The notes under the pieces are model-generated. The model did not search any database. It was not told where the DNA came from and saw nothing but the letters and a program-made list of their open reading frames with translations. A DNA stretch of 64,000 nt from Chrysemys picta bellii (taxonomy: Eukaryota > Chordata > Testudines > Emydidae), in the NCBI RefSeq assembly GCF_011386835.1, contig NC_088791.1, forward strand, positions 55,447,498 through 55,511,497. Reading direction: 5' to 3'. How positions within the stretch are numbered: the first letter of the stretch is position 1; every line of letters begins with the position of its first letter. A program made the position numbers and the translations under genes. Shown piece after piece: positions 1 to 64,000 of this stretch.

Positions 1-90
1 TTATTGTGCTGCATCCGTCCCAAGAGCAAGTTAAGATTGGTGTGGGAACCTTAACTGGGTGTTTCTTGGGGGTTTTGTGTTAAGCTCCCA
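1..90. other. Unique sequence, no gene seen
   Basis: Short flank before the first repeat. Nothing coding or repetitive is recognised here. Confidence 0.5.
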
Positions 91-175
91 GGGTGGGATC
101 TTCAAAGTGCCTACGTGATTTAGGAGCATAAGTATCAAGTACAAGTCACTTAGGCACTTTTTAAAATCTCACCCC
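91..175. repeat. Palindromic MITE relic
   Basis: The stretch begins GGGTGGGATCTTCAAAG and ends CTTTTTAAAATCTCACCC, and the two halves are imperfect reverse complements around a short centre. The arms contain the GTGCCTA...TTAGGCAC pair. This is the structure of a small nonautonomous DNA transposon. The arms have diverged and no target-site duplication was identified, so it is an old copy. Confidence 0.6.
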
Positions 176-1490
176 CAACCTTAATTTAAAATGTGGTTTT
201 ATTTGATGAGAATGTTGTATATTTCTATTATATTTTCGGTGATGCCCCACATATTACTTCTCTTAGTGGATTTTGCTATTTGTATTTATACAAAATTCCT
301 AAACAAAAAGATTTTTAACATAGGATGATTTTTCATTTCCGTTTACTAGGCCCCAGAAGAAAATATTCCTTTTTTCAGTTGCAATAATAGGTTCCTTAGT
401 GAGTTCCACAGATGGATGATAACAGCTTGAGACCTGCCTCTGGCTTTCTCTCACATGCTGTATGGTTGCTTGGGTCACCATATCGCTGCTGGAGGAAATA
501 GGTAACCACTTTCTTTTCTCTATTGACCATTTACTCTTGGCTTTTAATTTATTAGTGCATGTTGATCCACATGAGAATACTGGTTACGTAAGAATTGTCT
601 ATCAGAATTGTAAGAACCAGTCTGTTAAAGGAATGTAATGATCTTTCACCTCTAGCTCACTTGCTGGATTGTAACCCACATTGGTAGTTACTGGATGTTG
701 TTACTGTCTAATGGCTTTTGTGGCCTGCTGGTGTGTGAAATGGCAAATTGGGAGGGGAATTTTGCTCTGCTGTTACCAAAAGAGCCAGCCTTAGCATTTT
801 AGCAATCCAATTGCTAAAACTTGTCTGCAAAACAATGTTTCAACACTCCCAAACATAAATGACTTCTGTATACCAGGATCACACTGCCACTGAGTAACCA
901 TCTTGGGGTTTTGAAAAGGTCAGTGAGGGGACTCTTCAAGGTACCTCAAACTCAAAAGACTTGTTTTATATAGAAAAGGAGATTCCACAGTTATTTCGGA
1001 GGCCACAGGCGTACATAATACATTGGGCCCAGTTTATACCATCCATCTATCCATCCTCCTCCGCTTCCTCTTTATTTGTGCATGTAGGCAGGATCTGAAT
1101 GAGCTTTCTCATGACGTCTAGTGACGAACTGGGGGGGAAAGACTTCAGGAGCAGACTGTATTTGAATAGACACCCTCCTACTCTGCCTAGATGTTCAACA
1201 GACAGAGCTGCTTTGCCAAAGTGATCAATTTTGGCTGGTTTGGGGTTAGTATTCACTTTTATTGTTGAATACAGGGGTAAGGAAATGTTGTTATCCTTAT
1301 TGTACAAGTAAAGGGCAGCAGAATTCTACATAGCATGCTCTGATGGAAGGGGTCATCCTAAACTGAACCTCACTTGTTAAGCAGGGGGTAGAGATCCCAG
1401 TGAAAGTTAGAGGGAACAGATATTCCAACTTGGTTGTGTGGACTTTGCTTAAAGAGTCCTAGACGTATTTGATCCTTCCCTGTCTAGTGT
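176..1490. other. AT-rich unique DNA, nothing recognised
   Basis: The short open frames here have no recognisable domain, no splice context and no composition shift. I see no known repeat or RNA gene. Confidence 0.5.
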
Positions 1491-1806
1491 TTAAAGACAG
1501 AGCTGATTGAGCTCAACAGAATGTCCTTGTTTCTGTTCAGTGATTACTAGCACTGCTGAGCAGGGGCAGGGAGAGCAGTGGTAGAGGTGGTAGGAGACAA
1601 CAGCAGAGCAGCCAACGGTGGCAGAGATAACGATGGCAGCAGGAGCAAGCAGGAACAGAGGCAGTGGCAAGTGGCAGTAGATATAACCGCAGCAGCAGTG
1701 AGCCAATGGCAGAGACACCAGCAGCCACAAAGACATTGCTTGATCCCCACCCCCTTTTTGAGATCCATTCTGATCAATTTCATGGCCAGAGAATTTTTAA
1801 ATTAAA
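1491..1806. repeat. Purine-rich GCA/CAG low-complexity tract
   Basis: Between about 1555 and 1735 the plus strand is dominated by irregular GCAG, CAGCAG and GGCAGA words, giving open frames in several registers on both strands. Those frames are compositional artefacts. The tract may be the left part of the GC-rich element that follows. Confidence 0.4.
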
Positions 1807-2147
1807 TTAAAGCTGGGGGAGGAAGCCCCAAGCTCAGTGCCCAGAGCCGTGGAAGGAGCTGGAGGCTGGGGGGCAGTGAAGGAAGCCGGGAGCCCAGCTC
1901 CCAGGCTGCTGCAGTGCAGAAGTGAGGGTGTCCTGCCCTCATTTTTGCACTGTCTCTGGAGGTGGGTCTGATCTCCATACCAAGAGTGGCCATGCAGGGG
2001 AAGGACAACTCCTCTCTCTCCCCTGTGTGTCCGGACTAACAGCTAGGGCATCCCTGGGCTCCAAGCAGCAGGGGATATCAGATTTCATGGGGAAGGGCTG
2101 ATTTCACAGTCCGTGACATGTTTTTCATGGCTGTGAAATTGGTAGGG
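1807..2147 (-). mobile_element. GC-rich nonautonomous DNA-transposon fragment
   Basis: The right edge reads TTTTCATGGCTGTGAAATTGG followed by TAGGGCCCTA, an end sequence I associate with a common amniote nonautonomous hAT-like repeat (from memory of the family). The interior is GC-rich and resembles the expanded cores of such elements. The left end and TSD could not be placed, so the boundaries are approximate. Confidence 0.45.
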
Positions 2148-2149
2148 CC

Positions 2150-2780
2150 CTACACATGAATGCACCACTGAACTCTGGGTCCTCACTGACCAACGACAAC
2201 CAACTGTGAGTGGGGTGTAGCACACAGAAAGGGCAGGGCATGTTAAAGGCACATGGTTTCATTAGACTTTCAGACCACAAGGTGGAAAACCGAGGCAAAG
2301 GACACTGCCCAACGCACCGTGGGGTGGGTGTTTGCTCATGGTTAGATGCTTTTGAGTCATGGTTGTGTTACTTTCCCAAATTAATGCTAGGTTCCCTTTC
2401 CCTTTAACAAAAGAAAACTTTGATTATACACAGACCCCCTCGCAAGTGGGGCAGTATTGCCTTTTAGAGGCACCCAGGGGTGTTTTTTTAATTTTCCCAG
2501 ATTACTGGGTGGGGGCTCAAGCCGGTTCTCTTTTGTATTGTTAAGAGTACCCCCTAGATATTGAACCTGGCCCTTGTTGCTACCAACTCCATCTGGGAGA
2601 AGGTTACATAAAAGGGTGACATGCCTCTGGTCGGTGTCCCCTAGGTGAGCTGGCACAGAGTTCATGATGTTTGGTTTCACTAGCTGGGCACAAACAATAA
2701 ATGAGAAGCAGAAGTTCCTCTGAGCACCAAAGACAGGCTGCTGTCTCTCTTCTTGTATTTTATGTAATTGTGTCATGCAG
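2150..2780. repeat. Possible LTR-like repeat
   Basis: The segment contains GGTGGGGGCTCAAGCCGG and the word CCTGGCCCTTGTTGCTACC, which I recall from reptilian LTR-type repeats. A 129-residue open frame on the minus strand (2387-2776) shows no recognisable domain. TG/CA ends and a target-site duplication were not found. It could be an unrelated repeat. Confidence 0.3.
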
Positions 2781-3410
2781 CCCCTTTCAGCATTTCACTA
2801 CAGAGTAGTTTTTTTACAGCTGTCTGTGTAGAGTATCCTGCTGATAGACACAGGTCAGTGGGTGAGATAACTAGCTACTTCTTGCTGAGGTGGAGTGAAA
2901 AAAGAGATTGCACGAAGAGCAATACATATGTATACATATAAAGGTTATATTATGCCACTCCATAGGTTTCCTGTTCTAGCCTCCGAACTGCTATGTTTGG
3001 TTTCACTTTCATCCCCCATTTCCTCATACTCACCTTTTGCCTTCTGCAACACTGGTGGCCTGTCATATGCTGCTTAAATGCATCTTCCATTCAGGCTATT
3101 TTTCAAGTGGGTTGTTAGAACAGCTGTTATAATATGGGTACCTTCTAGCCCTCTACCAATGTTCTTCTTGTATGTACAATAGACATCACTGCCATCCTCT
3201 TACTCTAGATAGATGAAATTTTCTTTTCAGGTTGCTGAGCAGTGATGCACATCTATACTCCTCTCTATTAACTTTAAACCTGTCAATTGGTTTCTCTCTA
3301 GGACCTTTAGTTCTACTTTTTTTTAAACTTTACTCTTATCTTAAACTTTCTTCCTCTGACTTGTTGGTAACTCTAACAGCACTACTGCCATCATCAATTT
3401 TAAGAAGTTT
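2781..3410. other. Unique DNA, nothing recognised
   Basis: AT-rich and pyrimidine-rich in places. No gene, RNA gene or repeat was identified. Confidence 0.5.
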
Positions 3411-3710
3411 GGGGCAAATCCTCAGCTGGTATAAATCAATTTAGTTTCATTGACTTCAATGGCCCTTTGCCCAGTTGAGTCTCCTGTATCTACTGGTGGT
3501 ATGGAAGCATGAATATCTATGCTTTCTTCCATGCTGTCCTACATATCATCAACATCAGTAGTAGTATTACAATAGTGCTCAGAATGTGCCATGTTCTGTA
3601 CACCCCCCCAAGAAGACACAGTTCCTGCCCCCACAGAGTTTACAGTAGAAGACAACAAGCAACAGATGAAAGGCAAAGGGGAGTGATTCCTACTGACAGA
3701 AATAGTTAAC
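3411..3710 (+). repeat. Amniote MITE/LINE-tail remnants
   Basis: Positions 3415-3490 hold the word TTGACTTCAATGG of a palindromic amniote MITE. Positions about 3560-3700 hold a GTTCTGTACA...AGTTCCTGCCCCCACAGAGTTTACAG-type segment, matching the module at 43690-43760. Both are old dispersed repeats. Confidence 0.45.
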
Positions 3711-3734
3711 AAATTATTTACCTAAGGGCTCACC

Positions 3735-5720
3735 CTAAACCATTCAATAGTCCAACCAGGAAAAAAACGCACACAGTCAGTGCTAGAGATCCCATAAACT
3801 ACCACCCAGTGGCTAACTTCCTTTTTCTGAGCAAGCTAACCAAGAAGATAGCAGAAAATCTTCAATGCCAGTTTATCAGGTTTTCTATTATCCTGAATCT
3901 CACTCAGACTTCAAGCCAAGGAGTAGTTCACACACAGTTCTTCTTGCTCTGATGAATAAACCTTCTGTCTATACATAAGGGAAATACATCTGTACTCATC
4001 CTACCAGACCTCTCTGTGGCTATAATATTCATCAACAAATACTCTTGACCTATTTCTATGAGTCTGCAGGGGTGAATGGAAATGACCGAAAACTACTCAA
4101 GTCCTTTCTCTCAGACCAAATCTAAAGAAGCATTATGGGCACCTGTTCCTTCATCTCCAAAACCCTCCCCAGCAGCGACCCATCAGGTTCAATCTTTCTC
4201 TCTATGGTTCAACATCTCTATGATGCCATAGGGAGAGCTAATGAGCTAACACAGGCTCAGTTGCCAGCAGTACACAGCTGACACCCATCTCTACACCTCC
4301 CTTCTCCAAATATAAATAGCAACATTGTCTAGCTTTTTCAGAGCTTAGCCAAAAATGTGAACCTGAAAGAAGAGTACGTAGCTAAGGCTGAGCATAAACA
4401 AGACTGAGGTGATTCTGGTGGGAAAAGGGAAATGCCTCAGAAAACTCGTCTTTTCAATATTATTTCCTACTCTTAAGTGCATCTGCCCTCAGATTTTTAA
4501 ATTGTTCCTCAGCCTGGGCATCTTTTTGGACGACGCAAAGCTACTGGATACCTGAAGAGTCACAGTGGCAAAAAGCCCACTCCCATCTGTGACTGACCAC
4601 AAGACTGAACCCCAGCCCATCAGACATAGACCTGGCTATGGTAATCCACATGTGTGCAACCTCCAGGCTTGATTTCTGCATGGCATTATATCTAGAAATA
4701 AAACTGGACACCATGAAAAAACCCCAACTGATACATAACTCAGCAGCACATATGCTTGGTACATAGATCACTGTAAGAGCATCACCCTCACATTCTAGTC
4801 TCTGTACCAGCTCCCATTGAATACAGAGAACTCAGTTCCAGGTCTCTGTCCTAACTTTCAAAACCCTGTATGAGACTGGCTCTACCTACCTGAGAGATTG
4901 TCTATCCCTCCACAGTCATGATCTTCCACAATAGCTATGTTATACTGCAGCTATGAAACTGTCAACAAATCGGGGAAGACTTATGAGCACAGGAAACTTA
5001 CTTTCACAGCAGCTGGACCAAGGCCATGGAACTTATTACCTTCCTAAGAGAAAAGAATGCCCACTAACCTCACAGCATTTGGAATTAAGTATAAAACTCA
5101 TCTCTTTCACATAGTAGTTCTTCACACACACTTCAACCTTGCTCCCTTCACTTTTCCCCCAAAAGCCAAAGTCAGGTAACTTACTACTGAATCCTATTCT
5201 ATTTAATTTTATTTCTGGGAACAACCTAGATAAGACAGCCTTATGTACCATTTAGAACCTAGAGATAGGTAGGTAGATGGACAAATAGAACATACAAATC
5301 CATTTTTATTAAGTGTCATATTTCTCCAGCTGGCTATCTACATCACCATTACTAGTTGGTTGGTGTGAGCATCATGGTGGGTCTTGATGAGGATTTGAAG
5401 AAAGATGGGGGCAGTGGCTTTGCAGACCTGCTCAGGAAATAAATTCCATGTGCAGAATACAACATGAAAGAAGGCATGGAAATGGTTGTGAGAGAAGTGG
5501 ATAAACAGAGCATCAATGCTTTTATCAAGGCAGAACAGAAGGAATTAGGGCTGAGGCAATGAGAAATATGGGTAGATAAATAGGAAAGAGCAGAGTTGTA
5601 AATGGGTCTTGAAAGTGAGGGTTAGTGGCTTGAACTTGATGCAGTAGAAAAGGGAGAATCACTAGAAGGATTCAAAGAAAGGATTGGCATGACTCAATGA
5701 ATACAAGGTGCAAAATTCAG
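3735..5720 (+). pseudogene. Decayed L2/CR1-superfamily LINE
   Basis: Conceptual translation near 3795-3860 gives a segment like NYHPVANFLFLSKLTKKIAEN, which matches the RT fingers region of L2/CR1-superfamily LINEs. Around 4540-4800, short plus-strand pieces resemble the C-terminal region after the RT (VCNLQA, then the stretch around TLTF and SLYQLPLN). Every frame is broken by stops and frameshifts, so no product is possible. The 3' part (about 5340-5710) contains a TTGATGCAGTAGAAAAGGGAGAATCAC-type segment that recurs at 44390-44450, showing that it is a dispersed family. The element's function was retrotransposition (reverse transcriptase); this copy is inert. Subfamily assignment between L2, L3 and CR1-like is uncertain. 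Confidence 0.5.
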
Positions 5721-6054
5721 AGCTGGATCTGACAAGACCTGAAGTCTGGGGTTGTTCAGATCTGGGATTTTGATTCTGTTTATTATTGTCAGGATTTTCA
5801 AAATGTTCATCATTTAGCCTAGCTCTGCGGGAGCAGAATTAGGCCAACACAGAATGCTTTTCAAATACTAGCCTATAACAATCAAGGCTATTTGTGAAAT
5901 TCAAATCAGTGTGTGGGTTTAGAATTTGAACAGTCCTACTGTTCAGGTGTTCACATATTGATTGTTTTGGTCCAGGCCAGTCTTTAATCAAACAATGTTG
6001 CTTGCTTTGCATGCTTCTTTATCCCACCTCCCAGCCATCCTCTGTCTTATAATA

Positions 6055-6074
6055 GCAACAACAACAACAACAAA
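6055..6074. repeat. (CAA)n microsatellite
   Basis: About seven tandem CAA units. Confidence 0.8.
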
Positions 6075-6150
6075 GGAAAATACAGGGTTTTTTAAATAAT
6101 TTACATACTTGGAACTTCACAAATATTCTCACCTGGCTCACAATTTAAGG

Positions 6151-6192
6151 TCCTGACCTGCAATTAACTGTCAATTGCAGGATCAGGGCCTA
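6151..6192. repeat. Short inverted repeat (MITE derivative)
   Basis: GGTCCTGACCTGCAATT and AATTGCAGGATCAGGGCC form a near-perfect hairpin with a loop of about 7 nt. This is consistent with the collapsed ends of a palindromic MITE. Confidence 0.5.
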
Positions 6193-7699
6193 ACATTGTG
6201 GTTGAATTCTATAAAACTTTCTCCTAACCAAAAAAAATTGTGAATCTACTGGGTCATTCTTTACAACTGGCTGGTGATGTGGAGTCTCTAGCAGAATACC
6301 CTGCAGTGTATACTGCTGAATTACATGCTCACAGATGACTTTTGGGGTAGTGGCTTCCTTAACTGAAACATTTTTTTGTTAGTGTAGGTTTAATATTACA
6401 TGCCTTTTGACACACGTTTGTGTTCCACTTGCTTATTTTTAAAAAACAGCAGCATTTGTTTGCAGTGGCATTGTAATGCCCTCATAATATTAAACCATAA
6501 TGTCAATAAACTACCACTGACATTGTAATGGCTCACATTACCATATCATTATAGATGTTAAAGTCAGTCCCATATACTTTCACCAACATCACTATTGCTG
6601 CTGCAGCCATAAAGATGTCAGTGACAGTGCACCGAATCACCATTATAGGCAAAGTCAAGATAATAAAATGTTGCAAAAAGTAGCTATTAGGTCATGCTCA
6701 GTAGCTGTTTCCAAATATAAACCTCTGAGCAGTTTAAAAATAAATTTCAAATTAGCCAAACTCACCAATCTGCATTAAGAACTAGAATTAATGTGAGCAA
6801 ACCCACCCTACCCCGCCTCTGTTTTCCACTGAAGCACATTTTTAAGCCAGAGATCATCTGAAACCATGTATATTTTTATGGCTATTGCACACCAAAAAAA
6901 TAAATTTAAACCACTGGAAAATTAAAGGGCCAAATTCTGTTCTTGGTCACATCTGTATATCCCCATTGGCTTCATTTGATGGCAATAGAAATGCTCTGGA
7001 TAAGCGGAAAACACATCCAGGTTTTATATACCAAGATTCTGCCAACTGCAACTTAATCCAGCCAAGGTGGAACACCCTGGAAATAGGAATTTATATTCCA
7101 ACACTGACACAATTGTTGTACTCAGGCCTTTCTTTATCATTAATATATCAAGCTGTCTCAGATTAATCTTTTGCATCAGATTTGTGAAAGCAATATAATA
7201 CCAGGGAGGCTAATAAAAAGCAGTTAATAGAGTTGCTGGCAAAGGGAGGATTCACTTTAATTTAAAAAGTACAGGGGACTGAGACTGCCTGGCATAAATG
7301 GGAGTGACAGAGGATAGTATAATACACACAGCACCCTAAGTACACTAAAATAAAAGCACTAACTGCAATAACAACATATATTTATGGACATTACATTCAG
7401 GGAAGTATTAAGATTACATGGTACAACTGTAATTATACTGCATGCTGTGGTTGGATTGCTTGACCCTTATACACAGTACATAAGAATGGAAGGTGACAGG
7501 TATAGTGAATTTTAACCATAATAAAATTCAGATAGGTAAACTTATAACAGCGGGGGAGTACAAAAGAGGGAATTTTGTAGAAAAATTTAAATGAATTTTT
7601 ATTTGTTGGGATTTTGGTTGGTTGGGTGGGAGGGTATTTCTTTGCAGCTAGGCAAACTGCAAATCTTGTGTGACTAATTTTCATGTTACTTCTTCAAAT

Positions 7700-7835
7700 T
7701 TCCAGTTGGGTCGATCAGTTGCGATTGGTCACAAACCTCAATATGTGATATTGATTCTTCTTCCCTGATTGGCTGAACCAAATCCATGTGGTCTAAAAGG
7801 TGTCTAGAAGCCATTTTGACTCATTTTCGCAGAGG
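7700..7835 (+). promoter_or_regulatory. Possible promoter-like segment with two ATTGG boxes
   Basis: Two inverted CCAAT boxes (GCGATTGGTC near 7718 and CTGATTGGCTGA near 7770) lie about 50 bases apart, upstream of CATTTTCGCAGAGGTAATG, which resembles a donor-like exon end. No TATA box or coding frame is visible, so this is suggestive only. It could also be a fragment of an LTR. Confidence 0.2.
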
Positions 7836-8058
7836 TAATGGTGTGTTTTGTGTACTCTCTCTTAGAACATATCATAACTAGTTTTTTATATAGAGATAAA
7901 CTGGAATTCCATATAATCTATCTCTCTCTATATGGAACATGGAGGTTGGCCTTTAAGCCCAGGCACAAAAATGGAAGGGGACTGTTTTTTTCTGTGTATA
8001 AACACACACACACATACTATACAGCTAAAGAGAAAGAGTAAGGAAGAGGAGAGAGAGG

Positions 8059-8126
8059 TTATATAGAATTCCTGTACAAAGCAGAAGGCTTATATAGAAT
8101 TTGTTTGCCTGTACAAAGCAGAAGGC
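8059..8126. repeat. Tandem duplication
   Basis: Two adjacent units (8059-8089 and 8090-8126) share TTATATAGAATT at the start and CTGTACAAAGCAGAAGGC at the end. The second unit carries a 6-7-base insertion. Confidence 0.75.
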
Positions 8127-8129
8127 TGT

Positions 8130-9480
8130 CGGGGTAAGGGTTGTATTGCTTCTAGACATTAAAATGCACTGTTTATTTTAATAATCCTGAAAATTTAAAT
8201 AGAAGCTTAAACAAGATAAGAAGGCCAAACTAATATCCCCTATCCACTCTTCATTTAGGCCCCATCCACAAGCCAAAGTTTTATGGAATTAGAATTAGCA
8301 GTTTTTCCCCCCATGTTTCCCTGGCTATGACAATATTTCAGTCACAGTGCTCTATCCCTCCAATAAAATATGTTATTCTACAGAAACAGGATCTAACATT
8401 CCATATAAACTCAAAATACAATTTCCAGCTCCTCAAGTAAATACATTGCTTTTTCAGAGGGTAAAATATTCTTAAGATCATTCCTCCATGTTTGTGTTGT
8501 AAATGGTTCAGAATTTGTCAATACAAGGCTCTGCTCAATTCAAATATATACACAAAAATTATCCCCCTGTTTATCTGTTACCCTCTCATCAAATATACAC
8601 AGAAGAAAGAAAATGGGACTTATGGATGTTTCACATAGATCTTTTTAGATATGTAGACATATATTTCATTGAAGAATTTATTTAATTTGAGGCAATCCTA
8701 GAAAATATGAAGAAAAGAGCCTTCATTTTTCTTACATCATTGACACTTGGAAGATGTATATTTTGAAATGAGACCAGCCTTTGAGTTATTAGATAAATTC
8801 TGTGCAGTAACAAAGTAAATCACAAAGTGTCTTACTCTATAAGGAAAATCTTTTATTTCTGGTATAACCTCCTGACTGGGTTTCATTTGATCCCTGAACA
8901 TTTAGGCCAGATGCCCACTGATCTCTAATTTGGATAATTCTGTCCATTTCCAAAACTTGTTAAGAAACGTTTAGATCCTTTCGGGAGTCAACATGATATA
9001 TAAAAGCATTTCCAAAACTGTCATATATTACATAACGCCACTTACCTGACTCCTTACAGACCAGCTCCAAAATCCAATAAGTGTTTCCATCACAGAATGA
9101 TGATTTCTGGGGGGGAAACAGTTGAGTTGAAGCCAGATGAGATGATCTTAAAAGAAAAATCTCTAAATGATTATAATAATAAGCACTGAATTCCCCTCTG
9201 TTCTTTCTATTGCTGGCATTAACCGTATAATAGCGGGATTCACCCATTTTCCAAAAAATGTCTTCATGGGGTTTTTTTTTTTATGGTCAGAATTTTATTA
9301 GGGTTTTTTTTTTTTTGGCTTCTTTTATATTATTCGTTGTTGCTTGTCAAACTTTGCAGTTAATTATACTGAAATCAGCCCACTTAGTTCCCAATTCCTG
9401 CAAAGATTTATGCATTGTCTTAAATTAAGTACTCATAGTAGTTAAAATGAAGCCCGAGTGTGTTTTATGCCTGAACCGCC
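8130..9480. other. AT-rich unique DNA
   Basis: No recognised gene. Homopolymer T runs lie near 9270-9315. A weak exon-like signal on the minus strand (9046-9106) is listed separately. Confidence 0.5.
9046..9106 (-). other. Weak candidate exon (61 bp)
   Basis: On the minus strand a pyrimidine-rich tract ending TTTCCCCCCCAG precedes a 61-base open segment that ends GAGTCAG before GTAAGT, a consensus donor. Two of the three frames are open through it. The predicted peptides match nothing I recognise. Short sequences with both splice signals occur by chance, so this is a flag rather than a gene call. Confidence 0.15.
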
Positions 9481-9489
9481 TTGGTTTTC

Positions 9490-9905
9490 ATGACGGAAAA
9501 AAACAAATGTTTCTCTCCCTTCAAATCTCTCCTCAAAAGTCATGGCTTTCAGTTAGCCTTTCATCTTCTCAGCCCTAGTGCTAAGCACTATCTCACTTGT
9601 GCCTGACTATTAAAAATACAACAAAGCAAAAAACAAATCCTAGGGGAAAAAAAACAAAGAATCAATTGCCATTCTTTGTAAATAATGACTCTTTCATGCA
9701 CAGAATTCCTTGTCCTTTGTTTTCTGTTACTTCTCTTCCTTCTTCACCTCCACCACTTCCTGACCCTTCCTGGTCTATTGTCATTATTCATTATATTACC
9801 AGTCTTGTAGGATTCTTAGGGCAGGGATCATGTCATCGCAGTTGTCTGCACAGCACCACGCACCTCCAATGGTTTTACAAAAATATCAATAAACATATTC
9901 CCCTT
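9490..9905 (+). repeat. 3' end of an ancient LINE
   Basis: The conceptual translation around 9515-9560 (CTCCTCAAAAGTCATGGCTTTC) resembles the extreme C-terminus of L2/L3-type ORF2. It is followed by GGGCAGGGATCATGTC and a CAGCACCACGCAC-like segment, which belong to the common amniote LINE 3' end also seen near 14430 and 25780. The copy is highly diverged. Confidence 0.45.
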
Positions 9906-10400
9906 TGAATCAAAATCTTTTTTCTGGGTCAACTCTACTCCTTCTCTGGATATGAAATAATATAGGCATGTTATGTCAATGTTTTTTTTCCTCTAGAAAA
10001 GGGAATTCAATTAGGACTTTCATGAATGGTATGGAAAAATATAAAGCTGAAAAAATGACAATACAAGAGAGCTAGTAAAACATTGTGCTGAATAATATTT
10101 AATATCATCTACCGTCTGGAAAAAATCCTAGAAGACTGAATAAAATTGCAATTCTGATTCACAGAAAGTCAAATTGTATAACAATACAACAGTCAATATA
10201 ATATAACAGGGGCCGTCTCTCCCAACAGTATTTTCTGGAGAAAGGTATTCCAGGATTAGGAAGAAGCCTAACTGGCCTTTCCAAACATTTAAGCCATTAG
10301 TCCACTATTTTCAGCCTATACTCCCATTGCAATTTGCTGTTCTAATTGTTATTACATCCCCAAAACTGCATGATTAAACAAAAATGATTAAAGGTCTCTA
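9906..10400. other. Unique DNA, nothing recognised
   Basis: AT-rich, with no gene or repeat identified. Confidence 0.5.
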
Positions 10401-10402
10401 GA

Positions 10403-10606
10403 TCAATGGTTTGCAGACCTCCGGAGGTACACTGATTATGTCTAATGGGCCCACGAAAGGTTGTTGTTACCATAGAACAGTGGTTTTCAACCTATGATCT
10501 GTGGACCTCTGGGGGTCCACAGACTACGTCTAAGATTTCCTAAGGGGTCTGCACTGCCATTCAAAATTTGTAGGGGTCCACAAATGAAAAAGGTTGCAAA
10601 CCACTG
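10403..10606. mobile_element. Nested or tandem hAT-like MITEs
   Basis: The inner unit (10478-10606, 129 bp) has inverted ends CAGTGGTTTTCAACCT and AGGTTGCAAACCACTG. An outer partial copy begins at 10403 with CAATGGTTTGCAGACC. The flanks CTCTAGAT (left of 10403) and GTCTAGAA (right of 10606) agree at 6 of 8 positions, which fits an old 8-bp hAT duplication shared by the composite. Confidence 0.6.
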
Positions 10607-10619
10607 GTCTAGAAAATAA

Positions 10620-11010
10620 TGACCTCTGAGGAAGATTGAAAAACTTGGGTTTGTTTAATCTAGAGAAGAGAGGACTGAGGGAGGACATGATAACAGTTTT
10701 CAAGTACTGAAAAGATTGTTACAAGGGTGAAAAATTGTTCTTATTAACCCGTGATGATAGGACCAGCAGCAAAAGGCTTAATTTGCAGCAAGGGAGGTTT
10801 AGGTTGGACTTTAGGAAAAACTTCCTAACTGTCAGGGTGGTTAATCACTGAAACAAAGTGCCTAAGGAGGTTGTGGAATCTCCATCATTGGAGGATTTTA
10901 AGAACAGGTTAGACCAATACAGTCTAGTTATTACATACCTTTGCCTCGAGTGCAAGAGACTGGACTAGATGACCTAGTGAGGTCCCTTCCAGTCCTACAC
11001 TTCTATGATT
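10620..11010 (+). repeat. CR1 LINE 3' end
   Basis: Conceptual translation gives the CR1 ORF2 C-terminal motif around LGLFNLE..LREDMITVF. The end is the CR1 3' UTR GGACTAGATGACC...GGTCCCTTCCAGTCC followed by TTCTATGATT. The copy is 5'-truncated and broken by stop codons. Confidence 0.85.
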
Positions 11011-11930
11011 GCACATGGATGACAGGAGAGGTCCCAGAAGACTGGAGAAGGGCTAACATACTGCCCAGCTTTATAAATGGAGAAAAGGAGGAGCCGGGAA
11101 CTATAGACCAGACAGCCTGACCTTGATACCTGGGAAGCTACTAGAACCATGTATAAAAGATTCAATTTGCAAATTGGACGATAAAGGGGTAATCATTAGC
11201 AGCCAGCATTGATTTACTAAGAACAAACTGTGCCAAACTAACTTGATTGCCTTCTTCGACAGGAATAACTGGTTTGATGGATAGGGGGAATGTGGTGTAC
11301 GTAATATACCTGGACTTTATCAAGGCTTTTGACACAGTCCTACATGACATTTGATAAGTAAGCTGGAGAAATGCAGGTTCGATGGAACTACCATTAAGTG
11401 GATACATAATTGGTTTAACAATCACAAATAACAGATTGGAAGGAGGTCTTGAGTGGGGTTCCACAGGGATCTGTTCTGGGTTCAGTGTTATTTAACGTCT
11501 TTATTAATAACCCGGATGTAGGAATAGAGAATATACTGATCAAATTTGCAGATGACACAAAGGTAGAGGAGGTAGCAAGCACTTTGGAGGATAGTGCTAA
11601 AATTCAAAGAGATCTTGATAAATTGGAAAACTGGGCTATAGAGAACAAAATGAAATTCAACAAAGACAAATGTTAGGTGCTACACTTAGGGAAGAAAAAA
11701 CAAATGCACAAATACAGAATGGGGGATAATTGGCTTGGCAGCAGCATTGCTGGGAAGGATCTGGAGTTGTGGTGGATCACAACCTCAACATGAGTCAACA
11801 GTGCGATGCTGTTGCAAAAAAAGCAAATGCATTTTTAGGTTGCATTAACAGAGGCATAGCATGCAAGGCACGGGACATGATAGTACCACTCTAATCAGCA
11901 CTGGTTAGCTCTCAGCTGGAGTACTGTGAT
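11011..11930 (+). pseudogene. CR1 LINE reverse transcriptase fragment
   Basis: This piece encodes the CR1 RT core with stops and frameshifts. Visible are YLDFIKAFDTVLHDI (finger/palm), SGVPQGSVLGSVLFNVFINN and the catalytic FADDTK motif around 11545-11565. The longest uninterrupted piece is 75 residues (11449-11676). It ends abruptly near CTCAGCTGGAGTACTGTG, where CR1 would continue into the thumb. It directly follows another CR1 3' end, so the two are separate insertions in the same orientation. No functional product is expected. Confidence 0.85.
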
Positions 11931-13591
11931 GATGTCACCTGGTACAAAATACCACCTTGGACACTGCTGGTGCTTTTCAACTGAAGAAGGAGGGTGGGGA
12001 TCAAACAGGGAAACAAAAGATTCCCGCCTTATGTAAATACATAGGGTACATCTGATGACTTCCCTCTGTAACTGTTGCCCTGTCTGAAGAAGCCGACAGC
12101 TTTCAGCAAAGGATAAAACAAGTGTCATTCTGAAGTGTCTCATAAATTGCAGTGCCCTTGGTTAGCCTGTGAATACTCATTTACTTTGCACCCATGTATC
12201 CCAGGGCAAAATTTGGGCCTATACCAGTAATATACGAACAGAACAGAAGCCACTGAGCTATCCCTCCCCTTATGGCAAGCCCTCCCACAATGGCCTTGGT
12301 ATGTAGCACATTATTGCAGTAGTCTAATCTCAAAGAACCAAAGCAATGGAAAATCGTGGCAGGACCTCATCCACAAGAAAAGGACAAACTCTTGCAGAAA
12401 AGCATACATGGAAGAAAAGCACTGCTAGCCACTTCCTACTACTTGGGCATCCAAAAGTACCTCAGACCTTATGAGTCCCCCAAACTGTGTTACAAAGGGT
12501 GGACACCGTTCTAGAGATCATTTTCATCATGTCCTTCAGGCTGATTTTATGTTTCTACTAGTCCTCCCATTCTCTTTTTTCTCTTCATAATTTGCCTGCC
12601 TTCCTCAGAGTTATACAATGTCCATCACATTCTATTTCCACATTTGCATATCCATATTTCTTCATTAAACAAAAACCTCTGTGCTGTACAATAAAGTTCT
12701 CCATTCCTTAGGCTAAGCACACACACAAGCCTTTTGTCTCTGAATAAGTGGCTTCATGTGTGACTAAGAGGTCTGAAATTTTATTACTCAACCTTCTAAC
12801 TTTTGCATTGCATCAAAGGGAAGGTCAGTAATCTTCTTGACAGTAGATTAAAAAGTAAGAAGCTTAGCAAGAGGGCCTAGGAATGTAACCTTCAATGCCC
12901 CATTAATATGCTTTGAAATGAATCTTGATGTAAGTTTTCAGCAAACGTTTAAAGAAAGATAATACAAATGAAGTGGTCATTTCCCCTTTATTATACTAAT
13001 AACTTTACCTGCTGCTAATAAGATTAATAAGTGTTTTGTTGCAGAAATGGAAGACTATTCTTGGGGAACTTTAGATGATAGTAATTTCCAACTGAATTAT
13101 CGTAACATACAATTTTAGCATACTGTCAAAGAGAGCACAAATTGAATTTCCACCTAATTCTGCACTTTTACTTGTGGAGGTGTATGAACCTTCTTTCAGT
13201 TAAAGCCAAATATTTTACTGTGCATGCACAATTTTGCTAATGAATGAATGACAGATAGACATTTTTCATTTGATAAAGACACACACTTAACGTATGTAAA
13301 ACTGTATAGTCATATAGTCATTTTAAAATAACTTGCACCGTTGTCAGAATTATCTTTTCAGATGTTCAACAGGGCTAGGGATTAATATAAATGTAAATGT
13401 AATCAAGCACACTACCATACTTTTAATAAGCCATGTAGAAACAGTTTCCATCTCTCTGTATTGTGCTGAGACCAGTCAATACTTTGTTATCAAAGGAGAT
13501 CAGTGGGGGAATCAGTGTACCAACCAATACATGTTTTGATTCAATAATGTAACATACTGTACTGAATTTGCTGAGACTGTTTGGATGCTGA
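11931..13591. other. AT-rich unique DNA
   Basis: No gene or known repeat was recognised. Confidence 0.5.
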
Positions 13592-13599
13592 CTCATGAT

Positions 13600-14255
13600 T
13601 AAGGCTAAGATTTTGTCACGGATATTTTTAGTATAAATCACGGACAGGTCACGGGCTTCCGTGATTTTTTCTTTTTTGCCTGTGACCTGTCCGTGATTTA
13701 TACTAAAAATATCCAGGAAAAAATGGGGATCTGCAGGTCCCCATACCGCCTGTAGTAGGGCGGCTGCAAAGAGACGAGGAGCCACGTGCAGCAGCTGGGG
13801 GCTGCAGGGTACCCCTGTTGCCTGCAGCTCTGGGGGTCCCCCACTGCCCATGGGGGCCAGGAGCTGTGGGATGCCCCTGCCTCCTATGTCAGCCGATAGC
13901 TGCAGGGTACCCCTGCCACCCACAGCTCCAGGGGCCCACAGTGGCTGGGAGTTCAGGGGATCCCCTGCGACCACATTGGCTGAGAGCTGTGGGATGCCCC
14001 TGATGCCCACAGCTTTGGGGGCCCATGGCAGCCAGGAGCTTGGGGGTTCACCCTGTGGTATCTGGGAGCTGCAGGGTACTCCACCACCTGAGGTGGCTTG
14101 GAGCTCTGGGGGCCGCTAGAGGTGGTGAGGGTACCCCACAGCTCTCTGCCCCCATGAATGGCAGGGGACCCTACAGTTCCCAACCACCGCAGGCTGAAGT
14201 CATAGAGGTCACTGGACATGACTTCCGCAACCTCTGTGACTAAATTGTAGCCTTA
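13600..14255. mobile_element. hAT-like nonautonomous element (656 bp, 8-bp TSD)
   Basis: Terminal inverted repeats begin TAAGGCTAAGATTTTGTCAC on the left and are the complement of GTGACTAAATTGTAGCCTTA on the right. The unit is flanked by perfect 8-bp duplications CTCATGAT (13592-13599 and 14256-14263), the size typical of hAT transposition. Inside is a near-perfect hairpin (about 13620-13656 with 13677-13713), followed by a GC-rich core of degenerate repeats around 'AGCTGCAGGGTACCCC' (about 13790-14140). There is no transposase, so it must have been moved in trans. Open frames in the core are compositional. Confidence 0.85.
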
Positions 14256-14263
14256 CTCATGAT

Positions 14264-14480
14264 AGTAAGTTCCAAGGGGATTTGGGAATGGTTTATAACA
14301 AAAAGTCCAAAGTCGTTGTGATCTCAAACATTATGTTATGAAAATATGACGAATCATCACCTTGAACACTTCACTTCTATTTTGAATCCCCTTACCCTTA
14401 CCCTTTTATCTTTGTATATTATGTCTCTTTTAAACTGTCAGCTCTTTGGAGCAGGGACCAAGTAGCTCTAGACTTTAGAT
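14264..14480 (+). repeat. Ancient LINE 3'-end remnant
   Basis: The segment around 14425-14465 (AACTGTCAGCTCTTTGGAGCAGGGAC) matches the amniote LINE tail family also seen at 9490-9905. It is short and diverged. Confidence 0.4.
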
Positions 14481-14818
14481 ATGTGGATAAACATAGGGCA
14501 CAAAAGGTCTTCTCTGAAATCTTAACGCCTACTAGAAATAAAATGAAGTGTAAGGGATTTAGAATAAAACAACAATAATGTATTCTTCTTCTCTTGGCAT
14601 ATGAAGAAAAATATACAAACTTTTTCTTTGAAAATATCTTTAGTACTCTTGCAGAGTGCTAGAGTGAGAAGCCTATTATCCTTTGTTCCAAACATGGAAC
14701 TTTTGCAAACTGTCCTGTGCTTCAGAGAAAACATACTCTGCAGGAGGGTGCTATCTTTTGAGTTGAATTGCTCTCTGGGGCCATTTACATATTTTGCATT
14801 TGTGCGGAGACTCAGAGA

Positions 14819-14998
14819 GGGATAGCTCAGTGGTTTGAGCATTAGCCTACTAAACCCAAGATTGTAAGATCAATTCTTGAGGGGGCCACTTAGGGATCTG
14901 GGGCAAAAATCACTACTTGGTTCTACTAGTGAAGGCAGGGGGCTGGACTCAATGATCTTTTGAGGTCACTTCCAATTCTATGAGATAGGTATATCTCC
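14819..14998 (+). repeat. tRNA-derived SINE (tortoise Pol III type)
   Basis: The 5' part has a Pol III A box, TAGCTCAGTGG (14823-14833), in a tRNA-like head and a degraded B box near 14868-14878. A body of about 60 bases follows, then a 3' tail, GGCTGGACTCAATGATC...GAGGTCACTTCC...TTCTATGAGA. The tail matches the 3' ends of the CR1 copies in this window, as expected if CR1 enzymes mobilise it. Such SINEs are known from cryptodiran turtles. B-box changes suggest this copy is no longer transcribed efficiently. Confidence 0.85.
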
Positions 14999-17743
14999 AT
15001 TGGTATCCAATTAATACAGGTGTGATTATGTTCCCACTAAGAAGTGGACTGATACAACTTACTCATTTATCACAGGTCACAAAACATTACTACCAGCTTT
15101 TGGAGACTAATATTATTGGATATTGTGCTGGATTTTAAGCAATAGGCCGGTAGTGAAAAGACCGAGGTATCTCACAATTCGATATTATTTCTCACAGATT
15201 TGACAGATAGGCTGTTCTCTGTCCTTGCATACTGAAAAACAAGAGAAGGCCAAAATGAAAGTTTAATCCTTAAATACCTCTTCACATATTCTAAATATCC
15301 AAGATGCATTCAAATCATGGAACCCAATAAAAAAATCATGTAGACTAATATTAGCTAAGAATTTCTTATTCTAAGGATGTTTAGTACACAAAGGTCTGTG
15401 TCAGAGGCTTTCACACCAGTGCTGGTTAAATTATTCTTTTTGTCAGCAGGTTATGCTTCTTTAGGCCTGTTTTGGAACATCTCCCACAGCTCTCAGTAGT
15501 CATCTACAGGGTTGCTATAACCCTTGACCTGGGAGAAAGCTGGGAAGATCAAATTTGTATTTGAAATGTATTCTCTATATAGGATGAAGGTGGATGGCTA
15601 CAGTCATATGAGTCCCGATGGATTTTTTCCTTAGAAATTGAAACACTCCTTTTCTCATGGGGGAAAACCTCGTATCTGAGAAAGTCTGTACTACTTCAGA
15701 ACCACTTAGACCAAAGCACTCTGGCCTGAGATTTTTCTCTGAAATCACAATAACCAACACACGGGTCATTTTCATGCACCTCTGCACTTCTATTTTCAGT
15801 CAGCACTGAAGCAGAAGTACTGAAAAATCTTAAGGAAGATGATTCTTGCAGTATTTCTGAGCCAGAGTGTGCCAGAATGTGACTATTTATTTAAATATAG
15901 ATACATTTTCAAATGGAACCTCATGTTTTGAGATTAACACATTATAATCTTAGACTCTCTTCTCAGTACTGTCGTATAGAAAAAGGCAGCTATAAAAGTT
16001 GTGGGAAGCGTGTCAATCTCTTAAGAAAGAGACTGATCCAGATAAGGCTACTGACTCCAAAACAGAGAGCATCAGGAAGAAAAAGTTAGGTGCTACAACT
16101 CTTCCCCTTCCTTTATACTTAGAGGGGATGCAGAACCAATATTTTATATAGGTAGCATTGTTTCCCTTTCTTCTTGACATCTTCAGTCATTAGTAGTAGT
16201 CATAGTCAATCATAGTTTGTATATTAAAATGTAGAAATAATGTTCAGATGGTGCTTATGAGAATTAAAAATATGTTGTTGACACTGTATGTGACAAACAT
16301 TCAGGATAGTTAATTTATTGGTTCTTTATAAGTAGCATTAGAAGTGTCTTCACCTTTGCATAGGCAATAATAATAATATTTAGCTCCAACAGAGCTTGAG
16401 TCAAACCCCACTGAAGTCAATGGGAATCATGCCATATAGTACTTGCCAGTCATAGGTCTCAAAGAATTTTTCAGAAGAGAATAAGCATTATTATCCAGGG
16501 ACTTCTAGGTGACTATGCAGGATGCTATATGGTGTCTGTATGAAAAATATATTTGATATCTATGATCTATTCATTTTATTTTTCTTCAAGATGAACAAAG
16601 AGGAGATATGCAAAATTATTGTGTGGATGTATATCATACAAATTAGTGAAGGGTTTTAGTGAGGATTATATAAGCCCTAGGTGTGTTAAAATGCTGTGAC
16701 AATTGCAGGTCCATGAGACATGTAAATTCTCTGGAGAAACCTGGCATGTAATTAGTTGGGACCTAGATGTTTTGCAGCTCACAGATTTCTGTAGGCCTCC
16801 CGCCACTATCTTGAATGATGTTCTGCATATGTTGTCATGAACACAGAGGAGCACTCGGTGAGATCCTTCACTCTTCTTAATTCTTTATTCCATATGCTGA
16901 ATAGAGAGATTCTGAATACAGAGAAGGTGCAGAAACCTGCTGTTTCTATTCCCTGGGATGAATCAGGCCCATTATATTTTATTATCCATTCTAATGCTAC
17001 TTTCTTTTTCAAAGAATAGGTTCTGAGAATTACTTTTTTGTCCAGATATATAGCATTAAAAATGAAACAACTTCCTAAAATAAAAAACCGTCCAGAGATT
17101 ATCACTACTGAAGGAGTGTTACCCTGCTTGATATTCAATATGTTTTCTCTTGACAGTTTTATGGTACAATTAAATTTCATACTTTCTTTTCAGCCTACTC
17201 TGAATATGCATTAGAAAACCAACCCTCATAATTCTAAGCCAATTGGCCTGATTTGCTTGTTTAAATTCACATACTGCTTCTTTCTGTACATTTCATTGCT
17301 GACTGTGTCCTACTGATCTAAGAGAGGCTATAAGTTGTACCAGCAGAAGTAGAATCAAAGCAGCACATAGGCAGCAAAGGGATAATTTGCATTAAAACTA
17401 TTTTTCTAAACTCAAGTTAACTTAACATGAAAATAATATCATTCTAAAGTATTGTATTAGACTACACAAACTGGAAAGACACAAAGATAATGGAGGGGTA
17501 GCGAAAGAAGATTATGGTACTCATCCTATATTAGCCGAAAATTATACTGGTATTTAGATGAACTAAATAATGTAATAAGATTCATTTGAATGCAAAAATA
17601 AATGAGAACTTAGTTGATATTAACTTTTAATGCTTGTCATTTTATGTTAATTTATATTTTAAAATGATAGTTGATTTTTTGTAATCAGGCTGGCTAATTA
17701 TAACTTAAACATGTAAATTTGACATGATGCTGATACCAAATTA

Positions 17744-17745
<2 letters not shown>
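14999..17745. other. AT-rich unique DNA
   Basis: Nothing recognised except a short ACTGAAGTCAATGGGA word near 16408, a remnant of a palindromic amniote MITE. Open frames up to 124 residues lack domains. Confidence 0.5.

Positions 17746-17746
<1 letters not shown>

Positions 17747-17805
<59 letters not shown>
17747..17805. repeat. (AC)29 microsatellite
   Basis: An uninterrupted dinucleotide run of about 59 bases. It should be length-polymorphic. Confidence 0.97.
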
Positions 17806-17806
<1 letters not shown>

Positions 17807-18811
17807 CAAAGCACTTAGTTAGCGAGACCTTCAATTCACTGGCACTGGATTCTGCATTATGCTTTCCACTAGTATCCTCATTTGATTTCTGCAATATAAT
17901 TTCTTTAGTTTGTTTTACCAAGGACAAAATAGTGATACATTTGATTTGTGTAACCTTTTCCTGATAATTGATTTGATCATCCTTAGAGAACTCTTCCATA
18001 TATCTTTGATATTTTCAAATGTGGTTTTCAAAGATTCCCCCATGTTAAAAGTATTATTAGCATGGAAAAAAATCTTTCTAGTGCTGAAATAGTTTCAAAT
18101 TAGGATCATTGGCACTGTTCCTAAACAGGGCATAATAAATTTTTCTTCTAAGTCCTAAAGGGGCACTGACCTTCTAAAAATCAATATGTAAAACTAATAT
18201 CTTACATTTAATACATTTGATTCCCTTTAGGGCAATTATTTCACAACATCTGTAAAACAAAAGATGTTACGTCTAAGCATGCCAAATAGATAGCAGTTTA
18301 CACGTTCCTGGAAGATGAACACTTTCTTTCCCTAATTTACACTTTGAAGTTAGACTTTATTTCATTTCTTTTATCTTGTTTCCAGAATTGAAATAATAAA
18401 TTCTTCCTGTCAGCTCTGTACAGATAGTTTTTTAAGTGCTCATAATTCAGATATCTTTTTTTTAAAAAAACAGACAAAGCAGTTTAGCTTCAATGACCTT
18501 GGCTTTCATCAAACTGGGAGAGGTTGTGCACAAAGCTGTATGTATAGCAGAGGCATGTTAAACAGATAACCTTGCCGCAACACGGTGTTATTCATTTGAA
18601 CAGATTTGTTCTTTTGTGTAATGGGGCTCAAGAGTTTCATGAAATCTATTTTTATTTGGGTACATGTATAAAGATAGTTTACAGATCTTTATAGATTTTA
18701 ACCTTTTATCAGGATGTTTCTCTCCCCCCAATGTATAATATTTAATTGATATTGTCACACAGTATGTTATAAAATAATGTAGATCAGCAAGAATGATATT
18801 TAGCAGCAGCA
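17806..18811. other. AT-rich unique DNA
   Basis: No gene or repeat recognised. Confidence 0.5.
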
Positions 18812-18908
18812 GGCCAAATCCTGCTGTCCTGTTCTGTCCTCACTTAGGCAAAACTCCAGTTAACTTCAACTGGAGTTTTGCCTGAATAAGGACTGAAAGC
18901 CAAATTGT
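18812..18908. repeat. Palindromic MITE
   Basis: The outer words GGCCAAATCCTGC and GAAAGCCAAATT are roughly inverted. The core is a perfect 15-bp hairpin, GGCAAAACTCCAGTT / AACTGGAGTTTTGCC (18847-18861 with 18868-18882), with a six-base loop. It belongs to the amniote family with related copies near 3440, 28600, 41830, 42650 and 60640. Confidence 0.65.
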
Positions 18909-21351
18909 GGTCTCCTAAGGTAAAAACTTCACAGGAACATGAATTTCAGCTGTGGGCTTTCTTCCAAATCATCTTGTGAGGTAGAGGAGGTGTATGCTTT
19001 TGCCTGCCCTATGGCAGTACCCTTCTCACTTGTGGCTGTCTCAAGATCCATGGGAAAGTCTTGCAGATCTTGAGCATCCTCAGATGGCCAGTACATTTAC
19101 ATGCAGGCCCAGTAACTTTGTGCTATTTCTCAGGCCCACTTCAAACTCATGGCAGTCCAGCTCCTTTGGCAGCCATGCTCCCATTAGTTCCCTGCCCAGG
19201 CCCAGGCCCAAAGTTCCCAGGGGGGATGAGAGAGTTGGATAACATGGGTGAGGATTCCGTATAAGATACTGAAGACATTGTTTGCCTACCGGCTTAGAAA
19301 TTAATGATGCCACAGCGAGGGATTCTCCCCTAGTCACAGCCCCTCCTCACTCAGCCATACTGCCCCTGGAACTAGAGAGTCCCCAGTGTATAAAATTACA
19401 GGTAGGGTTTTCTGTGAAATAGTGCAAAAAGAGCTGAAACCCTCTACCTTCCCTTACTATTTGCATCTTTTTTGTGGGGTTGTCTATATTCTGTGCATAA
19501 ATAAGAATGATATGATCTGGTCCTCAGTAAGGGACTGCAGTAGTTAGCCCAATACATTCAAGCAATACATTTAGCCCAACATATGAGCTATCATATTAGA
19601 CTCCATTGCGGCTTTGCCACAAGCCGTGAGTAAAAAGCAGCATATATGGGCAGACTAGGGCCCAGCCAGTGACTTGGAGGGTCAGATCCAGTTCCCTGTT
19701 TCCCCACTGCTTCAGGCAGGAAGTAATCTTCAGCAGCCCTATATCTGGGTCAGTGGTTGGAGGGGCGGAGCTAAGGCTCTGCTCACTCCCTGCCTCTGAC
19801 CACCTGCATAGGAAGGGGAGTGGCAGTCCTGCAAAGGACTCCTCCCTGTGCTGCTAGCAGAGATACAGAAAGCCCACACAAGGGAATAAGAGCTACCTTT
19901 GTCCCTTACAAACCTGCACAGATGCATAGCCAGGGCCATGAGTGTGCCCCTAACGAATTTGTCATTTAACATTCAGAGTTGGCAAATCCATCGTTGTGTT
20001 TCCAGATTTCTTGTTATTCATCATGCATATTCATCCAGAGCTCTGTTATAAGGCAGGTCTTTTGTTAGCTTGTGCACATCAAGGATCAATTCTTTCCAGC
20101 AACGTCCTTATTGTTTGTCACTGCCTAACCTGATCAGGTCAATTGTATTTATTTATATAGCGAGAGCTTAGCAGTTTCGTTGCTCTTTCACTATAAAAGG
20201 CTTTATTGTACTGACTCTGGATACATCTACACTTGAAAAAAACCTGTGGCAGTGAGTCTCAGAACTCATGTCAACTGATCTGAGTTCATGCTACCGGGCT
20301 AAAGGTAGCAGTATAGATATCCCCCCCTCAGGCTGGCACCCAGTCTCTGAAATGCAGGATTTCTTACTTTTGATGCATCTTAGTGATGGAGAAGAATTCC
20401 AAAATCTGCAGGCCATCTTCATGATAACTACAAACATCTTTTCACTGGTACAGAACTGATTTTTTTTTATTAAAAGCATCTTCCATAATAGTTAGTACAT
20501 ACTTACAATGCTAGCTACTTTCTTCCAATTATGTTATTCAGAAATAATTGGATTTCTGAGTTTAATTGGGCTCTAAATTAGCCACAGCTTTCATAAAAGC
20601 TATTACAGAGATTTCTAATAGCAGCTTTTCCTGCTATTTAGGTGCAGAGAATTTCAAAGAGAGTGATCCACCAGTATAAAAAGTCTTGGCTGCTGTGAAC
20701 TCTAGCACAGGTTCACATTAATTATGACAATTTAGGCACCGGTCTATTGTAATTAAACATTTGCTGAAAACATTATCCATTGTGCACAACTGTCATATAC
20801 AACTGGTTGCCTCTTGTTTAGAAAGGTGTAATTTTGTTTTCCATGTTCTCAAAAGATCAAGAAGCTTTACAATAGCAGCTGGCTACTCAGTGGCTGGGTT
20901 AGTGTGTGCTTGTCACCAGCTGCTATTTCAAATTAATTGGATTCAGACATTCAGTATACAGTGCAGCAAAATTGCATTCTGATCATTTCCACCCTCAACA
21001 GTCACCTCCTGCCATTTCAGCTGCACTGGCCAGTCAATGGGGGGATGGAGTCAAGGCTCTGCCCAGTCTCTGCTAACTTGATCTGGGGTGGGAGCAGAAG
21101 GAGTCTTACCCAGACCCAAATTCCAGGGTAGCCCATGCAGGTGTATTAGAGGGGTTCTTACTCCTTTCATGGAGGCAGAGGCAGTGCTAACCCATTGAGA
21201 GCCCTAACCAGGAATATTTTAGGACCCCCTTTACCCCTCACCAATCCCCTACAAATAAGAATTGTATTATTTCCACAAATCAAAAAAAATATATATGAAC
21301 ACAACACATACTAATACACCTGCTAACAAGTCCACGTTAAATATGATGAAC
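18909..21351. other. Unique DNA with weak MITE traces
   Basis: Around 20215-20340 the text GGATACATCTACACTTG...GTATAGATATCC looks like the ends of an old MITE. No gene was recognised. Short GC-richer pieces near 19670-19860 and 21000-21130 share some wording but could not be classified. Confidence 0.4.
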
Positions 21352-21361
21352 AGTGTTAGGA

Positions 21362-21505
21362 GGTTTCAGAGTGGTAGCCGTGTTAGTCTGTATTAGCAAA
21401 AAGAACGAAAAGTACTTGTGGCACCTTAGAGACTAACAAATTTATTTGGGCATAAGTTTAAATTTGTTAGTCTCTAAGGTGCCACAAGTACTCCTCGTTC
21501 TTTTT
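21362..21505. mobile_element. Back-to-back PLE-tail insertion (hairpin)
   Basis: The left arm is the PLE 3' end in antisense (GGTTTCAGAGTGGTAGCCG...GGCACCTTAGAGACTAAC). The right arm is the same tail in sense (GTTAGTCTCTAAGGTGCC...). They join at about 21455-21457, so the insert folds into a long hairpin. It is bounded by AGTGTTAGGA (21352-21361) and AGTGTTGGGA (21506-21515), a 10-bp target-site duplication with one mismatch. It carries no coding sequence and must have been made by a PLE protein in trans. Confidence 0.85.
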
Positions 21506-21515
21506 AGTGTTGGGA

Positions 21516-21947
21516 TGTAATAGTATAGCAGGAACCCCTTGAGCTGCTAAGTGACACCATGCCTAGTGATACCACTGCATGTTGCCCCATGATTTCCAAT
21601 GGCAAATAGCTGTTTTTGTTGAAAAAGTGGTAACATTTCTCTGAATTTTAAAAAATTTAGTCTGAGGTCAAGCTTGAAAATTTGAGATTAAGTCTAGGAT
21701 GGAAACTGGGTCATTTTTCAGTTCAGGATGCTGTTCCCTAATGGAAATGGCAATACTTTTCTTTAGACTAAATTAAAAATATTTTCAGTACCATTAGAAA
21801 CCCTTTTCTGCTCACGATATCATCATTGTCTTTTCTTGAGCTTCAGGAAAGATCTGTTCTCCAGAAAAGGCGATCCTAAATCATTTCCCCATAACCTTCT
21901 GCAATAAGACCATGCATAAAACTTTAGAATTCTATGCCAAGTTGGTC
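21516..21947. other. Unique DNA, nothing recognised
   Basis: AT-rich, with no features identified. Confidence 0.5.
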
Positions 21948-21955
21948 CCTTAGAG

Positions 21956-22274
21956 CAGTGGTTCTCAAAGCCGGTCCACCGCTTGTTCAGGAAAGCCCTG
22001 GTGGGCTGGGCCGGTGCATCCGCTGGTTTGGCTGATCGCGGCTTCCACTGGCCACGGTTCACCGCTCCAGGCCAACGGTGGCTGCGGGAAGCAGCGCGGG
22101 CCAAGGGATGTGCTGGCCGCCACCTCCCACAGCTCCCATTGGCCTGAAGCAGCGAACCGCGGCCAGTGGGAGCCATGATCGGCCAAACCTGCGGAAGCGC
22201 CAGGTAAACAAAACTGGCCCAGCCCTCCAGGGGCTTTCCCTGAACAAGCAGCGGACAGGCTTTGAGAACTACTG
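21956..22274. mobile_element. GC-rich palindromic hAT MITE (319 bp, 8-bp TSD)
   Basis: Ends CAGTGGTTCTCAAAGCCGG and CCGGCTTTGAGAACCACTG-like (here with changes) are inverted. The two halves are complementary over most of their length, although a short stretch present in the right half (AGGTAAACAAAACTGG) is missing from the left. Perfect 8-bp duplications CCTTAGAG flank it (21948-21955, 22275-22282). CpG content is well above the surroundings. There is no transposase, and the several overlapping open frames are artefacts of the palindrome. Confidence 0.9.
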
Positions 22275-22282
22275 CCTTAGAG

Positions 22283-23860
22283 AGCCAGTTCAACTAGATT
22301 ATGAATAATTGTCATTTTTTCAGCCAATCAGGTCATTCCCAGTATTCTTTTGAGGTACTTTTCCTCCCCTCAGGAATGCATAGATCTTTGAAAAAAATAT
22401 CTATTATAAAAATTCAAATATATTTATATTCATAATTTATATTTATAATTAATCATAAATAAAACATAATACTTCAACTGATTTATAAAGTACTGAAACA
22501 CACTCACTCATGTTTTTTGGCTTGTCAAGGGAGTTGCTTCTTACTGCATAGCCTTAAGACTGCAGAGCCAGTCACCGATCTCACACACTATGAACCATGG
22601 CAGCTTCTCCAGGGCCAGCTACCAAAACTGAAGTGGAAGGGACCCATACAGGATAACTATTACAGCTGGCTCCTCCCTCTTCTTTCAGACCAAATAATGA
22701 GGAGCAAGTGAGCAAGCTGTGAAACCTTCGAGGGACTAAGTCATGATGTGTGCATCCTCAGAAAGAGAGGCACTATGAAGATTGGTGGGCAGGAAGTGTC
22801 ATCTCTTGGGTAGAGTAGACAGATTTTCATAGTGAAAAATGAGACAGTCACAGAGGATGGATCTGCATAATTAAAGAAGTGTCTCTTTAAAAAAAACAAC
22901 AACATTGCAAAGCATATAACGTTATTTCCCTGTCTACTTCTTATAACCAAAGATGAATCAATGTGAATCTACCACATATGATTAATATTCCTTACATTCT
23001 TGAGATAACCCTTGGTAGGCTGTCATTAGTTATAATATTTGTCTGTTTCTTGAACAAGAACACAATATAATATGACAACTCAATTTTTTTCTTTGACATT
23101 TCAAACACAACCAGGTCACATTCATCAATCAATAATGTGTTTATCGTATGTAGTGGTCAATTATACCCCAGCAATCAGTGACGGTTTTCTAGCTTGTAAT
23201 CCAGACACATATACTGTAATGAAAGCCACATTTTTTGAACCTGGTTGTGTTTTAGAACCAGTATTATTGATTAAGGAACAGCACAAATGTGTTAAAAGGG
23301 CATCAGATACTTCAAAATCCCAATTTCATTTCTAAACTATTAACATATTTTCAACAAATAAGCATTAGTAGTACACAAATAACCTATGGAGAAAAGGTGG
23401 CAAAGAATAGTGAGATCATCTCTCTTCTTGCAAGAAAAAAATATTTTAAAAGTTATGCATTATTACAAATAGAAGCATTTGCATATGCTGATTGCAAGGT
23501 TACAATTATAGCCCACAGTTGTTCTTGTGATTTATTACAGCATAAGGACCCTTTGCTGGAATTATAACTACATAAACTATGGTTATTAATAATATATCTG
23601 TTAGATACAACGTTAGTACCATTTGCCAGCACACTATTTTATTTGTACTTGATATCATTCAGAAAAAACTAAACTCACCCACCGCTATATCCCCCACCTC
23701 TGCCATGCATCAAATATTGTGCTACTCGTGTTCAGACAAATTATATTAATCACATTGCAGGTTTAAACTAGTGTAAATGGTGGATTCTCTGTAACTTGAA
23801 GTCTTTAAATCATGATTTGAGGACTTCTGTAAATCAGCCAGAGATTAAGGGCCTATTACA
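22283..23860. other. AT-rich unique DNA
   Basis: No gene or repeat recognised. Confidence 0.5.
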
Positions 23861-23864
23861 AGAG

Positions 23865-23955
23865 TGGGTGGGTGACATTCTGTGGCCTGCAATGTGCAGG
23901 AGGTGAGAATAGATGATTATGCTGGTCCCTTCTGGCCTTAGAGTCTATGTAATAT
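23865..23955 (+). repeat. CR1-type 3' tail remnant
   Basis: ATGATTATGCTGGTCCCTTCTGG followed by CCTTAGAGTCTATG is the generic CR1/SINE 3' end. Only the last 90 or so bases are recognisable. Confidence 0.6.
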
Positions 23956-24002
23956 TTACAGTCAAAAAAATATTCAGAGTGGGTCTACCGCTGAGTGACT
24001 AG

Positions 24003-24455
24003 TAGAGCTGCTCGGAAATTTCCTGGCAATGTTTTTCCAGAAGGTAAATGCTGATTGATTGAAATGGAAATGTTGTGTGGAACTGTGTTGATTCTGACAA
24101 CATTTTATTTAGACAAAACAGAATGGAGTATTCTGATATGGTCAGAACAGACTCCGTCAGAATGGATCGTTTGATTTTCCACTTCAAAATGACTTTTATA
24201 ATGTACAATTTAAAAAAGAAACAATTATAAAATTATAATTCAAAATTTTAAATGTCAGAATTGAAACAAAACATTTTTATTTTATTGAAATGAAATGTTT
24301 TGATCGACATGAAACTAAATGTTTTTTAGAATTTTGTTTGGCAGGAAATAGCTCTCTCTCCCACCCCCCTTTTCATTTCATTTTGGAACAGGAAAATTTT
24401 TGGAAATTTCAGAATTTCCTGTGAAACAGAAAATTTGGTTTCCTGCCCAGCTTTA
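24003..24455. mobile_element. AT-rich MITE
   Basis: The left end TAGAGCTGCTCGGAAATTTCC and the right end GGTTTCCTGCCCAGCTTTA are inverted. The interior is rich in AAATTTC, AAAATTT and ACATTTT words. Related AGAGCTG...AAAATT segments appear near 27540-27780, 40945-41300 and 45580-45700. No TSD was found. Confidence 0.5.
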
Positions 24456-25166
24456 ATGCTCATCCAGGTAGAGCTGGGAAGCAATAATCAATAATCCAGC
24501 TGCCAGAAGGCCTGATGACCTCTGAGCCATCAGACATAAGCTGTCCTACTTCCCAGCCACACGAGAGAAAATAAAAGAACCTCCTGACCCTCAGCACCCT
24601 TTCCTTGCCCTCCATGACAGGGTTGGGAATAATAATGATCCCTACCCAGGCTACCCCAATTGGCTCTTCCATGCGAGATGGTGAAGAAGACTTGTACCAG
24701 CTCCCAAACTTTCCAGCTGGGTAGGATGACCCATTGCTTTGAGAAGAGGAACACTGCATGCAGCACTGGTAGACAGTAACTAAGCTAAATGCCAAATATA
24801 AGGACTTATGCACATCTCTATTTTATCAAGCACCCCCCTACTCTCCCACCCTGCTGGCAGTACAGAACAGTTGGCTTTGAGATGCTGTTTACCAGAGAGC
24901 AAGGAGGAAAAGAATAGCGAAAGTCTGTGAGCATATATGGGCAGACTCCATTTCCCACCATCCCATCTCGATAGTCCAAAAGCTGGGCACCATAGAGGAA
25001 AGAGAATGGAGTAGGTAAGGAAAGGATGATGGTTGGGAAGGAAAGACTTCAACAAACTCCTTTAAATAAAATTTCCCTTGTCGAGCATCCTCCTCTTCTC
25101 CCATAGCGCTGGCATTCAGAACAGCCAACAGAACTGTATCTCCTGAGCAGAGGATGGCTTGCTTAC

Positions 25167-25208
25167 CTGCGTGGTAGCTTGAGTGTACTTTATGTCTGAC
25201 ATCCACTT
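25167..25208 (-). other. Weak candidate exon (42 bp)
   Basis: On the minus strand CACCTCCTCCTCCACAG precedes a 42-base stretch, open in one frame for 14 codons, that ends CACGCAG before GTAAGC. Both splice signals look good. However, its phase does not join cleanly to the open segment at 25333-25594. Unrecognised peptide; speculative. Confidence 0.15.
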
Positions 25209-25332
25209 CTGTGGAGGAGGAGGTGAACCTGAGGTCAGATCTCACAGGATGTGGCCTCCACTCCCTCTGTCCAAGGTGTAGAAACAAGGCCTCTGATGGA
25301 GTGACTTTTCATTGCCACTGGAGGTGGTTTAC

Positions 25333-25594
25333 TTGGCTGCTAATAAGTCAGAGGAAAGAGACCCATCCACTGCTACTGCCAACACTTTTTTCTGAGATTC
25401 CCCAAGCAATCCAGCAGTCATCCTTGCCAGCACAGGATCAGCTACTGCTGAGTTATTAAATGTCTGAGGAGATTCCATTTCATGTACAGGGGGATTCACT
25501 AGATTTCTAAAAAGAGCACCCAGGGCTATGTTATCTTTCTTCTTGCCAATGAAGGCTAGACCTTGGTCCATCAATTCCAGTATCATGCCTTCAG
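25333..25594 (-). other. Candidate coding exon of unknown gene (262 bp)
   Basis: A minus-strand frame is open for about 87 codons, directly after a convincing acceptor (TTTGTCCCACCTTTCCCTATAG). It ends either at a stop just after SSDLLAAK or at a weak donor (CCAA before GTAAAC). The peptide, with pieces such as LELMDQGLAFIGKKKDN and DPVLARMTAGLLGESQKK, has a balanced, protein-like composition, but I do not recognise it. It could be a host exon, a fragment of an uncatalogued element, or chance. Confidence 0.25.
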
Positions 25595-25754
25595 CTATAG
25601 GGAAAGGTGGGACAAATATAAAATAAAATGACAAAAAAGTCAAGATGCACCTACCTATTTTAACTGAATTAGATCTGCTTGATTGTCATTTTCAAGCCTC
25701 TCTCTCAATGAAGGACAAGAGCTCTATCCTTCCTAGCTCAGCATGCTGTTTGGG

Positions 25755-25860
25755 ACAGCATTTGTTGTGTATTTGTACAGCACCTAGCACAATGGGGGTT
25801 GTGGTCCACGATTAGGGCTCCTAAGAATTCTGGTATTACAAATAATAATTAATAAACTAA
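25755..25860 (+). repeat. Ancient amniote LINE/SINE 3' tail
   Basis: TACAGCACCTAGCACAATGG...GGGCTCCTAAGAATTC followed by an AATAATAATT tail belongs to the widespread amniote tail family also seen at 28740 and 43690. Confidence 0.6.
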
Positions 25861-28570
25861 ATCCCCATGCTGTGCTGTTGAGAACGTTAGTGAACTCTAA
25901 ATTTGTGTGTCATTTGCTTATGCTGCTGGTGGTTGAACAGAGTCAGAGCTTGATATCATACTAAATGAAAAGACCAGTAAAGGTTAAGGTTAAGGCCAAG
26001 ATTTTTTTTAAAAATACAACCCTACGCTACCAACTGCTAACCTCTGCTGAGCACCCAGCAGCTCCTACTCTTACCAAAATTGGGCCACTTATTTAGCTGC
26101 TTTAATACAGATTTGGGATCCTAAATTTAGGCTCTTATTTTTGCCAATTTTGGCCTAAAATTGTAAGTGAAATACGAAAACTAGTTGTTCGTTGTTTTCC
26201 CGCCTTAAAATCCTGTTATGTAGTGTTACTGCCACTAAATAGCCGCTACGTTCCACCTTAGAAGTAGAATAGCTGCGTATCAGCGGGAGCTGAGTGACCC
26301 CCTCTTACTTTGTCAACCACTTTTTAATCCTTCAGAATTGAAAAACAACATAACTCAGTATGCAGGAATTAAGGGCAAGATAACTCATGATTATTCCTTA
26401 CTCATTTGAGTATTCCCATTAAGTCAATGGATGAAATCAACTGGACTGCTCATGTATTTGTTACTCCTAAAATACTGTTGTGTTTATCATTATCATCCTT
26501 ATCCTGAGACCCCTCCCACCCCCAAAAAATAAAACTTCAGAAAAATCACCAGTTTCATCACACTGCATTTTAGTTATATCACATTAGTAAAGCTCGAACT
26601 GTTGGTTACAAATCTAACAGGCCAATAATTGCTATTGGTATTATTTTATATCATATTGTGGGCTTTGTCAGCGATTAACAACCTTTAGATAGTAATAATT
26701 TAGAAGATGAAAGACTGACTCTACTACATTGAGCGATATGCTCCGTATCATATTAGTAATACAAAAATAATAAAAAGATGATGATGGCAGTAGGTTCCCC
26801 TTGAGATTTGCCCTATTACTATGGTAAAAATAGTAGCTTTTCCCTTTCCAATCAAAGCTTTGTCATTCAGTTACTACTACTACTTTGTCTTTAAAATCAG
26901 ATTGGCTATAACTCTGGAGCCTACGTCATTCAGATGAAGCAACTTCTCCTCCTTTAGAGCCTATTTTGAAAAGGAGCCTTCCTATAATGTGTTAAGTGCT
27001 CTCAACTTCCACTGGTGAAAGCTGCTGCAGCAACATTACTTCTGAGACGTTTATAGTTTTATTAAGGAAAAAACCCTCCCTTATTCATTTTTTGAACCTG
27101 TCATCAGTAACTCTCAGGCACTTCAGAACTGATAATTCCAGACTTTAGTGAACCACTCATATGTCAATACAGTATCATACTTTTAACTTCACTAACAGGA
27201 CATTAAATTCATTGTTCACAAATGCATAGGGAAGTTGTCAAAAGTCTATTTTTTGGTGGGCTGTTTCTTGATTTGGTATCACTAAAAGAAGAGTAAGAAA
27301 ATTGATAGGACAGGAATGCAGGCATATTGCAGGCTTGAAATAATTAAAGCTGGACAAGAAGTGATTGTCTTCTTCCATAATAATTGTCAAGAGTTTGAAA
27401 AAATTGGGATTGCGACAGAAAGTCAAAATTTCAAAAATTTTCACAAACAGAAATCCCAGGGGAAATAATGGTTCAGGTAGATTGAAATTTATCATTTTGA
27501 TAATTTCAGAGTGTTTCATTTAGATTTTTTCTTAAAATAAATTTAAGCTAAAAATTAAACAAAAAATTCAAAACCTAGTGTCATTTCTAATTGAAAATTT
27601 AAATGTTTTTGGAATAAAACATCAAAACAGGACAATTTCTCCTTCCCATTTTTCTTCTAATTTTTTAGAAACCAACAATTCATTAATGCCAACACATTCC
27701 TAGGGGACGTTTCAATTTTAACAAATTGGCATTGTCCAGTGAAAAAAAGTGTGTTGAAAAATCCCTGACTAGCTCTAGAAATAATATTATTTACTATAAC
27801 GTATGGCACAGAGTGCACCAATCCTTAACAAGAAACAGAAGAGGGGAAATTCTTCCCCTATTCAAGTCCATGGGACTTTAATGTGACCAGGATTTTACCC
27901 ACAATCCCTAACCCAAGGAAACAAGTTTACAAAATAAAGCTCCAGTCATGCAACTTGTTCCACACAAAAACCCTGCACCTATGCAGAACCCTATTGATTT
28001 CAGTAGTGCGCTGTAAGAGAGCAGGTGTCTGTCCATATGGAACAAATTCCAGAATCAGGGACCTAGATAGACAGACAACACATAATGTACTAGAAGACCC
28101 ACAGGTGCTGCCTTAGAGAATACTTTTTTCCCCAAACATTATTTTAAAATCTAATCTTCCTAGATCTGCAAAGTTATTGACTTTGCAACATAAATTCCAT
28201 TTTTGACACCATGCCCAGCTTTTTATTATATCATATTAAAGAGATCAGCATTGCTAGTGTAAAATGTAAATCCCTGGTATGAAAAAAAAATCCATCATCA
28301 ACTCATCTAATCAGATTAGGATCTTTGTATCCTATTATCAGCTCTCTTACAAGATACTATTTCCTAATGACAGGGATTTCACTAATACTGTGCAAATTCT
28401 ACAAACATAATTTGAAAATACCTATCAAGTAAGTAGGATGAAGTGCCATTTTCTTTCATCATTTGCATTTTACCAAACCACGAGCAAGCATTGTATGGAA
28501 TCATGAAAGTTAACTTTTCAAACAGTCCAGGTAGAGGTGGACAGATTATCACTTTTTGCAGGCTGTTTTA
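25861..28570. other. AT-rich unique DNA
   Basis: MITE-like AAATTT-rich text lies near 27540-27780, ending GACTAGCTCTA. Nothing else is recognised. Confidence 0.45.
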
Positions 28571-28574
28571 TCGT

Positions 28575-28650
28575 GGGTTAAATCATGGTCCCATTGAAGT
28601 CAATGGGAATTTTGCCTTTGACTTCAAATGGAGTCAGGATTTCCCCTATT
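28575..28650. repeat. Palindromic amniote MITE remnant
   Basis: CCCATTGAAGTCAATGGGAATTTTGCC followed by TTTGACTTCAAATGGAGTCAGG, read as two short overlapping pieces, shows the typical TTGACTTCAATGGG core in both senses. Confidence 0.55.
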
Positions 28651-28734
28651 GTATTCATAAAATTTCTTCTGTGGATGAGAGAGAGCAAGATGCTCACTTA
28701 GTTTTTTCAATCTTTTATGGCATTCAATAGTGCC

Positions 28735-28930
28735 TCGAGTCCCCAACCAAGATTAAGGTCCCATTGTGCTAGGCAATGTCACCCAGACATAAAGGAAACA
28801 GACCTGTAGATCTTATAATGTAAATAGAGGTAGGGAACAGAGGCACAGAGCGATGAAGTGATTTGCCCTGGGTCACACAGCAGACCAGTGCCAGTTCTCC
28901 TCTCAGATGCAGCAGGCTAATCTGCCAGGC
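28735..28930 (+). repeat. Amniote MIR-like/LINE-tail repeat
   Basis: TTAAGGTCCCATTGTGCTAGGC is followed by GAGGCACAGAGCGATGAAG and TTTGCCCTGGGTCACACAGC, which resembles the core domain of MIR-type SINEs. Old and diverged. Confidence 0.5.
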
Positions 28931-29487
28931 AGCCAGATGCAGACCTCTGATCCCTTATATCTTTCACACTGGGTCAGACCAATGGTCCATTTAACCCAGT
29001 ATCATGTCTCTGGCAGTGTCCGGTGCCAGATACTTCAGAGGGAATGAACAGACCAGGCAATTATCAAGTGAGCCATCCCCTGTTATCCAGTCCCAGCTTC
29101 TGGCAGTTAGAGGTTTAGGGACACCTGGAGCATGGGGTTGCATCCCCGACCACTTTGGCTAATAGCAATTGATAGACTTATCTTCTATGAACCTATGTAA
29201 TTCTTTTTTGAGCCCAGTTATACTTCTGGCCTTCACAACATCCCATGGGAACAAATTCCACAGATTGACTGTGTGTTGTGTGAAGAAGTATTTCCTTATA
29301 TTTGTTTTAAACCTGCTGTCTATTAATTTCAGCAAGTGAGCTCTAGTTCTTGTCTTATGTGAAGGAGGTAAATAATACTTCCTTATTCACTTTCTCCATC
29401 ATTCAATATTTTATAGAGCTCTATCATATACCCCCTTGTCTCTTTTCTAAGATGAAAAGTCCAAGTCTTTTAAACTCTCCTTATATA

Positions 29488-29776
29488 TCAGAGGGGTAGC
29501 CGTGTTAGTCTGTATCCACAAAAACAAGGAGTCCGGTGGCACCTTAAAGACCAACAGATTTATTTAGGCATAAGCTTTCGTGGGTAAAAAAAAACCACTT
29601 ATTCAACACTGGTTCTCCACTTGTAAGGTAACTCCCTTCTCTTCATGTGCCAGTATATTTATACCCATATCTGTAATTTTCACTCCATGCATCTGAAGAA
29701 GTGGGGTTTTTTACCCATGAAAGCTTATGCCCACATAAATCTGTTAATCTTTAGGGTGCCACCGGACTCCTTGTTG
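29488..29776. mobile_element. Inverted PLE-tail dimer (12-bp TSD)
   Basis: The left arm (29488 to about 29597) is a PLE 3' end in antisense. The right part (to 29776) is PLE 3' UTR and tail in sense, ending GGTGCCACCGGACTCCTTGTTG. The insert is flanked by perfect copies of TCTCCTTATATA (29476-29487 and 29777-29788). It is about 289 bp, encodes nothing and interrupts CR1 copy C. Its right arm contains a hammerhead-like core (29687-29732). Confidence 0.9.
29687..29732 (+). ncRNA. Degenerate hammerhead-ribozyme-like fold in PLE tail
   Basis: The order CTGAAGA, a stem GTGGGG/ACCCAT, GAAA, a short stem GC-TTAT-GC and then CC matches a hammerhead core of the type reported from Penelope-like elements (CTGANGA ... 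GAAA ... cleavage after a C). The canonical CTGATGA is changed to CTGAAGA, and stem I is not evident, so catalytic activity is doubtful. Confidence 0.35.
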
Positions 29777-30611
29777 TCTCCTTATATAGAAGCTGTTCCA
29801 TACCCCTAATAATTTTCACTGTCCTTTTCTGTAACTTCTCCAATTCTAACATTTTTTTTGAGACTGGCAACCAGAGCTACACACAGTATTCAAGGTGCAG
29901 GAGTACCATGGATATATATAGTGGTATCATGATATTTTCTTATTATCTATCCCTTTCCTAATGGTTCCTAACATTGTTAGCTTTTTTGACTGCTCCTGCA
30001 CATTGAGAAGTTTTCAGAGAACTATCCACAATTACTCTAAGATCTATTTCTTGGTCACAGTTAATTTAAACCACATCATTTTGTATGTTTATTTAGGATA
30101 ATGTCTTCTAATGTGCATTACTTGGCACTTAACATTGAATTTAATCTGCAATTTTGTCATTAAGTGACCTAGTTCAGTGAGATCCCTCTGTAACTTTTCA
30201 TAGTCAGCTTTGGACTTAACCATCTTGAGTAATTTTTTATCTGCCAATTTTGCCACCTCACTGTTCACCACCTTTTCCAGATCATTTATGAAGATGTTGA
30301 ACAGCACTGGTCCCCACTGAGCTTTCTGGAGGACTCTGCTATTTACCACTCTCCATTGTGAAAACTGATCATTTATTCCTCCCCTTTTTTCCCTATCTTT
30401 TAACCAGTTACCAATCCATGAGAGAACCTTCCCTCTTATCCCATGACTGCTTACTTTGACAAGGTCACTCACCAAAGGCTCTTAAACAATGGTTTTCTGA
30501 AAGTCCAAGTACACTGTATCAACTGGATCACCCTTGTCCACATGCTTATTGATTCCTTCAATGAATTCTAGTAGACTGGTGAGGCATGATTTTCCTTTAA
30601 AAAAAAAACAG

Positions 30612-33470
30612 ATTCTTAAATTCTAGGACTGGAAGGGACCTCGAGAGGTCATTGAGTCCAGTCCCCTGCCTTCATGGCAGGACCAAATACTGTCTAGACC
30701 ATCCCGGATAGACATTTATCTAACCTACTCTTAAATATCTCCAAAGACGGAGATTCCACAACCTCCCTAGGCAGTTTATTCCAGTGTTTAACCACCCTGA
30801 CAGTTAGGAACTTTTTCCTAATGTCCAACCTCCCTTGCTGCAGTTTAAACCCATTGCTTCTTGTTCTGTCCTTAGAGGCTAAGGCAAACAAGTTTTCTCC
30901 CTCCTCCTCCTGACACCCTTTTAGATACCTGAAAACTGCTATCATGTCCCCTCTCAGTCTTCTCTCTTCCAAACTAAACAAACCCAATTCTTTCAGCCTT
31001 CCTTCATAGGTCATGTTCGCAAGACCTTTAATCATTCTTGTTGTTCTTCTCTGGACCCTCTCCAATTTCTCCACATCTTTCTTGAAATGCAGTGCCCAGA
31101 ACTGGACACAATACTCCAGTTGAGGCCTAACCAGTGCAGAGTAGAGCGGAAGAATGACTTCTCGTGTCTTGCTCACAACACACCTGTTAATGCATCCCAG
31201 AATCACGTTTGCTTTTTTTGCAACAGCATCACACTGTTGACTCATATTTAGCTTGTGGTCCACTATAACTCCTAGATCCCTTTCTGCTGTACTCCTTCCT
31301 TGACAGTCTCTTCCCATTCTGTATGTGTGAAATGGATTGTTCCTTCTTAAGTGGAGCACTTTGCATTTGTCTTTGTTAAACTTCATCCTGTTTACCTCAG
31401 ACCATTTCTCCAATTTGTCCAGATCATTTTGAATTATGACCCTATCCTCCAAAGCAGTTGCAATCCCCCCCAGTTTGGTATCATCTGCAAACTTAATAAG
31501 GGTACTTTCTATGCCAATATCTAAGTTGTTGATGAAGATATTGAACAGAGCCGGTCCCAAAACAGACCCCTGCAGAACCCCACTTGTTATACCTTTCCAG
31601 CAGGATTGGGTACCATTAATAACTACTCTCTGAGTACGGTTATCCAGCCAGTTATGGTATGCACCCACCTTATAGTAGCCCCATCTAAGTTGTATTTGAC
31701 TAGTTTATTGATAAGAATATCATGCAAGACCATATCAAATGCCTTACTAAAGTCTAGGTATACCACATCCACCGCTTCTCCCTTATCCACAAGACTCATT
31801 ATCCTATCAAAGAAAGCTATCAGATTGGTTTGACATGATTTGTTCTTTACAAATCCATGCTGACTATTCTCTATCACCTTACCACCTTCCAAGTGTTTGC
31901 AGATGATTTCCTTAATTACTTGCTCCATTATCTTCCCTGGCACAGAAGTTAAACTAACTGGTCTGTAGTTTCCTGGGTTGTTTTTATTTCCCTTTTTATA
32001 GATGGGCACTATATTTGCCCTTTTCCAATCTTCTGGAATCTCGCCTATCTCCCATGATTTTCCAAAGACAGTAGCTAGAGGCTCAGATACCTCCTCTATT
32101 AGCTCCTTGAGTATTCTAGGATGCATTTCATCAGGCCCTGGTGACTTGCAGGCATCTAACTTTTCTAAGTGATTTTTAACTTGCTCTTTTTTTTTATTTT
32201 ATCTTCTAAACCTACCCCCTTCCCATTAGCATTCACTATGTTAGTCATCCCTTCAGACTTCTCGGTGAAGACTGAAACAAAGAAGTCATTAAGCATCTCT
32301 GCCATTTCCAAGTTTCCTGTTACTGTATCTCTCTCCTCACTGAGCAGTGGGCCTACCCTGTTCTTGGTCTTCCTCTTGCTTCTAATGTATTGATAAAAAG
32401 TCTTCTTGTTTCCCTTTATTCCCATAGCCAGTTTGAGCTCATTTTGTGCCTTTGCCTTTCTAATCTTGCCCCTGCATTCCTGTGTTGTTTGCCTATATTC
32501 ATCCTTTGTAATCTGTCCTAGTTTCCATTTTTATATGACTCCTTTTTATTTTAGATCATGCAAGATCTCATGGTTAAGCCAAGGAGGTCTTTTGCCACAT
32601 TTCCTATCTTTCCTACTCAGCGGAATAGCTTGCTTTTGGGCCCTTAATAGTGTCCCTTTGAAAAACTGCCAACTCTCCTCAGTTGTTTTTCCCCTCAGTC
32701 TTGATTCCCATGGGATCTTACCTATCAGCTCTCTGAGCTTACCAAAATCCACCTTCCTGAAATCCATTGTCTCTATTTTGCTGTACTCCCTTCTACCCTT
32801 CCTTAGAATTGTGAACTCTATGATTTCATGATCACTTTCACCTTAGTTGCCTTCTACTTTCAAATTCTCAACGAGTTCCTCCCTATTTGTTAAAATCAAC
32901 TATAGAACAGCTTCCCCCCAGTAGCTTTTTCAACCTTCTGAAATAAAAAGTTGTCTGCAATGCAGTCCAAGAACTTATTGGATGGTCTGTGCCCCGCTGT
33001 GTTATTCTTCCAACATATATCTGGATAGTTGAAGTCCCCCATCACCACCAAATCTTGGGCTTTGGATGATTTTGTTAGTTGTTTAAAAAAAGCCTCATCC
33101 ACCTCTTCCACCTGGTTAGGTGGCCTGTAGTAGACTCCTAGCATGACATCACCCTTGTTTTTTTATCCCTTTTAGCCTAACCCAGAGACTCTCAACACTT
33201 CCGTCTCCTATGTCCATCTCCACCTCAGCCCAAGTGTGTACATTTTTAATATATTAGGCAACACCTCCTCCCTTTCCCCCCGTCTATCCTTCCTGAGCAA
33301 GCTGTACCCATCCACACCAACATTCCAATCGTGTATTATCCCACCAAGTTTCGGTGATGCCAACAATGTAATAGTTGTATTTATTTATTAGCACTTCCAG
33401 TTCTTCCTGCTTATTACCCATACTTCTCGCATTTGTATATAGGCATCTATATGACTCTTCCCCAACATAT
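30612..33470 (-). pseudogene. CR1 LINE copy D, nearly full ORF2 with frameshifts
   Basis: This is the most complete CR1 here. In order on the minus strand: an AP-type endonuclease piece (32896-33144) with [10 protein letters not shown] and [13 protein letters not shown]; a linker (32546-32767); RT N-terminus (31623-32126) with [19 protein letters not shown] and [16 protein letters not shown]; and RT core to C-terminus (30694-31668) with GSVLGPALFNIFINNLD and the catalytic FADDTK. The 3' UTR ends GGACTGGACTCAATGACC...GGTCCCTTCCAGTCC. The RT is broken by an indel near 31,655 and by a stop/frameshift at a T-rich run near 32,190. Enzymes for target-primed retrotransposition are therefore recognisable but not translatable as one protein. 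Confidence 0.9.
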
Positions 33471-35035
33471 AGTGTTTATCTATGTGTCTGATAATGTTGT
33501 TTTTTATGATAGTTTCAACCATTTTGCCTGGTACTGAAATTAGGCTTATCAGCCTGTAATTGTCAGGATCTGAAGCCTTTTTAAAAAATAGGTGTTACTT
33601 TAGCTATCCTCCAGTCAGCTGGTACAGGGGCTGATTTAAGCAAAAGTTTACATACCTGTGATGGGGTGTCCACCCCACACAAGGCAAAGCAGGTTAGATT
33701 AGGATAATTAACCTGATAAACTGCACCTGGGGAAAAGTCAGGGATTGAAGGACTGATTGAAGATGAGCTCAACTGGGGAAGAAGTGGAGGGGCTAGTATA
33801 AAGCCAGGAAATTGGGAGCAAAAAGGGGCTGCAGTTACTTCCTGAGAAGAGGGAGTTTGAGCTGCTACACCCAGAGAAGGGGGAGTCAGAAGCTGAAGGA
33901 AGGAGTCCAGGGAAAGAGCTACAGAGTCTAAGGGAAAGCAAACCACAGTTGTCAGATATAGGGTCCCTGGACTAGAACCCAGAGTAGTGGGCAGGCATGG
34001 GTTCCCCTGCCAGCTGCTGGGAAAGTAGCACTGGACCTAGCTTCTTGGACTAGAAGACTGACTGGAATAGCAAGTGGGCTGTTGATGCCCCAGAAGAGGG
34101 GAAAACACAGTGACCTGAATGGAGGACCAAGCCACAAAGACAGAGCACACTGAGTTGCATACAGTCAGAGAGAGACAGACAATAGTAGCAGGGTGAGCAG
34201 AATAAGAGTGGAGCTAATGCCCAGCTGTGGCTACAAGAAGGCATCCCAGTATGAGTGGGCTGTGTGACAATACCATTGTTAGAAGTGCTGCAGTTTCATA
34301 CGAGTTCCTTCAGAACTCTTAGCTGAATATAGTCTAGCCTGGTGACTTACTGTTTAATCAATTTGTTCCAAAATGTCCTCTATTGACACCCCAATTTGGA
34401 GCTCTTCCTTAGATTTGTCACCTCAAAATAATGTTTTGGCTGTGGGAATCTTCCTCACATCCTCCGTGAAGAAGACTGATTAAAAGAATTTATTTAGCTT
34501 CTCCATAACTGTTTTTTCTTCCCCGAGCGCTCCTTTTTCATCTCAATTATCCAGTGGCTCCATTGACTGATGGGTTTCCTTCTTTTGATGTATTTTAAAA
34601 AATTGCTGTTCATGTCCTTAGCTAGTGGCTCTTCAAATTCACCCTTGGCCTGCCTTACTGTACTTTACACTTGAAAGTACCATAACCTCTGGCAAGTCTA
34701 TCTTCCTCACTAGGATTTGTCTTCCAATTTTTAAAGGATGTCTTTTTGCCTCTAAATGCCCATTTTACTCTGTTGTTTAGCCATTTTTTGTCCCTCTTAC
34801 TATTTTGGGGGGAGGGGGAGATATACATTTAGTTTGAACCACTGTTATGGTGTTTTTAAATACTCTCCATGCAGTCTGTAGGCAGTTGACCCTTGTGACT
34901 GTACCTTTTAATTTTCATTTAACTAGCACCCTCATTTTTATGTAGCTCCCCTTTCTGAAGTTAAATGCTACTGTGGTGGGTTTCTTTGGTATTTTTCCCC
35001 CTACAAGGATGTTAAATGTAATTACATTACAGTAA
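33471..35035 (-). pseudogene. CR1 LINE copy E (interrupted by an LTR)
   Basis: The minus-strand text at 33476-33600 encodes the RT start of another CR1 (roughly NYRLISLISVPGKMVETIIKN). Text at 34275-35030 continues upstream in the ORF2 linker, with repeated stops. A 613-bp LTR (33657-34269) splits it. The RT catalytic half is missing, so it is truncated at the 3' side. The boundary with copy D is approximate. Confidence 0.7.
33657..34269 (+). mobile_element. Solo LTR-like insertion (613 bp, 5-bp TSD)
   Basis: The unit starts TGTGATGGGG and ends GCTGTGTGACA, and is flanked by ATACC on both sides (33652-33656, 34270-34274). A TATAAAG word (33797-33803) suggests plus orientation. A clear polyadenylation signal is not visible. 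TG...CA ends and a 5-bp duplication fit a retroviral or Gypsy-type LTR. No internal gag/pol is present. The minus-strand open frames in it are not meaningful. Confidence 0.75.
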
Positions 35036-35402
35036 ATATTAAGCATTTTTGAGAAAAGACTAAGAGGAGACCTATCAGTTTTCAAATATGTTAAGGTTGT
35101 TATAAAGAGGACAGTGATCAGTTCTTCAAGTCCATTGAAGGTAGATCAAAAATTAATGGGCTTAACCTAAAGCAAGTGAGATTTAGGTTAGACATTAGTA
35201 AATCTATTCTGATAAGGATAGTTAAGCACTGGAATAGGTTTCCAAGGGAGATTGTGGAATCCCCATCATTAGATGTTTTTAAGAACACGTTAGATAAAAC
35301 GTGTCAGAGATAATCTAGGAATACCTGGTCCAGCCTCAGTGTAGGAGGTGGGTCTAAATGACTTCTCAAGGTCCCTTCAAGCCCAACATTTGTAATTCTA
35401 AG
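35036..35402 (+). repeat. CR1 LINE 3' end
   Basis: Conceptual translation gives the C-terminal CR1 segment (around TTTGAGAAAAGACTAAGAGGAG and WNRFPREIVESPSL). It is followed by GGTCTAAATGACTTCTCAAGGTCCCTTC and TTTGTAATTCTAA. It lies head-on against copy E, which is in the opposite orientation. Confidence 0.8.
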
Positions 35403-36794
35403 TTCTACTGCCTGATAGGTTTTAAGCCCGTTTAAATGGGTTTGTCTGGTAAAGCTGGTGAAAATGGCTACAGATGTTCAGCTACGATATTTCAAGCTTA
35501 CTGCAGTGTTTGCCATAGCCTTGTGAACAGATGTCACTTTGCTACACGTTCTTAGTTGTTTAAGACTTACCATTTTTGAGACAACACACTTAAAGCCTGG
35601 ACTAGGTGCCATAGCACAGCATTTAGCCTTGCTGTTTTAGGTCTTTTGCAATGAAATCCTCAAGCATAGAAACTTGAGGAAATAAATGATATTTTTCATT
35701 TCACTGAATTCCCCTGGATTCAAGCAGATTCTTGCTACATTGTGTATGGTTTAAACTGTGATGTTGTTTCCTATCTTTAGTGGTTCCATTAGATTATATT
35801 TCTCAAGGCTTCCTAATATATTAACTGTTCCAGGCTTATTTAAATACACAACTCTGCATTGTCCTTTATAATTTACGTTAGATATTATTGTGGTAAAGAA
35901 TTATCAATCCAAAACAAGCCTGGTCTCCACATATATTAAAAGCCCCCCCTTAAAAGCTTTAAGAGTCAATATTATCCTCTCAGTGTATGAAGAATTTAGA
36001 TTAGTGTTGTAAGTTACCACACAGTCTTTAAGTTCCATAAAGCAAAACAGGTGCACAGTTAAGAAAATTGTCTCTCCAAATATGTAATATCAATTGATCA
36101 GCCAATTCAGAAGAAATTATTAATAATTTGAAGTCTAGCTTTGAAAAGCTTTGCTAATGAGATATCACATTCAGTGCAGAAAGACAGGGAAGCACAGCAC
36201 CATCTACTGTGCATATCTATGTATGTTTAAGAGTACACACACAATGAACAGTACACTTAGTTTTATGCTGACAAAATATTCAGCAGTGACTCGCATAATG
36301 GCTTCATTACACAGCATTGAGATGGAAGCAGCCAGATGTTATAGACAGAGACTAACAATGGGGATTCAGAGCCAGCAGGCAGGTAGCACACAGATCAAGG
36401 AAGTTATCAAAAGCTGCACGTAGAAAATAGTTAGTAGCAATGTTTCAGCCACAAGGGTTAACACAGGAATGATCTCCAAAGATACAGAACTCTGCTGATC
36501 CTTGATGACACCATTCCAAATTGGGGATGCTGCAAAAGATCACTGCTCTGCAGCAGGAGATCTGGGAGGCACTGAGGAACAAAAGAAAGTTTGTAAATCT
36601 TTTTCTGCATTGATGCATCTACTCCAAACCTCCAATGTTAGGAACAGTAGTGCAATCAGGGTATTTTTTGGACCATGTCATCTAACCCTGCTCTCAAGTG
36701 GTACAGTGTGCCAGTGTCCTGTCCTGTCCAGTCCACACTATAGCTCAAGCTATTGGTAGCACAGGAATAGCTGCACTGATGCAGAAAAATACTT
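35403..36794. other. Unique DNA, nothing recognised
   Basis: AT-rich, with several short frames but no domain, repeat or RNA gene. Confidence 0.5.
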
Positions 36795-36882
36795 GGTTTC
36801 AGAGTAGCAGCCATGTTAGTCTGTATCTGCAAAAAGAAGAACAGGAGGACTTGTGGCACCTTAGAGACTAACAAATTTATTA

Positions 36883-36926
36883 GAGCATAAGCTTTCGTGG
36901 ACTACAGCCCACTTCTTCGGATGCAT
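36883..36926 (-). ncRNA. Degenerate hammerhead-like fold in PLE tail
   Basis: On the minus strand the order is ATGCAT, CCGAAGA, stem GTGGG with TCCAC, GAAA, a mini-stem GC-TTAT-GC and a cleavage-site-like TC. The hammerhead core CTGATGA is altered at two positions. The fold resembles that described for PLEs but is probably inactive. Confidence 0.35.
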
Positions 36927-37115
36927 ATAGAATGGAACATATATTGAGGAGATATATATACACACATACAGAGAGCATAAACAGGTGGGAGTTGTCTTAC
37001 CAACTCTGAGAGGCCAATTAATTAAGAGAAAAAAAACTTTTGAAGTGATAATCAAGCTAGCCCAGTACAGACAGTTAGATAACAAGTGTGAGAATACTTA
37101 CAAGGGGAGATAGAT

Positions 37116-39410
37116 TCAATGCTTGTAATGGCTCAGCCATTCCCAGTCCTTATTCAAACCGGAGTTGATTGTGTCTAGTTTGCATATCAATTCTAGCTCA
37201 GCAGTTTCTCGTTGGAGTCTGTTTTTGAAGTTTTTCTGTTGTAATATAGCCACCCGCAGGTCTGTCACTGAATGACCAGACAGGTTAAAGTGTTCTCCCA
37301 CTGGTTTTTGAGTATTTTGATTCCTGATGTCAGATTTGTGTCCATTAATTCTTTTGCGTAGAGACTGTCCGGTTTGGCCAATGTACATGGCAGAGGGGCA
37401 TTGCTGGCACATGATGGCATATATCACATTGGTAGATGTGCAGGTGAACGAGCCCCTGATGGTATGGCTGATGTGATTAGGTCCTATGATAATGTCACTG
37501 GAATAGATATGTGGACAGAGTTGGCATCGGGGTTTGTTACAAGGATAGGTTCCTGGGTTAGTGGTTTTGTTCAGTGATGTGTGGTTGCTGGTGAGTATTT
37601 GCTTTAGGTTGGGGGGTTGTCTGTAAGCGAGGACAGGTCTGTCTCCCAAGATCTGTGAGAGTAAAGGATCATCTTTCAGGATAGGTTGTAGATCTCTGAT
37701 GATGCGCTGGAGAGGTTTTAGTTGGGGGCTGAAGGTGACAGCTAGTGGTGTTCTGTTATTTTCTTTGTTGGGCCTGTCTTGTAGGAGGTGACTTCTGGGT
37801 ACTCGTCTGGCTCTGTCAATCTGTTTTTTCACTTCAGCAGGTGGGTATTGTAGTTTTAAGAATGCTTGATAGAGATCTTGTAGGTGCTTGTCTCTATCCG
37901 AGGGATTGGAGCAAATGCGGTTATATCTTAGAGCTTGGCTGTAGACAATGGATCGTGTGGTGTGTCCTGGATGGAAGCTGGAGGCATGTAGGTAAGTGTA
38001 GCGGTCAGTAGGTTTCCGGTATAGGGTGGTATTGATGTGACCATTGCTTATTAGCACAGTAGTGTCCAGGAAATGGACCGCTTGTGTGGATTGATCTAGG
38101 CTGAGGTTGATGGTGGGATGGAAATTATTGAAATCATGGTGAAATTCCTCAAGGGCTTCTTTTCCATGGGTCCAGATGATGAAGATGTCATCAATGTAGC
38201 GCAAGTAGAGTAGGGGCGTTAGGGGACGAGAGCTAAGGAAACGTTGTTCTAAGTCAGCCATAAAAATGTTGGCATATTGTGGGGCCATGCGGGTACCCAT
38301 AGCAGTGCCGCTGACTTGAAGGTATATATTGTCCCCAAATGTGAAATAGTTGTGGGTGAGGACAAAATCACAAAGTTCAGCCACCAGGTTAGCTGTGACA
38401 TTATCAGGGATACTGTTCCTGATAGCTTGTAGTCCATCTTTGTGTGGAATATTGGTGTAGAGGGCTTCTACGTCCATAGTGGCCAGGATGGTGTTTTCTG
38501 GAAGATCACCGATGGATTGTAGTTTCCTCAGGAAGTCAGTGGTGTCTCGAAGATAGCTGGGAGTGCTGGTAGCGTAGGGTCTGAGGAGAGAGTCTACATA
38601 ACCGGACAAGCCTGATGTTAGGGTGCCAATGCCTGAGATGATGGGGCGTCCAGGATATCCAGGTTTATGGATCTTGGGTAGCAAATAGAATACCCCTGGT
38701 CGGGGTTCTAGGCATGTGTCTGTACAGATTTGTTCCTGTGCTTTGTCAGGGAGTTTTTTTAGCAGATGGTGTAGTTTCTTTAGGTAATCCTCAGTGGGAT
38801 CAGAGGATAATGGCCTATAGAATGTGGTGTTAGAGAGCTGTCTAGCAGCCTCCTGGTCATATTCCAATTTATTCATGATGACGACAGCACCTCCTTTGTC
38901 AGCCTTTTTGATTATGATGTCAGGGTTGTTTCTGAGGCTGTAGATGGCGTTGTGTTCTGCATGGCTGAGGTTATGTGGCAAGTGATGTTGCTTTTCCACA
39001 ATTTCAGCCTTTGCACGTCGACGGAAGCAATCTATGTAGAAATCCAGTCTGTTGTTTCGACCGTCCGGAGGAGTCCACGCAGAATCCTTTTTTTTGTAGT
39101 GCTGGTAGGGGGGATTCTGTGGGTTAGTATGCTGTTCAGAGGTATGTTGGAAATATTCTTTGAGTCGGAGACGTCGAAAGTAGGATTCTAGGTCACCGCA
39201 GAACTGTATCATATTCATGGGTCTGGAGGGACAAAAGGAGAGGCCCCGAGATAGGACAGACTCTTCTGCTGGGCTAAGAGTATAGCTGGAAAGATTAACA
39301 ATATTGCTGGGTGGGTTAAGGGAACTGCTGTTGTGGCTGCTTGTGGCATGTAGCAGTTTAGATAAATTCTTGTAGTGCAAATGAACCCTCGGAGAAAGTG
39401 ACATGTGCAA
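37116..39410 (-). CDS. PLE polyprotein: reverse transcriptase plus GIY-YIG endonuclease (764 aa)
   Basis: Enzyme of a Penelope-like retroelement. It nicks DNA with its endonuclease and copies element RNA into the target. The frame is uninterrupted. Residues 45-61 (LSPAEESVLSRGLSFCP) match the conserved N-terminal box. The RT follows: KADKGGAVV near 168, YLLPKIHKPGYPGRPIISG near 241, MDVEALYTNIP from 312, GTAMGTRMAPQYAN near 369, and the catalytic YIDD at 405-408. A cysteine cluster (C624, C629, C632, then C668/C671) precedes the GIY-YIG nuclease, where VIYAI starts at 662 and MYIGQTG at 675. Length and order fit vertebrate Neptune-type elements. The start codon is the first Met of the frame, only 8 bases from an LTR boundary, so the native promoter is probably lost. 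The protein looks intact, but expression is doubtful. Confidence 0.92.
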   Translation of the reverse strand: MHMSLSPRVHLHYKNLSKLLHATSSHNSSSLNPPSNIVNLSSYTLSPAEESVLSRGLSFCPSRPMNMIQFCGDLESYFRRLRLKEYFQHTSEQHTNPQNPPYQHYKKKDSAWTPPDGRNNRLDFYIDCFRRRAKAEIVEKQHHLPHNLSHAEHNAIYSLRNNPDIIIKKADKGGAVVIMNKLEYDQEAARQLSNTTFYRPLSSDPTEDYLKKLHHLLKKLPDKAQEQICTDTCLEPRPGVFYLLPKIHKPGYPGRPIISGIGTLTSGLSGYVDSLLRPYATSTPSYLRDTTDFLRKLQSIGDLPENTILATMDVEALYTNIPHKDGLQAIRNSIPDNVTANLVAELCDFVLTHNYFTFGDNIYLQVSGTAMGTRMAPQYANIFMADLEQRFLSSRPLTPLLYLRYIDDIFIIWTHGKEALEEFHHDFNNFHPTINLSLDQSTQAVHFLDTTVLISNGHINTTLYRKPTDRYTYLHASSFHPGHTTRSIVYSQALRYNRICSNPSDRDKHLQDLYQAFLKLQYPPAEVKKQIDRARRVPRSHLLQDRPNKENNRTPLAVTFSPQLKPLQRIIRDLQPILKDDPLLSQILGDRPVLAYRQPPNLKQILTSNHTSLNKTTNPGTYPCNKPRCQLCPHIYSSDIIIGPNHISHTIRGSFTCTSTNVIYAIMCQQCPSAMYIGQTGQSLRKRINGHKSDIRNQNTQKPVGEHFNLSGHSVTDLRVAILQQKNFKNRLQRETAELELICKLDTINSGLNKDWEWLSHYKH

Positions 39411-39417
39411 TGCACAC

Positions 39418-40623
39418 TGTGACGTTGTACCCCATAATGCTTTATAGAAATATGCTTATGAGTGTAAATATGACATAACTGGAATATGTTCTATGCTAGA
39501 TATGCCATGTAACATATCTTTACAAAGGTTATGTTCTTCTGCATGTATTCATCCTATTCATATGCATGTATCACATTTATATCTGAAGTTATGAGCATTG
39601 GCTCTATGCTCGTATTTAAAGCGTCTGCTGTAGAAAGCACCTACGGCAGATTTGATCAACATAGTGGGAAGGGGTTATTCAAGTAAATGGAAGTAGTTGG
39701 CTAACAATGGATCTTGATAGATGCCAATCCACATCTGAGCTTTCCTGGGAACGTTCGGGCTAACATGTGGGCAATGGCTCGGCCTATAGAGAACTGAGTC
39801 ATGCATGGACATATGACTTGCCCATGTGACTCCAAAACTCCATCTTGTAGCTGTGATTCTACACAGGAGGAGAGAGGGGTTTCCACCCACAAGAGAGAGG
39901 CTATATAAGCCCCTGGGAATCCCTCCATTTTGTCTTCAGCTGGCACAAAAGATAGCCTCTCCACCCCAAAGAGATGCCCAAAAGAAACTGGAACAAAGGA
40001 CAGTAACTACAGGGATGCGAGTGATTGCTGGACCCAGACTAGGAGGAAGTCTAATCTGTAAAAGAGGCTTATTGGAACGTCTCTCAGGGTGAGATTTACC
40101 TGCATTTAGTTTCCTACTGTATTAAGCTTAGACTTGCATGTTTTATTTTATTTTGCTTGGTAATTCACTTTCTTCTGTCTATTACTTGGAACTACTTAAA
40201 TCCTACTTTTTATATTTAATAAAGTCACTTTTTACTTATTAACCCAGAGCAAGTATTAATTCCTGGGGGAGCAGACAGCTGTGCATCTCTCTCTATCAGT
40301 GTTATAGAGGGTGAACAATTTATGAGTTTACCCTGTATAAGCTTTATATAGGTTAAAACGGATTTATTTGGGGTTTGGATCCCATTGGGAACTAGATATC
40401 TAGGTGTTGGAGACAGGAGCACTTCTTAAGCTGTTTTCAGTTAAGCCTGCAGCTTTTGGGGAATGTGGTTCAGAACTGGGTCTGTGTTTGTAGCAGGCTA
40501 GCATGTCTGGCTCAACCAGGCAGGGCACTGAAGTCCCAAGCTGCCAGGAAAACGGGCTCAGAGATAGTCCCAGCACATCAGGTGGCAGTTCCGAAGGGGG
40601 TTTCTGTGACTTAACCCGTCACA
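39418..40623 (+). mobile_element. Solo LTR (1206 bp, 5-bp TSD) next to the PLE start
   Basis: The ends are TGTGACG and CGTCACA (TG...CA, perfect 7-bp inverted tips). The flanks on both sides are CACAC (39413-39417, 40624-40628). A TATA box, TATATAAG, lies at 39902-39909 and a polyadenylation signal, AATAAA, at 40218-40223, in the order expected of a plus-orientation LTR. No internal coding region remains, so it is a solo LTR of an endogenous retroviral or Gypsy-type element. It sits 8 bases before the PLE start codon, in the opposite orientation. The right flank is AC-rich, so the TSD is slightly less certain than its perfect match suggests. Confidence 0.82.
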
Positions 40624-40628
40624 CACAC

Positions 40629-41800
40629 TTTGTGGGGCCATGGCCCAACATCCTTCTGCCCTTTCTGGGAGGCTAGCACTGCTATGGGCACTAGCCTTGG
40701 GGAGTACTTTTGCTCAGGAGAACACTAGGGCTACTGTTGTGCCCTGCTTTTGCCCTGGGGGAAAAACTGATGAAAGCTCCTTTGTGGCCTCTAAGCCATG
40801 CACACCTGCATAGGACAGAACCCAATCTGGCCTATCGTGGGGAATTAAGAAAATTGCCAGTGATACCACAAGTTCTCCAGAGTTTAGAAGCTGAAGGTAG
40901 TCAGACTTTGTTGCGTTCCCAACAAAAAACTACAGAGGAAAACTAGAGCTGTGCAAAGTGATCAATTTTTGCACCACAAGCAGTAATGTGCAATAACTAA
41001 TATTCAGTGTGCCAATAAATGTCATCAGACTGAAAATGTCACCATTTCAGCCACTGCATTCTGCATTCTTGGGGTGGGGTGAGTGAGTAGAAATTCAGCT
41101 GGAGGAGCAAAGTTTTAGATTTCAATGATTTTTTCCTAGGCAGAGTTTTATGGAAAATATTCACCAGTTTTTCTGGTGTGAAATGAGAGGCCTTTGCCCA
41201 TGGAAACTATTTTCCATTTTTCACATCCCCCAAAACAATGCGAACAAAAAGGCTTTGCTATTTCATGAACTGAAACAATTATTTTTTATGGCCAGTGAGA
41301 ATTTCCTGTCATTGCTCTGAGTCCCCACAACAGGGTATGCTTTTCCCTCCATACACATTGGAATTCCTACAGAAACCAGGAGCCAAAACAATACCTTAGA
41401 ATGTACACATCACAAAACTTAAAAATATTGCATGCACTTGTTTCTAGTGCAAGGCCTTGACTCGTGTCAAAAAATTGCATGTGATCTGCCAATTTTCAGC
41501 TTGAAAAAGACCTGCATGGCTCTTGCTATAGTCAGTCAGTTATCAGGAATGTGCAGAGTGTTGTCATGGTAGATGTTTAGGCATCCAATCCATTGGAATT
41601 AGTTAACCAGCTTTTCTACTGGTGTATTTCCAGCCCCAGTACCTAAAGCTTGTTTCTCTAGTGACTTACACACCAGCATAAACCACTGTAAATTACTATA
41701 GTGGGAAGAGAATCAGCCCCCAAATGTTCAACCTATTTCTTAACTGTTTCATCATTTTGTCTTTTTATCTGAATGAGCCTGCAGGATCCCAGTCTAGAGT
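40629..41800. other. Unclassified DNA
   Basis: The first 300 bases after the LTR could include displaced PLE 5' sequence, but no match is evident. An AGAGCTG...AATTTTT MITE-like stretch lies near 40945-41300. No gene was recognised. Confidence 0.4.
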
Positions 41801-41872
41801 GAAACCCTGACCGCACTGAAATCAATGGGAAATTTTGCTATTGACTTCTAAGGATAAAATCCTGACTCCTCT
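41801..41872. repeat. Palindromic amniote MITE remnant
   Basis: ACTGAAATCAATGGGAAATTTTGC is followed by TATTGACTTCTAAGGATAAAATCCTGAC. It is a diverged copy of the TTGACTTCAATGGG family. Confidence 0.5.
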
Positions 41873-42109
41873 GACTTTTACCACTTGAAATCATTGTTTA
41901 AATCCCATTTTTATAGGTAAATCACAACTGGCAGCGAGCTTGGGCACCTCATCCATGTTGCTATTTAGGCTCCTAGAGAAACCTCACATAACTAGGCACA
42001 ACTGCTGAAGACGCAGCCAGGACAGTATTGGTGATTTACGTCAGGCCTGACATTGGCAGAGCCATGTGTGGAGGCTTGCAAAGTACCTGTGTACACTGGT
42101 TTGCCTACA

Positions 42110-42258
42110 CTAGAGTTAGTGAGCCTGTTTTAATGTGAGTTAATTGATTGAGTCCTGAGCTAAACCACAAACATGTGGCCTGGAACATTTGTGGAATGTA
42201 TGGAATTGCATTTACAGTTGCTAGTTAACGTGAATTAAAACAGGATCACAAACTCTTA
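42110..42258. mobile_element. MITE with inverted repeats of about 34 bp
   Basis: The left arm, CTAGAGTTAGTGAGCCTG then TTTTAATGTGAGTTAA (42110-42144), is the approximate complement of the right arm, TTAACGTGAATTAAAACAGG then ATCACAAACTCTTA (42225-42258). The AT-rich centre has no coding content. A TSD could not be fixed. Confidence 0.65.
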
Positions 42259-42595
42259 GACATAGTCACTGATGTCTCTTTCAAGACTATGAAATGCACC
42301 TACAAACACTTGAAAAATGCTGCTGGAATGCTGCTTGTTCTCAGTGCAAGAGCTCTGTTCTACACCCGACCATCACTACATCACAGGTGAAACCACTACA
42401 TTGATTTACATCCCAAAGCTGCAAACATTGTGCGGAACAGCCTTGCAGTCTACAGCAAGTGGTCTGTACCTTAGCACCTAACTCTCACACAAATCTTGTG
42501 ACTCAGAGCACCAGTTAACATGGAATAATTCACAGGCTGCCCCATCTCTGAAGCTTTCAATTTAGCTGACTTTAGTAACTTGGTTGAAAACAAAC

Positions 42596-42730
42596 AGGGC
42601 CAAATTCTGCTTACCTTATCATGCAAGTAGTTCCATTGGCTTCAATGGTCCTGTCAGAGGGACTGATCAATCCGTCCCTAAGTCAATGGGAAGACTTACT
42701 GATTTCAGTGGGTACTGGTCAAGCCCCAAG
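42596..42730. repeat. Palindromic amniote MITE remnant
   Basis: The GGGCCAAATTCTGCTTACC end, TTCCATTGGCTTCAATGG centre and GGTCAAGCCCC right part mark a diverged copy of the palindromic 'GGCCAAATTCTGC' family. Confidence 0.5.
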
Positions 42731-43675
42731 TGATTATGGATAGCCCACGGTGTTGACCAGCTTGAAGACAAGGCATTGCAGGCTCATTCTCAGATCGATA
42801 GGCTGAGTTTTGTTGCTATCTGTGAACCAGTCAGAAAATAACTAGTGGTTCTGTTATTTTTCTAACATTTGAGATTGAGTCTTACATTATAAGACAAGCT
42901 GGCTGAATACCATGAGTTTAAAACTGATAGAAGGAAATACTACTTACACAATAATTAACCTGAAATGGTTTAGCATCCAAGTCATCATGCCTAACAGGGA
43001 TGCCCTTAACTGCTTGTAATTAAAGCCATTCTATTCAGTTAAAAATGGGTCATTTCCCTACAGCAGTGTCTTCGTTCACTGAAGCCAGCACTCCTCTAAG
43101 CTACTGCTCTATTTGATTCCCCTCATTTCAACAGCCTGCAAAGTGATTTCTTTTCCAGTATTTGAGATTCTAAATAAGTCTCACACCTTTCACTAGTTCA
43201 GAGGTTTAAAGGGAAACTGAGCTCCCTGAGAAAGCTGTCTTCTCTTCTGGCATTGCAAGAATTCCTCACAGAAGGAAGACAGTCAGACATTGCAACAGAT
43301 CCGGTGTTTAAACAAAAAACAAAACAAAAAAATATATTTTTTTTAAATAAAAAGAAAGGCACCTTATCAACAAGCTGTAGGTGGACACAGAGGTCACAGC
43401 ATAACTTCCTTAGTGCTGGCCACCTCCAAATCAGACAGTTCTGACTGCTGTTCAAGGAGAGCTGCAGCTCCTAATTCAGGTCTAACTTATCAAACTCACC
43501 TGGAAGAACCAAGCAGTCAGGAGGCTCTCAGAGGTCATCCACAGAGAGGTTGCTGCTGCTGCTGCTGCCACCTTCACTATCTAATTTGGACTGAAGCAGT
43601 CTGTTGTTTCATATGGAATAAGATAAGCATGCTGCCACTGAATCCATGAAAAACATTGTTATAAGGGCTCTCAAG
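42731..43675. other. Unique DNA
   Basis: A short (GCT)n run lies at 43553-43568. No gene was recognised. Confidence 0.5.
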
Positions 43676-44530
43676 AAAGAGCAAGACCCAAGTGTGCTAG
43701 GCACTGTACAAATAAGCAAAGAGAAAGTCCCTGCCCTGAACATCTCACAGTCAAAGTTAGACGACAAGATGCAACAGGTAGATGAAACCAAGAAATGGGG
43801 AGGACTGGGGAAGAGGGAAGACAACAAGACAACAATAATGCAAGTATGTTTCCATGCAGACTAGCTGTGTGCACAATGCCATTCACCACCTGCCTAGTTA
43901 GCCAACAGTTGATGTGAACTGTTGGCATGACAGCATAGAGGTATCAGTTGGGGCCCAGTTGTGCTGGATGCTATACAAACGTGGTGAAAAGATGGTCTAT
44001 GCCTCAAAGAGCTTATAGTATAAATATCACAGACAACAAATGGTTACAAAACCAGATGCGGGAGGAGTACAGGGTAACAGTGAGGTAAGTGTAATAAGCA
44101 CTGGTCATAGTATGCCAGCTGCCTAAGCTACTGGGGGCATCACATCACTGACCCTCACCAACATTCTCAGCCTTCACCACCCATTAATCCACCTCTCCTG
44201 CTAGTACCAGTTTTCTCCTATAACACAGCTTATGCATGGCAAAAGCACCTCCCGATTTCCATAGAGCTAGTCTCATCCTCCAGATTCCTCCTTCAGACTC
44301 ATGAGACTACCACAATACAAATAATTATACACAGTAATTAGATCTTATACCCAGGGGAGGTCTAAATCATGAAATACCTTAAAGGTGAGAACAAGTTTAT
44401 ATTTGATGCAGAGGATAAAGGGGAGCCAATGGAAGGATTCAAAATGCACATGTGATATAATTAAAGCAACATGCACAGTAGATTTTTGTCAGCAATGTTT
44501 TGAATGGACTTGGTTGCAGTAATTAAGACC
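43676..44530 (+). repeat. Ancient LINE 3'-UTR remnants
   Basis: The segment at 43680-43800 (GTGTGCTAGGCACTGTACAAATA...AGTCCCTGCCCTGAACATC) and the segment at 43945-44030 belong to the amniote LINE-tail family. The segment at 44345-44450 (TTATATTTGATGCAGAGG followed by GGAGCCAATGGAAGGATTC) matches the 3' part of the LINE at 5.6 kb. They are probably pieces of one old insertion. Confidence 0.45.
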
Positions 44531-44559
44531 AGAGAAGGGAATTAAAGGAGGAATGATCA

Positions 44560-45330
44560 TTGGTACAGGCTATCATGGGGTGCTCTACTCACCACATTAT
44601 GGTGCCCCCTCCTGGCCTTTCCCAGGATTAGCTCTGTACAGACAGATGGCCCCTCCTGCAGTTGCACTCCTCCTCTTTCTCCCTCTACAGCCCCTTTCTT
44701 ACTCCAGGAACTGCAGCTTCCTCTTCATGACTTGGTCCTCTGGGCAGGTCTCTGTGTGGTTCCCCTTCTGGGGATGTGTATCAAAATCCCTGCTCACCAG
44801 CAGTCTCAGGCAGTCCTCCCATTCACTGTCCCAGGTATACGTGCTTGAAGTGGTTTCCATCATATACAGGGTTTACAGTTTGGTTCAATGGCTCGCAGTA
44901 CCACCACTATAAAAATTGTTCTAGCACCCCTAGCCACAGGTACCTCTCCTTCAGTGGCCAGTAGGGGAACCCAGGCCCACCCTCCACCCGGGGTTCCAGC
45001 TCCAGGATCCTCTAAACAGCAGCCATGGTGTTTCCTTCTGCACCCTACTGTCTTTCCCTTACTTCCTGCCTCTCCCTACTCCCCTAGGTTTGCCAGCCTC
45101 TCAACACTTTCCTCAGGGAGTAACTGTGGGCTACTTGTCTCTATTACCCCACCCAAACCAGCTCCCTCTTCCCAGGGAGTGATTGCAAACTACCTCTTTG
45201 CTGCCCCCACTGCTTCCAATTTCCCGTCTTTATATAAGCTCTGCCTGTTCCCATGCAGGTGAGTTTCCCCTAATTAAGGCTTTCCGCGCAGGCTTAATTC
45301 TCCCAGATTTCAGCCTAATAGGCTGATTTG
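44560..45330 (+). repeat. Probable LTR-type repeat, fragment
   Basis: The text TATGGTGCCCCCTCCTGGCC, TCCAGGAACTGCAGCTTCC and GGTTCAATGGCTCGCAGTACC is wording I associate with a turtle LTR family. A TATA-like TATATAAGCTC lies near 45231. TG/CA ends and a TSD were not located. Predicted plus-strand frames of about 120 residues have no known domain. Confidence 0.35.
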
Positions 45331-45755
45331 GCCCTCCTGGCCCAACTCAGCTCTTCCGGGGCCAGTGTAGGGAGTACAGCCCAACACAGCAGCCAAGAGG
45401 AGGTTGTGGATGGAGTTGTTTTTGAGGCGGAGGGTGCAGTGGCAATAACAAGATGTTTTCATAAACAGAAAAACAAAAAGAGCTTGAGCTACAGCCCAGG
45501 TGGTCACATGCTGTCAAAGACCTTCCCCATGGCCAGTTACAAAGCAGGGCTTTTATAGAGTATTGTGAATTCAGTCTAGAGCTGAGTGAAAAATTGAATT
45601 CCCATCCCACAGGAAATGTCATTTTGATTTTTTTCATCCCAATTCAGGATAAAAACAAATGAAAAATTCCAAAACATTGTCTGGAAATTCTGAAACATCT
45701 AATTTCAGTGTATGGAACCAACTCAGAACATTCTTCCCTGATACAGTTCAATAGA
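45331..45755. other. Unclassified DNA with a MITE-like AT-rich part
   Basis: TAGAGCTGAGTGAAAAATTGAATTCCC near 45580 resembles the MITE family at 24003-24455. Nothing else is recognised. Confidence 0.4.
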
Positions 45756-45757
45756 AC

Positions 45758-46376
45758 CGTATGTAATCTGTTCTAGAGGTACAGAAAAGGACAACAAAAA
45801 TGATTACGGGTATGGAGCAGCTTCCATCTGAGGCAAGATTAGCGAGAGTGGGACTTTTCAGCTTGGAAAGGAGATGACTAAGGGAGGATACAATGGAGGT
45901 CTATAAAATCATAACTGGTGTGAAGAAAGTAAATAAGAAAGTGTTATTTACTCCTTCTAATAACACAGGAACTAGAGGTCACCAAGTGAAATTAATAGGC
46001 AGCAGGTTTAATACAAACAAAAGGAAGTAGTTCTTCGTACAATGCAGTGTCAACCTGTGGAACTCATTGCAAAAGGATGTTGTGAAGGCCAAGTCTATAA
46101 CAGGGTTCAAAAAAGAACTAGCTAAATTCATGGAAGATAGCCATTGATGGATCTGTTAGCTAGGATGGGCAGGGAGGCAACACCATGCAACAAAGTGTCC
46201 CTAGCCTCTGTTTGCCAGATGCTGGGAATGGACAAAAGGGGATGGATCACTTGATAATTGCCCTGTTCCATTCATTCCCTCTGAAGTACCTGGCATTGGC
46301 CACTGTTGGAAGACAGGATACTGGGCTAGATGGACCTTTGGTCTGACCCAGTATGGCCGTTCTTATGTTCTAAGGT
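45758..46376 (+). repeat. CR1 LINE 3' end
   Basis: The CR1 ORF2 C-terminus (around GGGACTTTTCAGCTTGGAAAG) continues to a 3' UTR ending GATACTGGGCTAGATGGACC and TTTGGTCTGACCCAGTATGG. This is the same subfamily as copy C (28965-30598). 5'-truncated and non-coding. Confidence 0.85.
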
Positions 46377-48442
46377 TGATGGAAGTGACAGCTGCACCTA
46401 GGCTCTCTTTCTCCACCTTGGCTTTGTTGCTCTGACATTAGGTCCAGCTGTGCTGTGTGATGATGGAGTTTGTCCAGGTACCCTGCTTTGCATACTTCAT
46501 TAACTTAATTTTGCAGAATTTCCATTTAAAAAACCCAGAACAAAGACCATTTTAGCTTCTGCTCCAAGTGTTACAGGCAAAAAAAAACGTTGTGCCAAAG
46601 GTGACTTTTGTATTTGTGCCTGTTATGGGAAAAAATAGAGTTTTAAAGACACTAAATTGTCTGAAATTAAATGGAAAGGATTTGTTCATGTTGACAGCAC
46701 ACTGATTGCTAGGAGCCAGCAGGCTTACTTACATGGCATAGGGGTATCATTGTGACCAACCTAAACATTTTAATTATTGTTTTGGCAAAAAGTGTTGCTT
46801 GCTGACATCCTGGTAGCTCAGAGGACTCCTGAGGCTTGGTTTTCAGGTCACTAAGGCAGAGGTTGCAAATTCCATCTGGCAAACCATGCTTTGGGCTTCA
46901 AAAAAAATGTACGATCAACCCTCAGTTTTCCCTCAAACCACAGAAATATGTTTATTTCATGAAATATGCAGCATAGCTAACCCCTGTAAAACTGCTGACA
47001 AGCACTTTCTGGAAATCTGAGTTTCAAACCAGACAGCCTTCTCTTAAAGACCATTGATGGAGTCCAGGCAGCACTGCTTTTAAAGATACTTATAACTAAT
47101 ATTTGGGATTTAAAAACAACAACAGCAAGATAAATACATCTGTTTCTACTAAGCTGACAGAGACAATGGACTCATGGTGTCTATTCCCCCTGGGATCCTG
47201 CTGAATTTGGGACTCCTTTAGAATACTGCATAATAATGATCTCTTTAAATGAAGTCCAAATGTGAAAGAACTGCAAAGCAGTTGGTAAACTCTTCCTGTA
47301 CTCAAAGACAATTACATTAGCAAAAGTTGCCCTGACGTTTCATATTTTAATTTATGTTCTCGTATTGCCCCACATTATTAGAAAGTAAAGGGGATGCTTT
47401 CTTTTCAGACAGAACCATAAATATGTTTTAAAACAATACTGGCTGATGGCAGTGATATAGTTACTCAAGGCTATCTCTCAGGAGAGTGCCACATAATTTC
47501 CTTTGTGCATGTCCCAAAAGAGTATACTGTCTAATTCTTGGCCTATCCAATGTTCTGTAAAATTCACAAATGTACCCCCATTGATTTTCAGTCCACAGTG
47601 TGTTGATTTCCAGTCCACAGTGTGTTGGGTGAAGAGAAACAATAACTGTATATAGAAAATATTGATTTGGGACCATTGATTCAAGGCTCCAGGGTATCAA
47701 AAGATTAGTTACTTTTAAGGGAAGTACTAAAGGTGACTTTCAACTACTTCTTTATTGACAAATACAGACTAGATAAATCCTTCTATTCAAAGCTGCAAGA
47801 CATTGAACCAGAACCCATTACAAAAGAAATTCTGTTCATACATAATAGAGCCAGAGAAAAGGAACCAAGTAAGCATTTCTGGTAATGTTTTCCAGTAAGG
47901 TAATCAGAATGTAAGTGCTGTGCCATTTTACTGTACATCTGTACATGGAAAAGGAAAGGGCAGAAGGCGGCTGTGCTATTGTGTGACCTGTAACAGGGAA
48001 CCAACAGGGCATCTTTAAACATAGGGTGAACAAGGTAAATAAACAGCCCAGTGCCATGAGTTGCTAGGCACCCTTGACTCCTACTGAAGCCAATGGGTGT
48101 GGAAGGCACTTACTACCTCACCGGATCAGGTCCATGGCTAGCAGCTATGTTTTGGCAAGGAAGCTGTACAGGAATGATCTTGAAAAGCAGAGGATATAGC
48201 CAGTGAAGAGAGTCTATTCACATGGTGTACATATAGAGTGGGAACAAAAAAGAGGGGCTGGATATCAGAGAAAGGGCACTGAGTGCAAGTATGGAGCCAA
48301 AAGGATGAGGGCAGAGAGGGAGTCTCTGCAGGTTTGAATCCAGCTGACAAAAAAGGACCATATTGTGAGCAACCATTATGTGGGTGTGCAGCAGGGTACA
48401 AAGCACAAGGAGCCTCCATCTTACACCAGCACTCAAGGGCTA
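46377..48442. other. Unique DNA
   Basis: A 22-bp tandem duplication lies at 47584-47627 (two units ending CAGTCCACAGTGTGTTG). No gene or interspersed repeat was recognised. Confidence 0.5.
47584..47627. repeat. 22-bp tandem duplication
   Basis: Units 47584-47605 and 47606-47627 differ at a single base near their start. Confidence 0.85.
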
Positions 48443-48450
48443 GCGATGAA

Positions 48451-49298
48451 TTAGGGTTTCCAGGTGTCCGGTTTTCGACTGGAGCACCTAGTAGAAAAGG
48501 GTTCTTGGTGGCTCAGGTCAGCACTGCTGACCGGGTCATTAAAAGTCTGGTTGGTGCAGGACTGGCAGGCTCCCTACCTGGCTCCCTGGAAGCAGCAACA
48601 TGTCCCTCCGGCTCGTAGGTAGAGTGATGGCCAGGGGAGCTCTATACGCTGCCTCTGACCCAAACACCAGCTCCGCAGTTCCCATTGGCCAGGAACTGCA
48701 GCCAATGGGAGCTGTGGGGGTGTTGCCTACAAATGGGGACAGTGCGCAAAGCTGCCTGGCTGCCCCTGCACCTAGGAGCCAAAAGATATGTCGCCGCTTT
48801 CAGGGAGTCACCCAAGGTAAACACCGCCCAGAGCCCACATCCAACACTTCCTCCAACACCCCAACCCCCTGCCCCAGCCCTGAGCCCCCTCCCATATCCA
48901 AACTCCCTCCTGGAACCTGCACCCCGCATCCTCTCCTGCACCCCAACCCTCTGCCCCAGCTCAGAACCCCCTCCCGTACCCAAACTCCCTCCTGGAGCCC
49001 ACACCCCACATCCCCTCCCACACACCAATCCCCTGCCCCAGCCCGGAGCCCCCTCCTGCACCCTGAACTCCTCATTTCTGACACCACCCAAGAGCCCACC
49101 CCCCCAGCTGGAGCCTGAACTCCCTCCCAAATCCCTGCCCCAGCCCGGTGCAAATGAGTGAGTGAGTGAGGGTGAGGGAGAGCAAGCGACAGAGGGAGGG
49201 GGATGGAGTGAGTGGGGCTTCAGAGAAGGGGCAGGGCCTCGGGGCAGGGACGGGGCAAGGGTGTTCGGTCTTGTGCAATTAGAAAGTTGGCAACCCTA
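48451..49298. mobile_element. hAT-like nonautonomous element with minisatellite core (848 bp)
   Basis: The left end TTAGGGTTTCCAGGTG and right end AGTTGGCAACCCTA are inverted over the tip (TAGGGTT / AACCCTA). Flanks are GCGATGAA (48443-48450) and GCGATGAT (49299-49306), an 8-bp duplication with one change. The core (about 48830-49140) contains C-rich tandem units of around 70-75 bases, with words such as CTGCCCCAGCCC and CAAACTCCCTCC. No transposase. The long frames here on both strands are by-products of the repeat. Confidence 0.8.
48830..49140. repeat. C-rich minisatellite inside the hAT-like element
   Basis: About four imperfect units of roughly 70-75 bases, each containing CCCTGCCCCAGC, GAGCCCCCTCC and AAACTCCCTCC. 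Confidence 0.7.
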
Positions 49299-49306
49299 GC
49301 GATGAT

Positions 49307-50840
49307 TGCAGTCCCTGTCCTTCCCAAGCACAAGGACTAGCAAGCTAGTGCCCCTAGAGGTGCCAACCACTCCAAGGCTTGACTGTGCCTCCCATGCCAC
49401 TATAGGCAGCAGGGCTGACCAACAGGGAAACAGACACTATACCCCTGTATTAGATGGCAGAGCAGCTGTGCTAGTCCAGTGCATCTGGGAGCTCCAGAAA
49501 CGACTGTACCCCTGGGATGCTGCAGCATTACTCCACCCTATCTCAGGGCTGTGACTTAATGACACCATATAACTTCAGAATTTGAGAGTGGAAAAAAGGT
49601 GAAGCAGGGGCTGCAATAGACTAAGTCCCTGTGTTATCCTTTCCTATAGGGTCCATTTGTCAATTTATAGTTAATTTAGCTTTTATTTGCTCTCATAATT
49701 TAGGCATACTATTATGTCATGGAAACACTAAGATTTCAGCTGCCATTCAAGAGAATATCAGTCTGGAGCAAGATAACATGGAAAAACAATATCCTTTATG
49801 GTAACAGATTGGGTTTTTTTTATAAAGCTTCTTTCATACAAATATAGCAATGTTGCAAACATTTCTCAGTCTGTTTTAATGTTCAGAACTTACAAGAATA
49901 CCTTATTCAGGAAATCCACCCTTGAGCAGAGGGCTTCAGTGGGACTGAAGTGATTAACATGCCTACTGCTGGCCCACTGCATGGAGGAGAATTTCACTCA
50001 TTTTCCTGAATAAAGCAAGACACAGTGGATTTTTAAGCGGAATTTAGAAAATTCAGGAGTATTAGAGAGAGACACAGGTTGGCTAAAAAGGCTATTTTGT
50101 AAAATAGAAGACAAAATGGCAAAAGACTTTGCCCTAAAGGTGAAGAGGTGAACAGGGAAAACAGAAAGTGCTGTAGTCCAAAGATAAGAGAACAGTACAA
50201 GCAAATATGATTGGGTGTACAACGTTTTACAAATATATAAGTTTCCAAGGTTGGACAAGCTATATTACACACACACACCTATTGCCCAGAGATTACAACA
50301 CTGTTCTTTGAAGGACAGTCAGTGGAGGTAAGTAAAGACTGGTGTCATTTTGTGACACAACAGGAGTGGAGGTATTCCAGACCAGCCAGGGTTTAGTTAG
50401 GAAAGATTGCAAGATGATTGCAAGGAACTGCAGTGGAAGAGAGAGTATAAATACTGATAATGATGTGGGCCAAAGGACACTCATGAAAAGGGCAAATTGT
50501 ATCATAGAGGTGGGATAAGCAGTCAGGTAGGTGATGTTGAAAAAAAGAACACAAAAAATGGATACGTCTAGAAAATAAAGGTGCAAAAGTCATATATTTT
50601 GGGCATGAGAGTTTTCCTTAGTCAGAGAAGAGACCAGGTTGCTCCATGTGTAGATTTACCATTATCACAGTTGAATCTCAAACTAGAGCCCTGGAGATCT
50701 AGGGGATACCAGGTGAACTTAAGGGGAGCTTCCCTCTAGATAAAGCAAGAGAGCAAGTGTCAAGATTCATTCAGCTAAAGAGTCACCTTACATCACCTTG
50801 TCATACAGCACCCTAAACACCTTTATGTGACCATCACTTA
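49307..50840. other. Unique DNA
   Basis: No repeat family or gene was recognised. Confidence 0.5.
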
Positions 50841-51945
50841 TTTGCAGGAATTCCACCAGGATTTCAACAATTTCCACCCCCCATCAACCTCAGCCTGGAT
50901 CAGTCCACACAAGAGATCCACTTCCTGGACTCTACAGTGCAAATAAGCGACGGTCACATAAACACCACTCTATACCCGGAAACGTACTAACCGCTATACT
51001 TACCTACATGCCTCCAGCTTCCATCCAGACCACATCACACAATCCATTGTCTACAGCCATGCCCTAAGATACAACTGCATTTGCTCCAATCCCTCAGACA
51101 GAGACAAACACCTATAAGATCTCTATCAAGCATTCTTAAAACTACAATACCCATCTGGGGAAGTGAAGAAACAGATTGACAGAGCCAGAAGGGTACCCAG
51201 AAGTCACCTACAGGACAGGCGCAACAAACAAAGAATGCCACTAGCCATCACCTACAGCCCCCAACTAAAACCTCTCCAGCACATCATCAAGGATCTACAA
51301 CCTATCCTGAAGGATGATTCCCAAGGTCTGTGAGATTGAGGGAACAGGCCAGTCCTCGCTTACAGACAGCCTCCCAACCTGAAGCAAATACTCACCAGCA
51401 ACTACACCCCACACAACAGAAACACTAACCCAGGAACTAATTCCTGTAACAAAACCCATTGCCAACTCTGCCCCGCATATCTATTCAAGGGACAGCATCA
51501 TAGGACCTAACCACATCAGCCACACCATCAGGGGCTCATTCACCTGCACATCTACCAATGTGATATATGCCATCATGTGCCACCAATGCCCCTCTGCCAT
51601 GTACATTGGCCAAACTGGACAGTCTCTATGCAAAAGAATAAATGGACACAAATCAGACATCAAGAATTGTAACATTCAAAAACCAGTAGGAGAGCACTTC
51701 AATCTTCCTGGACACTCAATAACAGACTTAAAAATGGCCATTCTTCAACAAAAAAACTTCAAAAACAGACTTCAACGAGAAGCTGCAGAACTGGAATTAA
51801 TTTGCAAACTTGACACCATCAAATTAAGCTTGAATAAAGACTGGGAGTGGCTGGGTCACTACAAAAAATAATTTTCCCTCATTTGATACTCTCACCATCT
51901 TGTCAACTATTGGGAATGGGCCACATCCACCACAAGGCATGTTTT
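50841..51945 (+). pseudogene. 5'-truncated PLE copy with broken frame
   Basis: The conceptual translation starts in the post-catalytic RT region (EFHQDFNNFHP) and runs through the thumb (RYTYLHASSFHP, SIVYSHALRYN), the cysteine cluster and the GIY-YIG nuclease. The last 103 residues are open (51560-51871), with MIYAIMCHQCPSAMYIGQTGQ and ending near WEWLGHYKK. Stops and frameshifts interrupt the upstream part. It is close to the intact copy at 37-39 kb, but on the opposite strand. After the stop, only a short 3' UTR remains before an antisense CR1 piece. Confidence 0.85.
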
Positions 51946-52170
51946 TTCAGTCCTTTGGCCATTCTGGGGGCTCTTCTCTAAACCTTCTCCAATTTATCAA
52001 GATCCTTCTTGAACTGCACACAATATTTCAGGAGCAGTCACACCAGTGCCAAACACAGAGATAACAAAACCACCTTATTCCTACTTGAGATTCCCCTGTT
52101 TAAACTTGCAAGGATCTCATCAGCTCATTATAAAATAAGTTCAGTAAGCAGATCAAATTATTATTACACA
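51946..52170 (-). repeat. CR1 LINE fragment
   Basis: The minus strand carries CR1 ORF2 C-terminal text. The plus strand reads TTTGGCCATTCTGGGGGC, TTCTCCAATTTATCAAGATCC and GAACTGCACACAATATTTC, the classic antisense of the CR1 thumb region. Short and degraded. Confidence 0.7.
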
Positions 52171-52860
52171 AGCCATCGTAACATAACCATATTGAAAGAG
52201 CTAAATTATTGAAATAATGTAATTCATAGACACCTTAATGGGAACTATTCTTTCAGTCCATTCTAGGAAATTCTAAAGTACCTATTAATTTTCTTCTGAA
52301 TTGGCTAAAGTACCCCCATGATGTGGGTGGCAGCCCAGACATATCAGAGACAGAAACATAATGACCCCTTTTCTTCGTTTTCCTATATAGTGCTGGTGCA
52401 AGAGATGCTGCATGAGCAAAAGGCAACAAGGTGACTTCACAGTATTTGTGGGAGAGAAGGGCTCAAAGCTGGAAAACCTCACACCTGGATTTTGAGCATT
52501 GCTGAGTCTGGGTTTACCCAGATCGGAGTTATGGATTTGTCATAGAAGATTTGTCACATTTGATAGAAGAACCATTTGCAAAATTCAGTTCCTGATCTGG
52601 GTTCAGAATTCAGACAGCCCCAATGTTCATGGGTGGTCAGATCCAGATATTTGATTCTGATCCATCTATAATTCTTGCCCACATTTGGGGGGTGGAGAGG
52701 GCATCACCTTTTTTTTTTAGAAGGGATGGACTGAACTTATCCTGTCCTTTTCTTTTCATATCATCTAGATGGAGTCTATCACATACACAAACTTTTCAAT
52801 ATTTCAGTCAGATTCATTATTTGAATAGGGCTACTCTCTTGATAACACAATCCCTGGAGA
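52171..52860. other. Unique DNA
   Basis: No gene or repeat recognised. Confidence 0.5.
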
Positions 52861-52865
52861 ACTAA

Positions 52866-53151
52866 GGGCAGGTCTTCACTACAGGGGAGGGTCGATTTAA
52901 GATACGCAAATTCAGCTACGCGAATAGCATAGCTGAATTCGACCTATCGGAGCCGACTTACCCTGCTGTGAGGATGGCGGCAAAATTGACCTCCGCGGCT
53001 CCCCATCGACGGCGCTTACTCCCACCTCCGCTGCTGGAGTAAGAGCGTCGATTCGGGGATCGATTGTCGCGTCCCGACGAGATGCGATAAATCGATCCCC
53101 GAGAGATCGATTTCTACCCGCTGATTCAGGCGGGTAGTGTAGACCTAGCCT
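52866..53151. mobile_element. CpG-rich MITE, well preserved
   Basis: The left end GGCAGGTCTTCACTAC and right end GTAGTGTAGACCTAGCC are inverted. The interior has many CG dinucleotides (GTCGATT, ATCGATCCCCGAG) in an AT-rich neighbourhood, and internal self-complementarity. The high CpG retention suggests recent arrival or protection from methylation decay. The exact TSD is not visible. Confidence 0.75.
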
Positions 53152-54903
53152 GAGATTTTAAAGCTTCAGTGCCCTGTGCATTTAATTAGTAACCTTCTAA
53201 ACAGCAAAAGAAAAGAAGCATTTATTCTTGTATATCTAAATTATTCTAAGACAATAATTAAATTGCTTTGCCAAAAAAATGATTCTGTTCTGAAAGCTAT
53301 TTTTGTCATAATATTGAGTTTTCACATATGCCTTCCATTAATAAATTATAAGTGCCCATGACACATATCTACTATTTGTTTAGTCTGTGTCAGCTTCGTT
53401 TGGTATTCTGAATACATTGATTTACTAGCCAGCACTTCTCTCTACAAGTATCAGAATTCAACATTTCAAGAAGAAAACGTTGTCTGTGTATTCTTCAGAC
53501 TGACCAGGTTGCTGTGCATCTGAGTTTCACATCCACAGAATTTGCCTCCAGCAATGGAATACATGGAGCCCTGTGGGAAATTGTTCTGCTGATCTTGGTG
53601 GCATGAGCCTTTCCTCCCACATGCCCATGCAGAGCAAGGAAAGTGCACTGAATGAAATGCCTATTCTTGTTCTCAAAGGGATACACCATCTCTATACTTT
53701 GTTCTGAAAGAACTATAGTAACATCCCATTGCAAGATCATATGCCAACAATTTCTGACTGGAGCCATTCTATTCAAAATATCCCATCTCCACAGAACCTG
53801 TTTGCTGCCCTGCTATCTAGGGTATGTCTTCTTTAATTTCTAAAGTTACACACCCCAGGATGTGTAACTTATGTGGGATTTCAACTCGATTTTGATAATC
53901 CTTTTGATGTCTCTGTTCCTGTCAGCGGAGGCCATTCTTTAACTTTGAATTATTCTTGTTAAACAGAAGTGTGTGATGAGTGAGTGAGCTGGGGCCATTT
54001 TTATTGATCTTTGTATCAGCAGGGATTTTTCAGGCCAGGGATGTCTTGAAGTTGCTAACTGTGGGTTGTTGTTTTTTTAATTTGAGCCTATGACTCACTC
54101 AATAAACCTATTATGTCACCTTGATGTTGGCTGTCTCTTACCACTGGTTGAAAAAGATAAAAAGAAGAAAAGACAAAAATGTATCTCCCTCGACCCTTTT
54201 GATATGGGTTTCTATTCTGTGCTTAGATGTCAAAGTGACAGGTGCTTTAGATCGATAGACAGGCAGGTGGTGAATACAGCTAGTTTCCAGCATTCTGAAA
54301 ATGTGTGTCCTTTCTATATGAAGAACCTGGCAGAAAGTCTCTTAATGAGCACACAGAGAAGAGTCTAAAAGCAACTAGTCTAATAACTATTCAATGGAAT
54401 AGTCTTAATCAAATGTGCCAGACTGAAACCATTCCTTACTGAAGTTACAGACAAAGGGCCTATTCAGAGTCTTAAAGTAACATGTGTATGGAACTCCAAT
54501 TCTGATCACATATTACCTACACAGGGACTTTCAGTTTTGGTCATCATCTTATCAGAAATACATTGACAAACTGAAGGAGGTAAACCAAAAATAATCAAGG
54601 TGTTTGAGAGGAATGGTTGATTATGCTACCTTTATTCTGTCAGTCTCACAACTCTTAGCTGGCCAGTGTCCCAATGTAGTATACATGATACTACTGCTAA
54701 CATTATCTCCAATTATTCAGTTGAATTTTTAAGTGAACTTGCTTTGACGGTGTTCACATCCCTTTAGAGTTCCCTTGTGCATAGACGCTAGGAAACAAGA
54801 TTATCAGCAGGAAAGTTTTTCAAAACATAGTAAATTTTAAACAATTAGCAGGAAAAAATTGGATTTTGCTGCAAATACAATTTCAAAACCCCATTCCAAG
54901 ATT
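53152..54903. other. AT-rich unique DNA
   Basis: No gene or repeat recognised. Confidence 0.5.
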
Positions 54904-54904
54904 C

Positions 54905-55212
54905 AGGGCTTGTCTATACAGGGACATCCAAGAAAATGAATTCAAATTAGCTAAAGGTGTGAATTTGAACTGGATCAGTTAAACCTCACTAAATCTCCAC
55001 AGATAGTATTATTCTGAATTAAAATGTCCTTCATTTGGTTTAGCTAAATTCACTTTGGAAGTGAATTCAACTAAACTCAATTAAGGCCACTTTAATTCCG
55101 ATTAAGGGTATTCACACAGGGTTTTAAGGAGGTTTAACTAATCTACTTCAAATTCACACTTTTAGTTAATTCAGATTAATTTTCCTGGATGTCCCCCATG
55201 TAGACAAGCCCT
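54905..55212. mobile_element. AT-rich MITE (308 bp)
   Basis: AGGGCTTGTCTATACAGGG with ACATCC on the left pairs with GGATGTCCCCCATG and TAGACAAGCCCT on the right, giving inverted ends of about 26 bp. The inner sequence is rich in AATTCA/TGAATT words. TSD not identified. Confidence 0.8.
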
Positions 55213-55890
55213 TACTCTTATCCAATCAAGGAACACTAACATACTATATGTCCAGTCAAAACAGTTTGAATTCTGAGTACTCCCAATGAATTGCTCAAAC
55301 TAGCAACAGACCAAGATTTATAGGCTGAATTATTCAGAAGATTATTTTTAATAAATGTGTTTGAGAAAACAGTGATTTATTTTGGACATATTCACAAAAC
55401 CACTGAACTAAGCAGACACTTGAAAGGAGCAGAAGGGTAATGTAGTTTCCACTACAGTTTGAAGTGCTTGTACTTATTTGTACTCTGAGGAATTTGTACT
55501 TACTGTAGATTTTCTCAAAGCTGCTTTATGTTGTATTCTCTCTCTTGCATTTGGTTTCTGCTGTCTGTGTCTTGTGTGAAAAGGCAAGAATGTTACAGAG
55601 ATTTGCTTCTCTACTGGTTATTCCCCTTCCCCACACACACTCCATATTTGTGTCACACACATTGTTTCTAGACAGGGTGAAAATACAAAACACCACAAGA
55701 TCTAACCACAGTCAAGACCAGCCCAGATTCACAGCTGGAGATCTCAAAGGTGCAACATTGTCCGGCAGCCACCCCTCTTCCATCTCATGTAGCTGTGTAA
55801 AGTGGATACAGTATTACCAACTACAAGCATTCACATAACATGTCAGTCCCTCTCCTTTTCCCCCCCATTCATGAGAGTTTTAAAATTATG
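55213..55890. other. Unique DNA
   Basis: No gene or repeat recognised. Confidence 0.5.
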
Positions 55891-55892
55891 AA

Positions 55893-56697
55893 TTGGAGGT
55901 TCTTCTTCAAGATCTTGATTAACTGGAGAATTAGTCTGAAATCAAGAAGATGAAATTCAATACAGACAAGTGCAAAGTACTGCACTTAGGAAGGAAAAGC
56001 ATATGCACAACTGCAAATGGGGAATAATTAGCTAGGCAGTAGTATTGCTGAAAAGGATCTGGGGGTTACAGTGGATCACAAATTGAATATGAGCCAACAG
56101 TGTGGTTTAGTTTTTAAAAAAAGCTAGTCTTCTGGGGTGTATTAACAGTGTCTTATGTGAGACATGGGAGGTTACTGTCCCCTCTAGTCAGCATTGGGGA
56201 AGCCTTAGCTGGAATACTGTGTCCAGTTTTGGGCACTACACTTTAATAAAGATGTGAACAAACAGGACAGAGTCCGGAGGAGAGCAACAAATATGAAGTC
56301 AGGTTTTATAAACCTTTTATATGAGGAAATGTGTTTATTCTTGAGAAAAGACTGAAGAAGGACCTGATACCAATTTTCAAATATGTTAAGGTCTATTATT
56401 AATAAGTCGGTGATCAATTGTTCTCCATGTCCACTGAAGGTAAGACAAGAAGTAATGGGATTAATTTGCAGCAAGGGAGATTTAAGTTAGCTATTAGGAA
56501 AAACTTTCTGACCGTAAGGATAGCTGAGCACTGGACTAGGCTTCCAAGAGAGGCTGTGGAATTTGTCATTGGAGCTTTATAAGAAGAGGTTGAACAAATA
56601 CCAGTCAGAGATACTCTAGGTATACTTGGTCCTACCTCACCTGATGGGGGCTGGGCTCTCGAGGTCCCTTCCAGCTCCCCATTTCTATGATTGTGCA
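55893..56697 (+). repeat. CR1 LINE 3' part
   Basis: From AAGATGAAATTCAATACAG (RT after the ADD motif) through GTGGATCACAAATTGAATATG to the C-terminus and a 3' end, CTCGAGGTCCCTTCCAGC followed by TTTCTATGATT. Stops and small deletions throughout. Non-coding. Confidence 0.85.
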
Positions 56698-56734
56698 TCA
56701 GTGTGGATCCCACTGAAGGTGAACATGTTACAGA

Positions 56735-59552
56735 TGAAAGCAAGACCAGAAGGTTTTCTTAAATAGCAATGTCCATCACGGGCATGCAATTGCCCTATAC
56801 GTTATGCTCCCATATGAGGGCATAAGAGGTGAGGTAGCTGCAACCATCCTTCAGATTCCTCTTACCACCCATGGCAGAGAGACAGAACCTGGTGAGTTCT
56901 TGGCTCAGCCTTAGTTTCTACAAATTTTCAAGAACACCTTCAGAACTACTTCTGATGCAACAGTTCAGAGCTGTCAATCGGAACTGAATTCTACTGGTCA
57001 GACACCCCCTGTACACCTCCCCTTTGTACAGGGCTCCGTAACATAGCAGAGTTGAAATCTGCAAGCTTTAATCCCTGTCCATCCTGCAATGGACTAATCC
57101 CCCTGAAAGATGGACATGTAGGGTCTCTCTTCTGATTGGAGAAATTTCATATACAAAGCAGAAGCTCAATCTGCTTGCTGTTCTCTGAGTCACAAGAGAC
57201 GAGGCTAGAGCTCCATCTTCTGGAACAATCCAAGAAGGTCTCATCAGACTTGAAGAGATGACCTCCAGAGTGCTGCTGGCAGGCAAACCAGCTTCATCCA
57301 GCACCCCATCTAGCAGACACACCACACTAAAGAGCAGTCCAGAGAAGACAGCACTGAGTAAAGATCTAGCAGAGACTCCAGATGTAGCTCAGTGTTCTCC
57401 CATAAGGACTCTGTAAAGCTTCTGGAGATAAATCTATCAAATCCCACCCAACATCAAGGGTTGCGAAGAAAGGCAGAGCCTACAATGTAGCAGACTCCTT
57501 CAGCATTGACCACCGATGCAGCAAACTCCGCCAGCATCCATCAGCGTCAACCCCCACCTCAGAGGATGAGCCCAGAAGAGAACCAAGACAGTCATCGGGA
57601 TTGAGACAACTACCAATACAAGTGTAGGCCATTGTACCAAGAGTGTCATACGCTTCAGTGCCACTCCTGGATAAAGTCTACCCCCTCCTCACCATATACA
57701 TTTTCCCCATCTTCCAGCAGAGAGCTCTCTCCTCTGAAGTTAGCAGGCAATGATGCAGACAGACCTACAAGATTACCCTACAGGGCTCAGCCACCACTGG
57801 CTTATCAAGGATGACACTGGACTGGCCAGTACCCAAAAAGCCAGTCATTTCCTACAACACGCCACTGTAGCCCACCACCTCAGGCATTCGCATCCCTAGC
57901 CAGACCATCTACATCAGAATGCCAGAAAGAGCTAGATTCAGGGACAGAACAGCACCCTGATCCGCAGCAAAGGACCTTCTGTCTTCATCACCTGAAAAAT
58001 GGTACCACATGGAAATGGTACCAGCATCGGATGACTTTAAATCATTCCAGGTGCTCCTTGTGAGAATTGCCAAGACCTATTGTGAGAAAGTCAGATTCCT
58101 CTACTTCCCTACAGGCCTTACTAGCCAAGTATGAGTTTCTAACCTGGGACAGACTGACACTCTTCCTTGCAAAGCTCCTGCATGGCAACAGAGAGAAGCT
58201 TAAAGACATCATTAAGAAAAGGCCAACTAGTGGCCAGGACTTCCCCAAAGGGAACAATGGATACCTCTGAAACAATGGCCATTTCTGTGGAAGTTGAATC
58301 CGTATCTTCCTGTATCTGTATGACTGGCTGGTCAGAGAAAGGTACCAATAGCCTCGTGCTATTTCAGTCTCCTATGTCCTTTCCCTGTTCTCTCAATTAA
58401 AACTCCTTGTGAACTACAGAAAATCATCACTCATACCACCAGTGTCTATATAGTTCATAGCAGCTATTCCCAATCTGCAAGAGCCTGCCTCCCAGAGGTC
58501 AGGTTCCCATCTCTTCAGTCATTGCCAAAGGTCATATCCACAGGCAACAGTGCAAACATGTCTGAGACGGTTAGACCACATGTAGGTGTGTACAAACATA
58601 ATGGCACTGGCCAGATTTCTCCTGCAGCTGTTATGAATGAGACTGAGGTCAGTGTACTTAAGGCATCACATGAGCAAGTGAGTCATAGTCCTCCCTCAGA
58701 TTCTCTAAGAGCTTGTTTGATGGCTAGATCCAAACAACATATGGAAAGGGGTTCCCTTCTGCATCCCCTCCTAGATGATGAGACTCTTATCACCAGCATT
58801 TCACGGACAGGCTGGGGTGCCCATCTGAATCATCTGCAGATACGAGGAACATGGTCTCCGAACAACCTGAAGCTACATACGAATATCCTGGATCTGAGGG
58901 ACATCATTCCTTCTGCTCTGTGGAAATCCACAATGCAAGTCCTGCCAGACAATATATCCGCAATGCACTGTATGAACAAGCAGGGAGGCACTCAACCATT
59001 CCCTCTTTGCCAGCAAGCCATCAGGCTCTGTACCATCAACACTGAATAGCCCCACTAGTTCTACACCTCCCATCGGTCAGCAGTGACCTGGCAGACTCCG
59101 TGAGTAGACACGGGATAACCAGTCATGGGTGATCACTGCAGAAGGTCATCATACTGTACAGGCAATATTTCATCAATGGGGGATTCCCAAGAAAGATTTT
59201 CTCACAACAGAGTGCCATGCCAAATGTCTGAATTCTGCTCCAGAGGGGTCCTAAACCCTGGCTCATTGCCAAGCACCTTTCTCCTGTGGTAGTCTTGAGG
59301 ATGCCTGTATAATTTTTCCAATGATTGCCCTACTTCCCAGGATAATATCCAAGATCAGATGGGACAAGGCTACGATCATCCTAGTCTCTTACTGGCAGAT
59401 GCAGTTTTGGCAGTCGAACCTATTGCAGATGTTCAGGCAGCGCTCCCTTGCCACCCCATTCACCTTCTGATTTTCCCAGACATAATATCTCTGAGCCAAA
59501 GCCAGACCCATGGTCGTAGCATCTGATGGCTTGGACATAGGCTGGCTGACAT
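56735..59552 (+). pseudogene. Decayed DIRS-like (tyrosine-recombinase) retroelement
   Basis: Parts in order: a 5' leader-like segment (56735-57050), a gag-like region with many stops (57050-58250), an RT remnant where the YLDDW-type motif reads YLYDWLVRE (about 58310), and an RNase H region in an open frame of 175 residues (58522-59049) with RTGWGAHLNHL, IRGTWSP, LHTNILDLRDI and MNKQGGTQPFPLCQQA, typical of DIRS-family RNase H. The following text to about 59510 resembles the post-RNase H domain. The tyrosine recombinase that would integrate the element is absent, and sequence with a new LTR-like start follows at 59553. RT is largely deleted and non-functional. Confidence 0.7.
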
Positions 59553-60300
59553 TGTGACAGACTGACAATGTCCTGTCATACCTTGGACAAACCTTATGGA
59601 ATTAATATAAATGTTATTGAATTACATTTAATACTTCTGGCTACACATAGTTCAAGATAGTGGAGAATCAGCCTGAGAATGTTTGGCCAACATCTTTGGG
59701 TCCACTGAGTTGTATTTTACACAGGACACCTAGGGAAGAGACTAAAAGAGGAGGAAGCATAAAACTATCTTTGTATTCCCCAAGGCTTGTGGCCTGAAAA
59801 GGGCTGGCTTCACCCCAGCATAAGATGTAGTAGCCTCAGGGCTTCTGTGAACTTATACTGGCTTGTAATATTCCCCTTGGAGATGTTTCACTGTCTGGGG
59901 ATCTTCAGAGCACAGCACACTCGAGTCACACCTTTCCCATCCCGTGGGGCCCCCTAAACTGGCTCTACACCAGTCACCCTGTAGGTCAGTTTTGTGTCTC
60001 CTTTATGACACAAAGGGAACATATATTGGGAGCTAAGCACAGATATATTGATACAATTTACTTTGTTTCAGAGCAGGTGGAGGCACAAACCTCAACACAC
60101 AAGGACACATTTTAAGATTAAAAATAAAATTGTCAGATTTGATGCAGAATAACCCAGAATGGTAATTACAAATAGCCATGAATATTCGATTCATTCATAC
60201 TTCATACATCAAACAAAGAAATCTAGGAGGATTTTGGGGTTGTTGTTTTTTCACGCAGAAAATATCCTTAGAAATATCTGACTGCTAGAGACTAGCATCT
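59553..60300 (+). repeat. LTR-like repeat, fragment
   Basis: Begins TGTGACAGACTGACAATG and carries text such as CCTTGGACAAACCTTATGG and GTTTCACTGTCTGGGGATC, which I associate with a turtle LTR family. A right end and TSD were not found. It adjoins the truncated DIRS-like element. Confidence 0.35.
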
Positions 60301-60326
60301 CCATTAGCACCTTTTTACCACTAGAC

Positions 60327-60639
60327 CAGGGATGGGCAAACTTTTTGGACTGAGGGCTACATCGGCGTTGCGAAACTGCATGGAGGGCCGGGTAGGGAAG
60401 GCTGTGCCTCCCCAAACAGCCTGGCCCCTGCCCTCTATCCGCCCCCTCCCACTTCTGACCCCCTGACTGCCCCCCTTAGAATCCCTGACCCATCCAACCC
60501 CCGCCCCGCTCCTTGTCCCCCAACTGTCCCCCAGGACCCCACCCCCATTCATCCCCCCCTGTTCCCTGTCCCCTGACTGCCCCCCCAGAACCTCTGCTCC
60601 ATCCAACCACCCCCTGTTCCCTGTCCCCTGACTGCCCCA
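60327..60639 (+). mobile_element. hAT-like nonautonomous element, 3'-truncated
   Basis: CAGGGATGGGCAAACTTTTTGG at the left is the characteristic end of a GC-rich reptilian hAT-like MITE. C-rich imperfect repeats (CCCCCTGACTGCCCC, CATCCAACC) follow. The right end is missing. A palindromic-MITE word, TGAAGTCAATGGGAGTTTTGCC, lies right after it. Confidence 0.7.
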
Positions 60640-60689
60640 CTGAAGTCAATGGGAGTTTTGCCAGGACTTCATATCCAATGGAAACTAGG

Positions 60690-62590
60690 AACTCTACTTA
60701 AAGAGTTGGCTGAGAAGATCTCTGGCCTGCTGGCGTTCATTTTTAATAAATCTCGGAATATCAGGGACATTCCATACGATTGGAAGAGTGCTAATGTTCA
60801 AAAAGGGCAACCAGGATAACCCAGGCAACTATAGGATGGTCAGCATGACAGCAATTGTGGGCAAAATAATGGTAAAGCTGTAATAGGACTCATTTAATAA
60901 AGAATTAAAGGATAGGAGTATAATTAATGCCAGTCAGCATGGCTTTATGGAAAATATATCTTGCCAAACAAAGACCTGATTTCATTCTTTGAGATTACAA
61001 ACTTGATTGATAAAGGTAACCATTAATAAACAGATTTTTGTAGGCATTTGACTTGGTACTGCATGATATTCTGATTAAAAATTAGCACTATACAATATTG
61101 ATAGAGCATACAGTAAGTGGATTAAGAACTAGCTAAGTGACAGATCTCATAAATATCTCTCAATGGGGAATTGTCATTGTAAGGAGGTGTTTTTAGTGGG
61201 GTTCCACCGAGATTGGTTTTAGGCCCAATGCTATTCAACATTTTCATCAATGATCAGGAAGTAAATAAAATCACTGCTGTTACCGAAATGTCGGGTCTGA
61301 GAGCCAATAACAGCCAGACAGGGATAAGGAAAAGGTTGCTTTATTCTGCAGAAGAAAGGAGAGCTTTGCACCTTGGTACAAAAACTCTAACTCATACAAA
61401 AAACCAAAGATCTTTTATAATACACACTCAAACACAGGCCTTGGTCATGTTAACATTTGATTGGTGGTGAACAAATCCTGCACTTCTGCAATCTGGTTAG
61501 TGAAAACCGGTTTGGGACCAGCTCCAACTGCCTTAAGTCTGAGAAGGGAAGACAGTTTAAAAGTTTAGGCTACTGTGTACGTGAGGTGTCTGCTTTCCCC
61601 TAATGGCCGTTGGCTGCCATAAAGGCTGCTAGCTGTTAGGCGGGGGAGGGGGATCGCTGCTGACTGTCACACTGCTAATAAAATTTGTGGCTGACGCAAA
61701 GATTGATGGAGTGGTAAATGATGAAGAAGACAGGGAAACCACACAGAGGCATCTTGATTATTTAATAAGCGGGGCTCATTTAAATAAAATGTATTTTAAT
61801 ACAGTCAAATGCAAAATTACACTTCTAGGAACAAGGAACACAGGCCATACCTACCACATGGGAAACTGTACTCTGGAAAGCACTGACTCTGAAAAGGATT
61901 TAGGGATCATAGTGGACAAGCAATTCAACAAGAGCTCCCAGTGCTATGTGGGATAAAAATGGCTAATATGATCCTTGGATATATAAAAGAGGGGAGTAGC
62001 GAATAGGAGCATGAGGGTGATTTTTACCTCTGTATATAGCAATGGCGAGACTGATGTAGGAATACTGCCTACAAACAGTTCTAGTATCCACATTTTAAAA
62101 AGGATGTGGAAAAATTGGAGACGGTGCAGAAGAGGACCACAAAAGTGATAGGAAGGCTGGAGAAAATATCTTGCAGTGCAAAACTTGGAGCTCAATCTGT
62201 TTAGTTTATCAAATAGAATATTGAGAAATGGCTTGATTACAGTGTATAGATTAAAGTGTATACCTTCCTATGGAGAAAACAGGGTACTAAAGGGCTCTTT
62301 AATCTAGTGGAGAAAGGCATAACAAGGACTAATGGCTGGAGGCTGAAGCCAGACAAATTCCAATTAGAAATAAGGCACAAAGTTTTTAACAACAAACTAC
62401 CAATGGAAGCTCCATCTCTTGCTGTCTTCCAGAAAGGCATCCAGTCTTGATTAGAAGATATGCTTTAGCCAAACCTAAGTTATTGTGCTCAATACAGGGG
62501 GAAGAGAGTGAAATGTAATGACCTGTAATATACCAGAGATCAGACTAGATGATATAATGGTCCCATCTTGCTTTAACCTCTATGACTATC
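60690..62590 (+). pseudogene. Decayed CR1 LINE (split by a solo LTR)
   Basis: The plus strand carries CR1 RT text: ACTATAGGATGGTCAGC (the YRMVS region), AATGCCAGTCAGCATGGCTTT, a GVPP-GLVLGPMLFNIFINDQE-like segment at 61196-61260 and, after the LTR, KFVADAKIDG (the former FADDTK region, 61680-61710). It then continues to the C-terminus and a 3' end, AGATCAGACTAGATGATAT followed by AATGGTCCC. Multiple frameshifts and stops make it inactive. The LTR at 61278-61669 interrupts it between the palm motifs. Confidence 0.8.
61278..61669 (-). mobile_element. Solo LTR (392 bp, 6-bp TSD), class II ERV-like
   Basis: Plus-strand ends are TGTTACCG and GACTGTCA (TG...CA), flanked by perfect CACTGC copies (61272-61277, 61670-61675). 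Read on the minus strand it has a TATA-like TTATAA word (complement of 61413-61420) and an AATAAA signal (complement of 61340-61345) in LTR order, ending with CATTTCGGTAACA. A 6-bp duplication is typical of class II (betaretrovirus-like) elements. No internal sequence remains, so it is a recombination-derived solo LTR. Confidence 0.85.
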
Positions 62591-62708
62591 AGTTCTTTAT
62601 ATTGCCACCCATCATAGTACAGCACTTTCCATAGAAAATCAATAGCGAAATACCTAGCGGACATAAAGTGGCCCCCAGCACTTCTCCCTTTGGGGGGCAA
62701 AAGCTCTG
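62591..62708. other. Unique flank
   Basis: Short unique DNA between the CR1 end and the hAT element. Nothing recognised. Confidence 0.5.
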
Positions 62709-63052
62709 CTTGGGATCAGTGGCGTAGCCAGGTTCTAAGTGCAGGGGGAGCAAACATAAAAAAGGCACCCCCCTTGGCTCCTCCTCTGGCCACGCCCCCC
62801 TTGGCTCCTCCTCCGGCCGCTCCGTGCCCCCCCCCCCCGCTTGGCTGGCTCCTTCGGCCGCACCGCGTTCCCCCCCCCAGCTCCTCCGGCCACGCTGCGC
62901 TGCAGCCATGCTGCGCTGCGGCCATGCTCGGTCCGGGGGGAGGGGGCTGGGTGCAGCGTGGCCCGGGCTGGCCGAGGAAGTTTTTAGGGTGCGGTCAGAG
63001 GGGAGGGGAGAAGAGGTGAGAAAGTTTCACGCACCCCCAGGGCAGGACTCAC

Positions 63053-63082
63053 CAGCTGCCGAGCGACCTCGGAGGAAGCCAT
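63053..63082 (-). pseudogene. SEPTIN10: Captured first coding exon of a SEPTIN10-like septin
   Basis: On the minus strand an ATG in good context (G at -3, G at +4) opens the peptide MASSEVARQL, followed at once by a strong splice donor, GTGAGT (63047-63052). From memory, vertebrate SEPTIN10 isoforms start MASSEVARHL and SEPTIN6 starts MAATDIARQV, with exon 1 ending at about this point. Upstream (63083-63480) is GC-rich, with GGGGCGGGG- and CGTCACGTC-type words, like a CpG-island promoter. Downstream sequence looks intronic. It has no following septin exons here and sits inside a transposon with target-site duplications, so I treat it as a captured fragment, not a gene. With only ten residues, the exact paralogue is uncertain. 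Confidence 0.5.
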
Positions 63083-63480
63083 GACACCGCGATGGGTGGC
63101 TGCCGCGGGAGGGGGAGGGGAGAGGTGCGCGGGAAGCTCCAGGCAGTTGGAATGTAACGGGAAGCTAGAGGGTCCACGCGGGGGCGGGGCCAAGCAAACG
63201 GGCAGGGAGGGGCGTGGTGCAGGGGGGTGGGGTCACGGGGGTGGCCTGAAGGGTGGGGCCACGCTGTAACCGCTTCGCACCCCTGCCCTGCACGCAGCAA
63301 GCTGGAGTCTGGGACGTGACGTGAGCAGCCAGTCGGTCCCTCCCCCCCTCCTCTGCCTGTATAATGGGCTGCAAGCTGCTGCCAGGAGATGCTGCTGCTG
63401 CCACATTAGCAAGGGGCAGGGAGCGCTCGGCTGCCGAGCCCTGAGCCGCCGCAGGCGGCCGCGGTGATGTTGGGACCACG
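63083..63480 (-). promoter_or_regulatory. Captured CpG-rich promoter-like segment
   Basis: Dense CG dinucleotides, GC boxes such as GGGGGCGGGGCC (plus strand near 63180), a CRE-like TGACGTGA word near 63318 and no TATA box fit a housekeeping-type promoter for the adjacent exon. Activity is untested; it could start transcription out of the element. Confidence 0.35.
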
Positions 63481-63750
63481 CTGAACGTGGGGTGCAATGG
63501 CCGAGGAGCCAGCCCCCTCACTCCTCCAGCCGCGCCCACTGCCCCCCCCAATGGCTCCTCCGGCCGTGCCGCCCCCCACCTTGCCTGCAGGAGCCCAGCG
63601 GCGGCCCAGCAGGCCAAGCTTCAGAGCAGAGCGTGGGCCCCACCCGCTGGCGCCATGGTAACTCCTAACTAAGGTGCCACTTTTGGAAAATGTGCTGAGT
63701 GGAAGCGGCTGCTTCCACTGCACCCCCCTAGCTACGCTACTGCTTGGGAT

Positions 63751-64000
63751 AGGGATTTGTCTATCTCACCTGTTGCGAATTGCCTTGTCTCTGAACTTTT
63801 CTTCATGCTTGGGTAGTGTTTGGAAGCAGTCACCTAGTAATCTTGGACTGTGCATGCTTGAGTACTGGAAGAATGGTTCTGTTTAATATTGCTGGAGACA
63901 ATAATGGTTCCTTGCATTTCTTATACCATTGCAAACATATTCATGAATAAGTTGAAACAATTATTTTCTGTGCTGTTTTCAATATTGCTTAGTATATCAG
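63751..64000. other. Unique DNA at window end
   Basis: AT-rich, with nothing recognised. Confidence 0.5.

Follow-up and report, generated by a model that had tools for sequence, protein, structure and literature searches.

The window analyzed here is a stretch of 64,000 nucleotides (C1:55447498-55511497), and genome searches were run in its own assembly of 2.37 Gb. At 62717-63742 lies a non-autonomous hAT transposon of exactly 1,026 bp, which holds between its two arms a segment of host DNA with the first codons of two genes, SEPTIN10 on the minus strand and an ankyrin-repeat gene on the plus strand. Its features are the following:

62709..62716, no strand: left target-site duplication, CTTGGGAT
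62717..62732, plus strand: left terminal inverted repeat, CAGTGGCGTAGCCAGG
62717..62925, no strand: hAT left arm with a GC-rich array (units like CCCCCCTTGGCTCCTCC); element 1-198 is common to capture-free copies, and the last 11 bases (62915-62925) are of uncertain origin, hAT or donor
62926..63513, no strand: captured host segment, homologous to C1:243713899-243714493
62926..63052, minus strand: start of SEPTIN10 intron 1, with the donor GTGAGT at 63052-63047
63053..63082, minus strand: coding part of SEPTIN10 exon 1, MASSEVARQL
63083..63496, no strand: captured DNA between the two start codons, a putative divergent CpG-rich promoter
63497..63513, plus strand: ankyrin-repeat gene, start codon and first codons (MAEEPA)
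63514..63742, no strand: hAT right arm, with one array unit
63727..63742, minus strand: right terminal inverted repeat, CAGTAGCGTAGCTAGG
63743..63750, no strand: right target-site duplication, CTTGGGAT

The original prediction had described a 1,026-bp unit with matching ends inside perfect 8-bp duplications and, on its minus strand, an ATG, the peptide MASSEVARQL, and a GTGAGT donor, all of which we find as described. The octamer CTTGGGAT occurs only twice in the 64 kb, once on each side of the unit, and the terminal inverted repeats agree at 14 of 16 positions, in keeping with the short terminal inverted repeats (∼15 bp) of the hAT superfamily (PMC11008031). In 60 dinucleotide shuffles, no pair of identical 8-mers 80-6,000 bp apart enclosed inverted 16-mers agreeing at 14/16 or better, the top value being 13, and two cases in the real window pass this test: the present element and a unit at 21948-22282. 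The first 27 bases of the left end are found exactly at 22 places in the assembly and at none with a backward-read control; the asymmetry between left and right ends is also seen in other copies. The ATG is at 63082, GTGAGT is the sole GTRAGT on both strands of the element, and the expectation for MASSEVARQL by chance in the window is ∼1.5e-8. The predicted CpG-rich stretch is reflected in a CpG observed/expected ratio of 0.56 in the element vs 0.20 in the window. CpG richness alone is weak evidence, because the hAT-like unit at 21948-22282, in which capture is not demonstrated, has a ratio of 0.59.

An Rfam search of the window found nothing, and two frames of the element gave no match in protein searches. 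The 16-base hAT end was found at eight loci in viral contigs; the noteworthy match consists of those 16 bases alone and was set aside as chance, and longer hAT-end patterns were found in no viral or prokaryote contig. In a text search of the literature for the terminal repeat, a similar start appeared in a silkworm MITE table. The window holds other mobile sequences. The unit at 21948-22282 is a GC-rich (64%) hAT-like element of 319 bp with target-site duplication CCTTAGAG and ends CAGTGGTTCTCAAAGC / CAGTAGTTCTCAAAGC agreeing at 15/16. A 656-bp unit at 13592-14263 has an 8-bp duplication, CTCATGAT, inverted ends agreeing at 13/16, and a GC-rich, repetitive interior. A candidate terminal-inverted-repeat unit at 52286-55184 (duplication TAATTTTC, 13/16) may be due to chance, since 13/16 is the top value of the 60 shuffles. 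A 779-codon unbroken frame at 37116-39455 on the minus strand has reverse transcriptase and GIY-YIG domains and is presumably a Penelope-like element; a related GIY-YIG fragment, slightly under the Pfam cut-off, lies at 51383-51871 on the plus strand. Two overlapping reverse-transcriptase frames at 30694-32198 on the minus strand belong to a broken LINE, which we take to be CR1-like.

The decapeptide identifies the minus-strand gene. We inspected the best 120 of 1,392 matches of a protein search with a SEPTIN10-like bait; the exact start MASSEVARQL is found in six of these, each of them a SEPTIN10 entry from a turtle (Mauremys, Pelodiscus, Natator, and Emydura, the last with three entries). 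Another eight of the best 120 agree at 9 of 10 residues: five are from fish, two from the turtle Carettochelys, and one from a viper. Of the 8 turtle SEPTIN10 entries among the matches listed, 6 thus have all 10 residues as in the window. The ranking is biased because the bait began with the window's own decapeptide; the exact identity is unaffected. The prediction that septins of this group begin in this way and split at this point also held: in the assembly, the exon 2 match begins with QNDN, which is residue 11, and the exon border is thereby shown directly. In two of five isoform pairs compared, from Amia (P0012/P0044) and Chanos (P0041/P0093), the members differ only at residue 11, and the differences of the other three lie in the C-terminal parts. 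The text string MASSEVAR was not found in the literature.

The native SEPTIN10 gene lies on the minus strand of C1 near 243.71 Mb, on the same contig as the window and 188 Mb from it. Its exon 1 is at C1:243714051-243714022, followed by an intron of ∼8.35 kb to exon 2, and the SEPTIN10 matches run from C1:243705674 down to 243667346 on the minus strand. The donor segment there is 595 bp (C1:243713899-243714493) and aligns with 85% identity counting gaps (513/607). The donor (L013/L043) matches element 210-797, window 62926-63513, only. Of the places scored (40 of 1,333 plus 40 of 167 candidates), it alone matches the captured part in full length and lacks hAT ends; the hAT-end patterns tried in L043/L044 are absent. 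A 573-codon open frame with ankyrin repeats (Pfam) starts on the other strand at a distance of 426 bp from the ATG of SEPTIN10; its first part reads MAEEPALSPESVLRFL. NCBIfam gives matches below cut-off only for this neighbor, over the ankyrin part, and the 60 listed of 337 PDB matches are also in the ankyrin part. We take this ankyrin-repeat neighbor of SEPTIN10 to be SOWAHC, the two being a neighboring gene pair. SEPT10 and SOWAHC are among nine genes named for chicken sweep regions (PMC9377314) and are both hub genes of a human co-expression module (PMC7825181), neither of which is proof of identity.

The position of this frame means that the captured segment spans the head-to-head gap with both start codons. 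The distance from one start codon to the other is 426 bp in the donor and 415 bp in the window, where the second, at 63497, opens a frame that reads MAEEPA and then runs into hAT sequence. The predicted capture of a septin promoter and first exon therefore stands for the SEPTIN10 side, for which the expected match at a septin locus is present at 85%; it was not of the septin alone, as both gene starts were taken. The captured DNA is colinear with genomic DNA at the native locus across the splice donor, ∼127 bp of intron 1, the region upstream, and the beginning of the neighbor on the other strand, which bears out the proposed DNA-level capture. We also note a fragment at C1:244686910-244686945 (L081), ∼1 Mb from native SEPTIN10, in which exon and donor are exactly intact.

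The element is multicopy, a possibility raised in the original prediction. The counts that follow are lower bounds, from an element search in which 40 of 1,333 first-look candidates were scored (93 matches) and a captured-segment search in which 40 of 167 were scored (52 matches). At least five copies have the complete architecture with the same ends: the window, L010, L011, L012, and L025, the last with a nested insertion of 756 bp. Each lies within a different 8-bp target duplication, the length expected of a hAT: CTTGGGAT in the window, CTTACCAG in L010, CTCACAGC in L011, and TTGGTGTG in L025, all exact, and ATGTCATG/ATGTTATG in L012, which differs at 1 of 8 positions. Both ends were located in 24 of 28 copies checked, with exact duplications in 12, one mismatch in nine, two mismatches in two, and six in one; several derivatives, too, lie within exact duplications that are their own. 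The SEPTIN10 side is present in at least 27 aligned copies, window included, two of which are clearly incomplete over the exon. The ATG is retained in 26/27 and GTGAGT in 23/27, the remaining four being one copy with a substitution and three with gaps or missing columns; an ATG stands at the place of the neighbor-gene start codon in 23/27 loci, judged by eye on the sequences. With up to three mismatches allowed, a search for the 36-mer of exon plus donor gives 14 places (backward-read control, 0), and at five of them the match is exact; the native gene and the window are among the 14 and among the five.

Relatives that lack the capture allow its borders to be placed. L091 is 415 bp long, has an exact duplication, and joins element 2-198 to 797-1026; L092 is 374 bp long, has a duplication 2/8 off, and joins element 1-175 to 797-1026. 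The GC-rich array crosses the junction in both, and this junction lies near element positions 210 and 797, where homology to the donor ends, which indicates that the capture entered the array. At the left border, the common bases begin with GCTC, and GGCTC is also repeated in the array, a possible microhomology that is too short to weigh. L090 and L093, fetched as capture-free, have longer arrays, and L093 has no left-end match.

Rearranged derivatives fall into further types. Type II (nine measured, e.g., L029, L030, and L032) has both sides of the capture around a foreign middle of 207-344 bp. Type III (L026, L033, L034, L039, and L040) has the SEPTIN10 side with slightly more donor sequence and then other DNA. 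Type IV (L077, L079, L080, L082-L085, L087, and L088, and also L086, which lacks a left-end match) has the ankyrin-gene side only, joined to other GC-rich sequence. The extra modules searched, one per type (from L079 for type IV), are each multicopy. The 307-bp type II middle is 83% identical over its full length to a CpG-rich stretch at 417-748 of L116 (C1:197227300-197228500), in which the hAT-end patterns tried are absent and which, read by eye, has an ATG and then GTGAGT just upstream of it; L116 could be a second donor gene start. Against this, bases ∼31-179 of the module recur widely, and at least two of the occurrences (on C9 and C23) are within ∼350 bp of an exact copy of this element's left end, so the module travels also without the septin part.

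The captured part of the window differs from the donor by a K2P distance of 0.128, or 0.057 without CpG sites, and the full copies differ from one another by 0.118-0.188. Relative to the native gene, exon plus donor is 94.9% identical vs 85.8% for the flanks, as expected with the native exon itself under constraint. Measured from the copies' own majority, divergence is 5.1% in exon 1 plus donor vs 10.5% in the flanks, and 3.7% vs 6.7% outside CpG sites; of the 180 other windows of 36 columns, 64 show less divergence than the one over the exon. The copies show no codon-position bias in exon 1 (19, 13, and 15 mismatches of ∼265 at positions 1, 2, and 3), the donor hexamer is changed in 1 of 152 cells, and the peptide is altered in two of the five full copies. 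We draw no conclusion on selection on exon 1 in the copies, because related rows are not independent. In a tree of 28 rows, 2 of 25 inner branches are well supported; the branching order of the copies is thus poorly resolved, and it is the shared breakpoints that speak for a single capture.

Taken together, these data are best explained by an array-bearing hAT that captured the DNA of a head-to-head gap and was mobilized in trans into several full copies and derivatives, a reading to which we give a probability of roughly 93%. The non-autonomous hAT, small and with a GC-rich array inside it, would have copied the 595 bp between SEPTIN10 and the ankyrin-repeat gene, probably once. The colinearity of intron and promoter with the donor shows that the capture was at the DNA level; most likely it proceeded by template switching where the array stalled replication or repair. 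The high GC content of the capture and the presence of a GC-rich array close to both junctions fit the fork-stalling/template-switching model (PMC8277862). Presumably a hAT transposase then mobilized the chimeric element in trans, which left several full copies in different parts of the genome, the one in the window among them, along with many derivatives; the differing 8-bp duplications show that it spread by transposition. hAT dimerization domains are abundant in the assembly, and all 150 candidates scored, of 17,389 first-look candidates, pass the cut-off.

In a broader reading, which we offer tentatively and consider less likely than not, this hAT lineage would repeatedly collect CpG-island gene starts, shuffle them, exchange modules among its copies, and seed the genome with putative promoters and splice donors, some of which would drive chimeric transcripts. 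The two-way promoter of SEPTIN10 and the ankyrin gene would have been taken first, and a CpG-rich segment like that of L116 (C1:197.2277 Mb, 83%) would have replaced part of it in one derivative lineage. It is unlikely that the copies now act as portable two-way promoters and putative exon donors that make chimeric transcripts: they largely retain the start codon and the nearly unchanged splice donor, and the window copy retains a GC box and a CpG observed/expected ratio of 0.70-0.75 near the exon, but selection on exon 1 is not clear in the copies and CpG-rich repeats are usually silenced.

We consider it very improbable that gap filling at one old hAT copy was followed by segmental duplication rather than transposition. 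Gap filling is the explanation given for most animal Pack-TIRs, which are single copy (PMC8277862), and part of the family does look duplicated: the middles of the type II copies L029, L031, L035, L036, and L041 are 95-98% identical, the last four have a common target-site pair, TGCAGACC/TGCAGATC, and the left flank of L029 agrees with theirs; these five were therefore probably amplified inside a larger duplicated unit. The five full copies within five different duplications, and the derivatives with exact duplications of their own, speak against duplication as the general route. There is practically no chance that the window is itself the native SEPTIN10 exon 1 inside incidental inverted ends, a possibility that the original prediction had raised: its peptide does agree fully with six of the eight turtle SEPTIN10 entries listed, but only element 210-797 is homologous to the native locus, the true exon 1 and its exon 2 are at the distant locus, the same ends and capture recur elsewhere within other duplications, and no other septin exon was found in the window, either by a genome-wide search with turtle SEPTIN10 (68/68 candidates scored, 65 matches) or by a direct septin search of the window with bait P0034, whose best E-value among the matches listed, 0.36, falls in a non-septin stretch. 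A SEPTIN10 mRNA retrocopy that fell into a hAT would account for the first exon and is refuted by the colinear intron and flanks.

Captures of this kind, which the original prediction took to be rarely described in vertebrates, are less rare in animals than this suggests: a survey of 100 animal genomes reports 370 Pack-TIRs, 208 of them hAT (PMC8277862). Animal Pack-hATs are thus already in print, among them one from a frog that is multicopy and carries a captured 5' UTR. The survey's criteria are an insert of 100-5,000 bp, a unique parental locus at 80-120% of the length, at least 90% identity to the parent, no transposable element within 100 bp of the parent, and an origin other than retrocopying (PMC8277862). 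In the turtle element, the insert between the arms common to capture-free copies is 588 bp, which is 99% of the 595-bp parental segment; L013/L043 is unique among the places scored, and the colinear intron and flanks exclude a retrocopy. Identity without gaps is 513/576, or 89% (BLAST). The 90% cut-off is a recency filter rather than a structural one, and the turtle capture is slightly older than it admits. The titles and abstract beginnings of the open-licence papers listed mention no DNA transposon that captured a bidirectional promoter in full, and no link between SEPTIN10 and a transposon. Donor, captured segment, capture-free relatives, and dispersed copies are all in one genome, which makes the capture model directly testable. 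Since the cargo includes a start codon and a splice donor as well as the whole stretch between the two divergent starts, every copy amounts to a natural experiment in promoter insertion and exon trapping, and RNA data from the species would reveal whether transposons can spread working two-way promoters in animals.

Like other animal Pack-TIRs, the turtle element has host DNA between two ends of a terminal-inverted-repeat element and an identifiable donor (PMC8277862). Most of the surveyed Pack-TIRs are present only once; the median insert is 224 bp, and the only four multicopy cases were three from frogs and one from alligator; template switching was proposed for them, and GC-rich DNA tends to be captured (PMC8277862). 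The turtle element differs from most in being multicopy. Plant Pack-TYPE elements, likewise non-autonomous DNA transposons, shuffle coding DNA in plant hosts (PMC8903248). Ssk-FB4 of Drosophila also captured 5' upstream DNA and then transposed repeatedly, but it took nearly a whole gene and is of a different element type; proteomic and selection evidence is given for it (PMC8277862). Pack-hAT-N8_XT of the western clawed frog captured 291 bp of CAPSL 5' UTR and is found on three chromosomes with distinct target duplications (PMC8277862). The turtle element resembles it as a non-autonomous hAT that captured DNA of a gene start and then moved. Unlike it, the turtle capture is of 595 bp, takes both starts of a head-to-head pair with a splice donor, and is present in full in at least five copies, next to many rearranged derivatives, so that the family is a clear animal example of a transposon capturing the stretch between two gene starts.
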